The notes under the pieces: generated by a model
Seen by the model: only the letters and a program-made list of their open reading frames with translations
Database searches by the model: none
Told to the model about the DNA's origin: nothing
In this document: positions 1 through 64,000 of the stretch, one piece after another
Layout: every line of letters starts with the position of its first letter
Numbering within the stretch: position 1 is the stretch's first letter
From: Cystobasidiopsis lactophilus
Lineage: Eukaryota > Basidiomycota > Agaricostilbomycetes > Agaricostilbales > Chionosphaeraceae
NCBI GenBank assembly: GCA_001599975.1
Contig: BCIO01000004.1
Coordinates: forward strand, 781,434-845,433
Direction of reading: 5' to 3'
Length of the DNA stretch: 64,000 nt
Made by a program: the position numbers and the translations under genes

Positions 1-666
1 AAGCCGGGGCGGACGTCATCTCGGTGCACGGCCGCAATCGCTTTCAAAAGTCAGCGAGTGTGCCCGTCTCCCTTGCCGACATTGCGTTCGCCCAGCAGGT
101 GGCTTCCACGTCATTGATCCCTATTGTGGCAAATGGAGACGTGTTCAGGTTGGAAGATGCGAGACGGACGAGGGAGGTTTGCAAAGTGCGAGGCGTGATG
201 AGTGCCAGAGGGCTGCTGGCCAATCCGGTTGGCTGACCTCCCTTGTGATCAATGCTCTGACTGATCACGTCCATGCGTCATTCAACAGGCACTTTTCGCT
301 GGGTACGCTCATACACCGAATGGAGCCATTCAGGTGAGCCGGCCTCTACCTTCTAGACCACTGTGCGTCTTACGGATGATGTTTGGCTCCACAGGCCTTT
401 GTGGAGCACTCGATCAACTCTGGCATGATCTTCTTCCTCTTCCACCGCCACCTGGCCTATATGATGGAGGGCCACTTTCGGAAGAAGTCAGGTGAGCATG
501 GAAACCTTCTTGCATAGACCGCAATTCTCAGTCTTCAAACGCTTGTTGATTGTTCACAGACCGCATCGCTTTCAATGCTTTGGCTTCGCACGCCAGCGTC
601 ATCAGCTGGCTCAGAGACGCTGGAATTCTAGACCAGCCGCCACTGGACCTCGCTAAAGGAGCCTGA
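1..666 (+). CDS. DUS4: tRNA-dihydrouridine synthase, Dus4 type (3' part)
   Basis: This gene encodes a flavoenzyme that reduces uridines in the tRNA D-loop; family knowledge assigns positions 20a/20b to Dus4. It is cut by the window edge, so the FMN-binding N-terminus and catalytic Cys are not visible. Codons start at base 3 and read ISVHGR, then IVANGD and GVMSARGLLANP, the typical end of the Dus TIM barrel. The helical tail follows (FFLFHRHLAYMMEGHF and RIAFNALASH), which fits Dus4 better than Dus1-3. Exons are 3-227, 289-333, 395-491 and 560-666, with GT-AG introns in phase. A degraded copy of the same segment follows at once. Family assignment is firm; the paralogue number is less so. Confidence 0.85.
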
Positions 667-799
667 GCTGGTCCGGTGCATTCACAATTTCAATGACATC
701 GAGTCCCGATGCATCCCAAGTTAACGGTGCAAAATCTGAAGTGGGTTTGTGACTAACCCTATTCACAGTCCAAAGACTGAGAATATCTTTCGTTTGGTT

Positions 800-1480
800 G
801 CCCACAGATACACTGGTGATCACTCCAGCGGGCACAATGGACGGAACCCAAGTCACCACCGTCTACAGGGCACAATTTCAGCGATCAGCGAGAGCACAGC
901 GGCGCCCATTCCTTTGCCGACATTGCATTGATCCGCCAGATCGCCGCGGTGTAATACACATCGCCTCCACCTCGCTAATATACACCGAGACAAACGGCTA
1001 TTTGCTCAGTTTGGGGCATGCCCGGCGGACAAGGGAGGTGTGCAAAAAGAAGGGTGATGAGTGCCGATGTGCTGCCGGCTGACTCGGTCGGTGTTGCTCT
1101 CCTGTAATCAGTGCCCTTGCTGATTAGTTCTTGGTATAATCGACAGGCACTGCTGGCTGAATACGCTTCTACGGTAGACGGGCCCATTCAGGTGAGCGCA
1201 CATCCTCTTCTAGATTTAAATATTTGCCGGTCAACTTGAGTGTACTTTCACAGGCCTTTGTCGAGCATTCGGTCAACTCTGGAATGACCTTCTTCCTCGC
1301 CCACCGCCACTTGGCCCACATTATGGGTAACCACACCTGCAAGGCGCCAAGTGAGCACCGGAACACTCACTGCAGACTGATTTCTGAGTCTCACACAATG
1401 ACTCCTTGCTCGCAGACGGTATCGCCTGCATTTATATGGCCTCCCACACAAGCGTGATGAGCGAGCTAAGGAAGGAGGGG
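800..1480 (+). pseudogene. Decayed tandem copy of the DUS4 3' half
   Basis: This stretch repeats the DUS4 exons just upstream, in the same order and with the introns still recognisable. Matching pieces include ARRTREVCK (bases 1021-1047), an intron-like gap, a copy of the short third exon (about 1150-1192) and AFVEHSVNSGMTFFLAHRHL (about 1254-1313). The barrel motifs are destroyed: the ANGD and ARGLL boxes have no open equivalent, and the frame changes several times. No start codon or N-terminal half is present. It is best read as a partial tandem duplication that lost function. It ends about 100 bp before the OTU gene, whose promoter it may partly contain. Confidence 0.8.
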
Positions 1481-1602
1481 AGATTAGATGAACCACCATA
1501 AGTGCGATGGCCTCGAAGCGGAAACTTCGACTAGCTCGATGTCCACAACGGCGAGAGAGGATCTTTTTGGCTCGACCTGAACCTGCCCGTTTGTGGCCAG
1601 CG

Positions 1603-3561
1603 ATGACGCGGCGGAAGGCTGCGGCCCAGCAGAAGACGCCGCGCACTCGGTGTGAGCTGTCTTGTGCCACGAATTGGAGCCGTTGCTGATGTGCCTCGAA
1701 CGCTGGCCAGCCAAGTTCAAGGTCATCGAGAACCCACTGGACAACGATAAGCAGCTCAAGATCACCCTGCAAGAGCTCGGTCTGTACGCTGCCAAGTGAG
1801 TCTGGCTGCGGCAGATTGCTTTGGCGCCCGAGTCTGACAGGCTGCTTGCCCGCGTCCCTCGCTCAGTATCAGTGCGTTGCTTCTCCCCCTGCGTTTGATA
1901 GCGATGGCTGGGGCTAATCAGCGTGCTGTTACAGCTGGAGATGGCAACTGCTTGTTCAGAAGCATCTCAGGTGCGTGTCCTGTAGCCTTTGAACGGCCAG
2001 AGCCAGAATTCAACGGAAAGCGGCCACCCCGCAACCGACGCCATTCAGGTTTGTCCCGTTGCCTGCCTCTGACCCTGCGTCTTGCTTGGGCTGATGTGTA
2101 CAAGCAGACCAGCTGCACGGCTCGCCGACCCGCCACTTTGAGTTGCGGCAGCAGATCTGCTCTTACATCGAAGCGAACCCTCAGCAGTACAAAGCTTTCG
2201 TCGACGACCCGCTGCTCGAGCCCGACGAGGCTTTCTCCAAGCACCTTGCGCGTTGAGTTTCCTCCTCTGTCAACCTCTTTACAAGGGGCTTTCTGTTGAC
2301 ATCCTACAACAGTGATGCGGACGAATGGGACGTATGGCTCTCACTTGGAGATCTCGGCCTGCGCAAGGATGCTCCACAGGACCATAAAGGTCATCCAACC
2401 GGGCATGATCTACGTCGTCAACGATGAGGACGAGTCGCCATCCGCCTTGAAGCGCAAGGGGCTCGACCCGGCCGCTCAGCTTCGGCGCGTCGCCCAGTCC
2501 CCGACCCCGGACACCGTGTCCTCCGAAGAGGAGTCGGACGACGACAGTGCACCTCTCTTCCTGGTCTACCATTCATGGGTTGGTCGCTTGCACACTTGAG
2601 AGAGAGCTTTCACTCACGGTAGCCTTTAACGCTCAACAGGAACACTACTCAAGCGCTCGCAACAGCAACGGGCCACACACCGGCAAGCCGCACATCAAGT
2701 TGAAACGGCCAGCCATCCCAATAGCGGGCGAGAATGCGGTGGCTTCGACCAGCCAGCTGCCCGCTTCCACCGAGGAGGAAGAGCTCGTCCTCCGCTCCCT
2801 ACCAGACCCTTCCGCGCATTCCGTCGCCTCCGTCCGCGCTTTGATTGCGTCTAGCGGGTCATGGGAAGCCGCGCTCGACTATCTTTTGGAGCAAGACAAG
2901 CTCGGCAGCGACGGCAACTTGACGCCGGACGCTTCGTCCTCTCGCGACGAGACTTCGTCCCAGCCTTCCCTCTCCCCTCTACCGCCTTCCCTAACACAAC
3001 CACCGTCGAGGCCAAGGTCACCGAAGCGCGCACTCTCGGCTTCCCTTCAAGCCGCTTCCATCTCCACCCCGCCTCGGTCGAGGCTACGCATGACGCCATC
3101 ACCTTCTTCGGGCAGCGACTCGTCCTTGTCAGATCTGGACGACAACGATGACGATCCAGCTGCTAAGGCCCGGGCCCGCAGAGACTCGCCGCCGACGGAC
3201 GAAGAGGTGTCCGACTTTGCCTCAGACGGCCCGACCGCTCCACCGCCCACGTCGTCGCCCAATACCAAGCCGGAGCCTCGATATGTGACCAGGTCCAAAA
3301 CGGGCAACTCGAGGCCCAAAGTGATGTCGGGCAGGGAGAAGAAGGAGGCCACCCGCCGCAAAAAGCACGCTGAAAGGTGAATTGCCTTTGCACCCCGGTG
3401 CTCCACTGTATGGGGCTTGCTCTCCCTTGAATCTGTCCCCGTACTGATTCAACTTGCTCGTCCTGTCCAGGTTGGCCAAGATCGGTCGCGCTCCAGCTGC
3501 TTCCCAACCTCAACACCCTCCAGAACCGCTGACCGGCGGCATCCGCGAACTGTACATCTAG
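1603..3561 (+). CDS. OTU-family deubiquitinase (OTUD3-like)
   Basis: This predicted cysteine protease removes ubiquitin from proteins. The Asp-Gly-Asn-Cys active site is in TGDGNCLFRSIS, followed by DQLHGSPTRHFELRQQI. The catalytic His is in YHSWEHYSSAR. After the OTU domain comes a UBA-like helix segment (SVASVRALIASSGSWEAALD), then a Ser/Pro-rich linker and a basic tail (GREKKEATRRKKH). OTU followed by UBA is the human OTUD3 order. Exons: 1603-1651, 1711-1795, 1867-1871, 1935-1970, 2108-2251, 2313-2578, 2640-3376 and 3471-3561, giving 470 residues. The third exon is only 5 nt; it is needed to join ...GLYAAN to ITGDGNC in frame. Start at MTRRKAAA is chosen because the first intron fits it. 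Confidence 0.88.
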
Positions 3562-3883
3562 TCGTCTTTCCCCCCTTTTGTTACCAGCAAATCACCACCC
3601 TCTGTTTTCTTTTCTCTCTTGGCACCCATCTTTCACGCAATAAAGACTTTTCACGAACCAGCATCGTTGTTCTGTTTTTTTTCCCCGCGCACCATCCCAC
3701 CACCACTTTTCTCCAAACCAGCATTTTCATCCCTCTCGTACATAGCATCTTCTCTTACACCATTTCGCCCTCTCATTTCTGACCTTTTTCAAGACCACAA
3801 AGTCAAGCGGAAGCCAACACCCTCAAGCGGAGGGGTACTGTGGCTTTGATTTTGGTCTAGAGCAAACACAAGAAGCCTTTGTA
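3562..3883. other. Convergent 3' region between OTU gene and OPA3 gene
   Basis: The two genes run toward each other here. The stretch is rich in T and C on the plus strand and probably holds both 3' UTRs. I see no coding signal. Confidence 0.5.
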
Positions 3884-4674
3884 TTACAATTCTTTCGACC
3901 TCTCTCTTTCTATTGGTTCCGCTGGCGCCGCTCTTGAGTTGTTGGACGTCCGCATCTGCTTGATCTCTTCAGTGATGCGGTGGGCGGTTTGTGAGAGCTG
4001 CTCCTCGTCGTTCAGCGCCCGCTGGATCCACCCCGTCCGCAAGCCAATGTCCACGATGTTGTTCAGCACTTGCGCCATCTCGCTGTCCTTTGACAAGAGC
4101 GACTTTCGGAATTCGTCGTCCTTTTGCTCCCTCTCTTCTAGATGTTCCCTGTGGCGTTGACTTTGAGCTTTGTTGTCGCAAAGGGAGGAAAAGTGTTTTA
4201 CTGTATTGACTTGACACCTGCTTCTAAAGTATCTAGGCGGTCGTCCACGGTGTCCCTTTGCTTGGAGGCCTTGCGGTTGCTCCGCGCGTTCTCGAGCAAC
4301 ACTGAGAGCATACCCGAAATCAGCCAGGTCGAGCCATGCGAGGTTTGAGACATACATAAGCCAAGAGCAACAGAGAAAATGAAGGCCTCAGAGATGAAGT
4401 TGGCCCCAGAGTCGATGGCTTTCGCGTCGTTTAATGGCCGAATGTGCTTCGGCTCCTCTCCAAGCAAACGAACCTGCGAGCGCATTAAGCACTACATGAG
4501 ATATGAAAGCGATGAGCCTACCCGCATTGTCATTTCAGTCCGGTGGAGGAACTGCGCGAGCGAGATGGTGTTCTCGCGGAAGGTCTTGTGGGCCTTTGCC
4601 CGCTCTTTGATTTGGGTGGCCACTGGTTTGGCCAGCGTCCGAATGGCCAGCGACATGATCTTGGCGGTGGCCAT
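3884..4674 (-). CDS. OPA3 family mitochondrial protein
   Basis: OPA3 family proteins associate with mitochondrial membranes and affect mitochondrial shape and lipid handling; the exact reaction is unknown. The N-terminus reads MATAKIMSLAIRTLAKPVA, then IKERAKAHKTFRENTISLAQ, the family hallmark. The second exon carries IRPLNDAKAIDSGANFISEA, and splicing then gives FIFSVALGLLLLENARSN, a hydrophobic segment. The C-terminal third is charged and likely coiled coil (HREHLEEREQKDDEF). Exons on the minus strand: 4674-4522, 4473-4356, 4301-4218 and 4167-3884, 212 residues, all phases closing. The last acceptor is AAG. Start is the first true ATG; the codon 9 nt upstream is TTG. Confidence 0.85.
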
Positions 4675-5189
4675 GCTGGGCAAAGTCGGTCAGCCCAGAT
4701 GCAAAGGCGTTGCCAAAAAGTTTATGGCGCCGCTTTGGGCTCGCGCAGGGAAGAGCGCGGGTGAAAGGGCAGCAATAACAGCTTAACCAGTTGCCAGCGA
4801 ATAAGATGTGATCAAGAACTATGGGCTCAACATTGGGCAGCTCGGTTTATGAGGTGGTGGTCGAAGCCGGAGGGCGTCGTCGGCGATGAGGGTGGCGCGG
4901 CTCAAGTCTCGAGGTGGCGACTGCCGGTTCGCTTTGACTGGCTCATTTAATTCTCATGCGATCTGAAACTGCGGTTCCCCGACTGCTGGGTCTCTCATCA
5001 AAGAGGCCGGATTGATGGGCAGTGGCGAAGGGAAAGTGCGTCGGCTCAGCTCAGATGAAGGCTGCAGCAAAAAGAAGGCAGCTCGGTAGCAAAGAGCCTT
5101 GCAGAAAAGAAAGAAAAGCACAAGAGGCCGGCTCTTGGGCCTACAAAGGTTGCTAGCTTGCCGAGGAGAGTTGCGGCACTAGCTGCTCC
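4675..5189. other. Intergenic, upstream of OPA3
   Basis: No gene seen. This is the OPA3 promoter side and the 3' flank of the first orphan-family locus. It holds one copy of the GAGTGGCGACTTCCGGT-like box (4911-4931). Confidence 0.5.
4911..4931. repeat. Copy 1 of a dispersed ~17-bp box (variant)
   Basis: The sequence reads GAGGTGGCGACTGCCGGTTCG. It differs at few positions from the copies at 6518 and 9034. It lies about 240 bp upstream of the OPA3 start. Confidence 0.4.
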
Positions 5190-5523
5190 TCAGGACTGGC
5201 GCGCCCTCTGCAGCAGATCCAAGTCCTTCTTGGGAAGGTGAGGCTCCCAGTTGCAGTCCAAGAAGGTCCTGCCGGGGAATCGGCGGTGAATGTTGCCCAA
5301 GCTCGCCAAGGTCGGACGGACGAGCATGCACTCGGATCCGCCAACCTGGTGAGCAAACCAAGCGTGGCCGACTTGAGTTGATCCTTGACGTCCGTCTTTC
5401 AATGTTCCAAGGTCCACCGTTGTACATGATGACATAGCAGTTGCAGGTTCCGTTCCAAGTGAAGGGGATTCGGTTGAGCAGCACCGTGTTGAGGCCAAAG
5501 AAGTCGGAATCGAGGAAATGCAT
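5190..5523 (-). pseudogene. Orphan GHxW/RMLVxP family member, apparently broken
   Basis: I do not recognise the family from other genomes. From the ATG at 5523 the frame reads MHFLDSDFFGLN, then an open stretch ending near YVIMYNGGPW. The family core continues in the +1 frame as QVGHAWFAHQVGG, CMLVRPTLASLG and FLDCNWEPHLPK, ending at a stop at 5190. No GT-AG intron joins the two parts, so a frameshift is the simplest reading. Its start resembles those of the loci at 7479 and 11843 (MIFLGxxF). A sequencing error cannot be excluded. Confidence 0.5.
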
Positions 5524-6655
5524 GTCAACTGAGTAAATTACTGCAAGGTCTTGGTCGCAAAAGGAGAAGGAAGAGGAAGGCCTCTCAGCGCTCGCCTGGG
5601 GAGGGCAGTGCACGTCGCCTCTGAAACGTCAGGCCTGAACAAGCTTCTCGACCTCAGTAATGACATCACCACCGAGCAAAAGGAGAAACGCGCGTATGAG
5701 GACAGTCAGAAACCAGGTAGTAGAGATCGCTCAACGAAAGGGGAGAGTAGAGCCACTTCCAAACATTGTGAATTCGCAACTCGAATGAGCGGCCGGCCAG
5801 ATGCAAGAACCTCCGAGATTAGACCGAAGATCATGCATGTAACATACTCGGGAGCAAAGAGGATTGTCTCAAAGGGGGAAAAGGGATATGGGCCAGCTCT
5901 TGGTAACCAACTTTCACCGCAAGGTTTCAAGAGAAAGCTGGACACGCGAGAAGCGAGCACTCGTCCGCCTTCTTCAAGAGGTCCAGTGATGCAGTCCTAT
6001 AGCTAACAAGGCCAGGCTCGGGCGGAGCGTCAGGCCGATGGCCGGATCGGGATGGCCGAGGCATCAAGCGCCAACATCAAGGCCCAAGAAGCGAGTCAGG
6101 CTTCGGGGGTAGACAGGGACTTCACAAAGGCGGGCGAGACGAGAGAAGGCAAGAGGTTGAGGCTGCCGCAGGCCAAGGGAGGGCCCTGCTGCTTTCTGTT
6201 CGGATCCCTCTTCGCAAAGCCATGACCCCCTTTCATGAAATTTACATGCCATTCTACGACCCGAGCATCGTCAGAAGAGGTTTGGCTGCACTGGCACAGA
6301 AGAGGAGCAGATGGGGAAGCCCGAGCAGCTTCTTGGCCAGCCTTTCAGCTGACAAGAAGAAGTCGGCCTCCACTGGCTCTGAGCAGAAGACAATGGCCGC
6401 GGACAAACGCTTGTATGGATCATGTGGAGCTCGAAGTCGACAAGGAGACCTCGTACGTGAGTTGGACGGCGAAGTGCGAGAGGCCTGCCGCAGCGCCGTC
6501 ACGAAGCCAGCTCAGTCAGAGTGGCGACTTCCGGTTCGGTTCTCTAGCATATCTGTTTACTATGAGGCTTTGTGGATTGCAATCCGTGGTACAAGTGACG
6601 ACCAGGACTTGAAAGCTCCGACGAGTCCAAATTGAACCCGGCCAGGTGCTCCTAG
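5524..6655. other. Intergenic, about 1.1 kb without a supported gene
   Basis: Several open frames exist on the plus strand but none has a family match, splice structure or a conserved copy in the neighbouring repeats. One exact copy of the dispersed box lies at 6518-6538. Confidence 0.4.
6518..6538. repeat. Copy 2 of the dispersed ~17-bp box
   Basis: AGAGTGGCGACTTCCGGT is shared exactly with the copy at 9034, and the flanks also match for a few bases (AGCTCAG on the left). Confidence 0.5.
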
Positions 6656-7479
6656 CTAACCCAGAGCGGGCCAACGACAGTCGGAGATCACAGCGCTGGT
6701 GTGAAAGCCAAGATCTTTCACAGTCTGCAAAGGCCTAACCGTCAGAACATGACCAGAGTCATCTGTTGCTTTCCAAGTTTGACCCAGCGTGCCGACCTTG
6801 CCACTGGACTTGACGACCCAATTTCTTCCAACGAACTTCATTTCGAAGCTGGACCGATCGTTGCCACGATAGAAACTCTGAGGTAGGTAAAGCACTTGAT
6901 CGGTGCTCAGGTCGCGGCAGGCTTGTTCGTACTTCAGAGCCCATTTGTTTGACGACAAATTCTTCCACGGGAAACGGAGGCAAAGAAGGCGCAGGCTTGC
7001 AGTGTCTGGGCTAACCAGCATTCGGGTTCCTTGATGCTCTGCGAACCAAATGTGGCCAAGGCGGTCTGATTCGCCACCGTAGGTGACAGTCCAAGTCTCG
7101 TCACAGAAGCTGAGGTTGATTCTGCCGGTAGGTTTACCATGATCACCCTTTTCAAAGTGGATGGGATGAGGTCGAGCCAGGACTTGGTTGACGCCGAAGT
7201 AATATTTTTCCCAGTCACAGTCAGAGATTGCGATGCCCTCGTTGAGGCGCTGCACCATCTCCAAGCTTGGCAGAGTGGGTCTGACCAGCATCGAGGGCAT
7301 GCCAGGGCGTGAGGCTATCCAGACATGGCCAACCTTGGGCTGCTCCCCATGGCTTTAATGGTCCAAGCAAAGCCGTCAATGAAAGTGAAGAACGACTTCG
7401 TTTCCTTATTGTGCTCGAAGGCCAGGGGCGTGACAAGCACGCTCTCCGCCGCAGGAAAATCATGGCCGAGAAAGATCAT
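6656..7479 (-). CDS. Orphan GHxW/RMLVxP family member with repeated domain
   Basis: The function is unknown. An uninterrupted frame of 214 codons (7300 to 6656) holds at least two domain units. Unit A: QVLARPHPIHFEKGD, ETWTVTYGG, LGHIWFAEHQGTRMLVSPD, LCLRFPW. Unit B: QVLYLPQSFYRGND, NWVVKSSGKVGTLGQTW, VLTVRPLQTVKDLGF. Upstream, from an ATG at 7479 (MIFLGHDFPAAESVL), a further unit reads to FAWTIKAMG and resumes in another frame as KVGHVWIASRPG. No intron fits that junction. The gene may therefore start at the in-frame ATG at 7300, or be a damaged three-unit gene. No signal peptide or transmembrane helix is evident. The proteins look globular, with aromatic and charged residues. Confidence 0.5.
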
Positions 7480-8142
7480 TGAAGAGCAGGCTATTCGACG
7501 CGAAAGAGGAAATGATGGCAAAAGGCGAAGGAGGGAGACCCAGCTCGAGTTGGGTAGAAAGAGGCTGTGTACATTTTTGTTGGGGCAATTGAAGACGGCC
7601 ATGGGTGGTAATGTGCTTCATCAAGCAGTACAATGCTTGAAGCAACAAGCGCTGTAGGCAAGCGCGGACACGCGACAAGGAGTCGTAGCTCGGGTCAGCC
7701 AAAGCTCGCAAGAATTAGGCCAGCTACACCGTATTTGAGGTTATAACGAGCTCTATCGAGCCATCTACGTCACTGTGAAGATAGGGTTGGGGTCGCGGCA
7801 AGGCGGTCTTATTCGAGGAACGATGAACGGGGGAGTCAAAGAGCAGAATGCTTAGCCCCACTTTGGTCCAGCAGCATAGTACTGGACCGAGACGACTAGG
7901 GACGCACGAGGTTCTGACAAGAGCTCCTCAAGCAAGTCAGATTGGCATTCGCTGTAGGCGGTGCACTGGAACGACTGGACCCAGCCAGGCCTCAAGCGCG
8001 GCAGCAGGGCAACGAGAAGAAGGTGCTCGGGTGCAGAAGGCCATTCAAACCAAGCAGGGGAGACAAGGACAAGCAAGTGGCTGGTGGCAAGAACAGCGAG
8101 GGATGAAACAACCCCAGTTCACGAGCCCCCAGCTGTCCGAGT
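7480..8142. other. Intergenic, no supported gene
   Basis: No recognisable coding region. This is the presumed promoter side of the 6656-7479 locus and the 3' flank of the next one. Confidence 0.4.
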
Positions 8143-8478
8143 CTATGGCCCCGTAAAGTACTTCTCGATGGCAGACTTGCTCTGCGCATCGGGCAAGACT
8201 AGCATGCGGTCACCGGTCCCAGAAGGGGTCAGCGCGTACCAGGCATGTTTGAGTCGGTTGTTGTCGGACACGTTCCCACCGTCATGAATCTTCCACTGAA
8301 AACCCCGAAAGACGATATACAGATGTCCTTTCTTAGGACCAGCAGCTTCAGGGTCGTATCCTCGTTCTTCTTTCCAGTGAAACCTGATGGGAGTAGCCAA
8401 AACTTCATGGGTGCCCTCGAGTTCATAGCCGCGGAAGAAGCCCTTGGGGAAAGTCTCGATGCCAAGAGCGTTCATCAT
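8143..8478 (-). CDS. Orphan GHxW/RMLVxP family, single-domain copy
   Basis: This is an open frame of 111 codons from a true ATG at 8478 (MMNALGIETF) to a stop at 8143. The domain is complete: EVLATPIRFHWKEERGYD, GHLYIVFRGFQWKIHDGG, LKHAWYALTPSG, RMLVLPDAQSKSAIEKYF. It aligns along its whole length with each unit of the 6656-7479 locus. Two positions depart from the core: GH in GHxW is replaced by KH. It is the least damaged single copy and the best representative for structure prediction. Function is unknown, with no sign of export or membrane insertion. Confidence 0.55.
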   Translation of the reverse strand: MMNALGIETFPKGFFRGYELEGTHEVLATPIRFHWKEERGYDPEAAGPKKGHLYIVFRGFQWKIHDGGNVSDNNRLKHAWYALTPSGTGDRMLVLPDAQSKSAIEKYFTGP

Positions 8479-9244
8479 TGAATCGAGCTCCAGATGGTGG
8501 GAAGAGAAAGAGAGGGGTTCGCCACCCAAGCGCAATTTGCAGGCTGGGCTCGAACAAGGGGAGAGCGAAGCGACTTCTCTTTCGACTTTCCTTCAGAGCC
8601 CCAAGCACTTTGAAGCCCTAGCACTTTGGTGCATTGGCCAGCCGAATCGGAAGACACCGACCTTGGAAGGAGGGCAGCGAGGGGAACGAGAGATATACAG
8701 CAAGCTCCGAGCCTGAGGATTGAAGGAAGCCAACTTTGGCCGACAAGCAGTCGCCCGGTTCGGCGTGACAAGCGAGAAAACCACGTCGTATGGCCAGCAC
8801 AAGAAGATTCTTCCCAGCGAAGCCCAACAGGGGAGGGCCAGGCTGGTGTGCTGGCAACTTTCAAAATTCTTTGAAGGCGGAAGTCGGACTCGAGCTGAGG
8901 TGACAGGTGTGCAGAACAGGCGGACTGCTTGGTGATGTGCTTGAGGAAGACATGCCACATGAGATCATCCGGGTTACTAGCCCGAGAGTTGGACGTCGGC
9001 TCTTGAGCCTCTCGGCAGCGCTGAGCTCAGGGCAGAGTGGCGACTTCCGGTACTGTCTGTCGCATCCTCCTAGTCACAAGAGAAAAGCTCGTCTCAAAGG
9101 GTGACGAGGAAAATGCAGTCGGCTCAAATCACTGTCACTGAGACTTGATACATTGAAAAGCTCTGTCAAGCGGGTGGCAACGATGCAGAAGATGCACAAG
9201 CAAGAGCAGAGCTGTGCAGCATCTCGCTCGAAGGAAGAGGCTCG
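8479..9244. other. Intergenic, no supported gene
   Basis: No recognisable coding region. An exact copy of the dispersed box lies at 9034-9051, about 550 bp upstream of the start at 8478. Confidence 0.4.
9034..9051. repeat. Copy 3 of the dispersed ~17-bp box
   Basis: AGAGTGGCGACTTCCGGT is identical to the copy at 6518. The two lie at comparable places in the array, just beyond the 3' end of one locus and upstream of the next. Confidence 0.5.
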
Positions 9245-9667
9245 TTACAAGTAACAAGGATTGCCGTTCGCTCGGCTTGCGAGCGCTCTGTTGGGCAGAT
9301 GCTGCGGCTGCCCATGAATGTCCGCATCCAAATTTCCGCCGTGCTTTGTAAGCATATCCCACAGATCTTCAGACCTGGCAAGAGCGATGGGGCCGCCGTG
9401 ACCTTCGACTTTCCATTGATTTTGGGCGCGGTCTTTGCCGTCGTGTTGGAGGATAAGGTGATCCTTGCCGTCTATTTCAGCGAACAAGCCTTTCCTTTCA
9501 ACGTTCTTCCATTTGTGCTGAGGGGGCCCAGAAGGACCGGGCCGTGGGTCTTGGAATGGGCTTTGGAGATGAGGTTGTCTCTGACCAGCTGCCACCTCGT
9601 GCTGCTGCTGTTCGAACTGTCGAGCCTCCTCCGCGTTCTTGAAGTAAAGAGGCTCATTGTGAGCCAT
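9245..9667 (-). CDS. Orphan protein, WKVxG subfamily A
   Basis: An open frame of 140 codons starts at a true ATG (MAHNEPLYFKNAEEARQFEQ). The N-terminal part is hydrophilic and Gln/Pro-rich. The C-terminal half reads WKNVERKGLFAEIDGKDHLI, then NQWKVEGHGGPIALARSEDL and WDMLTKHGG. The same order (EEAxxxEQQ, a short I(N/D)GxxHxIL strand, then NxWKVxG...AL.S...L) occurs in the next locus at 10421-10786, so the two are paralogues. The WKVxG strand resembles the W(K/T)V..GG strand of the GHxW family, which suggests a distant common domain (inference). No known family is recognised. Confidence 0.5.
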   Translation of the reverse strand: MAHNEPLYFKNAEEARQFEQQQHEVAAGQRQPHLQSPFQDPRPGPSGPPQHKWKNVERKGLFAEIDGKDHLILQHDGKDRAQNQWKVEGHGGPIALARSEDLWDMLTKHGGNLDADIHGQPQHLPNRALASRANGNPCYL

Positions 9668-10420
9668 TGCGTATAACGAGGATGAAAGTCTTGATGGAAT
9701 GTGTTGGCGAAAGGAGAGGAAGAGCGGCTGAAGGCTTGGGCAGACGAGGCAGTAAGCGTCGTACTTGGACCTTGTAAGACAAGTAATCAAGGTAAGACAT
9801 GATGTCACTTTGGTAATGTTGGGGCAGAGAAAGGGTGAAGAAAAGGAAGAGCAGAAGCCACCTCCAAGCATTGTGAGGCCGAGTCGACCTAGGAGACGTC
9901 TTTGGCGCAAGGCAAGACTATCTACTACGATGCATAGAGGAATCAATCAGGCTCAGAAAGGAATGAAATGGATGGGACTGCTCGAGGAAGGAAGAAAGAC
10001 CGGAAGGCGTTCAACGTTCGCCAAGTCTCAATCTCGACGGCATCAGCCTCGCTCGGCCTTCTCACGCTGGGATAATACTTCACGCTTTCTTAGAAGGGAG
10101 AGAGCGAAAGACTTGGCCCGGCTGAACTTGAACAGTGAGGGAATGAAAGCGATCCTCGCTGTGACAAAGGGAGTGGCAAGGACAATTCTCGCGCGGAACA
10201 GAACCGGAATCAAAAGAGAATGAAGCTGGAGGCAGAGCAATGAAGGCAATGATAAATGCTCGGAAAGCACAGAGCATTGTCGTGCAATTGGGGAGGAAAA
10301 CAAGAAAAATAGGCGGTAAGCTACAAGCAAGCAACCGTCCCACTGCATCTGCAAGGAGATCATTTTAGAAGAGAAGAAACTGGGAGAGCGAAGTAGTGAC
10401 AGAAGCGGAGGTACGAAGGT
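9668..10420. other. Intergenic, purine-rich on the plus strand
   Basis: No gene seen. The stretch from about 9820 to 10420 is rich in A and G on the plus strand, which means pyrimidine-rich on the strand of the downstream orphan gene; such tracts are common in fungal promoters. Long frames here have low-complexity translations. Confidence 0.4.
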
Positions 10421-10786
10421 CTACGACTTGTTGAGAAGCTTGAGAGCCGCATTGACGGTACTGAGCGGGACGCCGGCCGGACTGGCAGCCGTACCAGTAA
10501 GCTGTGCCACAAGCGACATAGGCGAGCGAAGAGCGACACTCTCGTGGCAACCGGCGACCTTCCAGCGGTTGTCTATCTCGCTCTCACACCCCAAGATGCG
10601 ATGGGGCGAGCCGTTGATGTACGCAACGTAATGGACGCCAAGCTCCCGCTGCCACGGGTACTCAACAGAGCTGGAGGAGGTGGCCTCGCGAGGTGGGCTT
10701 TGAGTGCGCTCTCGGTTTCGCCGTGTTTGCTGCTCGAGACGCTGGGCCTCCTCTTGGGTGTAAACTCGGTCTTTGTGTTGATCCAT
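10421..10786 (-). CDS. Orphan protein, WKVxG subfamily B
   Basis: An open frame of 121 codons starts at a true ATG (MDQHKDRVYTQEEAQRLEQQ). The sequence continues with an Arg/Glu-rich linker, then GVHYVAYINGSPHRILGCES, NRWKVAGCHESVALRSPM and LVAQLTG, ending LKLLNKS. It matches the 9245-9667 protein in motif order and spacing but is diverged, so the duplication is not recent. No signal peptide, transmembrane segment or known domain is visible. It lies on the same strand as all other members of the array. Confidence 0.5.
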   Translation of the reverse strand: MDQHKDRVYTQEEAQRLEQQTRRNRERTQSPPREATSSSSVEYPWQRELGVHYVAYINGSPHRILGCESEIDNRWKVAGCHESVALRSPMSLVAQLTGTAASPAGVPLSTVNAALKLLNKS

Positions 10787-11514
10787 GATAAGAGTCGCAA
10801 TCCAAGTGGGCAGGAAAGAAAACGACGAGGAAAAGACCGGGGGTGGTGAAAGGAGAGGAAGAGGCAATTCGGTCCTTGCCCAGACCAATTGGGCCCGTCA
10901 CTGTCTCGCCCCATTGGAGACATACGCACATCGCCACAGAGTTAATACATGATGTCACTCATGTAAAAGACCACCACAAAAGGAAAGCACAAGGGCTCCA
11001 CCAGAAGGGCCAGTCGGAAGACGTTTTGCCCTCGTCTTTTGGGTAAGGCACCGTTTTACGCAAGAACAGGGCAACGCATTCTCGAGACGCACGGAAGAAT
11101 GAGGAACCAACTAAGGGGCCAAGCTAGATGCGCCATCGCGTCATTGTCCCAAGCGGACTCTGGGTGGCGACTGGCCCCTCTCCCACCCTCAGACCCAATG
11201 GCTTGATGGCCGGACAATTTGCTGAAAGCAGTCCATGGCCAGCATATACAGCCCTTTCCAATGCATCAAGGAAAGGAACAAGTCAAAAGATCAGAGTCGA
11301 TCTTGCGAGCCTCAAGATCGACCATTCCGGAATCCAGGCAAGCTCGCAGACAACACATCAGAAGAATCGACAAGCGGAATGCTTATCGCGCAAGGAAAGA
11401 GGGCTTGCTACAATGGGCGGAAGATAAAAAGGAGGGCAAAAAGACAAAGAGGCAAGGTTTCCTGGGGAGAGAGCCGTGCAAGACCCTTTTTCAAGATTCG
11501 AGCTGCCCGCTTGC
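10787..11514. other. Intergenic, no supported gene
   Basis: No recognisable coding region. A weak variant of the dispersed box (CTGGGTGGCGACTGGCC) lies near 11160, about 375 bp upstream of the start at 10786. Confidence 0.35.
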
Positions 11515-11843
11515 TTACATGGAGCGATGACGGCGGTGGTGGAGCTGAGGAGGTCTGCGGTCAGGAAGGAACGCGTCCCAGGGGCAGTCGTCGAAGCGCT
11601 CGTTGGGATAGCGGTGGCGAACTTCGGCCAAGCTCGCTTCGTCCGGCCGGACCAGCATGCGAGCTCGGCCCCCGATTCGGGTGGCAATTCAAGCGTGGCC
11701 GACCTGGTGGCTCGCTGCTCCGCCGTTCCGCCGTTTTCGACCTTCCAAAGGCCGCCGCGGATGTTAACGAAAGGCGCCCAATGGAACTCCAGTCGCTCGT
11801 GAACCACCCCGTCGACGTGGAACTCCTGCCCAAGAAAGATCAT
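11515..11843 (-). pseudogene. Orphan GHxW/RMLVxP family member, broken
   Basis: The ATG at 11843 opens MIFLGQEFHVDGVVHERLEF, then FVNIRGGLWKVENGG. This matches the start of the 7479 locus, including the bases around the ATG. The rest of the domain lies in another frame: QVGHA, then a TGA where the family has Trp, then IATRIGGRARMLVRPDEASL and FDDCPWDAFLPD, stopping at 11515. A frame change plus an in-frame stop at the conserved GHxW Trp make a functional product unlikely. Confidence 0.6.
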
Positions 11844-11995
11844 TGCTGGAGATAGGAAAAGTGCTGCTTGTGGGGGGAAGAGAGGTATTGGTGGCGAACG
11901 GAGAAGCAACAGGACGCTCTGCGCTCCCTCTTGCGAGTGGGGCGGTGTTCTTTGCTACCCTTACCTCGGTGAAACACTTGCACTGTTAGCGTTCA

Positions 11996-12349
11996 TTACC
12001 ACGGTGCAAGAACGTAGCGGGCAGTCCCATAGCACAGAATGAGAATCAGAGCAGCCAAAGCCAGCAGGGTCGGCGGCTTCTTTGGAGGTGGCCACTGATC
12101 CAACCGGCGCAGGACTCCAAGGGCGAGCGCGCGTAGGACATATAGAACAGAAGCCTCGTCAGGCAGCAAAGTCAACAGACGGGCGTGTAACAGTGAGAGG
12201 GAGTCGACCAGCTCCGTGCGTTTCAATCCTTGGGCGTTGACGGTTGTCTCGCGGACGTTCTCTTGGCACCAGATCCTTGTGAGCAAACTACGAAGCGCAT
12301 GAATAACGATAACCAGCAGCAGCAAGATCCAAGGCAAGTCGAACGCCAA
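11996..12349 (-). CDS. Possible small two-helix membrane protein (start not found)
   Basis: An open frame of about 117 codons ends at 11996. It begins with a hydrophobic helix (WILLLLVIVIHALRSLL) and ends with another (LLALAALILILCYGTARYVL) after a KKPP turn. The middle is soluble (RTELVDSLSLLHARLLTLLP). The frame contains no Met codon at all. The codon at its open edge is TTG and the frame stays open upstream into the VPS23 promoter and first exon, so a start would need an upstream exon or a non-AUG codon. The hydrophobic ends argue for a real protein; the missing start argues against. Confidence 0.3.
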   Translation of the reverse strand: MAFDLPWILLLLVIVIHALRSLLTRIWCQENVRETTVNAQGLKRTELVDSLSLLHARLLTLLPDEASVLYVLRALALGVLRRLDQWPPPKKPPTLLALAALILILCYGTARYVLAPW

Positions 12350-12381
12350 GGAAGTTGAAGGTTGCTCTCCAACCTCGAGGA

Positions 12382-14180
12382 ATGGCCGGACATCAAGACG
12401 CCGTGCTCAACTGGCTCCGGGGCGTCTTGGGCTCAGTATGTCCCATGTCACAAGCTCACTGTGACATGTCTAAGCATGAGTGGCAGTACCCAAACCGAGA
12501 AGTGGTGTACAACCATGTCGACGCCCTGCTCCACCGCTTCCCGACCCTCTCGCCCCGGACTGCCTCTTACAGTATGCTCCTTGTCTCTATCACAGAGTAG
12601 CACAAGTGACAGGGTTGGGATCTAGCACACGACGACGGGCGAACGCAAGTCTTACTCTGCCTGAACGGGACGCTGCCCATCAGCTTCAAAGGCAAGACGT
12701 ACCACATCCCTTTAGCCTTTTGGGTGCCGTTCGAGTACCCAGCAATGCCGCCCATCGCTTATGTCACGCCTACGTCAGCCATGTTGGTCAGGCCGAGCAA
12801 CCAGGTCGACGTGTCTGGGAGGTGTTCGGGCGAGTACATTAGAGCTTGGGAAGCCAAAGCAGAGGTCCGTCCCTTTCACCTGACTTTCAAGCTTTGTGAG
12901 GAATCCATGGTTGATAATGTGTGGCGAAAAGGGACGCAGTTTGGTCGGCTTGGCAGAGTTCCTCCAGCCGCTCTTCGAAAAGGTGCCGCCCGTGTACGCC
13001 AAGCCTCCAACAGCGTCCACCTCCTCCCCGACCTCACCTAACAACCCAACTTCACCCACCTCGTCACTCAAAGGCCCACCAGGAGCTCGACCTGCCCCAC
13101 CTCGACCTCCGTCCACTTCTCAACAGCCCACTCTGCCTTCTAGACCTGACCGAGCCCCTTCTTCCCCTCGCCCTCCACTTCCCCCTACTCCAACCATAGG
13201 AGGTTCTCCCGCTCGACTTTCCACTTCCCTCTTACCCCAACCCAACCACATCGGCTTCCAACCTCCTCCTCCTCCCGCCCTACCTAGGCCTCAAGATATC
13301 TTCCCAACTCCCCAGAAAGCCAACTTACCGCCCCCCGACATCCCACCTCATAGACCTACTTTACCTTACCCCTCTACCCAACCCGCCCTCACTCAATCCC
13401 CTCCCATCCTCTCCCCTAAATCACCTGTCAACCTCCTAGACTCCGAAGACGCCACATTCAACATTGAATCCCTAACAGGTGGTCCCAAACGCCCTCTAAA
13501 CCCAGAAACGCTGCAGCTCCGCTCTCAGCTCTACCTCAAGCTCACTCAGGCATTACAAGTAGCGACTTCTCAAACTCAATTCGACCTGGCCAATTTAGAA
13601 GCTTTGAAGTCCGACTTGAACAAGGGCGGGCCGGCGATAGAGGACGAGATGGCGAGGTTGAGGACGGTGAGGGATTTGTGCTTGCATGTGGGGAAAAGGT
13701 ATGAGGAGGTGGTTGGGAAAGTGAGGGAGAACATTGCCCTTTTGAATGGGAAAAAGGTGGATGAGGAGGAGGTGTTGTGTTCGACCACGGTGGTTTATAA
13801 TCAGTATGTCACTCTTTTTTGATTTGGTTGGGATGAGGAAAAGGCTAATAGGGGAAGGGTGTGGCAAGGTTGATCGAGTTGATTGCGGAAGACGCGGCTA
13901 TAGAAGACACCATCTACCAGCTCGGCCGGGGCTTGAACAACGACAGCGCGCGGATCGACTTGGNNNNNNNNNNNNNNNNNNNNNNNNNNNNNNNNNNNNN
14001 NNNNNNNNNNNNNNNNNNNNNNNNNNNNNNNNNNNNNNNNNNNNNNNNNNNNNNNNNNNNNNNNNNNTCGTGGATCTAATTGAATGGTGTAAACAGAGAG
14101 TGAGGGCTTTGGCCAGGGAGCAGTTCTTCAAGCGCGCGCTGATCAACAAGATCCTCCTCCACCTCGCTTTGGCCTCTTGA
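12382..14180 (+). CDS. VPS23: ESCRT-I subunit Vps23 (TSG101 homologue), with assembly gap
   Basis: The ESCRT-I subunit binds ubiquitinated cargo at endosomes during multivesicular body sorting. The UEV domain starts MAGHQDAVLNWLRGVLGS, joins YPNREVVYNHVDALL, then YTHDDGRTQVLLCLNGTLP and the IPLAFWVPFEYPAMPPIAYV stretch. A long Pro-rich linker follows, then a coiled coil (MARLRTVRDLCLHVGKRYEE) and the steadiness box (LIELIAEDAAIEDTIYQLGR, later ALAREQFFKRALI). Exons: 12382-12435, 12487-12571, 12626-12864, 12932-13803, 13869 into the N run (13964-14067), and a last exon from about 14086 to 14180. The missing bases fall inside the steadiness box and probably include an intron. Family call is firm. 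Confidence 0.93.
13964..14067. other. Assembly gap of 104 N
   Basis: The bases are unknown. The gap interrupts VPS23 between the codons for GLNNDSARIDL and the final exon. Confidence 0.99.
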
Positions 14181-14183
14181 TCA

Positions 14184-15105
14184 TTACCGCAATGCATACC
14201 TGTAATAATGAAAGAAACCCAATGTCAGAATACGAAAAGCATGAGAGAAAGAGGGAGGGAGGAATACGTTTTGACTGGGCACAGTTCGGGAGGTAAGCCA
14301 GTTTGGAGCTCTTCTTTCTCCACTTTCAACCCGGCCAGGTGGAAGATGGCTTTGTGCTGCTCGTCGTTTCTGTCATCGCTCAAACGATCAGTTTGCCGAA
14401 TGGGAAAGAAGAAGGGGACAAAGGAGGGTGAACATACCTCATGATGCTCGAGTCCTCCTCGTCAAACACGGCGTCCTCCCTAGCCACGTTGTCCTTGATC
14501 ACCACGTACGCTGCCTCCTCCTCCTCGGCGTCGGTGGTGGTGGCCAAAGCGGCTCGGCAGCGCTTGAGGAAGTCGACGTACTCCCCGTCGGACAAGTGGC
14601 CGATGCACCACTGCACCCAAATTACATCGTACCCCCTCTTGTCTTCTTGCACACAGCCAATGGTGGGGCCATACCGAAGTTCCTCTTGCGGTCGGCGCGG
14701 GTCGAAATGCTGCAAGCCGCACTTCCACAGCCTGACGCCTTTGCCTCCCACCTTGACCGCCTTGGAGCTTGCGAGCTGCTCCCTCGCTTTATCCAAGAAG
14801 CCAGCGGAAGTCTCGACCAGATCCACCTCGTCGAACAGCGGTAACAAAGTGGCCAGCGTCACCCTCCCAATCCCAGCTCCGCCATCCATCGCCCGAGTGC
14901 GCTTCTTCCTCTGTTGCATTGGCGTTGATTGGTGCGGAGGTTGTAAGGTGGAGAGGGAGGGTTTGAGCGAGAGCAGGAACATCCTAGATGACAGCTCTTC
15001 CACCCGAGCCGTGGAGTCGAGCCCGTATCCGCCTAGCATGCCGTTGTTGCTCGCTTCCACTTGGGACCAGTAAGCCACGCCAGACTCAAAGTCGGGCGTG
15101 GTCAT
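14184..15105 (-). CDS. TAE1: Alpha-N-terminal protein methyltransferase (Tae1/NTMT1)
   Basis: This SAM-dependent enzyme methylates the N-terminal amine of proteins that expose an XPK/R start, such as ribosomal proteins. The start MTTPDFESGVAYWSQVEAS and NNGMLGGYG are family hallmarks. The SAM loop is MDGGAGIGRVT, the acidic strand is VDLVETSAGFL, and VIWVQWCIGHLSDGEY follows. After splicing the end reads SIMRNDEQHKAIFHLAGLKV and GLPPELCPVKTYALR, the expected C-terminus. Exons: 15105-14438, 14369-14268 and 14199-14184, 261 residues. The last exon is 16 nt including the stop. A Ser/Pro-rich insertion of about 25 residues precedes the SAM loop. Start is the first in-frame ATG. Confidence 0.92.
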
Positions 15106-15177
15106 CTCGTGCGTCTCTTGGACTGGTTCGACGACGACTTCCAAGCCATAAATTTTTGAGGCTGAGATCCAGACTCA

Positions 15178-15198
15178 CTGCTGCTGCTGCTGCTGCTG
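15178..15198 (+). repeat. (CTG)7 microsatellite
   Basis: Seven uninterrupted CTG triplets lie in the promoter space between TAE1 and the first MFS gene. Confidence 0.95.
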
Positions 15199-15367
15199 GT
15201 TTTCATTGGTTTCAAAAGGAGAAATGTGGAAATGAGAGTCGAACGAGTTGCCTCCTCGACTTGAAAGCGCCTTCGTACGCCAGAGTCCTCGGCCAGGAAG
15301 CTGACTCCCGGCGCCTTCTGTTCATCTCTCTAGGGACTGGGTCTCTCCTCTTCAAACATCTCGGAGA

Positions 15368-17028
15368 ATGGCCACGCCGACGCCCCTGCCCAAGCTCCAG
15401 CTCGCTTTAATCTTCCTCCTGGCCATCTGCGAGCCCATCAGCTTCAGCTCCGTCTTCCCTTATGTCCAAGAAGCCCTCGTCCGCTTCCGAGTCGTTCACG
15501 ATGAGGCGTCTGTTGGCTACCTGGCCGGGCGTAAGCTCTCTCTCTTCGAAACCAGATCGCTGGGCAAAGGCTGACGTCGGGAGACAGTTATCGAAGGCCT
15601 CTTCTTCGCCGCTGAAGGCCTGTTCGTCTTGAAGTGGTCCACCCTGAGCGATCGATGGGGTCGAAGGCCAATCTTGATCCTCGGCACCTTGGGCTCCTGC
15701 TTCTCCACCCTCCTCTTCGGATTCAGCAGGTCGCTGTTCACTTTGATCGCCTCCCGCGTCTTGCTCGGCGTGCTCAATGGGAATGCGGGAGTGTTCAGGA
15801 TCGTCCGTTTCAATGCCTCTTTTTTGCTAGTTTGAAGCATAAGCTGATGATGTTGGAAGCCCAGGCAATTACCGAGTTGACGGACACCTCCAATCGGGGG
15901 AGGGCCATCTCGCTCCTTCCATTGGGCTGGGCAATAGGCAGCTCGATTGGGCCATTGCTAGGCGGCCTCATGGCCAACGCGGCCAGGCATCCGCCCTTGG
16001 CCAACTTTGCGCTGGTCCAGAGCTTCCCTTACATGCCCGCTGGTTTGGCCGCCGCTCTTTGCCCCCTTCTTGCAGCTATCTTGGCGTTCTTTCTCCTCAA
16101 TGAAGTGAGCCATTCCCTCTTCGCTGCCATTGAGTGCTGACGAGAGGGAGAGCAGACGCATTCCACACTGCGACCTTATGCTCCTGTCCAAACAGAAGAA
16201 ACAGCCATGTCGCCCCTGTCTCCCACCACGCCCAAAGACAGCGAGTTCACAGACTCGTCGTCGGCACCCCCGGGGCTGATGGAGTTGTTCAACCAGCCGG
16301 CCATCCGCTTCGCCGTGCTCAACTACACCCTCTTCGTGCTCTGCGAGATCTCGCTGATGGCCACGCTCAACGTCTTCCTCTTCTCCCCCACCGACAAGGC
16401 CGGCTTAGGGTTCGACCCGAAGAGCATCGGCATCGCTCTAGCAGCCAGCAACTGCTGCGGCGCCCTCGCTACCTTCATCTGCTACCCCATCCTCGAACGA
16501 CGCTTCTCGAGCATTACCATTTGCCGCCTCGCTATCCCGGGCTACTTCATCGCCATCGCCGCTATGCCCACCTCCCACATCCTCTCGGTTTGGAGTGGAT
16601 CAAGCACCAACTTTACAGTCCTCGCTATACTGGCTTTACTGCCGATATCGAGCATGGCCAACCAGATGATCTCGACGTAAGTTTCCAATTCATGCTTCGC
16701 AGCTCTACTTGCGCGCCGTTCTTTACCTTTTCCCAGGTCGGCCAATACCATGGTCCAGAACGTCTCGCCTTCCCCAAAAGCGCTTGGGACAGTGAATGGA
16801 CTAGCGCAGAGCTTTGGAGTAAGTCCCTTGGCCTTGGTCAGCCTTCACGCCACTGATGCAAAAGACCAACAGGGAGCTGGGCGAGCCATCGCTCCACTCT
16901 GCGGCGCTGGGCTGTTCGCCTTGTCGGTCCAAATGCACTCCAGCCTCATTTATTGGGTGCTCAGCGCGCTGGTCTTCACGGCTTGCTACGTCGCTTGGCG
17001 CCTTGACAGGGCTCTGGTGGGACGGTGA
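15368..17028 (+). CDS. MFS transporter, tandem copy 1 (DHA1-like)
   Basis: A predicted 12-helix proton-coupled transporter; the substrate is unknown. It starts MATPTPLPKLQLALIFLLAI, with CEPISFSSVFPYVQEALV in helix 1. MFS motif A is intact in the loop after helix 2 (LSDRWGRRPIL). The end of helix 5 reads LLPLGWAIGSSIGPLLGGL, and the central loop is Ser/Pro-rich (MSPLSPTTPKDSEFTDSSSA). Exons: 15368-15530, 15588-15802, 15865-16104, 16156-16676, 16737-16818 and 16873-17028, all phases closing. Splice choices were guided by alignment to copy 2. The gene is the first of four same-strand paralogues. Copies 1 and 2 are the best conserved; DHA1 is a family-level guess. Confidence 0.87.
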
Positions 17029-17125
17029 CCGACCTTGCGCGCTGATTAGATCGCCAAGCTTGTATAAATAAAGCTTCGTGATGAAGAATAGAGCCACAAG
17101 TATAGACCTCGCGTGCGTCCGGCTG

Positions 17126-17169
17126 GAAGTCGACTTCTGAGCTGAGGGTCGCACCGAGTCAGCGACCCT
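17126..17169. promoter_or_regulatory. Two adjacent palindromes upstream of MFS copy 2
   Basis: GAAGTCGACTTC (17126-17137) is a perfect 12-bp palindrome. AGGGTCGC (17145-17152) and GCGACCCT (17162-17169) form an 8-bp inverted repeat around 9 bases. They lie about 300-340 bp before the MFS copy 2 ATG, where dimeric regulators often bind. No RNA evidence. Confidence 0.3.
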
Positions 17170-17466
17170 TCCCCGGCGGCGGGCCCGAAATCCTCCCAAT
17201 TAGCTATTGTCCATGTACAGCTGACGCCCATCTGACTTTGTGTCTCTATATCTCGGTTGCGTCTGTTCGTGCTGTGTCCCAGTCCTCGCATAAATTTCGC
17301 CCTCTCTTCAAAAGTTCGCCTCATTGTCCCGGCCCTCCCTTTAGACGTATTGCCTTCTAGAACGCATTCTCTTCCCTCTAGAACACCTCTTGTCCCTCCT
17401 ACCTGCCCTCGCCAACCAGCTCCTTGTCTCCAACCTTAGACGCCTCTAAAATAGCCCCCCACCAAA

Positions 17467-19389
17467 ATGACGGCGGCAATCGCCCAGCCGCCGACGCCCC
17501 TTCCGAAGCTGCAGCTGTTCATGCTCTTCTTGCTCGTGAGTTGGTACTTTGTGAGCTCTGGGTCTTCCTGCTGACTTCTGCTACACCAGTTCACCTGTGA
17601 ACCGGTGGCATACTCGAGCATCTATCGTGAGGAGGCCGGGCGGCAACGAGTTCAGCGGGCGCTGACTTCCCGTTGCAGCTTTCATCCAGCAAGCCCTGGT
17701 CGAGTTCGGCATCGCCAACGCGGCTGCCGACGTGGGCTTCTACAGCGGTCTCGTAGAATCGGTTTTCTTCGCTGCGGAGGCGTGTTTCATTATGAGATGG
17801 TAGGCCTGCCTCCCAGGTCCCTCGTCCGGATATGACTGACGAGACGAGCGGGCAGGGGCATCGCCAGCGACAAGTACGGCCGGAAACCGATCCTCATCGC
17901 TGGCAGCCTAGGGAGCGCGCTTTCCGTCCTTTGTTTCGGCTTCTCCAAGTCGCTGTCTGCCATGATTCTCAGTCGGTGCCTGCTCGGATGCCTCAATGGG
18001 AACGTCGGTGTGGCCAAGTCGGTCATTGCAGAGGTCACGGATGAAAGTAACAGAGGGCGCGCTTTCACCCTCCTACCGCTAGGGTGGTCAGTCGGTGAGG
18101 AGCCCGGTCCATAACCGACTATAGTACGCATGCGCTCATGTTGTTACAACCCAAAGGAAGCGTTATTGGGCCACTGCTAGGAGGTTTGGCGGCCGATTGG
18201 GCCAAGTCGCCACCGTTCTCGCAGTGAGCTTCGTTCTTTGCCTTCTACCGTAGAAACGAAGCTTAATCTCCCTTCTTACAGATCCTCCCTCTTCCGGACG
18301 TATCCCTATGTTTTGCCTACCGCGACGGCAGCTCTTTTCCCGCTTGGCTCTGCACTTGTCATGAGTCTCTTCTTCAAGGAGGTGCGAGACGCTCTGTCTG
18401 CGATGGTCATGGTCGGCTGACGATAGACTCACTGTCAGACGCACCGAGGCGTACTCCGCAACCAATATGTCGCTCTTGGAACAGCAGAGGAAGGATCCTT
18501 CAGCCCGGCCAGCCCAGACACGCCCTCCACGCCATCCTTTTCCAAAAAAGCCGAAGATGACCTCGAACCCGAATACACCATCCGCCAGCTGCTGCAGATC
18601 CATCAAGTGAGATGGTCAATAGTCAACTATGGGACGCTCTCCTTCCTCGAAATCGCCTGGCTGGCTACGATTCCTCTCTTTCTGTACGAACCCATCCCGA
18701 ACGGCGGCCTCGGCATGTCAGCATCACAATTGGGAACTTTCCTCGCCCTCTTGGGCATCGCTGGCGCCATCGCCTCCTTCTTCTTTTATCCTTGGCTGGA
18801 GCAACGATACGGCAGAATCGCAATCTACAAATACTGCCTTCCTGTGTTCGTCCCTGGTATCTTGGCGATGCCGTTAGCCAACTTTTGGGCCACCCGTATG
18901 GGGACTTGGAACCACTGGACCGTCTTCGCATCGACCAGTCTACTGCTGACCAGCAACATTGCGAACCAAATGGCCTTCTCGTCCGTTCTTCTCCTAAGTT
19001 GCTCCGAAACCTTGACAGCTAATGGCCTTAGCAGGAGCATAATCACGAATGTGGCGCATTTCTCGCCGCATGCTGGCTGCTTGGGTCGATTGAACGGCTG
19101 TTGTCAAACTGTTGGTGGGTCGAACCGGCTTGGTGGCGTTGAACCCGGTATTGATCTGTACCTCGAACAGGCTCTTGTGTGCGAGTATGCCAATAACCCT
19201 CTCCATTCATGAACAAGCTGCTCATTGCTGCGACAGGCCATCGGGCCCTTTATGGCCACCGCCCTTTTTTCGTGGACGATTGAAAAGAGGTGGCTCGGCG
19301 GCTATTTCTGTTATTGGGTGTTGTTCAGCATCCTCGTTCCCGCCCTCTCGGCCAGCACCATGCTCCAGTCCGATAGATTGTCGTCCTAG
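17467..19389 (+). CDS. MFS transporter, tandem copy 2 (DHA1-like)
   Basis: A predicted 12-helix transporter of unknown substrate, paralogous to copy 1. It begins MTAAIAQPPTPLPKLQLFML, then FTCEPVAYSSIYPFIQQALV. Motif A is intact (ASDKYGRKPIL). Helix 4-5 reads CLLGCLNGNVGVAKSVIAEV and SNRGRAFTLLPLGWSVGSVI. The loop before helix 7 is acidic and Ser-rich, then VRWSIVNYGTLSFLEIAWLA. Ten exons: 17467-17535, 17590-17626, 17679-17799, 17856-18094, 18157-18223, 18282-18381, 18439-18980, 19035-19114, 19171-19178 and 19237-19389. The ninth is only 8 nt and is required to keep frame; it gives QTVGSCAIGPF. It has more introns than copy 1, so intron loss or gain has occurred since duplication. Confidence 0.85.
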
Positions 19390-19650
19390 AACTAATGAAA
19401 TTGTACCACGTCCAAAAACGACTTAGCCGACTTGCCGACTCTGAGTGGCCAATCGAGCTGCCTTTCCTTCTTCTCCTCGAGCAGCCTTCAAAGAGCCCAT
19501 GCGTGCGCGTCCACTATGCTCGCTATGCTTCTGGAACGGCTTGAGATGTCGTTGAAAGGATCGAATGACATTGGCCGTCAGTGAACGCCCCGAAACGCAT
19601 GCCTCCTGTCCCTCGTCTTTCCGACTTGACCTGCTCTTCCAAGAACGGCC

Positions 19651-21331
19651 ATGGCCTCTACTATTGCAGAAAGGATGAATTCCTTTCTTCCAAGGCTACA
19701 ACTGCCCTCTCTGGTCCTGGTGCTCGTCTGCGATGCGATTGCATCCACCGCCATGTTCCGGCTCATACCGCGCGCCCTTCTGGCTTTTAAGCCTGGCATG
19801 ACGGTCATAGATCTAGTCAGATACACGTTCGTTGATGGCCCCGAAGTCGCCAGACAAAGCGATTGACGCGTGTGGCAGGGCTTGGACGACGCTGGCCTTC
19901 TTGTTGTTTCATGCGCCTTTCGCATACTGCTGGGGCGCCCTGTCGGATCGGGTGGGAAGAAAGCAAATCCTGGTTACTGGTTCCCTGGCCTCCGCGTTTT
20001 CCACCCTGCTGTTCGGTTGTACCGCCTCACTTCCGGCTATGATTGTGTCTCGAGCGGCTTTGGGGGTGTTGAACGGCAACATTCCAGTAGCGATAAGCAG
20101 CTTCAAAGAAGTGCGTCGTTGCGGAATCACAGCCTTCTCCAACTCAATGCAGACGTTCGCAGCTTACCAACAATACTGTCGTGTTCGCCCTGCCCGAGCT
20201 GAGCTTCCGAATCGGCTCAATCATCAGTCTTCTTCTCAGTCGCCAGGCCTATGGTGGCCTTTTGAGGCATGCGGTGATATCATCTTTATGGCCTTTGTCA
20301 GCTGCCGCTGTTATTCTCTGGCTGTTGAAGGAGGTGCGCAATACTTTAGCAGAATTCGACGGGACGTTGCTGAGCAAGAATAGCAGCCTATCGCCATTGT
20401 CCAAGACCACGTAGCTATCAGTAACTCCGAAGAAGTCCCAGAGCGCGATCGGCCTCAGCCATCCGAAGTACGAGATTCGTCTGCTGCGCCACCGGCCGAC
20501 GAAGAAAGGAAGGCCGACACCCGTCGCTCGCCCTTCCGCTTGCTCGCAATCACAACTGTTCGATGGTCTGTTTTGAATTATGCCTCATTAGCCCTGGTTG
20601 GCCATTTTCTGTTCTAGCCGTCTGCAGTGACCGACGCAGGCTTTCTAGGTCGAATGTTTGTGGCTGTCTGTCCTCGACTTCGCGCTCGCTTCATTCAATG
20701 ACCAGGGCCTTGACACATGGGTACGCTTCCGGAAAGCGCGTGCTTAAGAGCATCCTCTGACAGGGTTGAGCGCAGACTCCCCTGGAGATGTTAAGACTCA
20801 TTAGCGCTTCGGTAGCCTTCCCGTCCTACCAGCTGCTGGAAAGACGATTCGGAGCAGTTCTGCTCTATCGGGCGATGGTCCCTTTTCTGCTTTGTTCTGC
20901 ACTTGTGATTTGGTGTGCATACTCGATCCCAGCAATCTGCTTGGCGTTCGCCCTACTAGGCGATATCGCTCTTTTCACATCATATGCGTAAGCACTTACT
21001 TCATTGCTTGGGTGGAGCTCTATAGCAAAAATGTGCTCTAGGTCCGTGACTCAGCTTGTGGCAATCTCGGCTCCGCCAGGCAGCCTGGGTGGCGTGAATG
21101 GACTGGGTCAAGCCTGTGCCTCAATCTCACGGGCACTCCCCTTCATATTGGGAAAGTGAGCCTCTTCAACTGGTGTCTAAAGGCGCTAACTGACATCAAG
21201 GAACCAGCGTGGCTTCCGGCACTCAGGGCACATGGAAGGAAGCGCGCCTTGTCACTTGTTTGCTTGTGGCGGCTTGTCTTGTAGCTCATATAGGTCTCGC
21301 CGTTGCTCTGCGCCAAGGAGTTAGGCTCTAG
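19651..21331 (+). CDS. MFS transporter, tandem copy 3 (divergent)
   Basis: The third paralogue starts MASTIAERMNSFLPRLQLPS. Motif A survives (LSDRVGRKQIL) and the helix 4 loop is LGVLNGNIPVAISSFKE. At first sight a TAG follows YASLALVGHFLF, but a 52-nt GT-AG intron (20597-20648) removes it and joins YASLAL to VECLWLSVLDFALASF, matching helix 7 of copies 1 and 2. Exons: 19651-19826, 19879-20110, 20163-20333, 20384-20596, 20649-20720, 20776-20987, 21042-21155 and 21208-21331, 437 residues, phases closing. The segment between helices 7 and 8 is a few residues shorter than in copies 1 and 2. Substrate unknown. Probably functional but fast-evolving. Confidence 0.72.
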
Positions 21332-21605
21332 CCGCGTTGCTATATGACCACTAGTCCAACTCGACGCCCCAATAAAGCCAGGCCGGCGGCCTCCCCTTCT
21401 TGTTGATCCTCTTTCAGGACTCTCTCCCCCGGCTTTTGTTGCCACTTGATATGACGTTATGGAAAAAGCTCGCTGCCTGGCGTGCGATGCGTGCGAGCCC
21501 GCGCATGCCAAATTTAGTCGCTGTTTGGTCGGGAGGCAGCTCGTCGCTTTTGGCCTTGTCGCCGCCTCTCCCCGTTGGGCAACTGGTATTTTCATTGCTC
21601 TCCGT

Positions 21606-23294
21606 ATGCCGTTAACAGGACCAGGTGTGGAGACCTCAAATCGACAGCAAATTTACGCCTTGCTCGCCTCTCAAATTGCACCCTCCGTTGCTTTTCAAGT
21701 TGTTTGGCCAAATCTGCGCCTTGCTCTTGAGCGCTTCACTGGCCAGACAAGTTTAACGGCATATAGGGCAGCTTTTGAAGGCGTCTTCTTTGCTTGCGAA
21801 ATAGCATTCGCTCTGCCCATCGGCCTTTTGAGCGACGGCTTGATCTCGAAACCGAAGTTGGTCCTAATAGGCCTGGCTGGCTGTGCCATCTGCTCTCTGG
21901 CTGTGGGATGGTCCACCTCTGTGACCCACTTGCTGGCTTTCAGAGGACTAGCGGGCGTGGCAAATTGCGCCGTGGGAGCGGGCAAGAGCGCGCTGGCTGT
22001 GAGCGCCCCATTTCTTCGCTTTGAGCCAAGGTCGAACTGAAACCGGTATCCAGGGTATGCTAGAGCCAAATAACCGGCCAGCTGTATTTGCGGCTTTACC
22101 ATTAGCCTGGGCCTTGGCCTCTGCCATTGGTTACTTAAGTAGGTCCAATAGCCGCTCTCAGCTCTCAATAGCACCACTCAAAACCATCTCTAGTCGGTGG
22201 TTCGGCCGTGGTCATTCAGGACTGGCTGAACTGGCCGATCTTTTCGGAACGACCCCTCATCCTCGGGTGCGGATTGGCGGCAGCTCCTTCTGTCGTTGGA
22301 TTCGTGCTCGTCCACAGAGCTTTTCCCGGCAACAAAAAACCTTTGTTTCCTACTATCATGATCACACCAGCGGCGGAAGAGGACTCACCCACCGGATGGC
22401 AAGACCTGCAAAGCGAAGAAGAGGGTCAGGACGCGCGGTCACCGTTGATGCAAGCAAGGGGGTCGGATAGCAAAGGCACTTTACAAGACTTTGTCAAAGC
22501 AACAGAGGAGCCCGTGTCATTCACTGGCCTTGCTTTTAGTCTCACTCTGTACGCTTTGACCTGCTCGGTGCGTCCCGTTTGTTATCCAGACGAACCGGAC
22601 CCTGACAGATGGCCAACGCAGCTGGACGTGTCCTTCTTCACCATTTTTCGCATGTTCTTAGCCACAAAGATCGAGGATGGAGGCTTGGGGTTGCCGGCGT
22701 TTTGCATCGGCTTTACTGTGAGCGAAACTTCGGCCCAACGTTTTGTCCACGTCTTCAAATGGTGATCTCAGCTCGCAACTCTGAGTCTAGTCGCCTCACT
22801 CCCCGCGTACGTGCTGTTTCCGAGGCTCCAGCGCCGCATTGGGCTTTTGCGCACCCTGTGCGCCGCCATTCTCGCACTGGGTGGCGCCTTCCTCCTGATC
22901 CCCATGCTGCGATGGACAGCATTCGGTCGTCGAGATACGCACACTCCTGTCGTGTTCATTGCGCTCCTCTGTTTGTTCGCCCTCAGCATTGGGGATTCTG
23001 TCGCCCTCAGCTCCGTGCTGTAAGCCCTCATGGCAACCTCCCGATATTCCCTTCTGTGCTGACTTCCAGCGGTCTATCTGCCTTGTTTTCAACTCTGCTC
23101 CTATCGAACGCCTCGGAAAGATCCAAGGCCTTGCCCAGCTGACCTCCTCAGTCGTGCGCGCTTTTCTACCGCTTCCGGCCTCCCTTCTTCTGGCTAGCCA
23201 GAGCAACCTCGTCCTCGGACTTTGCACATTCTTTCCCGTAGCTGTCATCGTCCTGTTAGCGTATACTAGCATGCAATACAGAGGGACAACTTGA
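21606..23294 (+). CDS. MFS transporter, tandem copy 4 (motif A degenerate)
   Basis: The fourth paralogue starts MPLTGPGVETSNRQQIYALL. Helix spacing follows copies 1-3, but motif A reads LLSDGLISKPKL, so the usual G-x-x-x-R/K-R/K-G-R-R/K signature is largely lost; this motif normally controls conformational change. Other landmarks are LPLAWALASAIV, ALTCSLDVSFFTIFRMFLAT, LFPRLQRRIGLLRTLC and IERLGKIQGLAQLTSSVV. Exons: 21606-21998, 22054-22129, 22194-22567, 22622-22717, 22772-23014 and 23070-23294, 468 residues. One donor is GTGCTG. The open frame across six exons implies selection, yet the motif loss suggests altered or lost transport. Confidence 0.7.
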
Positions 23295-23435
23295 TCGGCT
23301 GGACGCCGGCTTTGCCACCACGTCATTTCCTGCGTCGGACTGCCACCTCGCTCAAAATAGCAGGCAGCCTTTTCTTCTGCCATCCAACGACCTTTAGACG
23401 TCAAACAAATCGCACGCCAGTGCTTGTAGCCCACA

Positions 23436-25567
23436 ATGTCGCTTTCCAAGCACGTCAAGCCCGAAAGCGTGCTCCGTGATGCCCAGCAGCACTCATCGCC
23501 GCTCCAGAAAAAGTCTTCTAACAGCTCCCTCTCTGCTGGCCCGTACAGTTCTCGATGGGACACAGCTCGTCTACCAAAACACCGAATGCCGTCTAAGTCG
23601 ACCGATCCTGCTGCCGCCTACCAGATCGTCCACGATGAGCTCGATCTAGACGGCACACCCAATCTGTGCGTTCGATTTTCGTCTATAGGGAGCCTGAGAA
23701 CACATTTAAGGGCTCCAATAAACAGCAATCTGGCATCTTTTGTCCACACTTGGATGCCGGCTGAAGCTGATAAACTTATGATGGAGAACATGAGCAAGAA
23801 CCTCATTGACGGCGACGAGTACGAGGCAGTGCAGAGCATTCATTCCAAATGTGTCAGTATGCTTGCACACTTGTGGCACGCTCCTCATGAAGAGTCAGCG
23901 GTGGGCTCGTAAGCTGTTCCTTTGCCTCGCTGGTTCCCGTGCTCACTAGAGTTTGCAGCGCCACCACAGGTTCTTCGGAGGCCATTATGCTCGGTAAGCT
24001 CCCCATCTGTCCCCAAGCCAATGGGAAAACCACCTCATCGGCCATGAAGGCGGCCTGGCAATGAAGCGAAACTGGGAGGCCAAAATGCAAAAGGCCGGCA
24101 AAAGCATCCACGAACCCGGCCCGAACATCGTAATGGGTGCCAATGCACAAGTGGCCTTGGAGAAGTTGTGAGATGGGCTCTCTGATCCGAGGGAGAAGCC
24201 ATTCTCTGACAGCATACAGTGCGCGCTACTTCTCGGTGGAAGCTCGACTCGTCCCTGTTTCAGTTGACTCACACTACTGCTTGGATATCCACAAGGCCAT
24301 GGAGATGATTGACGAGAACACTAGTAAGCTTTCTTCCGTGCGGATAATACTTAGCACTAGCCGCTCACATCGCCACCCAGTCGGCGTTTTCGTGATCCTT
24401 GGCTCGACCTATACGGGGCATTACGAGGATGTCAAAGGCATGGCCGCCCTCCTCGACGAGTATCAAACAAAAACTGGCATCGACATCCCCATTCATGTGG
24501 ACGGCGCGTCCGGTGCCTTTGTGGCGCCGTTTGCGCATCCAAAATTGGAATTCGACTTCAGGATCCCAAGGGTTGTGTCCATCAACACCTCTGGAGTGAG
24601 TCAACATACAGCTCGTTTCGGCCAACACTAACATGAAAGCAGCACAAATTTGGACTGGCCTATGTTGGGGTTGGGTGGATTATCTTCCGCGACAAGTCGC
24701 AGCTTCCCAAGGAGATGGTCTTCGAGCTGCACTACTTGGGATCGGTCGAGTACACGTTCTCGCTCAATTTCAGTCGACCTGCCGCTCCTATCATTGTCCA
24801 GTAGGTATTCAACCTAGGGCGGGCTCCCAACCTGGTCTCACTCTACTCTTAGATACTGGTCCATGTTGCACTTGGGTTTCGAAGGCTACCGACGGGTTGC
24901 GCTCGGCGACCTGGCCAACGCGCGCTTCCTCTCAAGAGCATTGGAGAGGTGGGTGGTCTCAGTCTACCTGCTCCTGCTGCGCGACCTAAGTAGACCGCTT
25001 AGCACCGGATATTTCCACGTCCTGTCGGATGTCCACCGCACAATCTCTGGAACTGACAACGCCCAAGAGATCGACGACTATGTTCCAGGCTTGCCCGTGG
25101 TCGCCTTTCGATTTTCGGACGCCTTTCAAGGCCAATTTCCTCAGATCCAGCAAAAATGGATCCAAACGTTGCTCAGAGCAAAGGGCTGGATCTGCCCAAA
25201 TTACGAGCTGCCACCCTCGCTGGAGAAGACAGAAATCCTTCGGTCAGTGCCCAGTTTCTTGTCGTTGAGGTTTTGATGCTCATTTCTTCGACCGCAGTGT
25301 TGTGGTCCGCGAGAGCATGAACCAAGACCTAGTCGAGATGCTTATTGGCGACATCATCTCCAGTGCGTTCCTATGCTTGGCTTTGCGGCTCTGTAGCCAA
25401 TGCTCATGTGCCTTGCAGTCACCGAGTCCCTCAAGGATAGTGACTCGCCAGCTCAACAGCTTGCCACTCTGTCGCTCAACAAATCGGGCAAGTCAAGAAA
25501 GAGCGGTTTCGATCACGGAGAGGAGATGGAAGCAAGCAAGCCAAAAACGTACGCTCGGGCATGCTAG
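23436..25567 (+). CDS. Glutamate decarboxylase
   Basis: This cytosolic PLP enzyme converts glutamate to GABA plus CO2. After an N-terminal Ser/Gln-rich extension (MSLSKHVKPESVL) comes a long exon with LASFVHTWMPAEADKLMMEN and MSKNLIDGDEYEAVQSIHSK. Cofactor residues are in TTGSSEAIMLGGLAMKRNW and IHVDGASGAFVAPF. The Schiff-base Lys is in SINTSGHKFGLAYVGVGW. FELHYLGSVEYTFSLNFSRP is the family signature after it. The C-terminus carries a lysine-rich Ser-containing tail (NKSGKSRKSGFDHGEEME). At least seven short introns are needed; one uses an AAG acceptor (24051 area). Length is near that of fungal Gad1. No start alternative is better placed. Confidence 0.92.
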
Positions 25568-25644
25568 GCAAATGGCACAGTGAATTGAATTCGTTTGATG
25601 TCATTTCAATGTCATTTCACGGTATTTGCTGCAAACACGGATGT

Positions 25645-27242
25645 TCAAGCAACACCCAGAAAGCTCCTCAAAGCAGAATCGCGCTTGGCCCAAGCCTTGA
25701 AGTCGGACTGCTTGGGAGCCAGCTTCTTGGACAATGCCATGTCTCGAGGAGCGCCTGGCGAGTCAGGAGTGGGGTTCTCGACAAAGATCTTCCAGTTCTG
25801 CGCAGTTTTGGTGGTGAGGGGAAGACTTAGTGTGAGCAAGGCGTAAACTCGAGCACGTACAAACCAGATCTCCTCCATCACGGTCTTCTTGTGTTCCTCG
25901 GTGTGGAACTGCTCCAAGGTGACGTCGACGACCTCGACGTCGATGTTGTACAATTCTTTGATCGACTTGGCGATACCGGCGGAAGTCACGTATTCAGCAG
26001 TGGCTGGGATGGCTACTTCCGAGTAAGTTTTGGTATCCTTGAAGACGGGCGCGACCCATTGGCCGGTTTCCTTAGATTGGAGAGCGTTCATTTCCAGCGC
26101 GAGGGCAACGAGGCATGTTGCTCACAGTAGGGTCATCTAGCACGTCATGATCTGTGAGTTACGCCTTTAGAACACAGATTGGGTCATCACATACAGCTGG
26201 GCAAGGAATAAATTAGCATGTTGCAAGATAAGGGAAGGCCGCTAGCAACTCACGCAAAAATGGGCGCGTCTTTGGGCATTCCGGTGGCCAACTTCAACTT
26301 GCCGTTATCGTCGCGGTGCAGGAACTGGAAATTCAGGATGTTGGTGTAGTACCAAGCCGTGAACAGAGGTGCGCCGGGGACACCTGCGTGAAAAGAAGTC
26401 AGTGAGCTCCAAACCACCACCATCGCTCAAAGCTTACCTTGGGCCTTGCGATACTCTTCGACGTCGTATTTGGATTCGAAATGGGGGCAGCCGATGTCAG
26501 TCTATGAGACCCTTGGTGCTCAACACTTTTTTGGCGACATGCTCTACGGTTCACCCACATGGTCCAGAGTGCTTCAAGCTGAGGTTAGTATCATGTATCA
26601 GCATTGCGAAACATGAGAAGACCTGCCTCCAAACGAAGAACTTGACGTTCGCAGCTTTGCAGGCATCAACGAGATTCTTGCCTTGCTATGCAAGGCCAAT
26701 TGCAAATTTGAGGCTCGGTCCTGGTCCGCATTGGAGCTTATAAGCTCACCTTGGTTTCAGAGTCCCTCGAGGCCTGGCTGTTCATGCCATTGGAGAAGAA
26801 GAATTGCCAGACTTTGGAAGCGGGGACCGTCGTGGGTAAGCGAGTGGCGCCAAACACAGCAGCAAGAACAGCTTACAGTCCGTCAGACCAAAGACTGGAC
26901 GGGTATAACAGCAGGCTCAATTCGGATCAGAGAGGTCTTCAAAGAAGGTGGCCACTCACCGCCGAAAGCTCCCTCGAAAGCTTTGGTCAGAGCAGCCGTG
27001 TCGTCCAAGTCGGCCTTGACGACCTCGACGCCTTGAGATTTGAGCTTCTTGGCAGCATCAGAGTCCGGGTTGCGAGTGACGCCGCGAATCTGGAAGCCGC
27101 CATCCTCCAAAAGGCTGGCCACCACGGATCCTCCCTATGTAATCGGAAAACACGCTAAGAAGAACTTCGTTTTTGCTACTGAGGCCTAGCAACGAACCTG
27201 AATTCCAGTTGCGCCGGTCACAACGATAAGTTTCTTGGACAT
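25645..27242 (-). CDS. NmrA-like NAD(P)-binding protein, copy 1
   Basis: NmrA-like proteins have a Rossmann fold and bind NAD(P); some act as redox sensors or regulators rather than enzymes. The first exon reads MSKKLIVVTGATGIQ, joining GGSVVASLLEDGGFQIRGVT. An 18-nt exon (VFGLTD) follows the 5' domain, then FWQFFFSNGMNSQASRDSET and QGKNLVDACKAANVKFFVW. A later exon carries CPHFESKYDVEEYRKAQ, and the C-terminal exon has IPATAEYVTSAGIAKSIKEL and VENPTPDSPGAPRDMALSKK. I could not close every join in the middle. Copy 2 lies immediately upstream on the same strand. Confidence 0.82.
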
Positions 27243-27563
27243 TGTGTGGTGGAAGGCTGTTAAGAGCTGTCAAACGCGGAAGGGATTCGCAGGAGCCAGA
27301 ATTGTCATGCGGTGTGACGTCTGAAACACTTGAAAGCTGACTGGAAGCTCCTACGGAGATAGGCCTTAGAAGGGAAGACCGTGGGCCTTGATGTGGAGAG
27401 GGGGCGAGGTCACGATGGCGAGCGAGATTGAATTTTGCACGTGAAATGGGCTCGGCGTAAAGGAATTTAAAGGAACCGCGCTATCAGACTGTGGGAGAAG
27501 TCCTCCTTGATCAACTTCAATTTCATTTCAATGTCCGTTTGTTTTTGGTGCGGTCCCTAAACT
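27243..27563. other. Intergenic between the two NmrA-like genes
   Basis: About 320 bp, serving as promoter of copy 1 and 3' flank of copy 2. No gene or clear repeat seen. Confidence 0.5.
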
Positions 27564-29141
27564 TCAAGCCGAACCCAGGAAAGCCTTCAAGGCAGGATCG
27601 CGTTGGGCAAACGCCTTGAAGCTTGACTGCTTGGGAGCCAGCTTCTTGGAGAGCGCCATGTCGCGAGGAGCGCCGGGAGAGTCGGGGGTGGGGTTTTCCA
27701 CGAAGACCGTCAAGTTCTGCGAAACCGGGGTAAGCGCGACCCAACACAAACGACCTGAGCACTCGGCTGCATACCAGCCAGAGCTCTTCCATCACAGCTT
27801 GTTTGTGGGCTTCAGTGTTGAATTGCTCCACCGTGACGTCGGCAATCTCGATCTTGGCGTTGTAGAGGGCTTCCAGGGTCTTGACAACTTCCGCAACCGA
27901 GATGTATTCAGCGGTGGCAGGGATGGGCTTTTCGGCATAGGTCTTGATGTCGTTGAAGACAGGGACGACCCATTGACCGGTTTCCTACCTAAAGATTTGA
28001 GCTTCTCAGTGTTCGATCGCCATCAGAAGCTTACAGCTGCGTCGTCTAGCGAGCCAACAGTGACCCGTAAGCAAGGGCCTACGCGAAATATATGTGATAC
28101 ATACAACTGTAGATAAGGGGAGTCAGAAGGGTAGTAGTGTAGAGGGAGGTAGCGGTAAGAGCGTACGAAAAGATAGGAGCGTCCTTGGGCAGGCCCGTCT
28201 GCATCTTGATCTTGCCATTGTCGTCTTTGGTCAAGAATTTGAAGACCACGTAGTTGCTGTAGTAGAAAGCGGTGTACAAGGGTGCGCCAGGGACACCTAC
28301 AAAATGTAGCGAATTAGACCAAGCCTCAGCTCATTATCGTTGCACGAGACTAACCTTGAGCCTTGCGATACTCTTCGACGTCATACTTAGACTCGAAGTG
28401 AGGGCAGGCGATGTCGGTCTGCGAGGCACTTCTAATTAGCAATTTTTGGGCGATGTCGCGGTCGCTCACATGGTCGAGGGTGCTTCAAGCTGTATAAGCG
28501 CTACGCCAGCACTTGGAAAGATGGGGCGACGTACCTCCAGACGAAGAAGCCCACGTTCGCAGCTTTGCAGGCGTCAACGAGGTTCTTGCCTTGCTGTCGT
28601 CGTAAAGGTGCACGATTTCAGTTTCGGAGTTGCCTCCCCTGGGCTAGACGTGGATCACCTTGGTTTCAGCTTCTCTGGACACCTCGCTGTTCATGCCATT
28701 CGACCAAAAGAACTGCCAGACTGGGAGCGATCGTGGGTCAGCGACTTGAATGAATTGGCACCGTGTAGAACAGGACTTACAGTCGGTCAGACCGAAGACT
28801 GCACAAGCACGAGGATTAATGTCAGCTTGAACCTGAACTGAAGGCAGAAGCATGGACGCACCGCCAAAAGCGCCTTCGAAAGCTTTGGTCAAGGCGGCCA
28901 CATCATCCAGATCGGCCTTGACGACCTCTACGCCTTGAGATTTGAGCTTCTTGGCAGCATCAGAGTCCGGGTTGCGAGTGACGCCGCGAATCTCGAAGCC
29001 GCCGTCCTCAAGGAGGTATCGGACGACCGATCCTCCCTGTGTCGAACGAGAAACTCGTCAGTGAATGGCTTCTAATGGTCAAGGCGAGTCTCACACCTGT
29101 ACTCCAGTGGCGCCAGTGACAACAATGAGTTTCTTCGACAT
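27564..29141 (-). CDS. NmrA-like NAD(P)-binding protein, copy 2
   Basis: This is a paralogue of the neighbouring gene with the same exon plan. It starts MSKKLIVVTGATGVQ, joining GGSVVRYLLEDGGFEIRGVT. Later exons give VFGLTD, FFWSNGMNSEVSREAETK, QGKNLVDACKAANVGFFVW, CPHFESKYDVEEYRKAQ and GVPGAPLYTAFYYSNYVVFK. The last exon reads LTVFVENPTPDSPGAPRDMA and ends KAFLGSA. About 85 bases of the second exon (28919-29003) are almost identical to copy 1 (27017-27101), while the middle exons differ more. The exon joins around the VW codons are not settled. Role unknown; a redox-sensing or reductase function is inferred from the fold. Confidence 0.82.
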
Positions 29142-29604
29142 CTTTGAGTTGGTGAAAGCGGAAAGTAAGTCTGTCAGCTCGCTCTGCGGTCCGGTCGCAT
29201 TCTCAAGACTTCTCGCTTACAATTCATACTGGCTGACTACTCGCTGACTCGCTGACACAGCTCACGACCGGGTTTAGGGGCTCCCAGCGGGTTAGAGACG
29301 GAAACCCGCAAACAGCGAAGAAGCAGACACAAAGAATTGCTCGCGTGAAATGAAATAGCAGTGGCGCGTCCAACTCCTTGTCGACCCATCGCCAAATCAC
29401 TTCTTGGGCCTCGCATTACTTCATACTGTCAACAGGCAAACAATGACGCGCGCAAACTTGGTCGAACACGAAAGAGAAGGCATGGGCGCCGGTTCGTCTC
29501 GTTCCGCCGCTGGTGTCAACTCTTGGTGTCCAAATCGGCCTTAGTCGCGCCGACTGCCAACTTCCCACTACCACACACCTCACACCACCTCGTTGACGCC
29601 CAAG
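29142..29604. other. Divergent promoter region, NmrA copy 2 and PMI40
   Basis: About 460 bp between two divergent starts. No gene seen. Confidence 0.5.
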
Positions 29605-31172
29605 ATGGCCTCTGTATTTGCCATTTCTGGCGCTGCTCGTTCGTGTTTTTCTCTCGATGGCTGCCCTAGCGCTGAGCTGCAACGTGTGGCCTGCAGAATC
29701 CTATGACTGGGGCGCGATTGGAGAAGCGTCCAAGGTCGCGCACTTTGCCAAGACGATCCAGGGCTTCCAGGTCGACCCAACGAAGCCTTACGCCGAGTTG
29801 TGGATGGGCACCCACCCCTCGCTGCCCTCCAAGGTCGTCGAGACCGGCGAGAGCTTGGCCGACCGCATCAAGCAGCAGCCAGAGCTGCTAGGAGAAGGCG
29901 TCAGGGCCCACTTCGGCGACGACCTGCCTTACCTGTTCAAGGTGCTCGCCATTGGCAAAGCGCTCTCCATCCAGGCCCACCCGGACAAGCAGCTCGGCCA
30001 GCGCTTGCACAAGGAACGCCCAGATGTCTACAAGGGTGCGTTCTACTCGCTCCCTTAGCAGATCGAAGGGCATGCTAAGTCGAAGGCGGCGCATTCAGAT
30101 CCCAATCACAAAGTGTGTTGACATGCCTTCCCAAGAACCCAGATCCGAGTCTGATGACGGCGCCTATCACAGCCCGAGATGGCCATTGCCCTGACCGCCT
30201 TCTCTGGATTCTGCGGCTTCAGGCCTCTGAGCGAGATCAAGGCATTCTTGGAGACCGTGCCCGAATTCAAAGCCGTCGTTGGCGAGGCAACCGCTACCAG
30301 CTTCATCTCCTCCGTGTCTTCCGCTCCCGAGCAAACCCTGCAGCGCAACGCCACTTTCATCTCCGATGCCGCCTCCCTACCAAAAGTGGTCGCTCAACTC
30401 CAAACCGCGCTCAAGGACCTGTTCGAAGCGCTCATGCAGGCCGACGCCGGCTTGGTCAAGACTCAAGTGCAGGCTCTTGTGTCCCGCTTCCAAAAGCAGA
30501 CGGGCAAGAAGGCGGCGACCGACTTGGAGGAGGGCACCATCGAGGAGCTGGTGATTCGCCTCAACGAGCAGTTCCCAGACGACGTGGGCATCTTCTGCTC
30601 GTTCTTGCTGAACGTTGTCTCCCTTCAACCTGGCGAGGCGTGCTTCTTGCAAGCCAATGAGCCACACGCCTACCTTTCTGGCCGTAAGTCCTAGTTTTCT
30701 CTTTTCGTCCCGGACCATTGTCAAGGCGTTCCACACAGAGATCATGGAGTGCATGGCCACCTCTGACAACGTCGTTCGCGCCGGTCTGACGCCCAAACTC
30801 CGCGATGTGCCCACCTTGGTCTCTATGCTCACCTACACTTGGGGTCCGCCATCAACGCAGCACATGTCCCCTCAGCCCTACCCTTCCGCCGCCACAAAAT
30901 CTGGGCCGACGACGCTCTACGACCCGCCCATAGAAGAGTTCTCGGTGCTGCTCGTCGACCTCCAAAAGTCCGCTGCGCGCGCGGAAACCTTGCCGGCCGT
31001 CAAAGGGCCCGGCATCCTCATCGTTACCGCTTTGAAGGGCGCTGGCAAGCTTTCGTTCGATGGCAAAGAGGTCGACATCAAGCAGGAGGGCGAGGTCTAC
31101 TTCATTGGAGCTGGGACAGAGGTCAAGCTGGAAGGCGACCTCATTGCGTACAACGCGTTCGTCGAGAAATAG
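29605..31172 (+). CDS. PMI40: Mannose-6-phosphate isomerase
   Basis: This cytosolic zinc enzyme interconverts fructose-6-P and mannose-6-P and feeds GDP-mannose for glycosylation and cell wall. A 34-nt first exon (MASVFAISGAA) splices to QSYDWGAIGEASKVAHFA. Zinc ligands are in SIQAHPDKQLGQRLHKERPD and NHKPEMAIALTAFSGFCGFR, and EACFLQANEPHAYLSGQIME matches the substrate site. The C-terminal domain ends VYFIGAGTEVKLEGDLIAYN. Exons: 29605-29638, 29697-30035, 30099-30112, 30173-30683 and 30739-31172. The third exon is 14 nt (coding DPNHK with its flanks) and includes part of the conserved zinc-site loop. All phases close. Length is normal for the family. Confidence 0.95.
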
Positions 31173-31499
31173 GGTCCATAGAGCATCGCTGCATTGATTG
31201 CATTCTTCTCATGGGTCCGCTGGCTACTACTAGGCGGGTGACACCTTATCAAACTGATGATTCGCGCGCGGCGAACACGACTCGCTTCTTGTCCTGCATC
31301 GGTCGAAGTGCTCTGGCTTCTTGGCTTCTTGACGTTTTGCATGCTTCACCGTATCGGAGCGTTATATTTGAGACGCACTACGTTGTCCAGCGCCTGCGCC
31401 TTGGTTCCCTCTCGGCTTCCGGCAGTCGCTCGCTTTCTTCCTTTGAACCCTGTGGCCGGCGTTTTGCTTTCTCGTTCTCGTGCCGCCACCCTCTCCACA

Positions 31500-32195
31500 A
31501 TGGCGCTTTCCACAGCTGATGATCCGGCCTCGCCTCTTGCATACGGCGCTTCCCAGACAGCTCTCCTAATGCTCGATTATCATCAATTCGTGGTCGGAAT
31601 GCTGGGCGCCGAGGGTGCTCCGACGGTCGCTGCTGCAGCGAGCATGCGCCAATGGGCGCTTCAAAAGGGCTTGTCGGTGCTCCACTGTCTCGTGGATGTC
31701 AAGCAGGCGCCAATGCCCCATTTCAAGAGCGCGGCTCGGTTGGCAGGCATGAAGCAAGCGCTCGATGCCACTCCAAGTCTAGGAATGGAGCCACCAAGTC
31801 TGGTAGCCAAAGAGGATAGAATTGGTGGCGAGGAGACGTTTCTGAGGCCGCCTGGTGTTGTGTCTGCCATGCTGTCTGGTGGCTTGAGAGAGGCTTTGGA
31901 AACCAAGGGAATCAAGTCGCTCTTGTTGATGGGCCTTTCGGTGGGTTGTTTGCTTATCGCTCTTTCAACCTTTGCGCCTCCTAACGTGCCGCTTGGCCAG
32001 ACCTCTGGCTGCGTTCTCAGTACAAGCAAGAGCGCCACCGATGCGGGCTTTGTTGTCACTGTCGTCCGCGATGGCTGCACGGACCCTGTTCCTGGCTTGA
32101 ATGATACCCTTTTCGAGCATGTCATCTCCAAGAACGCCCACGTTGCCACCTCAGGCGAAGTTCAGGCCGAACTAGGAGAGGCATGGGCTACCTAG
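31500..32195 (+). CDS. Isochorismatase-like cysteine hydrolase
   Basis: A predicted amidohydrolase with Asp-Lys-Cys triad. The Asp is in ALLMLDYHQF, a Lys candidate in PPSLVAKEDRIGG, and the Cys in TSGCVLSTSKSATDAGF. Splicing out 31941-32000 joins LLLMGLS to TSGCVLS exactly as the fold requires. The start used here is MALSTADDP. The frame is open for 81 more codons to an ATG at 31257, with another at 31341. That extension is Arg/Ser/Leu-rich with almost no acidic residues (for example MLHRIGALYLRRTTLSS), so a mitochondrial form is plausible. The substrate cannot be inferred. Confidence 0.75.
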   Translation: MALSTADDPASPLAYGASQTALLMLDYHQFVVGMLGAEGAPTVAAAASMRQWALQKGLSVLHCLVDVKQAPMPHFKSAARLAGMKQALDATPSLGMEPPSLVAKEDRIGGEETFLRPPGVVSAMLSGGLREALETKGIKSLLLMGLSVGCLLIALSTFAPPNVPLGQTSGCVLSTSKSATDAGFVVTVVRDGCTDPVPGLNDTLFEHVISKNAHVATSGEVQAELGEAWAT

Positions 32196-32549
32196 GCTTA
32201 GGTCTCAGACGTTTGCCATAGGTCTCAGTCTGCTCTTGGATGACTTGAAAATTGGACTACTCCCTTTTGCGTGTGACGGTGCGGAGCTTGCATATTTCTC
32301 AGCTTGGAAATTTGCCAACCGATGGACGCGAAGGTTCTTACTTTATAGCTCGCCTGGCGCCCTCAGACACACTGCTTTGTCATATCGCTCGGGTGCTCTC
32401 CAGTCCTGCCTCAGCGAGGTGGACCGGCATTGTACGTCGAGTTCTCACGACACCTGAGCGACGTGCACAGGCCAATGACATCAATCGAGCTTTGCGAGAA
32501 CACTTTGAGTAATGTCTCCTCCTTACGACCATATTTTGCTGTCAAAACA

Positions 32550-32955
32550 ATGCAAGGACTCTTCACATTTGTCGGCGAGTCAGCGGTCTTCCTTTGCGCT
32601 CTCCTTGTTGCGACCGCAAGCGTTGTCTACTTCTATGGGCCTGCGCGCGCCGCGGCATATCGAGTGTTTGTCAAGATGTGAGACTCTTTCACTGAGGAAC
32701 TGAGACCTTATTAACCCGCTTTTTTGCAGGTTTGCGGCACACCTTGCTGAGGAGGAAGCAGACAAATTGCGGCAATCCATGAATCTGCGTGAGTATTACC
32801 ATCACGATTGCGACTTGGATGACTACGCACTCTGCCACGCAGGTCCTGACGAAGTGAATATGGGTCAGCTCATGTCTGCCAAAAGGGAGCTCAGCGAAGC
32901 GCCCGTGTCGGGAAAAGCTGGCTCTGCCTTGGGCGACCTGCGCAAACTAGAGTGA
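32550..32955 (+). CDS. Small single-pass membrane protein
   Basis: I do not recognise the family. Three exons (32550-32677, 32730-32788 and 32843-32955) close in phase to 99 residues. The N-terminal half is a transmembrane helix (SAVFLCALLVATASVVYFYG), followed by a basic juxtamembrane part and a charged tail (AEEEADKLRQSMNLRPDEVN, then MGQLMSAKRELSEAP). One N-terminal helix with a short charged tail resembles small mitochondrial or ER proteins (inference). The frame is open upstream of the ATG as well, so an extra 5' exon is possible. Frames at 32236-32512 are not supported. Confidence 0.5.
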
Positions 32956-33287
32956 TCTGGTCTGTAGGTTGCATTGATCTCTTTGTGGGCTTCGAGCTGA
33001 AGACTTGAAATCCGTCGACACAAGATCTTGCACACCAAATCAATTCTATGACTTTGTCGCCATTATGCCGTTCGCATTTACCCTTCCTCTTCTCTCTACG
33101 ATTCTTCTACGCTATATATGACACGCGTCAATTGTCTGACTTTGCGATTGCGCTGCCTTGCCGATCCACTCCTTCCGCACGAAGCCTCGCGCCAAAACAT
33201 TTAGCCGAGTGCGGAAGCGGAGCTCCTTCCCACCTTCCTTCCGCCTCCACTCCCTCATGACGACGTGCGCTGGTACCGCCTTGAGGG
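32956..33287. other. Intergenic, no gene seen
   Basis: Short intergenic region upstream of a TATA-containing promoter. Nothing recognisable. Confidence 0.4.
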
Positions 33288-33294
33288 TATAAAA
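33288..33294 (+). promoter_or_regulatory. TATA box (TATAAAA)
   Basis: TATAAAA lies 99 bp before the ATG at 33393, followed by a pyrimidine-rich leader (CTCTCTCC, CCCTCCC, CACACCTC). The layout fits a strong, regulated fungal promoter. Confidence 0.55.
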
Positions 33295-33392
33295 CGAGGC
33301 TTTGTACTCTCTCCATCCACTCAACTCAATTCTATCCCCTCCCATCTCTCCCACACCTCTTCCGCACCAAGCACCCTTTCAAGAGCAAAGCA

Positions 33393-33797
33393 ATGGCAGT
33401 AGCAATTGTTGCCATCCCCATCATCCTCGCCTCGTCTGCCATTCACAAGTCCATCCTCAAGCGCAAGGCCAAGCGCGCTGCCGCCGCCGGCTTGACCGAA
33501 TTCGACGCCACCTGCGCCTACGAGGAATATTTTTCCGACGGGGAAGTCGCGCCTGGCCATCACTTCAAGCAGCGGAATGCTTCCCACGAATCCTTTGGTT
33601 TGGCCTTGAGGCGAGTACTCTTTTGCCTACCTGCGAAGCAGCGCGAGCTCATCTGTCCAACAGTCCTCGCTCCGGCTCCAAGGGGACTAAGGGCTCCTCC
33701 CACCAAAACCAGACGAGATGGTACAGCCGGTCGACTCGCTCCAAGCATCCAAATGACTCTTAGCGTGAGCTCATTCTCCTCCATGCATCTGCAGTGA
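33393..33797 (+). CDS. Small basic protein with hydrophobic N-terminus
   Basis: Family not recognised. The frame of 134 codons starts MAVAIVAIPIILASSAIHKS, one hydrophobic helix, then a basic cluster (ILKRKAKRAAAAG) and an acidic patch (EFDATCAYEEYFSDGE). The second half (from about 33610) is less protein-like and could be intronic: a GTACTC donor at 33613 and a CAACAG acceptor at 33661 would replace it with a shorter tail. The TATA box and pyrimidine-rich leader support transcription. Membrane association at the ER or plasma membrane is possible but not shown. Confidence 0.5.
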   Translation: MAVAIVAIPIILASSAIHKSILKRKAKRAAAAGLTEFDATCAYEEYFSDGEVAPGHHFKQRNASHESFGLALRRVLFCLPAKQRELICPTVLAPAPRGLRAPPTKTRRDGTAGRLAPSIQMTLSVSSFSSMHLQ

Positions 33798-33942
33798 CTA
33801 AGGGTTTACTAGTCGAACAGCAACTCGATCCTGTCTCCACATCTTGCCTAGTGCCCGCGTTCAGCTCGCCTGTTGTATATACATACAGTCTAATACGAAA
33901 TGTCCCTTTGTTCCCAACAAGTAATGCGACAATGCTCGCACA

Positions 33943-35521
33943 TCATATCGTTGCAAGTTTCGTTTCGAGCTCGGGATCAGCTAGCCGCCCCCATTGTAGT
34001 CTGCCCCTCAGATACAACGCTACATACACCAATGAAAGTAGCGCAGGGATCTCGATGAGAGGACCTATACCGGAAATGTCAGCAGGGATTAAAAAGCGAC
34101 AGCAGTTCGCTGACCAATCGTCGCAGCCAGTGCTTGAGGGCTGTCCACGCCATACGCAGCAATGGCAATAGCAATGGCCTTGAAAAAACATGAGAGATGA
34201 TCGTGAGGCAAAAGAGCAAGAGTCTTACAAGTTCAAAGTTGTTGCTGCCCGCAGTGAAGCTTTGAACGGCTGCAGTCTCATAGTCGAAATCTTTGGCATG
34301 GTACCGCGATAAGAACCAGACCAGAAAGAATGCTGCTGTCCACATGATGGTGAAATAGAGTAGGAGGGGGACCATGGTGCGGAAGACTGGCCCCAAGTGA
34401 TGAACAATGTGGTTGCCTTCAAAGCGTATCCGTCAACCCCGATCTGATTTCAATAGAAGTTCTTCACCTTGGTATGCAAAAAGCACGAAGATGGTGTAGA
34501 GCAGGCCAACGAGAGCGAGGGGCCCGAAGCATGGCAGAAAACGATTGTCCAGGAAAGCCTTGCCAAAGATAGACCAGACAAGGAAACGAATGAGGACTCC
34601 CGCTGCCAAAGGAATGCCAAGATACTGGACGGTCTTGTCAGCGTTGTGGCATGTTCATGAGCTACGCAACGAACAATGAGCACATCGATTGCCACCGCCG
34701 AATAGTTGAGACTGATGTGGTCGGCTTTCCCCCCGCTGATGACATTGATGAAAAGCGTGGCTACTGGTGCATACAGAACGATCTGTAGCGCCGAATTGAA
34801 GACCACGATGATGGCGCAATACTCCGTGTCCCCGCCAGCGAGCGTGTTCCAGATCATGACCTGTCGGTAACATTCAGAGCGAGAGCCAATGGCTAATGCC
34901 GACGGAGTCAACGTACCATAGCGATGCAACGGGCTATCCCCACGAGAATGACGCCGGTGCGGAGCTCGGCTTGATCTGAGGACACATTGGTTAACCTAAA
35001 GTTTTCGCGTGCAACGCTGAAAAGTACTGACCCGGAAGAGTGGCCCAGGCTAGTCCAAGCATGATGAAAGGACCGAGGAGCCAGTTCAGTATCAGCGAGA
35101 GCAGCAGATGGTTCCAAATCTTCCGCGTCCGGAAGATGGTGGTCATGCTCTCGTAGCGAACTTTGGTGAGGATCGGAACCATCATAACGATCAATCCTGA
35201 GCACTCTTGTCAGAGAAATTGAGCCGGCACACGGGCAAGCGACTCGCCAACGCAAATGGCTAGGAAGAAGCAGTGGGTGAGCTGCAGACTTGACACAATC
35301 GAAGAGGGCATATGCTTACGCGCAGATACCCCATGGAATTCACTTTGATTGAACGCGTTGGGAATAGCGTCGCCAGTTGTTGCGCCAACAGCACACCCGA
35401 CAACCATGAAAATTAGAACCAAAGGCGCGAGCAGTTTGTCCAGCAAGCTCAAGTTGCGCCATAGCTCTTTAGCAGACGGCTTTTCTAACTGTTTGGGGTC
35501 GCTTGAACACTTTGAAGTCAT
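33943..35521 (-). CDS. ACR3: Arsenite efflux transporter Acr3
   Basis: Acr3 is a ten-helix plasma-membrane carrier (BASS superfamily) that exports arsenite. Helix 1 reads LLAPLVLIFMVVGCAVGATT. The essential Cys is in ILVGIARCIAMV, followed by MIWNTLAGGDTEYCAIIVVF, a family signature. Later come YLGIPLAAGVLIRFLVW, RFLPCFGPLALVGLLYTIFV and FTAGSNNFELAIAIAIAAYG, and the end IGPLIEIPALLSLVYVALYL. About nine exons are needed. One is 12 nt (35248-35259) and its downstream intron starts with GC instead of GT (35197-35247); this join gives CVGLIVMMVPILTKVRYES. Start is the first true ATG at 35521; the open frame runs further upstream without one. Confidence 0.92.
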
Positions 35522-37304
35522 ACTGCCTGGACGATGCGCAGCGACTGGCGAAATTTGTTGTGCGCGTGAAATGGAAGCCGTTCGGATCGGGTCGTCAATT
35601 TCGAATTCGTTTGAGCCGCACTTGGGCGACTGAAAGATGTCGTTTAGCTGGCATGTGAAATGGACCTGGCCGCCAGCGGGAGTGGCGGTCGAAGAGGGAG
35701 AAGACGAAAGCGCGGGATCTCTCAAGTGGCCGTCCCCAAGTCTACGAGTTTGCCCCTGGTCGCTCCAATAATGAATTCACGAGCAGCGCTCTCAGCCAAA
35801 CATCGACGAAAGAGTGTCAAAGCGCGGCCAGGCTGAGCAACAGCTTCACGCTCTTAGCAGAAGCCTCGAATACCATACTCTGGCAATAAAGGACATCTAA
35901 AGAGGACCACAGGCTGTGCTCGGAGGCAAGGCAAAGTCAAGAAAAGGGCATTTGACATTTTTGGAAGCGGACGTCGAAGGGAGACCTGTCAAAATGTCGA
36001 CCTCGAAGCTCCATTTGCTCTACTGGTCGTCTTGATGAGCGCTCTTGAATGATGCCCGCTGGGCTTCGTCGGGCACAGACGTTGATTGAGGCCTCCAAAT
36101 GCCCAGGCCCCTTCTGCTCTCGTTCGCATGATATGGCAAAAAACTCGCTGACGCGGTCTGCGCTGCTCAGCATGATCTTTTGTGATGTCTCTGCTTTGGT
36201 CTGAGTGATCGGAATCAAGGCCGCGGGTATGGACGACGAACGACGAAAGAGGGATCAGAGGACCCATGCCCGAGACTGCGCTGCCTTTGCCAGAGGCGAT
36301 TCTTCTACCTTTGCCCGCTTTCTACAGTCTCTAGTGAGTCCAGACTCAACCTTATCCCTACACGCGGGGATAGCAATGGGGGAAGAGTTACAGGGAATCA
36401 GCGGCATTGGCTTGGATCTGCTGGGGGAAACGACGATACACCGTTCCAAGTCAAGCTTTCTCGGTGTGCTGACTAGTTGTCGAAGCGTCCAGAAATCCAG
36501 GCTGCATGTCCCTCTGAAGTCGAGCTGAGTGAGTCGCGCGCATCCTTCAGCTCCCGCACCTTTGAGCTCAATTTTTTGTTGCGGATTCACAGAGTACTGA
36601 GAACGAACAGACTCCCATGACATGCCCTAAAGATGATGTAGGTCTTGCCGCACACCTCAGCCCTCGTCTTGATCGGCTTAGCCAACCTCGCAGAAGCCTT
36701 CAGCACCGCCGAGGGCCCAGCTACCGTTTCCTCACCTTCAAGACGGCACCGACCCAACGCAAGAAATCAAGACTTTCTAATAGGCCCTTAGCGACCTTTC
36801 TACTTTTGGCGTTGGATCTGCCGGAGCACCACCTTGCAATTGCAGGATGCCAGCTCGTGCGTTTCATCTACCCTATCCATTCTCCTCAAGGATTTCATCT
36901 CGATAATGCGCACAGGGCTTCGGTGCGGACTGGCTGCTTTCTTTCGCCGCCCATATAGCAGGACTCTGAGCCGTATGCCCTTGGGTACTCGTGCGTGCGC
37001 TTCCCCTTCCATCCAGCGTTTGCGCATGGGATAGACGCTCGGGAAGCTTTCACAGATGGTCCTACTCATGCGACTCTATGGCAGGAATGGCTTCCTCATT
37101 TTGGCAGCTTGTTGATAAATTGTCGGTTTGGCCTGCGTGTTCTCCCTGCCCCAAGCCTTAACCTTTTTCCAAGAAGTATCCATCGTATAGATGTCCCTGT
37201 ACTAGTCTTGCATTCTAAGTGTCGCATCCCACTTTTGCCACCGTTCGAGCTTTGGGCCAGGCGAGAGGCCAACAACAACAAGCTCGAACCTGTTCCGCCG
37301 TCGC
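35522..37304. other. About 1.8 kb without a supported gene
   Basis: Open frames of up to about 120 codons occur on both strands (for example 36255-36623 minus, 36617-36958 plus), but none shows a known motif, splice logic or hydrophobic pattern. The frame 36255-36623 has a loosely Leu-rich piece (LDFRGTCSLDFWTLRQLV) that could be a decayed LRR. It may hold the promoters of ACR3 and the ITFG1 homologue. Confidence 0.4.
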
Positions 37305-39804
37305 ATGCGCCTGAGCCTCAAGCGAGCGGCCATGTTCACGTCGCTCCTGCTGCTGGTGTGGCTGCTGCCGTCGAGCAGCCAGGCGCTGTGGGGCCTCAAC
37401 TGGTTCAGCAACTCGCGCAACCGGTTCAAGTTTGAGGGCTTCGTCAACCTCGGCTCGCTCGGGTTGGGCGAGGACGGGAAGGGGATGATCGCGGCTGTGG
37501 GCGACATTGACGGCGACCAAGTGTGAGGCCGGCTTTGTTCACTTGCGCGGCTGCTTGTCATTGATTCGCGCGGCGACAGAATGGACTTGTTCATGCTCAG
37601 CCCGGATCAGAGCAGCGTGTCGATTTGGCTGTGGGACAAATGTGCGTGGCTTGTGCTTTACACTATACAGCTTGTATTCTTGAGTTGAATCGCTCGCACA
37701 GCTCGGTTCGAGTACACCCAGTCGAGCACAAGCATCCGGAGCAGCCACAAGATCACCAACCTCCTCCCCGCCGACTTGAACTACGACGGCCGCTTAGACC
37801 TGCTCGTCATGTCACAGGCCAACCCAGGCTCCTGGTTCGACGACGACACCACGCATTTGGAGCTTTACCTAGGCCTGGGCGGGCACGCCTTCTCCAGCCC
37901 ACCAGCGTCTTTGCCTTCTTCGGTGGCAGCCCAGCCTATGGTTCTGGACGCCAACGGAGATATGCGAGCTGAGCTTCTGGGAGTTCCGAAAGACCAGGCG
38001 GACGGGACCCAAAGGCTGTGGATGTCGAGCTCGGTCAATGACACGCTCATCTCGCTGTTCGTTGTCGCTCCCTTTTTCCCACTTAGAAAGTCGTTTCTAA
38101 ACATTTCTTCGGCCAACGAACAGAGGGGGAGTACCGTTCTCAGGAGGCAACTTCAACTGCAAGTTCCCCAACCCTCACTCCAACGCCTTCCTCGACTTGG
38201 ACGGCGATTGCCTAGCAGGTTGGTCATTTGGCTGCCCTATATTCATTGCGATCCACCTTGAATGTGTCTCCTGGATCTGGCCAACAGATCTGTTCTTCAC
38301 TTGCGTCGACCCGAACGACTCGAGCCACCTGACCTACCAAATCTGGGTGAACCGCAAGGAACAAGGCTTCGTCTTCTCCCAGTCCGGCCCGCTCCCAGCT
38401 GGCACCGGTCAAATTTCCTTCGCTGACATGGGCAAGTCCAGCTCTCTTTACCTAATCAGCTTTCGCAAGTCGCTGATCGTGTCGGTGAGAGCTTTGCAGA
38501 CCGAGACGGGACTATCGACCTCGTCTTCCCCGCTTGCCCTTCTGGGAGGGACTGCACGATCAACGTGGCTTACAACCGCCAGATCCCGCTCTGCTCCAAA
38601 GCCGTGCCTCTGGGCCAAGAGTGCAGGCAGGCCGACCAGCTTTGCTCTGCCGACCCCAACTTCAAGTTTGACCTCACGGTGTCCGGTGACAATGCCGTTG
38701 CGTGGCTTCTACCTTCATTAGCTTGCTTACCGGAGCTGATTGACGCCATCTTTTGTTGCGCAACAGAACCTGGTGCAAATGCCGCTAGCCAGCTTGCTGC
38801 CTTCCACCCCTTACTTTGTGCTCAAAGACAGCACTTTCCAAGGCACCTTGCCCATAGCCATCAAAATTGGCGACTTTGACGAAGACGGCTACCCCGATCT
38901 GTTCGCCATCGTCTCGCCCTCTGCGTCGTCTTCGTCCGGCTCGGTCGTCTTGCTCCGAAACCAGCCTTGCACGCGGTCCACTTGCTCCCCTGCCGCGCTC
39001 TCTCACTCAAGGCGAGCCTTTGCCAAAGTGACCCAAGGCACCGAAGCGCTCGAGGTCATCCACGACGCGCGCATGATCTCCTTTGTGGACATTGACGAGC
39101 AAGGGTCCTTGGACCTGCTCATCCAACGCTCCCACTCCCGAGGCGGAGCGGCCCGCAGCTTTGCGTTCGTCAAGAACAACTACTACCACGACGCCTTCTT
39201 CCTCAAGACGCTCACCACCAACGGCGCGTGCAAGAACCGGTGCCGCTCCCCCTCCGGCGAGGTGTACAACGGCTATGGCACATCTTACTCGGGCGCCTCA
39301 TATAAGTTCACCGTGTTCGACCCCACCGGCAACCGGCGAGCGACCTCGGTCGTCCAGCTGCCCAGCACCTCTTACCTCTCCCTCTTGACGCCATACACCT
39401 ACTTCGGCTTGGGCCGAACGAACAACTACGTTGAGAACCTGTTCGTCGGCTCGACCCGACACCAAGAGCGGCACTTCCAAAAGATCGAAGGATTGATCCC
39501 CAACTCGCAAGTGCTCATCGTGCCGTGGCAGCCGGAGGGCGAGGACACGCCCGACTCTTGGACCAAGCAGCTCTACTTGCACCCTGGAGAGTGGATCCCG
39601 GGCGTCACGCTGTCCCTGGTCGGAGCCACGCTGGCGCTGGGAGTCGTCGTGCTGGTCTTGCACATGAAAGAGCTGGTGCGTCGAGTCCCGTTGCTCTATC
39701 AATGGTTGCTGATTCATTGATCCTCCTGTTGTCTCAATGTACAGAGGGAGGACGACGCAGAAAGGAAGAAGAAGCAGAACTTTATCAACTTTGACGCGCT
39801 GTGA
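37305..39804 (+). CDS. ITFG1/TIP-like FG-GAP membrane protein
   Basis: This is a homologue of human T-cell immunomodulatory protein (ITFG1), a type I membrane protein with a beta-propeller of FG-GAP repeats. The signal peptide is MFTSLLLLVWLLPSSSQALW. FG-GAP calcium loops appear as GDIDGDQVDLF-type, ADLNYDGRLDLLV, LDLDGDCLADLFF, GDFDEDGYPDLFA and VDIDEQGSLDLLI. Near the end a single helix (GVTLSLVGATLALGVVVLVL) is followed by a short basic tail (RKKKQNF) joined by a last intron. The NGACKNRC motif matches the family. Several introns separate the loops. Human ITFG1 binds RUVBL1/2 in some reports; the fungal role is unknown. Confidence 0.88.
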
Positions 39805-40830
39805 TCCAGATGCCAAGAAAGGTGCGCTCTTGGGTTTTCACGCTATCAACCTCCTCCTTGATGAAAGAACCCTGACATTCACAGCACCGTCCTTCATTCA
39901 GCGTCAAATTGCCAAGCTTCTCGCCCCATCAATGACCAATTTGACGCTGGACGAGCGTGGTTCGCACAGAAGCATGCCTGCCAATGCGTAGCCCAAAGCC
40001 ACCGCACTGGTACACTCAGGTCGAAATACTATGGGTCAAGCCATGATCTCAAGCGAAGAAGGCACTGGGGTCACGCTTCTCAGACCGCAAGGCTCACCCG
40101 GTTACAACCTCTTCAGAAGGGTGCGCGCTCTTCCACACCCAATCAACACAAATGACCTGACGGTTGAGGTTTATCATGCCACAGGGGATGGCCATGCGCA
40201 GGCTACGAGGCAGCTTGGCACTGTGGAGCACGGTGGCGGGCCGACCTTCTCGAGATATGAGGTTCATCTCCTCCTCTTTCGAGAGCGAAGTCGTTGGCTG
40301 AGAGTTTGAGCAGACGTCATGTACAAGGTTCCTACGATTCGGGGTCTGAAGAGGTCTGGGACAAAAAACCGGGCGGCAGGCGGAAATCTCGCGCACCATC
40401 GAAACGTGAAGCCCCTGAGCTCAGTGCAATCGTGCAATAGTTTCTGCTACCATAAAGAGGCGCCCACGCCACCCACAACTTGATCCATGGTGCCCACTGA
40501 CCCCTGTTCCGCCATCTGGGCGGCTCGAGCTCGGTTGCTCTGGGGCAGCCGTCTTCACCTAGGCTCTCCCTTCCCATCTCAAATCCATCGGTGTGCGTTC
40601 TTTGTAGCTTCGTCATTGATTCTTTCGGCTGCCCCGTCGGAAGTTCCTGTGCTCTTGTCTGGCTGCTCTGGCGCTTTTGAGTGACTCCTGGCGAATTGGC
40701 GGCCAAAGCGAGTTTGCCATCCTGGGGATCTTTGAAGTATGCCTTTGTCTGGATCTAATTGCACCATTGCTGACCAGTGACTGCTAGGTAATTGTCCAAA
40801 GCCTGGTGGCAAAGCAGTCCCACATCAAAA
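39805..40830. other. About 1 kb without a supported gene
   Basis: Only short, motif-free frames. It probably holds the ITFG1 3' end and the promoter of the first F-box-like gene. Confidence 0.4.
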
Positions 40831-42159
40831 ATGGTCCTGATCACCGACCTCCCTTACGACATCCTTGAACGCATTGCTGGCCACCTAGATGGCACTCCGA
40901 AAATCAGCCTTTGGCGCCCAAACGCCACTTCACCAGCCCTAGCAACGCCAGTAACTTCGCCATTTCCTCACAGCAACGACATTGTTACAGCGCGTGTCCA
41001 CCGAGCTCTTTACGACATCTTCAACCCTCTCTTTTGGCAGAAGCTAGCAGCCCATATCGATGAGGAACCTCTTTCTCTTTCCGACCCTGGCATTCTCTTA
41101 GCCCAGTGGCTCGTCGACCGGCAGAGGCCTCTTCAGCACGTCCGCCACGTCAAGATCAGTCTTCGTGGGACTCCCGGCCAGGAAGCGCCCTTTTCATCGC
41201 TGGCCACCGTGGGCGATCTGTTGTCCTCACCTTCGCTCAAACGGCAGCAGTTGGATCTGAGCATGGATGTCTCCTCGTTTTCGAGTGAGGGCATTCAGCG
41301 CCTGGTGGAAAGTGAAGCATGGCGATGGGATCAGCTGGTGGACCTCAAGATTGCTTATTGCCGCCCTCACCATCAGCCCCTGGTCTTGGATCAATTCCCT
41401 CGGTTGCGCAAGTTGGCAGTTTCGTTCTCAGAATGTACCATCCTTTTCAATAAGCAAACCTACATCTTTGGCGCGCTTGACAACGGACTCTGGCACCTCA
41501 AAGACGGCAAATTGCTGGTGGCAGGACCGCTCCGCTTAACCTTTACAGACGAGCACCCGCTACTTGGACGTGCCGATTGGCCACGACTTCTGCAGGCAGC
41601 CTGCCAAGCCCATCCCGACAGCTCGGTCGACCTATACCTGACAGGGACGCCCACTGAAGATGATCATCTCCGTCCAGATTGGCGCCAAGTCGTGGCGGCC
41701 CTCCCAGTATCGACCCAAAGGGCCCGCTTCGAGTTCGACTGGGAGCTCGCAAGCCTCGACAATTTGCGCTTCTCGAATTTTGAGACGTGGTCGCCCCTGT
41801 GTCGGCTTTCAAAGCTGCGCTTCTTGGTTATCGAATTTGTCACGTATGACGAAGAGGATCTTCCCGAATCCGACACCTTCTCTAACGCCGGCTGCCTCTT
41901 GATCGAGACTTTGGAACTCCCTCTCCTTCAAATTCTCCGCGTCTCTTACGAGAGCCCTTTACCCCTTCCGCACCAGAAACTCCTCGCCCGATCGATGACC
42001 ACTATGCTGCAGCAGACACCCTCCTCTGTGCCGTCTTTACAGAAAGTGACCTTATCTATACTCGACAGTGAAGATTGGGGGTACTGGCACCAACTGAACG
42101 AGCTCCGCGAGGACGCTGTGGCGCGGGGGATCGAGGTTGCGGTCGAAGTGAGAGGGTAG
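40831..42159 (+). CDS. F-box-like protein 1
   Basis: The start MVLITDLPYDILERIAGHL fits a degenerate F-box (LPxxILxxI), the Skp1-binding module of SCF ubiquitin ligases. The rest (about 440 residues in one exon) is Leu-rich and resembles the LRR-like body of fungal F-box proteins: RLRKLAVSFSEC, LVDLKIAYC, LRFLVIEFVTYDE and LLIETLELPLLQILRV. It is a paralogue of the gene at 45317-46807: both share WQ/WNQLV(D/E)L, the CT(I/L)L...Y(I/M)(F/L)G block, W(R/S)QVVAALP and the NAGCLL(I/L) block. Substrate is unknown. Confidence 0.65.
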   Translation: MVLITDLPYDILERIAGHLDGTPKISLWRPNATSPALATPVTSPFPHSNDIVTARVHRALYDIFNPLFWQKLAAHIDEEPLSLSDPGILLAQWLVDRQRPLQHVRHVKISLRGTPGQEAPFSSLATVGDLLSSPSLKRQQLDLSMDVSSFSSEGIQRLVESEAWRWDQLVDLKIAYCRPHHQPLVLDQFPRLRKLAVSFSECTILFNKQTYIFGALDNGLWHLKDGKLLVAGPLRLTFTDEHPLLGRADWPRLLQAACQAHPDSSVDLYLTGTPTEDDHLRPDWRQVVAALPVSTQRARFEFDWELASLDNLRFSNFETWSPLCRLSKLRFLVIEFVTYDEEDLPESDTFSNAGCLLIETLELPLLQILRVSYESPLPLPHQKLLARSMTTMLQQTPSSVPSLQKVTLSILDSEDWGYWHQLNELREDAVARGIEVAVEVRG

Positions 42160-42448
42160 GCCGCCTTCAGGGTGTGTGCATTCTTCGTCTCTCTCTCCTT
42201 ACTTCCATCTGAGCATAAGTGTGTACAGGGCTGCCACTTTCACTGCTTGAAGGCATCGGGGGCATCCGCGGTCTGTCATGAAGATGAAGGTGTGCATTCG
42301 GATTAAAGGGCAGGGTAGGGGCGCCTTGCTCGGCTTCGAACTCGCTTCCAGTGCCAAATTTTTCGCACGCCTGGCGTTTTGCATGTTTGAATTTAACAGG
42401 AGATCGGAATACTACAAGAACGCCCGAAGCAGCGCTCATCCTGTTGCC

Positions 42449-44362
42449 TCACTCTTCATGCAAGTTCTCCCGAGGCCCGTTGAACCATTTGCGCTGCACA
42501 ACTCTTAAGTGATGACCAAGGAAGCGCGGAAGCTCACTCACGGCCGAGACAGCGTACCAAAGGAGCGCCAGCGAAAGGGTCCCTCCAAAGAGCAACGAGG
42601 CCCAATCTGCAATGTGGAAAATATGAGCAAAACAGACGACTCGTCTGGGAAAGAAGACTTACTCATAGTCTGGGGCGTCAGGTCGCTGCCCTTCACTGTC
42701 GGGAAGAGAAGGACGGGAACGATGAGCGCAACAAACGCGACCGCTACGGCATTGATCGGTTTGCTCAGTCTCCCTAGAGACCAGGGGCCAGGATTGAAAC
42801 GAGAGGAGGGAGAGAACAGTTTAATGGCTACAGGCAACGCAAAGGCCGTATATTGGGCGATCGCGACGATGGAGAAGACAGCTGGAGCAATGGTTTGGCC
42901 ACGCAGGCTGTGCTTGGAGCGCAATACAACTTACCAGAAATGGCGACAGGCCCTCCAAACGACAACAGCCCAATCAAGGCTCCGACCACGCCGACAAAAA
43001 TAGTGCACCGCACTGGTGTGTTTGTTGTCTTGTTGATCTTTCGGAAGAAGTGCGAGAAAGGTAGCACATCGTCTCTAGAGTAGGCGAATACGACGCGGGG
43101 CGACGCAGTCAGGCAACTCACGCCCACAAAGTAGGTGGCGGCAAGAATGATGACGAGAACACCAAGGCCGCCCTTTCGCCCTAGCACTTTCGTTCGAACC
43201 GTAAACTTAGCTAGGTAGTTTTTCTATAATCTGTTGGAAAGAGACTTACCATTCACACAGTAGGTGGCCATCGGTTGACCAACATCCGAACCAAGAATAA
43301 TAGATGAATCTGAGCAGCCGTTAGCAACACCCCAATGTCAAAGGGGATTGATCTACCTCCTAGGGTGTATGCAATGACCAAGATGACAGCGAAGCCTAGG
43401 ACACCGCCCAAAGTCGTCGTCAGGGTGATGGCGCGTGGGGCAGCGATATTTGCATTGGCCGACTCCTCCGACAAGTGGAAGGGCGCATCGAAACCAGCAA
43501 GAGTGTAGATGACGGCAAGGAAAGACTGCAGGAAGGCAAAGCCGTCCGGCCACTCGGTGCCGTTGCTGAAGCTGGTCCAGACTTCCTTGCTGGGAAGAAA
43601 TTTTGGCTGCAACTTGGTGGCTGAAGGGATCACGATCAAAAATATCAACACCAATGCCGTGTTCAGTAGGGCGCCAAAGCCGTTGATGTACGTCAAGGAT
43701 CGAGTCGATGCGCTGGTGAGCATGACTTGAGTGGCGAGGATCGCCAGGTAAACAAGGTAGGTGTGCCAGTTCTTTTGCGAGTAGAACGGATTAAAGAGGG
43801 TGGCTACCGATGTGATCAGAGAGGCAAGGGCCCAGTCGATGGACGGGCCGGTCAAGACCTGTCCAACCAAATTGCTCCATCCGACAACCCAGGCACAAAG
43901 GGGGCCGTAGCCCGCCGGAGCAAGCACGTAGCTGGCGTAGTAAAGACCGCCGGCAGTCGGGAGAGAAGACGCTATTTCCGCCATGGAGAATCCCAGTGCT
44001 TGAATGAGGATGGCGCAGACAATCCAGCCCCATCTGTTTAGCATATTAGCTTACAAGATCTTAAATCGGGCTCTAGGACTTACACTGCCCCGACAGACCC
44101 AGCAAAACCGAACGAAACGCCCAAAACGGTGGCGATCGATGGCACCAGACCGATCACGCTGAAAGCAACCGAGAACGCAGACCACAGCGAGAACTCCCGC
44201 TTGAACTCTTGCTTACTGAGGGAGAATCTAGATCAGAAGCGCGAAAAAGTCGATGCAAGGCAAGAGGGCTCACTAGCCAAGTCCGTGCAAGACGGTCACG
44301 TCGCCGCGATGCCGGTCGTCGGGTAGCGGGTCGAGAATGGTCTCCGCATCTTTGTCTGACAT
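42449..44362 (-). CDS. Amino-acid/GABA-type permease (APC family)
   Basis: A 12-helix transporter of the amino acid-polyamine-organocation superfamily, closest in pattern to fungal GABA/choline permeases. N-terminal tail MSDKDAETILDPLPDDRHRG, then SKQEFKREFSLWSAFSVAFS and VSFGFAGSVGAVWGW... The helix 3 signature MAEIASSLPTAGGLYYASYV is intact. Later: AGFDAPFHLSEESANANIAA, SRDDVLPFSHFFRKINKTTN and TPVRCTIFVGVVGALIGLLS. A last exon adds RKWFNGPRENLHEE. At least five introns. The substrate is uncertain. A glutamate decarboxylase lies 17 kb away; a functional link is speculative. Confidence 0.87.
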
Positions 44363-45316
44363 CCTTATAGCAGTCTTAATGATTGCTCGTCGGGCGAGAG
44401 AGTCTAAGGAAGGTTTTGAGAGGCAGAGGCACATTTGGCGTATTTTTGGTCCGGGATGGCGCCTTCCTTGTTTTCGTTCTCCGCAGGGTCCAGACCGGCA
44501 AGTAGAGCCATCGAGGGGCCGACATTTGAGTCAAAAAAGGTGACAGGGAAGGAGTCCAACACGAAGCCTGGGCACCCTCGCATTTTGCTTTCACATCATT
44601 ATTGTGAGAAGCGTGCAGCAGCATTGCCGGGGTCAAGCAGTCTTCCGACACATCAAGGCGAATGCATAAGGTGTCAAGTAGCGCGTAAGTGGCCGCCGTT
44701 TGATTGGAGGCAGTGAGCAAATTAAATGGGCACGAATCATATCCGGACTGAGCCCGTGCGCATGGATCACTGCGTATGCCAGCGTGCAAGCATACACGCT
44801 CGATGGCGATGCAGCGGAGGAGAGGCTGCTTTGAACATCGTGCATCACGGTTGCTGAAAGACCTGCGAGGCAACGCCACCATCATGATCATGTTTGCCAC
44901 CGAAGCGCTGAAGCGCCAGCAACTGTCGGGCCCTCATCCTCGAGGCTACGAAGTACTAGCAGGCATAGAAACGGAATAGAAAAGCACGAGTCGCCATAAC
45001 TCAACTCTCGCCACGCTCACAGCTTGCCTCTTGACCCGGGCCGTCGACCTGCCTTGCCCTGTCGTGCCAATTACGCATACGCGACTGGCACTGACTGTAG
45101 TTCAGACTTCCTTGGCCACCTCGCGCGACCTGTTGTGGAGCTGCCCGTCCTCAGCAGAGCACCCAGGGGATTTTTTTGGCGGGCAGGGCAGACGGACAGC
45201 GTGAACTGGACCTTTTGTTCCTCTACTCCCCTCAAGAGTAAACAGATGTATCAACTTTACACTGCCTGATGCGTTTGTTGACCATGGCTGTAGACTTAAC
45301 AGAGTCAAACCCCAGA
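44363..45316. other. About 0.95 kb without a supported gene
   Basis: Divergent promoter region between the permease and F-box-like gene 2. Frames on both strands lack recognisable motifs. Confidence 0.4.
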
Positions 45317-46807
45317 ATGGCCCTCACCCTCACGGACCTGCCTCTGGAGGTCCTCGAAACCATCGCCAGCGACCTGTGGGGCATACCGCATCTCCTCATT
45401 TGGCCAACTGCCGATGAAGCCACTGGACACGCTTCGGATGAAGATTCGGAAGGTGATTGGCCGGAGCAAGCGAAGTCGATCATGCAATATGGCACGGACA
45501 TCAGGGCAGCAGCCGTCTGTCGCGTTCTCTATCAAGCTTTCAACCCCGTCTTCTGGAAGAGCTTCGCCGTTCGCATCAGCAAATACCACCTTTCAAACCA
45601 TCACAATCCAAAGGATGGCATCGCCTTTTCCACCATCGCTGAAAGTTTTCTCGACCTCCAACGACCTCTGCGACACGTCCAGCACGTCACTTTCGCTCCC
45701 GCTGCTGATACCTTCATGCAGCCCTTTCTAGAGACGTTTTCTCGGATCTGCTTTGTTCAGTTTCGATTGACAAGAGACCGATAGACGTGCGCCTGGATCT
45801 AACCTACTTCAAACCGAAAAAGATCCAGACCTTTTTTTCAAGCGGGGATTGGGACTGGAACCAGCTGGTGGAACTTCACATCGACTTTGGTGGCAAATTC
45901 TCCGCGCCATTCGATTTGGATCTCTTTCCCCGACTTCGGAAAGTCAAGGTTGCTTACACCCAATGTACGCTCTTACATCAAAATCGCGTCTACATGCTGG
46001 GCCCATTGTGCGTGGCTACGTGGCTTGTCGGGCGACAAGCACTCTTTCTGGAAGACGAGTTTCTGCTGCATTTCGCCGATTACCTTGGGCTGTGTCAACG
46101 AGAGGACAGGCAGCGTATTCTTCAAGACATGGGCAGAGCTCATCCAGAGTCCTCTGTGTCGGTCGCATTCTACACGTCGTTCACCAACGACGCCTCTCGT
46201 CGTTTCGGTTGGAGTCAAGTCGTGGCCGCTCTGCCTTTAGCGATGCATGAGTTCAGCATCACGATGCAGTATGACTCCGGCGACCTGAACACTCTTCGGT
46301 TTTCCGAGGTCGACGGCTGGTCGCAATTTGCCCGCTTCACCAACTTGGCTCATCTGTATGTCGAAATCGATGCCATCCATGTACCAATTGCGCCGGCCGA
46401 TACTCCACCTTTCAGTTTCGGCACCCCGCTCCCGCCGAACGCCGGCTGCTTGCTCTTGAATTCTTTGAACGCTCCGACCTTGCGATGTTTGGCCCTCACC
46501 CTTAATTCACGATTGCCACCCGAGCACGAGCAGCTCTTCACCCAGTCTATGTTGGCAATGTTGACCCAGAAGCCTTGTCTCGTGCCGGCTTTGCAGGAGC
46601 TGCATTTTGATCTGCGCGAGGAGGTGGAGTGGAGGGATTGGCAGGGATTGCAAGACCTTCGGGTGGTCGCTGAGAGGCGAGGTATCGGGGTTAGATGGAA
46701 TTTTTCATGGCCGGCGGGCACTGAGGTGTGTTTGCTGTTGGTTTGTTTGCGCTGACTGCACTGAAGTGGCGACTACCTTGATGCAGCACACGAGGCTGCG
46801 GGACTGA
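45317..46807 (+). CDS. F-box-like protein 2 (paralogue; frame change or intron)
   Basis: The start MALTLTDLPLEVLETIASDL matches F-box-like protein 1. The frame opened there stops at 45782, while homology continues in the next frame from about 45732 (RDVFSDLLCSVSIDKRPIDV). Either the gene carries a frameshift, or a 46-nt intron (45686-45731, GTCACT...TCTAG) joins QHVQH-type sequence to RDVFSDLL, at the cost of about 20 residues present in copy 1. A 3' intron (46726-46786) adds the tail HTRLRD. Shared blocks: NQLVELHIDF, LFPRLRKVKVAYTQCTLL, WSQVVAALPLA and PNAGCLLLNSLNAPTL. Confidence 0.55.
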
Positions 46808-47353
46808 AGGCTCCGATGGCGGCCGACTCGAGCTCTTTTGCTCGATACAAGGTGGGCTTGAATTATGCCTATCGCTACATGCACCCATTGACTGAACAAT
46901 GGCACAAATCAAGGAAGCGCGGCTGAGCGTTCACTTGCTCCATTTCGCGGCTATTCTTCCGCCGAACTCTCTTCACGGTCTCAAGTCTCTCGCCACAGAG
47001 ATCGACGCGTCAATGTCTTGAATCTGGTGGCAAACAAAGCCTACTCGAGCCAAGACGACGCGTCCTTAGCGTAAAGCCTATCCCAGCACAGGGCAAAAAA
47101 ACAGCGGGAAGGCGGAGGGGCAACAGGGGCTTCGTGGAAGTCTCTGGAGACGCCCAAGTCGCAGGAGTTGTTGGGGATGCATCTCGTCTTCGCTCTTGCA
47201 ACTGCTTTCCGCGCGCAAACGCAGATCTTGAGGTTGTTGGGCAAGTGACGTGCAGAGCACGAGCCTCCAACGGCTTTTGTACCCTTTTTTTGAGCTCGGC
47301 CAAACCCAGCCCTGCCCAATTCGCTTTGGTCGTCAAAGGTGGCTCAATAGTGG
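46808..47353. other. About 0.55 kb without a supported gene
   Basis: Likely promoter of the large Ser-rich gene. Minus-strand frames here have no motif. Confidence 0.4.
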
Positions 47354-50300
47354 ATGTTTCGACGGCGCAAGACGAGGCCGCGGCAGCAGGACAGGCCGGT
47401 CATCGACGATGGCAGCCCTCCGCTCGACGGTCGCAATGCGCCTTTGAAGCTGCCCTCGGCGAACGACTTTAGGACGTCGCTCATCCTGCGTGCGTTGTTT
47501 GGCTTCTTAGTGCTGCTGTTCTGCCCGTGGTAACGAGTCGATCGAGCAGCCCACTTGACCCAGCGCTTTGCTTTCCTGCGCGGCGCCGATGGCTCTCTTG
47601 TGTCTCTCGAACGCATGCAGTCTGCCCTTCGGTTCGTCCACACTTTAATTCTAATGATCAGCCACTCATGCAGCATGTAACAGACACCAGAGGGAGACTG
47701 GCTACTTGACAGAGCAGGAGGAGGCCGACCTTCTCTACGAGTTTCGGGTGCAGGCCGCCCGCGAGCGCCGCCATCCCCAGCCGCCTGCCATCGCGCCCGT
47801 GCGCCAAGCTCGTACAGCGCCCGTGTCGCCCGCGCCCATCGAGGACGCGGTGACGCCCACGACGCTGGAGGATTTCCACAAACAGCGAGTCCGCGCTGCT
47901 TCCAACGCCGGCGCCTCCTCCACCATGTTCGGCCACACCGTCGGCTCAGAGGCCTTGGATCGGGCAAGAGGGGACGATAGCCCAACAAAGCAGCGGGTGC
48001 GAGGGGCGACCAACGCCAGATCAGCGCCCACCTCGCCCATCGGCACCCCTAAGCGCGGCGTCCGAGCTCGATCTGACACCAACGACTCCTACTTCTCTGA
48101 GGAATCCTCCAGGCCTTCTTCCTCCGGCGGCGAGCTCAGCAGTGGGCCGACAACGGACGAGTCGTTTGGCAACATCAATGTCACATCGCCAGGGGCTTAC
48201 GGGCTGGCATCAAAATTGCGCGCTCATGCGTCCGGCTTGGCCTCTCCCCCGGCCTCAGCCTCTCTCCCGCAACCTCGTCTCAGAGCTCCCTTGACGTCGG
48301 ACCAGTTCAACAGGCTGTCCCGCGTGCTAGACGACTTGGAGATGACCTTCACCGGCAAGCTCGCCTCCGGTGGGAGCACAAAGGTCGGAAGCTTGCCGTC
48401 TGCCGCAGAGGAGGATGTGGGCGATCCGAACTCTCTAGAAAGCGACACGGAAGAAATCGACCCCGTTCTGTCTCGCCATACCAAGCTGCTTCTCAGCCCG
48501 CCAAGGCTTTCGCCGGTGCCCTCCGTGGGAAGCGGCACTTTGGTGGCGGCCTCTCCTGGCGCCCGCAGCATCGCCTCTTCGGAAGTGTCAGAGGCCTCGG
48601 CAAGTCTGCAAGGGGCTTTGTTGGACCCGAACGAGGACGGCGAAGACGACTTGGTCAAGACCCCGACTCTGGAGGAGCCGAGCCAACACCTCCAAGCCTC
48701 CCCTTTTCCCCATAGCCCTTCTTCTGCTGGCGACTACTCAGACTCCACCGCCACAAACCATCATCTGCAGCCTTCGCCGAGCATTACTTCCTCCCCGTCG
48801 TCTTCCTCGGGCCTCGCCCCACCCTCACCTCCTCGAGATGGCGCTGACTCTACGTTGTCGACGCCATATCAAATCTTTCAGCACATGTTCCCTTCCCCGC
48901 CTGGAGCGGCCGCTGACGAAGATGGGGTAGAGCCGCAGCAACAGCAGCGGGCGCTCAGCCCATTTGAACAAATGTACAACTCCAACACTTCGGCTGCTTC
49001 TTCCAGCCCACGCCAATCCTTTGAATCATCTTCTAATCAACCCTCATCTTCTTCACCTTCAAAAGCCGGCCATGGGCCAACGTTGTCCCAGAGCACCACT
49101 GACATCTCCACCGCTCCGTCCGGCATCCTGTCCCCGCGCCACATGGCCTCCTCCAACTCGCTCATGTCCGCTGGCGGGTCAAGCTATTGTCCAGATCTGT
49201 ACAACGACTCGGAGGAGGACGACCCGCTGGAATACGGCACCTCCAAAAGACGCGATCCGTTCGAGTTTGACTCGAGCTTCGATAACTCGGCCGAGCTCGA
49301 CACTTCCATGCCTGAGTCGCTTGAGGCAGAGCTCGCGGCGAACCCGACTGTCCTCAACGGCATCCACCTCTCTGAAGTCGCCTACATCCAGTCCGAGCTT
49401 GTCAAGTCGGCCTTGTCGTCCTCGCCACCTCCTCTAGAGCTGGATGACCAGGCAGTCGAAGAGCAGGTCGAGCAGATTGCTGATCCCAAGGAGGCCACAG
49501 AACGCGTGCACTCGGCGGAATACTCCGACTCGGTCCACTCGGTTATGAACGGCGGCAAGACGCCTTCCTTGCACGAGTCTCTGGCTTCCCCATCTGTCTC
49601 AACCGAGTCTTATGACTCGCACGCTTCTTTCCCGCCCACTCCGCTGGAAGCAAACTTGTCTCAACAGCAGCAGCAACCGCCACAGCAGCGCCAATCGGTT
49701 CAGGCGGAATCTGAGACCTCGCACAAGAGCGTGCCGGAGAAAGACATTGGTGCGTAGCATTCATCGACATCCCATCAGGATCTCAATTGATCCATCGGCC
49801 CATAGATTCGCCGCGGGTGTCCGGCTCGTTTGACAACATGGTCCAGACGACACCGCGCAGACCTTTGCAAGAGATTGGCCAGAAAACCGCTGCTACGTCT
49901 TCGCCACCACCTTTCACGGAGCGCTCTAGTCCGATTCACCCGTCCGCTGTGCCCCGGTCGCGGTCGGTGAACCGCGCCACTTCCAACACCAACTCGGTGC
50001 TCTTGCGGAATGTGGCCGAGCAAGCAGCGGCCGCCACTGCGGCGCTCAAGTCTGAAGCTGCCCCTCGAGCACCTTCATTGTCCCGCCGCAAGTCGAGCAA
50101 GACCCTCAGGCCATCTGACATCTCCGTCCCTCACCTTGTTTCATCGTCGGCCAAGCTCAATCTTAACAACTTGGTCGAGATCCCCAATGCACCGCTCGAT
50201 CGAGAATCTGAGCCTTTCCAAAAGCACGTCCGCAAGACCAGCTCCTCCTTTGGGCTTCGGCACAAGGTGATGCGCAAGTTCGACGGCAGCAAGAGCACCA

Positions 50301-52422
50301 GCCACTTGCCCAGCGGCGGCGAGGATATCACTCCCTTCAACCCGGCCGACTTTGCCTCTTCTTCTGCTGCTGGCCAGCGTAGTACCGCTGTCTACAATCC
50401 AAATCATTTGGGCAGCCCAGACCCACATCAGTCGTTTTCGTCTTCATCGCCCCATTCGCCCAATACCACACTTTATTCCAACCCCAGCGGACCTTCTTCA
50501 CCATTGCTCAACCGCTCGGGCTCTTCAAACTCCAACAAGCTCGATAGCTCTGCCGATATCTCGAACGGCAGCATCAAAGGGCTCTTCTCCAAGCTCAAAA
50601 AGCGCAAAAATTCGGACAGCGTCACCTTGAACTCGCCCCCTTTGCCCTTCCCGTCCGTCGACGACAAATCGACTCCGCCCATGCCGCACGTCAGCCAGTT
50701 CACCTCTTTTGACTTGGAGCAGACGCCTGTCCAGCAGACCGCCGGCTTAGGGCTGGAATCTATCCCAAGCCCGCCGCTCTCGGCCTCGTCGAGTAGTCGA
50801 ACGCCTGTGTCTTACAACGTGTCTAGCCGTCGCAAGAGAGCCGGCTCGCTATCGGTCGAAAACTCGCCTGTGCTGCCCCATAGCCCGGGCGGCTCCACTA
50901 ATGGCTCCATCAAGAGCAAGGCAGCCCCGCCAATCCGCGAGTCCTGGGTGCCACCAGACCCAGAAGCATCTGCGGCGTCGTGGAGGAATAGCTCGGATGT
51001 GCTGGACTTGCCACCGCCGCAGACGGAAGCCGATACCATCCGAAAGCTCAAGGAGGCCGCCGAAGCCTTAGGCTTGGACGCGGCCAAGGTCGACAAGCTG
51101 GTAGATGAAGCCCGCCAATCTGTCAGCCCGTCTTCCATGCCAGCAATATCTGAGGAAGGGCCTCCTACTTCGACAACTTCGGCGTCGGCATCCAGGCAGC
51201 CTTCTGTTGTCCGCCGCACGATAATAATGGCATCAGAGCAAGCTCCAGAGGTCAAACGCAACTCTCTTCGCCGGTCTCTGACGCTCAGCGAAAGCAGCGC
51301 CAGGCCGGTTTTGGCTCCATTGAGCAAGTCGGTGAACACCCACCGCCGGGTTAGCAGCGAGATCAGCATTGCAGAGGCTCGCAATGGGCCTTTAATGGCC
51401 CTTCGATCGGTGCGAGATCGTGTCCCGACTGTACGTGGAGCGTGTTCTCCTCCAATTGACCAAAGGCTGATCCGGTCAAACAGCCTCCGCCAGCTCACGG
51501 GCGCCACTCAAGGCATCGTTCCTCGACCGAGCTCTCCCGCCAGCCCCTGCCCTCTCCCACCTATATCAACAGCAACCTGCGGGCAATGGAGGCCCGGCTT
51601 AGCAAAAGCACTTCGCATGCCGGCTCCATCTATGGCCTTTACCACGACGAGCAGCCAACACGCGAGGTCGTCATTGCCTCTGGCAGACTAGCCAACGCTA
51701 CCGACGAGTCCTCTCCTCGCATGTCGACTTCGACAGACAAAGTGTCGGTCGCCGAGCACCCAGCCATCGCCCCGGGTGACCGCCTCGAGATCGACGAGAT
51801 GACGGACAACTCGCTGGTCTGGCAGGTCGTCCGCGACCTTCGCCGCACCAGCACGATCTCGGATCACTTCTCGAGCCTGCACTCGCGCCAGTCGTCTGGC
51901 GACAGCGCGTTCCTCCCGCCGACCTCTCTGAGCCGCTCGCAGCACTCTTTACCCTCTCGCATGACTGTCGCCCCTCGTCCTTTGATTACGGCAGAGAAGC
52001 TCAAGCTGGTCGTCTCTAACAACAAGCACAGGCGGATGCTCTCGAACGAGAACGGCGTGGGCGGCTTGACCTACATCAAGAGCCCGCCGCTGCCAGCGAA
52101 GGAGGATGGCCAGTTTGAGCAGCAGCAGGAGAACAGGTCTGGCTTCACGAGCGAGACGCAGGTGTACGAAGCAGATGACAACCTGGTGTCGTCTCTGATC
52201 GAAGACGTAGGTTCTCGATTGGTCCTTCATCCGCTCTCGATCAAGCTGATGTCTTCCATTCATCCCCTTCAGCTCACGTCCAACATGGACGCCGGCAGCT
52301 TCAATCTGGTCAGGGCCGAGTCGATCTCGAAAATCAGAAACGCAGCGGCCAATCGTGTGCGCGGCCTCACCCTTCGCAGCAACCGGCGCGCGGAGCCAGC
52401 TGTTCAAGAGCAAGTGGCCTGA
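47354..52422 (+). CDS. Large Ser/Pro-rich protein of unknown function
   Basis: No enzyme domain is recognised. Exons 47354-47489, 47550-47631, 47684-49749, 49806-51430, 51466-52206 and 52273-52422 close in phase to 1,599 residues. The N-terminal 100 residues look conserved: MFRRRKTRPRQQDRPVIDD, LKLPSANDFRTSLILPHLTQ, RFAFLRGADGSLVSLERMQS and YLTEQEEADLLYEFRVQA. The remainder is low complexity, with Ser/Thr-Pro sites, Gln runs and basic patches (NGSIKGLFSKLKKRKNSDSV, KHVRKTSSSFGLRHKVMRKF). A short helical motif is IRKLKEAAEALGLDAAKVDK, UBA-like in look. The fifth intron is only 35 nt. The pattern suggests a phosphorylated scaffold (inference). Confidence 0.75.
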
Positions 52423-52759
52423 AGAAAGCTATTTCGGATGTGTTTGATTTACGTTACCTCTCTTGGGATGATCTTTCGGTGCAGCATTGTTTCGCTTAAT
52501 TCATTTTCACTCCCTAAGCAAAACGCGGACCCCTCATTGTACATTTTTACTTGCAACAACTCAAAAGGCGCACTGCGCAGTTCACTTTCTCTGATCGTGT
52601 TGGGGGGCAAAATGCTCTGCGCGATGCTCGAATGCATGTTTAGAAATGCAAAAAAGAACGAGGTTGGGAACTCCGCAGATGCGGATCTGATGCTGTCTCT
52701 TGGGTGCGTGCAGTGGTGTAGACCCGTGAGCGTCGACATGGCCATTTGGGGCCCAAGTT

Positions 52760-54223
52760 TTATTCGCCCACTTTCCACAGGGCTCGACCCTTCTTCGGCT
52801 TGGCCACCACCTCGACATTGCTGCCGCCCGAGCCGGTCGAGCCAAAGGCCAAGACGGCCGTCTCGATGAACGGGGCGTCCGGCTGCTTCTTGCGCCTCTC
52901 CGAGATGCACTTCTTGGCAAAAGTGAACTGTAGAGGGACATTCAGCTCTGCAGTGAATTAAGAGAGGGAACTTCCACCCACCCTCTCTCGGTCGCCGGGA
53001 GGGAAGTCGGCGCTTTCGATGACGGTTTTGAAGAGGTTGAACGGCAAGGTGGAGTAGATTTGCAAGAGCATGGCCTGGCCCTGGGTCGAGGCGGCGCCGC
53101 CCTGAGCTGCGCCTGGGGCCAAGTTGGGGGTGCTGCCGCCAGGCTGGGCGGCGTGGGGCAGGGCTGGGGTGGTGCTGAACGCACCAGTTTGGTGTGGGAG
53201 GATGTTGGTAATGTGGTGCAAGAGCTGGTCGCGGAGCAGCATGGCGGTGGGGCCGTACATGAGCGTGGAAACGGGGGCGGCGCCGGCGCCCTCGATGGAC
53301 GACGTTGGGGTGGGCGGTGCCGAGTATGGGCCACCGACAGAGGGAGGAGGGGTGGCAGTGGGCGTCTGGATGAAGTTGAACCAGTCCAAGATGGCAGTGG
53401 GCTCCGTCAAGGTGGCCAAGGTCGACTTGCACAGCTCGAACGCCAGCTCCGCCAGATCTGTGCAACCATCATCTTATACGACTTCCTTTGAGCAAGTGAG
53501 GGAAGAGCCAGCGCACTGTCAATCTGCAAGGCAAAGGCGGCCGCCAAAACGGCTCTTGCGTTCTCCGGCGTCAAGCGATGCCGGGCCTGGGACGAGTACA
53601 GGAAGCCGACGGCCGTGCAGAAGGCATCTGTGAGTTCGTTAATACGTTAGACAATAGAAAGCAATGTCTGGAGTAGCGTGGCCACCCACCCTGAGTGATG
53701 TTGGCGTCTGGGAGCACCAGTTGCAACTCGTAGCTCGTTTGCTGTAGCATCCGCTGTAGCAGCACCGGTGATCTGTGGTGTCCTCTCATACCGCATCAGT
53801 AATCATAGAACTGATGAGGGGATTCGAGCGACCACCCACCTGGCCAAGATGATCTTGTGCAGAGCGTACACCCGGCGCTCGTCGTGCAGGCTGACATCCA
53901 CCGACACGTCCGCCCACTCAGCATTGCCCCATCCAGCGCCGTACCTGTTTGGTCAGCGTAGCAGTCAGAGGGAACTCGAGAAGCCGACGACGACAGGAAG
54001 AGACCCACTGTAAAAGGCAGCGACGGAGCAAAGTCCCAACGATGAGCTGTGGCAAACGGGTACTTCAAGAGCAGCAGGCACGCACCAGATGCTGCGTGAT
54101 GGCGACGTCGTGGCTGTTGTCGTCGTAGAGGGCCTGCAAAGACTCTTCGCCGGCCTGGCTTGTCGACGCAAAACTACCCCCGTTGTTGGCGCCGTTGGAG
54201 GAGTAGGTGCCGTTCATTGCCAT
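52760..54223 (-). CDS. BTB/POZ domain protein
   Basis: A BTB domain mediates dimerisation or cullin-3 binding. It reads EWADVSVDVSLHDERRVYAL, HKIILARSPVLLQRMLQQTS, YELQLVLPDANITQ and FCTAVGFLYSSQARHRLTPE. A BACK-like helical region (LAAAFALQIDSALAELALEL, CKSTLATLTEPTAI) and a Pro/Ala-rich insert follow. The tail ends IETAVLAFGSTGSGGSNVEV and KPKKGRALWKVGE. The N-terminus (MAMNGTYSSNGANNGGSF) is disordered. Several introns. A TATATAG lies at 54260-54266 on the coding strand, only about 40 bp from the ATG. It converges with the Ser-rich gene (338 bp between stops). Partner unknown. Confidence 0.82.
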
Positions 54224-54603
54224 TGCTTGTGTTTTTGGTATGTGTGTAAAGTGGCGGGGCTATATAACTAGGCAGGAAGGGCAGACGGCAGACGGCAGCA
54301 CACGGACAACTTTGCGGGCACCAAGCCAAAAAGTTTCTGATGCCCGTGCCCCTTTCAATTTGTGGCAGGTTCCAGATTAAATGGAGTTGGGCGCGTAGGC
54401 TAATAGTACAAAGTGCTGTCGAGCAATCCTGCTGCTCTTGACGCTTAATCCCAAGCAAAAGCCGGGCAAACTGGAATGGGGTTGAGCGTTGATGACGGCG
54501 GAGCGGCAACGAACAGAGACGCACCAGCGCTTTGATTGCCTACTCATTAGACACTTGACAGCACCAGCATTCACAGGCATCGAGCCGGTGGCGAAATCGG
54601 CGG

Positions 54604-55342
54604 TCATAGGGGAGCACCGTCCTTCCATTTCGCCTGGTCGCGAGGTCATTAGTCGACGAACTCCCCGTGAAGGTGAGAGTCGATGCTCACTAGTAGCAGA
54701 TTCTCCTTCTGGTCCGCTTTACTCTGCAGCTTTTCCACACTCGGCGTGTTGAAGTAAGTGGCGAGCTGGTCGAGCAGCCCCTTGTCAATGTTGTAGTACT
54801 TGATCAGCTTGTCCAAGTCCTGCCGCGTCTCCACGTCCTTCCTGGCGTCCAGTAAGCCCGCGACAGCTTCAATGGGCAGCCTATTCCGAGTGGGGATGCC
54901 AGCTTCCAGATCGTCTTTGGATCGCTTCGATAGAATGGACAGCATTTGGTCGCCCTGTCGCCACCTTTTAAGCTTAGGAGGCCTGGCATGGCAGACCGCG
55001 ATGACCTACAGGCTTGAAGTTCGTAGAATACTTGGGCACTTTCACCGGCCCCAGCGTCTTCATCCGAGCGATCAGATCTGGGTCGATGGCGTCCGCATTG
55101 ATGACTGTTCTCTCCGCGGGACCTTAGCAGGGCTCTGCTGGGGGCAATCCAGGCCGAGAGCAACCTTCGTCTTTGTGGTCCACAGCACGAGCAGGGATAG
55201 ATTTCGAGGGAGAGGCGAACGAGGGCACTTGGGGCGGCGCCGCTTGAGGCCGGGGGTACTGAGGCCGGGCAGCCTGCTTCTTGACGCTGGCTCTGGCAGT
55301 CTCCACTACTTCTTGTGCAGCTCTACTGCTTGATTGGCCCAT
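54604..55342 (-). CDS. NDUFAF4-like complex I assembly factor (probable)
   Basis: Exons 55342-55165, 55122-55010, 54954-54691 and 54633-54604 close in phase to 194 residues. The start MGQSSSRAAQEVV has Gly2, as for N-myristoylation. The C-terminal region (RLPIEAVAGLLDARKDVETR, DLDKLIKYYNIDKGLLDQLA, TYFNTPSVEK) follows the pattern of human NDUFAF4: an I-EA-xLL helix, a hydrophilic turn, then Y-x-I/L-D-K-xx-x-L-L-xY. The middle reads VKVPKYSTNFKPGDQMLSIL. The last exon is only 10 codons. NDUFAF4 helps build the matrix arm of complex I. The neighbours are mitochondrial too. The similarity is seen by eye only. Confidence 0.55.
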
Positions 55343-55464
55343 CGTGGATCTCAGAGAATGGACGTCGGGTGCAACATGACGCGATCCCAAAAATTTCGGA
55401 TTTGACCTTTCTTCCACTGTTGGCCACCAGCTTTGTCCAAAAGACCTTTTGATTCATTGTGACC

Positions 55465-57387
55465 ATGAAGAACACTGCTCAGTCCCTGCTCAGGTCGTTC
55501 GCGACGGCTGCCTCGTCCTCCAGTGGCCGCCACCACCGTGTTTTAGTCGTCGGAGCTGGTTCGGGCGGAATCACCGCTGCTGCCCAGCTGCGAAAGGCTT
55601 TGTCTTCTGGCGAACATGCTCTGAAAGATGGCGATGTTGGAATCATCGACGTATGCCCTTGATCTTGCCAAAGCCAGGGCTCCTGCTGACTTGCCCAAAA
55701 TTTCGAAAGCCCGCCACGACGCATTACTACCAACCTGGCTGGACACTCGCCGGTGCTGCTGTATCCCCCATCACCTCCTTCGAGAAGCCGATGAGCGACG
55801 TCATTCCTTCCGGCGTCGCCCACGTCGCTGGCGCTGTGCAAACCTTCTCCCCAGAAACGAACCAGGTCCACCTCTCAGACGGACAGGTCCTGTCTTACGA
55901 CTACCTCATTGTCGCTCCCGGTATCCAGCTCAAGCCAGCGGCAATCAAGGGGTTGAGCGAGGCGCTGGAGGACCCCACGTCAAATGTGTCCAGCATCTAC
56001 TTCCGCCAGTACGCCGAGAAGCTGGCGCAAAACGTTGGCGCTTTCCAAAAGGGCAAGGCCATCTTCACGCAGCCCGCCGGAGTCGTCAAATGCGCTGGGT
56101 TCGTCCACACTTGGGGGATCTTCTGCTGAGCTGACTAATTTGATTGCACCCAACAGCGCGCCACAAAGTAAGAGCGTCTGCTCTTAAGACCAACAGCTTC
56201 AGATATCAAATGAATTTGAACAGAGGCCATGTGGAAGTCTCTGCAGCGATGGCGTGAAGCTGGCCACCGCGACGCTGTCGATATCTCCTGTGAGCTGACT
56301 CTGTGTTCTTTGGCAGGCATTCAAGTCCACTGAGCTTCCCAATACAGTCATCACTGGCATGCCATCCATGTTCTCGGTTCCTAAGTACAGCAACATCTTG
56401 AACGAACTGCGAAAGCAGCGCGGCATCGAGGGCCTGTTCGAACATGACCTCGTTTCCGTCGATTCCAAGACAAAGGTGGCCACCTTCACCCACAAGGGTC
56501 AAGAGGTTCAGAGGGAATACGATCTGTGAGGCTCCACGCTGCTTTGCCAAGCCGAACGCGAAGGCTCAATTTGCCACCTAGCCTCCACATCACGCCCAAA
56601 ATGGGGCCTTACGAGTTCGTCGCCAAGTCCCCTCTGGCTGACCCCGCCGGATTTGTCGACGTCGACCCCGCCACCCTCCAGCACAAGAAGTTTGCCAACA
56701 TCTTTGCCCTCGGCGACGCCTCTTCCCTGCCCACTTCCAAAACCATCGCCGCCATCACCGGCCAAGCTCCGGTGGGTGGACCTCATCAAAGTCGCATGAA
56801 ACTTGCTCAGCGCTCTCCACAGGTTCTGGTCCACAACCTTGTCAAGACTGTGAGTGATGGGCGACTCGAATGGCTGGCCGATGCTTGACCTTGCTATTGC
56901 AGATCTCCTCCTCCAAGCCCAACGCCACCTATGGAGGCTACACGAGCTGCCCTCTGACGCTGGGTGAGTTTTGGAGATGTCGTATTGACCGAAACGAAGC
57001 TGAAAAGGCGCAATCCAGACAACAATGACGTGCTTCTAGGTTGGTCTCTGAGGTGTTGCAAGGCGAACGGAGCTGACGAGCGGTCCAGCCGAGTTCAAGT
57101 ACCAGCTGGTGCCGGACGAGACGTTCAGCAAGATCCCTGGACTGGACCAGAGCGAGCCGCGGAAGGTGGGCGAGCTTGACTAAGCCGAATTTTGGCAGAG
57201 GTTGACGCTCGAATCCGGACAGCTCTTCTACCAGTTCAGTAGGCCCCCTTTCCATTATCCTTCCTTGCCGTCCTTTGACCCGTTCCCACCCACAGAGAAG
57301 AACCTGTTCCCCCGAGCGTACTTCACATACATGCTCTCCGGACGCTGGTTCGGTCGCCACGGCCTGACGCAGCCCAAGTTTGATTAG
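55465..57387 (+). CDS. Mitochondrial sulfide:quinone oxidoreductase
   Basis: This inner-membrane flavoprotein oxidises hydrogen sulfide and reduces ubiquinone. The presequence is MKNTAQSLLRSFATAASSSS, and the FAD loop is VLVVGAGSGGITAAAQLRK. The two redox cysteines are in GVVKCAGAPQKAMWKSLQ (after splicing) and GGYTSCPLTL. Other blocks: HYYQPGWTLAGAAVSP, YDYLIVAPGIQLKPAAIKGL, FVDVDPATLQHKKFANIFAL, GDASSLPTSKTIAAITGQAP. The C-terminal helix ends MLSGRWFGRHGLTQPKFD. About eight introns. It starts 122 bp from the divergent NDUFAF4-like gene. It matches the SQRDL/Hmt2 class. Start is the ATG giving a clean presequence; one ATG lies 6 nt upstream. Confidence 0.93.
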
Positions 57388-57478
57388 AAGTGTTGTGGGC
57401 TGGGTGTTTTTGATGTAATAGAGAGTGGTGCTGGGCGCAAAACGCCAGGTCGCCTAGGCAAGGCCATTGTTGTTGGTT

Positions 57479-57786
57479 TCAGATCTTGAAGCCAAGGCTG
57501 GCCATGCAAGCCCGATGAGCGGCCATCAAATCCTTGCACTCGACTGCCTCGGGCCCAAACTTAAGGAAGCAGTCGTCCCTGGGCTGCTTGGTCTCTGGGC
57601 AGGCGCAGCATCTGGGGCATCGACGTGAGCTCTAAAATCTCGGTCAAGTGAGTGTTGCGCTTACGGCTTGATCCCAGTCGGGTTCAGCTCGGTTATGAAT
57701 TTGTTGGGCTTCTTGGCCGCATCGACGGACGCTGGCGCTGGTGCGGGAGCGCCGCTTGAGGAGGAACCGAGGCCGAGGATCGACAT
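57479..57786 (-). CDS. COX17: Copper chaperone Cox17
   Basis: Cox17 carries copper in the intermembrane space to Sco1 and Cox11 for cytochrome oxidase. Two exons (57786-57665 and 57611-57479) join KFITELNPTGIKP to CCACPETKQPRDDC. The CCxC copper site and the twin-cysteine helical hairpin are intact (CX10C then CX9C, as CKDLMAAHRAC), with the conserved end MASLGFKI. An N-terminal Ala/Pro-rich extension (MSILGLGSSSSGAPAPAPAS) is longer than in yeast. The intron falls between Lys-Pro and Cys-Cys. The gene converges with SQR (91 bp between stops). Confidence 0.95.
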
Positions 57787-58549
57787 TTTGTGATGGTTGC
57801 TCTCCGACCTTGGTGTGCTCGTTCGCCTTCGCCTTGTCTGCTTCAATGTTTGCGTGGATGTGGTTCTGCTCCGTGGAAGATGTCTTTCTGTGCCCGTCTG
57901 CAACGTGCCCCGGATGCCCGGCTGTGGCTCATGCCTGCGTGTCCAAATCTGCCCAGCTGACGGTCAATTATGCGACTTCCTGCAATTGCTTGCGGCCTCA
58001 TAGGAGCTGGCTCGAGCGCTACTATTTCTTTTGGCTGTCTCCTGGATGATGACAATTGAAATTGTGCGGGACGTCAAGCCGTAAGACCTCCTCGTCCCTT
58101 CCTCAACCCCAACGACCTGGCGGGAATCGAATGCCCGGGAGACTAGAGGTGGCGCTCGACCATTAAGCTCAGTGCCAAAGAACTGTGTATTCGGCTTGAA
58201 CATTTCTGGCAAGCGCGTAACCTCTGCTCCGGCCAACAGCGATGGAGCTGCTTCTCCACCCTCGAATGTTGAGGAAGGTGTCTGGAAGCGGCCGTCTCTT
58301 AAAACCCCCGTTCACAAGAGCGCGCTTGGAGCGGTCTCTTTATTAAACTTGCGTGGGTTCGCTAGCGGGAGCGAAGAAATGACCATGCCTCCGACCTGCT
58401 TCCGCTCGCTTCGCCACCACTCAAAGAAGCGATGGCGATGACTTGGGAATAGTAATAACCTTACGCCACTCCCGTCCATCGTGGCTCCTGCTTAGATCGT
58501 CGCTTCCGCTCTCTTGCCCCCGTCCACCACAACGCCACCACCGGACGTT
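57787..58549. other. Divergent promoter region, COX17 and seven-helix protein
   Basis: About 760 bp, no gene seen. A minus-strand segment near 58100-58165 faintly resembles a tRNA but fails pairing checks. Confidence 0.4.
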
Positions 58550-60361
58550 ATGGACATCTCGCAAATCGCCGCCACCTTAGCGGCCTTGCCTGAATCAGTT
58601 AACGTAGGTCACTCCAGTATAGTCAGTGAGCAGCTAGTGATACAGGAGAGCAGAGATATGCCGCGCTTTCTCAGATGATCACCTCCACTGTCTCGCCCAC
58701 GATGCCCAAAACTTTCGCAGCGAACGTCCACATCATCATGGCGCTCTCTGCGTACTGTATCATCGTTGGAATCATTTCCCTGTGTCTTCGAGCCTACAAC
58801 AAATCGGTCTTCTTCTACAGAACTGTTGAAGTGGGCAAAGGGTGAGTCTTCGTCCGGTTGGCCCCAACCCGTTTTGTTTCTGATGCCAAATGTCGCCACC
58901 GGTTTCCAGACGCTTAATAACCTTCGACACAACGTCCCTTTATGTCGGATGTGTTGGCATCTTCTTCATCTGTGTCATCGCCACCATGCGGGAAGCCAAG
59001 ATCGTTCTCGCCGACGGCCATCTCAACAAGTTTGTGGTCTTTGAGACCATGCAAGACTTGATTTTTCTTCCTCTGTGGGTCGGAAGCTGGCAGGTCAGTC
59101 ATAAACTTGCAAATTGTTGCCGCTCTGGCTCAAACGGAGAATCAACAGGTTGTCTATACCACATGCCAGTGAGAAATGCATTCTCTGCGATATGATCCCT
59201 CGATCTCAACAGGTTCGCACAGAGCCGCTGTGCTAGTGCCCAATCCGCTGTTCAAGATTCCGGTTTTCCCTCTGTGAGTCTGGATGACGCGGCTTCGTCC
59301 AACGCAAATTGCTGAGAACAACGGACAATTCCAGCGTCTGGAATGTCTTGGGAATCCTGATGCCTTTCGCCTACTCCTTCATGAACATCCTCACCTCCAT
59401 GCTTACCTTTCGCCACACTAAGCGGCTGTTCAACGCCTATGAGGCTGCTGTCCACAAACTCGCCGCTCTGGCCGCGACCTCCACCGGATACCCTATTCCA
59501 GCCATCGGCCCCGACATCGTCGGCCTGATGCAGACTATGACCACAGAAGCCGCGAATCGGACTGCCGCTCGCCGCCGATACGAGATCAGCGTGCTGGTCT
59601 TCCAATTCATCATGACAGTTCTGATCATACCCTCTTCGATTGTCTAGTGAGATTTTTTCCATTCCTCGGCAACCTGCTTTGACCACGATCGCGCAGTCTG
59701 GACTCCCTGCGAAAGCAGATCTTCGTCGTCCTCCCTCGCCTCAAGGGCAACCTGTCGACCCAGCTTGATACTCGGCTAAGGCAACCAATAGACGAATCGT
59801 ACAAGGCTGAAGTCATCGCAATCCATCGCCGGGAAGAGGACCGCCTCAACGTGCTATCGTCTCAATACGCTCTCATGCTGATGGAGAACGTTGGAATGGC
59901 ATTCCTGATCATTCTTTACTCCGTAATGATCATGTAGGTGGTTTCCAAGCTTTGACCTTCTGGGTCCGGGTACTGATCGGCGCTTACAGCTGCCTCATTC
60001 ATTTTGAGCCTCAAATGACCTCTGATGGTAATGTCACCAATTGGATCACTCTTGCTTTCTAGTGCTTCCTTTTCCCTTCCTTATATTGAGATGTTCTGAT
60101 TATTGAGTGTCTATCAGCTACATTTCAGCGGTCGTGGCTCCTTTCATTTTCACCTTCATTGCTTTTCGGTCCTACCAGGCGCTCGGTCGCAGATTGGCAC
60201 CCAATCTTGCCGTGGCCATCAATGTTCAAACTCAAGTTGTCGTACTCGACGACTTCGAGATGCGCATGCCCAAGATTGACATTGCGCGACTCAAGGGGTT
60301 CGACTCGAAAGATTCCAAGGACAAGAAAGCGGCTTCGTACGAGGATTTCGCCATCGAGTGA
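58550..60361 (+). CDS. Seven-helix membrane protein, family not recognised
   Basis: The start is MDISQIAATLAALPESVN, followed by introns and seven likely membrane helices: VHIIMALSAYCIIVGIISLC, TSLYVGCVGIFFICVIATM, TMQDLIFLPLWVGSW, VWNVLGILMPFAYSFMNILT, VLVFQFIMTVLIIPSSIV, VGMAFLIILYSVMIICLI and ISAVVAPFIFTFIAFRSYQA. Long charged loops lie between helices 4-5 (about 60 residues, HKLAALAATSTG) and 5-6 (LDSLRKQIFVVLPRLKGNLS). The tail is basic/acidic (MRMPKIDIARLKGFDSKDSK). It is not a Ste3 or cAMP-receptor type by motif. It could be a receptor or a channel-like protein; no catalytic residue is apparent. Confidence 0.65.
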
Positions 60362-60600
60362 CAATCTCTTCTCTTCCCCTAAATCGATTGTACTGTACTT
60401 TGATACCTTGCAAACCAAGCTGCTGCTGTTGTAAAGCCCTCCTAAAACCTTTTCACATGCCGAGCGAGATCGCCCGGCGAATCGGCTCGGGTCGCTTCCG
60501 ACGGCGCAAGCTGGCCTAATAAAAAGAGTCAGACTCTGACGCCCAATTGATTTTTTAGGCCACTTCATGGCTCTTGGCTCCTCTTCGAACAAGCAACACA

Positions 60601-63026
60601 ATGACATCCGAGCCAAAGCAAGATGTTGTCAATGAGAAGGCCCTTTCGAACGAGGACCGAGTCGCCGCCGCCGCGGCGCCTAATGCGACTGGCGAAGCGG
60701 TTGCCAGTGACTTGCCCAGCGACAGCAAATTGAAGCACGAAGGTCACCAGAGTCACCTCGAGACTGGGTCCTTGGGGAAGAAGATCAGCCGCATCGACCC
60801 AAACCTCGTCTTCTTCCATGTATGTTCGCACCGGCAGCGCGCGTAAATCGCGATGTGCCTGCTCAGCGTTCTGAATGCCTTTTCGCTTGCTTTTTCATAG
60901 AGAGGCGATAAGGAAGATCCTTTCCAGTATTCGACGGCCCGCAAATGGACGATTGTCGGCATCATGTGTTTGTTGACCTGCTGGGTCCAAACTGTCTCAG
61001 CCAGTGAGTCGCCTCATCAATTGGCCATCCCGGTCGATGCTCAATGCGTTGCAGTCTACTCGCCTGCCACGACCGCGATTGCCCAACACTTCGGCATTGG
61101 CGAGATCCAGGGCAGAGTCGCCCAAAGCATGTTCTTGATAGGCTTCGCTCTCGGTCCTGTCATCCTTGTTCGTGAGTAGTCTTCGAATTTTTATCCCGTT
61201 TCATATCCTCACAGGCCGCCTCAGCCGTTTCCGAAGACTACGGGAGAAAGGGAGTGATCACCTTCTCGCTCTTCATGGCCTACCTCTTCTGCATCCCTTG
61301 CGCTCTGGCCCCAAACTATACCTGCTTGGTCATTAGTCGCCTTATTGCAGGCTCGTTCTCCTCGATCGTGCTCAACGCCTGCGCCCTGGTGCCGGACCTC
61401 TTCGCGCCTGGCGATCCGCATGGGCCCTGGGCCATCAACTGCTGGGCGCTGTCTGCCGAGGTCTTCATCATTCTCAGCCCTGTTTCTGGTGCTTATATTA
61501 CTGAGCGCCATGGGTGAGCGTCTTGTGTTTGCGAGTTTTCAGGTTGGGAACAAAAACTCACATTGGATTAAGCTGGCCTTGGATTTTTTGGTGGTCAGCG
61601 ATCGTGGGCTTCATCCTGATTATCCCTTTCGTGGTTTTGGTTCCGGAAACGCGAGGTGGCGTCATTCTGGTCAAGCGCGCCAAGCGTTTGCGAAAAGAGA
61701 CCGGCAACGAGGCTCTGTTCGCGGAGCACGAGATTGTTGGCAGGCGAAGCGTACGGGAAGTGATTAGAGAGACCTTGGTGCGACCAGTGTGGATGCTGTT
61801 CACTGGTGCGTTGGACCTCTATCACTGCGCGTCTCAATCTCACCGTCTTTGCACGCCACCAGAGCCCATTGTGTCCGCTTTCGCCTTTTTGGATGGTTAT
61901 AATTATTGCCTTTACTACCTCCTAATCGAAGTGCGTGCGCACGGCTTGAGCACTTCATCCTGGCTGAGAGTTCTCGTCAGGGTGTCCCTATCACTTATGC
62001 GCACCACGGCATTGTCGACCCTCTGGTCGAGTATATCTTCGTCACACTGCTGATCGGTGGCTTCATTGGTATCAGCTTGTTCTACTATCAAAATAAGGCA
62101 CAGCGCTGGTTTGAACGCAAATACGCCAATGGTGAAACCCTTCGTGAGGCCTCGCCACTCAATCGCAGGTACACCTGCTCACAGCTGCATGCAGCGGAGG
62201 CTAAGCTCTTGTGGGCTATTCCTGCATGCATCGTCTTTCCCATCGCCTTGTTCGTCGTCTCACTCTCGTGCTCTGTCCCACCTTTGGCTGACTGGAGCCA
62301 CTAGGTTTTGCTTTGCATGGCTTTCGCTGCCATCCATCCACTGGGCCGCCTCAGCCATATTCTTAATTCCAGTTGGTGTCGTTGGTCACGTAAGTTTGAC
62401 GTTCTGGCCCGCGCTCTCGCCAGAGCTCATTGTTGCCGGCAGATCATTTTTGTGGCTGCTTCAGAGTGAGGCCAAATTCTGGCTGACGGTTCCGATATGA
62501 TGCTCACAATGCTACTGTCAGCTACACCGTCGATTCTTGTAGGTTTGGTTATCTGGGCGTCGGTGATGATTGGGCGGTCTGAAGGAATCGTGATCTGCAG
62601 ATGGCATATTGGCGTCATCAGCGGTCACCGGCCAGTCTTTTGCTCGCGAGTTCTTAAGTGGGACGCTGGTATTGGTTGGCACAACGTATGTAGTGATTCT
62701 TGCACCCCCTGCGCCTGTTGGTGATTGACAAAGGGAGGCAGGTTTTACGAAAATCTCGGTCCGCAAGTGGCCACCACAATCCTAGCTGCCGTTGCAGTCG
62801 CCCTCGCTTGGGTACCCTATGCCTTCTTCAAATGGGGTCCCAAGATTCGAGAGCGATCGTCGTATAGCTTGCTCATCAAAGAAGCCGCAGCCCAAGGTTT
62901 GTCCCTTCGGTCCTTTCGCAGCCACAGAGACTCGACCGACGTAACGTATCAGAGGCCCGCATACAAAAGGAGCTAGCTTTGATTGCTGACCAAGAAGCGC
63001 TTGGCAGCGACAACCCTCAACCCTAA
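60601..63026 (+). CDS. MFS transporter, DHA1 polyamine/drug type
   Basis: This MFS gene is not one of the tandem four. A long hydrophilic N-terminus (MTSEPKQDVVNEKALSNEDR) precedes the helices. Landmarks: YSTARKWTIVGIMCLLTCWV, YSPATTAIAQHFGIGE, motif A VSEDYGRKGVI and SRLIAGSFSSIVLNACALVP. The later part has ASSRQGVPITYAHHGIVDPL and WFERKYANGETLREASPLNR. The Asp/Glu-rich N-tail and the PETRGGVILVKRAKRLRKET loop resemble fungal TPO-type carriers. The C-terminus is reached through a last intron (about 62899-62961), giving EARIQKELALIADQEALGS. At least seven introns. Substrate inferred only. Confidence 0.85.
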
Positions 63027-63042
63027 AGCAACTCCAACTTCG

Positions 63043-63157
63043 CCACACTCGTTTAGCATCATGTCACTTTTTGGCTCTTTCTGCACATCACAAACGGCCA
63101 CACCACACTCCCTTAGCATCTAGTCACTTTCGGTCATTTCTGCACATCACAAATGGC
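63043..63157 (+). repeat. Imperfect tandem repeat, two ~56-bp units (period 60)
   Basis: Unit 1 runs 63043-63098 and unit 2 63103-63157. Both carry CCACACTC, TTAGCATC, TCACTTT and TTTCTGCACATCACAAA. It sits in the 3' flank of the MFS gene, about 250-370 bp before the PER1 start. Confidence 0.85.
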
Positions 63158-63408
63158 ATCTTTATACCCCTCACATCCTCGATAGAAATCTGTCGCAGAA
63201 ATGGCAGAATGTTGTAAAACTCTGCATCAATAATTTCGTGTACTTCGCTCTGGTCAGTTGGACATGCATTACTTTCCATGCCCGCCTATCCCAAGACACG
63301 TACGAGGTCGCATGATTTTTGCCACCACCGGCGCCGCTGAAACTTGAGCAGGGGCCTGGCAGCCTCCGCTGCCTCTTACCCCTGCCCCGCCAACTTTGAC
63401 GAGTGACA

Positions 63409-64000
63409 ATGCGCTGGAAGATATTACTTTTGGCGGTGCTGCCTATCCTCAAGCCGGCCAGCGCGTCCATTGGCGACAACTCGCAGGCCTACCAGCTCTG
63501 CACTTCCAAGTGCTTCCAGCAGCCCTGCAAGCCTCTGCCGCTCTCGCTTCGGTGGTCTGTTTGGTCGTGCCAAGATGACTGCAAGTACCAGTGCCAGCAA
63601 TTTCTCACCGACCTCACCGAGGACCCTGCGCTCGCGGGTCAATTGGGCGACCTCCCTCCTTTCCCAGTTCAGTTCCACGGCAAATGGCCTTTTAAGCGAG
63701 TCTTCGGCATTCAAGAGTTCTTCTCCGTCCTGTTCTCCCTCTTCAACTTCCTCGCCCATTTTCGATGGACGCGCACCATCTTCCACGACCTGCCTTCCAA
63801 CTTCCCGGCCAGCCTGCAGCTCGGGATGCGGGCGTACAACCTGGCCAGCTTGAACCTGTGGATTTGGTCCATGGTTTTCCACACTAGGGACTTTGGGTGG
63901 ACAGAGAAGATGGACTACTTCTCCGCTGCGCTCGCCGTGCTGGTCTCCCTCTACCTCGCTGTCGTTCGACTGTCCGGCATCTACACCACAAGCCCAGCTC
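63409..64000 (+). CDS. PER1: Per1/PGAP3 family GPI-remodelling protein (5' part)
   Basis: An ER membrane protein that removes a fatty acid from GPI anchors. The signal peptide is MRWKILLLAVLPILKPASAS, followed by IGDNSQAYQLCTSKC, the Cys-rich luminal part (CQDDCKYQCQQF) and the first helices: GKWPFKRVFGIQEFFSVLFS, FNFLAHFRWTRTIFHDLPSN. A superfamily motif IWSMVFHTRDFGWTEKMDYF carries the conserved His and Asp. The reading frame stays open, without introns, to the window edge, where the rest (about one third) is cut off. Members of the CREST superfamily use this His/Asp set for metal-dependent hydrolysis. Confidence 0.92.
   Translation, partial: MRWKILLLAVLPILKPASASIGDNSQAYQLCTSKCFQQPCKPLPLSLRWSVWSCQDDCKYQCQQFLTDLTEDPALAGQLGDLPPFPVQFHGKWPFKRVFGIQEFFSVLFSLFNFLAHFRWTRTIFHDLPSNFPASLQLGMRAYNLASLNLWIWSMVFHTRDFGWTEKMDYFSAALAVLVSLYLAVVRLSGIYTTSPA

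What the first reader, a model, noticed from the sequence alone, without database searches (positions are those of the whole stretch)
5190..11843. Undescribed small-protein family with a GHxW...RMLVxP domain in a same-strand array
Four loci (5190-5523, 6656-7479, 8143-8478, 11515-11843) share a domain of about 85-95 residues. Its pattern is (Q/E)VL..P...F, then (F/W).W.V..GG, (L/V)GHxWxA, RMLVxP...SL and a final FP..W. The 6656 locus carries the domain at least twice in one frame. I know no named family with this pattern. Array, strand bias and decay resemble a fast birth-and-death family of lineage-specific function.
Basis: partly seen in the sequence, partly recalled or inferred. Interest (0 to 1): 0.75.

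Follow-up and report, generated by a model that had tools for sequence, protein, structure and literature searches.

The report
Partly decayed tandem orphan-gene array
Six small neighbouring genes, probably in a fungus, look like products of repeated local duplication; four share a protein domain that matched nothing named in the libraries searched, and several copies are broken, as is usual for fast-changing orphan gene families.

Summary
Four minus-strand loci share one domain of about 85-95 residues; 6656 carries three units, the first interrupted. A profile of three intact units finds the C half of 5190 independently (E 7.5e-6), and DNA similarity among 5190, 6656 and 11515 spans whole units (z 10-38). 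Pfam, NCBIfam and PDB sequence searches gave nothing significant, nor did Foldseek with a fair model (pLDDT 79). A and B proteins are not significantly alike, but B9248 shares its 5' flank with A5190 and its 3' flank with A6656 (0 of 3000 controls); 10424 is tied in through B9248. One 15-nt element precedes 5 of 6 ATGs. So this is best read as one array whose coding parts diverged more than some flanks. Three of four A loci contain a frame change; the closest pair has pN/pS 0.85, not distinguishable from neutral, the other nine pairs 0.51-0.75. Function is inferred only. Lineage restriction is untested: no fungal genomes could be searched.

The parts
5190..5523 (-). A locus, one domain unit; its N and C halves lie in different frames (frame change in the linker): broken as read
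6656..7479 (-). A locus with three tandem units: unit 1 7211-7479 (frame change in the linker), unit 2 6935-7216, unit 3 6659-6934; units 2-3 open in a 214-codon ORF 6656-7300
8143..8478 (-). A locus, one unit, intact 111-codon ORF, lacks the C-terminal DCxW stretch
11515..11843 (-). A locus, one unit; frame change in the linker and an in-frame TGA at the W of GHxW: broken
9245..9667 (-). B gene, intact 140-codon ORF inside the array; 5' flank similar to A5190, 3' flank similar to A6656
10421..10786 (-). B gene, intact 121-codon ORF, 31% identical to the other B protein; 5' flank similar to B9248
5553..5567 (-). 5' element TCTCCKTTYGCSACC upstream of 5190
7514..7528 (-). 5' element (2 mismatches) upstream of 6656
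9703..9717 (-). 5' element (1 mismatch) upstream of B 9248
10842..10856 (-). 5' element (1 mismatch) upstream of B 10424
11890..11904 (-). 5' element upstream of 11515
5751..5771 (-). 21-nt upstream block shared with 9856-9876
9856..9876 (-). 21-nt upstream block shared with 5751-5771
6518..6534 (-). 3' flank block CCGGAAGTCGCCACTCT, identical at 9034-9050
9034..9050 (-). 3' flank block CCGGAAGTCGCCACTCT
4912..4927 (-). similar copy of the 3' flank block downstream of 5190

Best explanation
Repeated local duplication of one small gene, with flanking DNA, made a same-strand array of six loci in a eukaryotic (probably fungal) genome. The product is a small protein of one to three copies of a beta-meander-plus-helix domain, with no long hydrophobic N-terminal segment by eye, so probably intracellular. 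Shown: the shared A domain and its duplication, flanks shared by B9248 with two A loci and with B10424, the frame breaks, and weak constraint on codons in most pairs. Inferred: that A and B are one family whose coding parts diverged past recognition (about 70%; lowered from 75% in my draft because only B9248, not B10424, shares flanks with A loci directly); that the intact genes 8143, 9248 and 10424 are expressed (about 50%); and that the domain is a binding module in a fast-evolving, recognition-type role such as conflict with a virus, mobile element or competitor (about 20%). At least 5190, 11515 and unit 1 of 6656 look like decayed or decaying copies.
For: Shared domain. DNA similarity. Flanks: 5' A5190/B9248 score 50, 3' A6656/B9248 score 70, 5' B9248/B10424 score 66, 5' A5190/A11515 score 56, each reached by 0 of 3000 random window segments and 0 of 3000 dinucleotide shuffles. 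5' element upstream of 5 of 6 array loci and at 3 places elsewhere, chance mean 1.15 in the window; pattern chosen after inspection. Coding signal: in the DNA alignment of five units, mismatches at codon positions 1/2/3 are 384/765, 338/756 and 471/754. By codon usage the claimed frame is best of the three minus-strand frames in 9 of 10 pieces and best of six in 5 of 10. Decay: frame changes in 3 loci plus a stop in one; pN/pS 0.85 in the closest pair. Model of unit 2: pLDDT 79.2, pTM 0.71, five strands, then two helices.
Against: A and B proteins are not significantly alike: hhalign probability 0.3%. A-profile scores of the two B proteins were reached by 83 of 1516 to 1229 of 1671 scored shuffles; B-profile scores of eight A pieces by 11 of 1227 (best) to 1687 of 1767. 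Of 30 flank pairs compared, 25 were reached by at least one of 300 random segments; only the five best went, and one of those (3' A5190/A8143) was reached by 6 of 3000 shuffles. B10424 has no such match to an A locus. 8143 has no 5' element. Shared flanks could come from recombination between unrelated neighbours. Codon usage is only modestly coding-like: 6 to 133 of 654 comparison ORFs, which include real exons, score as high. The five AlphaFold models range from pLDDT 60.7 to 79.2. No transcription data and no relatives from other species.
Confidence: 0.5

Rival explanations
1. The whole array is a relic: an orphan family that has lost its role, all copies drifting, with intact ORFs left by chance or recency.
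For: Three of four A loci contain a frame change; the closest pair diverges near-neutrally (pN/pS 0.85; codon-position mismatches 0.43/0.41/0.48); codon usage is weak.
Against: Third-position excess over the alignment as a whole; pN/pS 0.51-0.75 in nine of ten pairs, though this can be past constraint; three whole ORFs (8143, 9248, 10424) of 111-140 codons are open.
Confidence: 0.27
2. The frame changes are not decay: they are errors of a draft assembly, or recoding (ribosomal frameshifting) at the linker, and the A copies make full proteins.
For: All three breaks fall in the same short linker between W.V..GG and GHxW, and both halves stay open and keep the motif; the window has an assembly gap at 13964-14067.
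Against: The direction of the frame change is not the same in all three (read); 11515 also has an in-frame stop at the conserved W; units 2, 3 and 8143 read through the linker in one frame; near-neutral divergence of 5190/11515.
Confidence: 0.13
3. The array is a cluster of effector-like proteins directed at a host or competitor.
For: Clustered, diverging, same-strand orphan genes with shared 5' DNA resemble effector clusters of fungi (recalled, not from a call).
Against: No long hydrophobic N-terminal segment is seen by eye (no predictor was available); 6656 is multi-domain; the organism and its life style are unknown.
Confidence: 0.1

Closest known systems
Tandem birth-and-death multigene families (general kind)
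   Same: Same-strand array, intact and broken copies side by side, variable number of domain units per gene, some shared flanks
   Different: The protein has no significant match in Pfam, NCBIfam, PHROGs or the PDB by sequence
Clustered effector gene families of smut fungi (recalled; no paper opened)
   Same: Small clustered diverging genes
   Different: No signal segment seen by eye; organism unknown; membership not claimed
DdrB single-stranded-DNA-binding fold (best Foldseek row, 4hqb_E)
   Same: 60 alignment columns with the model
   Different: E 0.28, probability 0.38, TM 0.30 on the query: not significant

Membership tests
Any named protein domain family (Pfam-A, NCBIfam) | Profile match above cut-off | tested here: not met
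   Pfam: 0 families at E<=10 for 6 of 6 queries (the broken loci 5190 and 11515 in one frame each); NCBIfam: 0 for 4 of 4
Known fold such as PH or lectin | Significant structural match of the domain | tested here: inconclusive
Tandem birth-and-death multigene family | Paralogues adjacent and related by duplication | tested here: met
   For the A loci:
Tandem birth-and-death multigene family | Mixture of intact and inactivated copies | tested here: met
   Open: 8143, 9248, 10424 and units 2-3 of 6656; broken: 5190, 11515, unit 1 of 6656
Tandem birth-and-death multigene family | Copy-number turnover between species or strains | not testable with these tools
   No genome held for the window and no fungal collection
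A and B as one protein family | Significant protein similarity | tested here: not met
   hhalign and shuffled-profile tests
A and B as one duplication array | Homologous flanking DNA | tested here: met
   Met for B9248 with A5190 (5') and A6656 (3'); not seen directly for B10424, which matches B9248
Secreted effector cluster | N-terminal secretion signal | tested here: inconclusive
   None seen by eye in the N-termini; no predictor available

The most novel reading that the evidence does not exclude
A and B are one gene family in which the protein has been rewritten beyond recognition while parts of the promoter and 3' flank of the duplication unit persist: a signature of strong diversifying selection on an intracellular recognition domain of a new fold, with the linker before GHxW as a hot spot of length and frame change.
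Probability: 0.2. Interest if true: 0.6.

Novelty: new member of a known kind. Interest (0 to 1): 0.36.

Why it matters
It adds an unnamed domain and a compact array in which flanking DNA hints at a kinship that the proteins no longer show. If the genes are active, the array is a testable case of coding sequence outrunning its flanking DNA. If they are relics, it shows how an orphan array decays.

Tried and rejected
Intron at the linker instead of a frame break: rejected, because the homologous codons are contiguous there in 8143 and in units 2 and 3. Further A or B copies elsewhere in the window: none at significance. A-B kinship by protein profile: not established. Relatives in viral contigs (for A; 62 for B), in prokaryote genomes (A only) and in phages (the 6656 protein only): none. 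These searches use short exact peptide patterns or tblastn and would miss distant relatives. RNA families: 0 at the gathering threshold. tRNAs: 0. B profile against the PDB: one row at E 0.5, not significant. Fold search of the B model (pLDDT 62.1): 0 of 56 matches with E<=0.001. Paper searches: five terms on lineage-specific arrays in basidiomycetes, at least 4 of 5: 1 paper; six terms on smut and orphan clusters, at least 4 of 6: 29 papers, 20 listed; 'GHxW': 5 papers, none biological by title; six terms, at least 5: 1 paper. Only listings and abstract starts were seen; no paper was opened. None listed appears by title or abstract start to describe this domain; that is weak evidence, since a motif is rarely printed in this form. 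The chance that three breaks share one linker (about 0.02-0.03) is a rough hand estimate, not from a call.
Full report
Where it lies. Of ten long ORFs scanned in Pfam, four match: an N-terminal proline methyltransferase, an ITFG1 C2 domain, an amino-acid permease and an isochorismatase fragment. Of ten more, one has weak MFS rows below cut-off. The first two families are eukaryotic (recalled). That the organism is a fungus and has introns is an inference from gene types and from conserved genes lying in open pieces; no call tests it. The window's own genome is not held, so nothing can be said on copy number elsewhere. The window is a draft with one N run at 13964-14067.

The observation. Six-frame translation shows the four loci as described, all on the minus strand. 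A profile of three intact units (8143; 6935-7216; 6659-6934) finds the C half of 5190 at E 7.5e-6, and, below the inclusion line, the C half of 11515 at 0.025 and the N half of 6656 unit 1 at 0.033; the next of 1621 ORFs is at 0.24. The N halves of 5190 and 11515 were not found by that profile (E 31 and 14), so their place rests on DNA similarity. The best local DNA alignments between 5190, 6656 and 11515 run through the whole unit, with z 38, 10.4 and 10.2. A profile that includes all pieces finds seven ORFs at E<=2e-9, which is by construction. 8143 is similar to 6656 as protein (BLASTP E 2e-7) but not as DNA to 6656 or 11515 (z about 0).

The domain. The consensus, read by me, is (M.FLG..F)...VL..P..F ... 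F.G..W.V..GG....(L/V)GHxW.A......RMLV.P...SL ... (F/Y)P....DCxW. Locus 6656 has three such units. AlphaFold2 on unit 2 with 9 rows gives pLDDT 79.2 and pTM 0.71 for the best of five models (the others 73.8 to 60.7), with strands at 25-28, 34-42, 45-55, 59-66 and 69-73 and helices at 77-86 and 96-104. Of 415 PDB matches none has E<=0.001; the first row is 4hqb (E 0.28, TM 0.30). Of 644 viral-model matches none has E<=0.001. Pfam (0 for 6 of 6 queries) and NCBIfam (0 for 4 of 4) gave nothing. The PDB by sequence gave nothing for the 6656 protein and the three-unit profile and one row at E 1.7 for the six-row profile, not significant. PHROGs gave one row at E 0.17.

Two same-strand ORFs lie between the A loci: 9248-9667 (140 codons) and 10424-10786 (121 codons). 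They resemble each other (31% identity; BLASTP E 7e-6). Their proteins are not significantly like A: the lowest shuffle fractions were 11 of 1227, 23 of 1511 and 25 of 1059 for three of eight A pieces against the B profile, and the other five were unremarkable (2000 shuffles each were made, and unscored ones are left out of these counts). The B model is poor (pLDDT 62.1) but has four strands followed by a helix in its better part, which is compatible with A and proves nothing. The flanking DNA is more telling. Of 30 flank pairs (15 at each end), five were reached by none of 300 random segments in either direction: 5' A5190/B9248, 5' A5190/A11515, 5' B9248/B10424, 3' A6656/B9248 and 3' A5190/A8143. 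Retested with 3000 random segments and 3000 dinucleotide shuffles, the first four stay at 0 and 0; the last has 0 and 6. The remaining 25 pairs, among them each pairing of B10424 with an A locus, do not stand out. A 21-nt upstream block occurs only at 5751 and 9856, and a 17-nt 3' block is identical at 6518 and 9034. The pattern TCTCCKTTYGCSACC with up to 2 mismatches occurs 8 times in the window (chance mean 1.15): five of these lie 30-70 nt upstream of the ATG of 5190, 6656, 9248, 10424 and 11515, on their strand; the others are at 125, 15208 and 37946, and 8143 lacks it. These three patterns were chosen after seeing the sequences, so their chance figures flatter them; the alignment controls do not have that fault. 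So B9248 is tied to two A loci and to B10424 by flanks, and the six loci are best read as one array in which coding sequence has diverged more than some of its flanks.

Constraint and decay. In the DNA alignment of five units, mismatch rates at codon positions 1, 2 and 3 are 0.50, 0.45 and 0.62 (384/765, 338/756, 471/754; ten pairs, not independent; the linker and 122 out-of-phase columns were left out). So the units were under protein-level constraint for part of their history. The closest pair, 5190/11515, shows 0.43, 0.41 and 0.48. For ten pairs of five units pN/pS is 0.51-0.85; nine have a 95% interval below 1, and 5190/11515 has 0.85 (0.61-1.26). Synonymous sites are near saturation in several pairs, so the ratios are rough. 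Codon usage puts the claimed frame best of the three minus-strand frames in 9 of 10 pieces and best of six in 5 of 10. Three units (5190, unit 1 of 6656, 11515) change frame in the same short linker, and 11515 also has a stop at the conserved W. Open A units exist (8143; units 2 and 3 of 6656). Why three breaks share one linker is unexplained: an indel-prone loop, a partly shared ancestral event, sequence error and recoding cannot be separated here.

How it most likely works. The A units start at an ATG shared by homology in three loci and show no long hydrophobic segment by eye, so an intracellular beta-domain protein, repeated up to three times in one chain, is the simplest reading. Binding of a partner is inferred from the multi-unit design. 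A recognition role in a conflict is inferred from the rate of change and is uncertain. The relic reading is the main rival.

Novelty. The domain matches nothing named in the libraries searched. Orphan arrays of this sort are a well-known kind (recalled), and no fungal collection was on hand to show how narrow the family is. The flank-based kinship of A and B is the most interesting part.

Noticed in passing
40792-42159 and 45787-46755, + strand: Two large ORFs about 3.6 kb apart are paralogues (35% identity over 302 residues, E 1e-55) with no Pfam hit at E<=0.01: a second local duplication in the window.
   Followed up: partly
linkers within 5190-5523, 7211-7479 and 11515-11843, - strand: Three A units change reading frame in the same short linker, not in the same direction in all.
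   Followed up: partly
11996-12349, - strand: A 117-codon ORF with hydrophobic N- and C-terminal stretches (by eye) sits just upstream of 11515 and overlaps the 300-nt 5' flank used; no Pfam hit.
   Followed up: no
9798-9809 and 10948-10959, - strand: AGTGACATCATG (a CRE-like core, name recalled) is identical upstream of both B genes; 5190 has a similar TGATGTCAT in its 5' flank. With 2 mismatches allowed, the window count (5) is at chance (4.52).
   Followed up: partly
13964-14067: Run of N: assembly gap.
   Followed up: no
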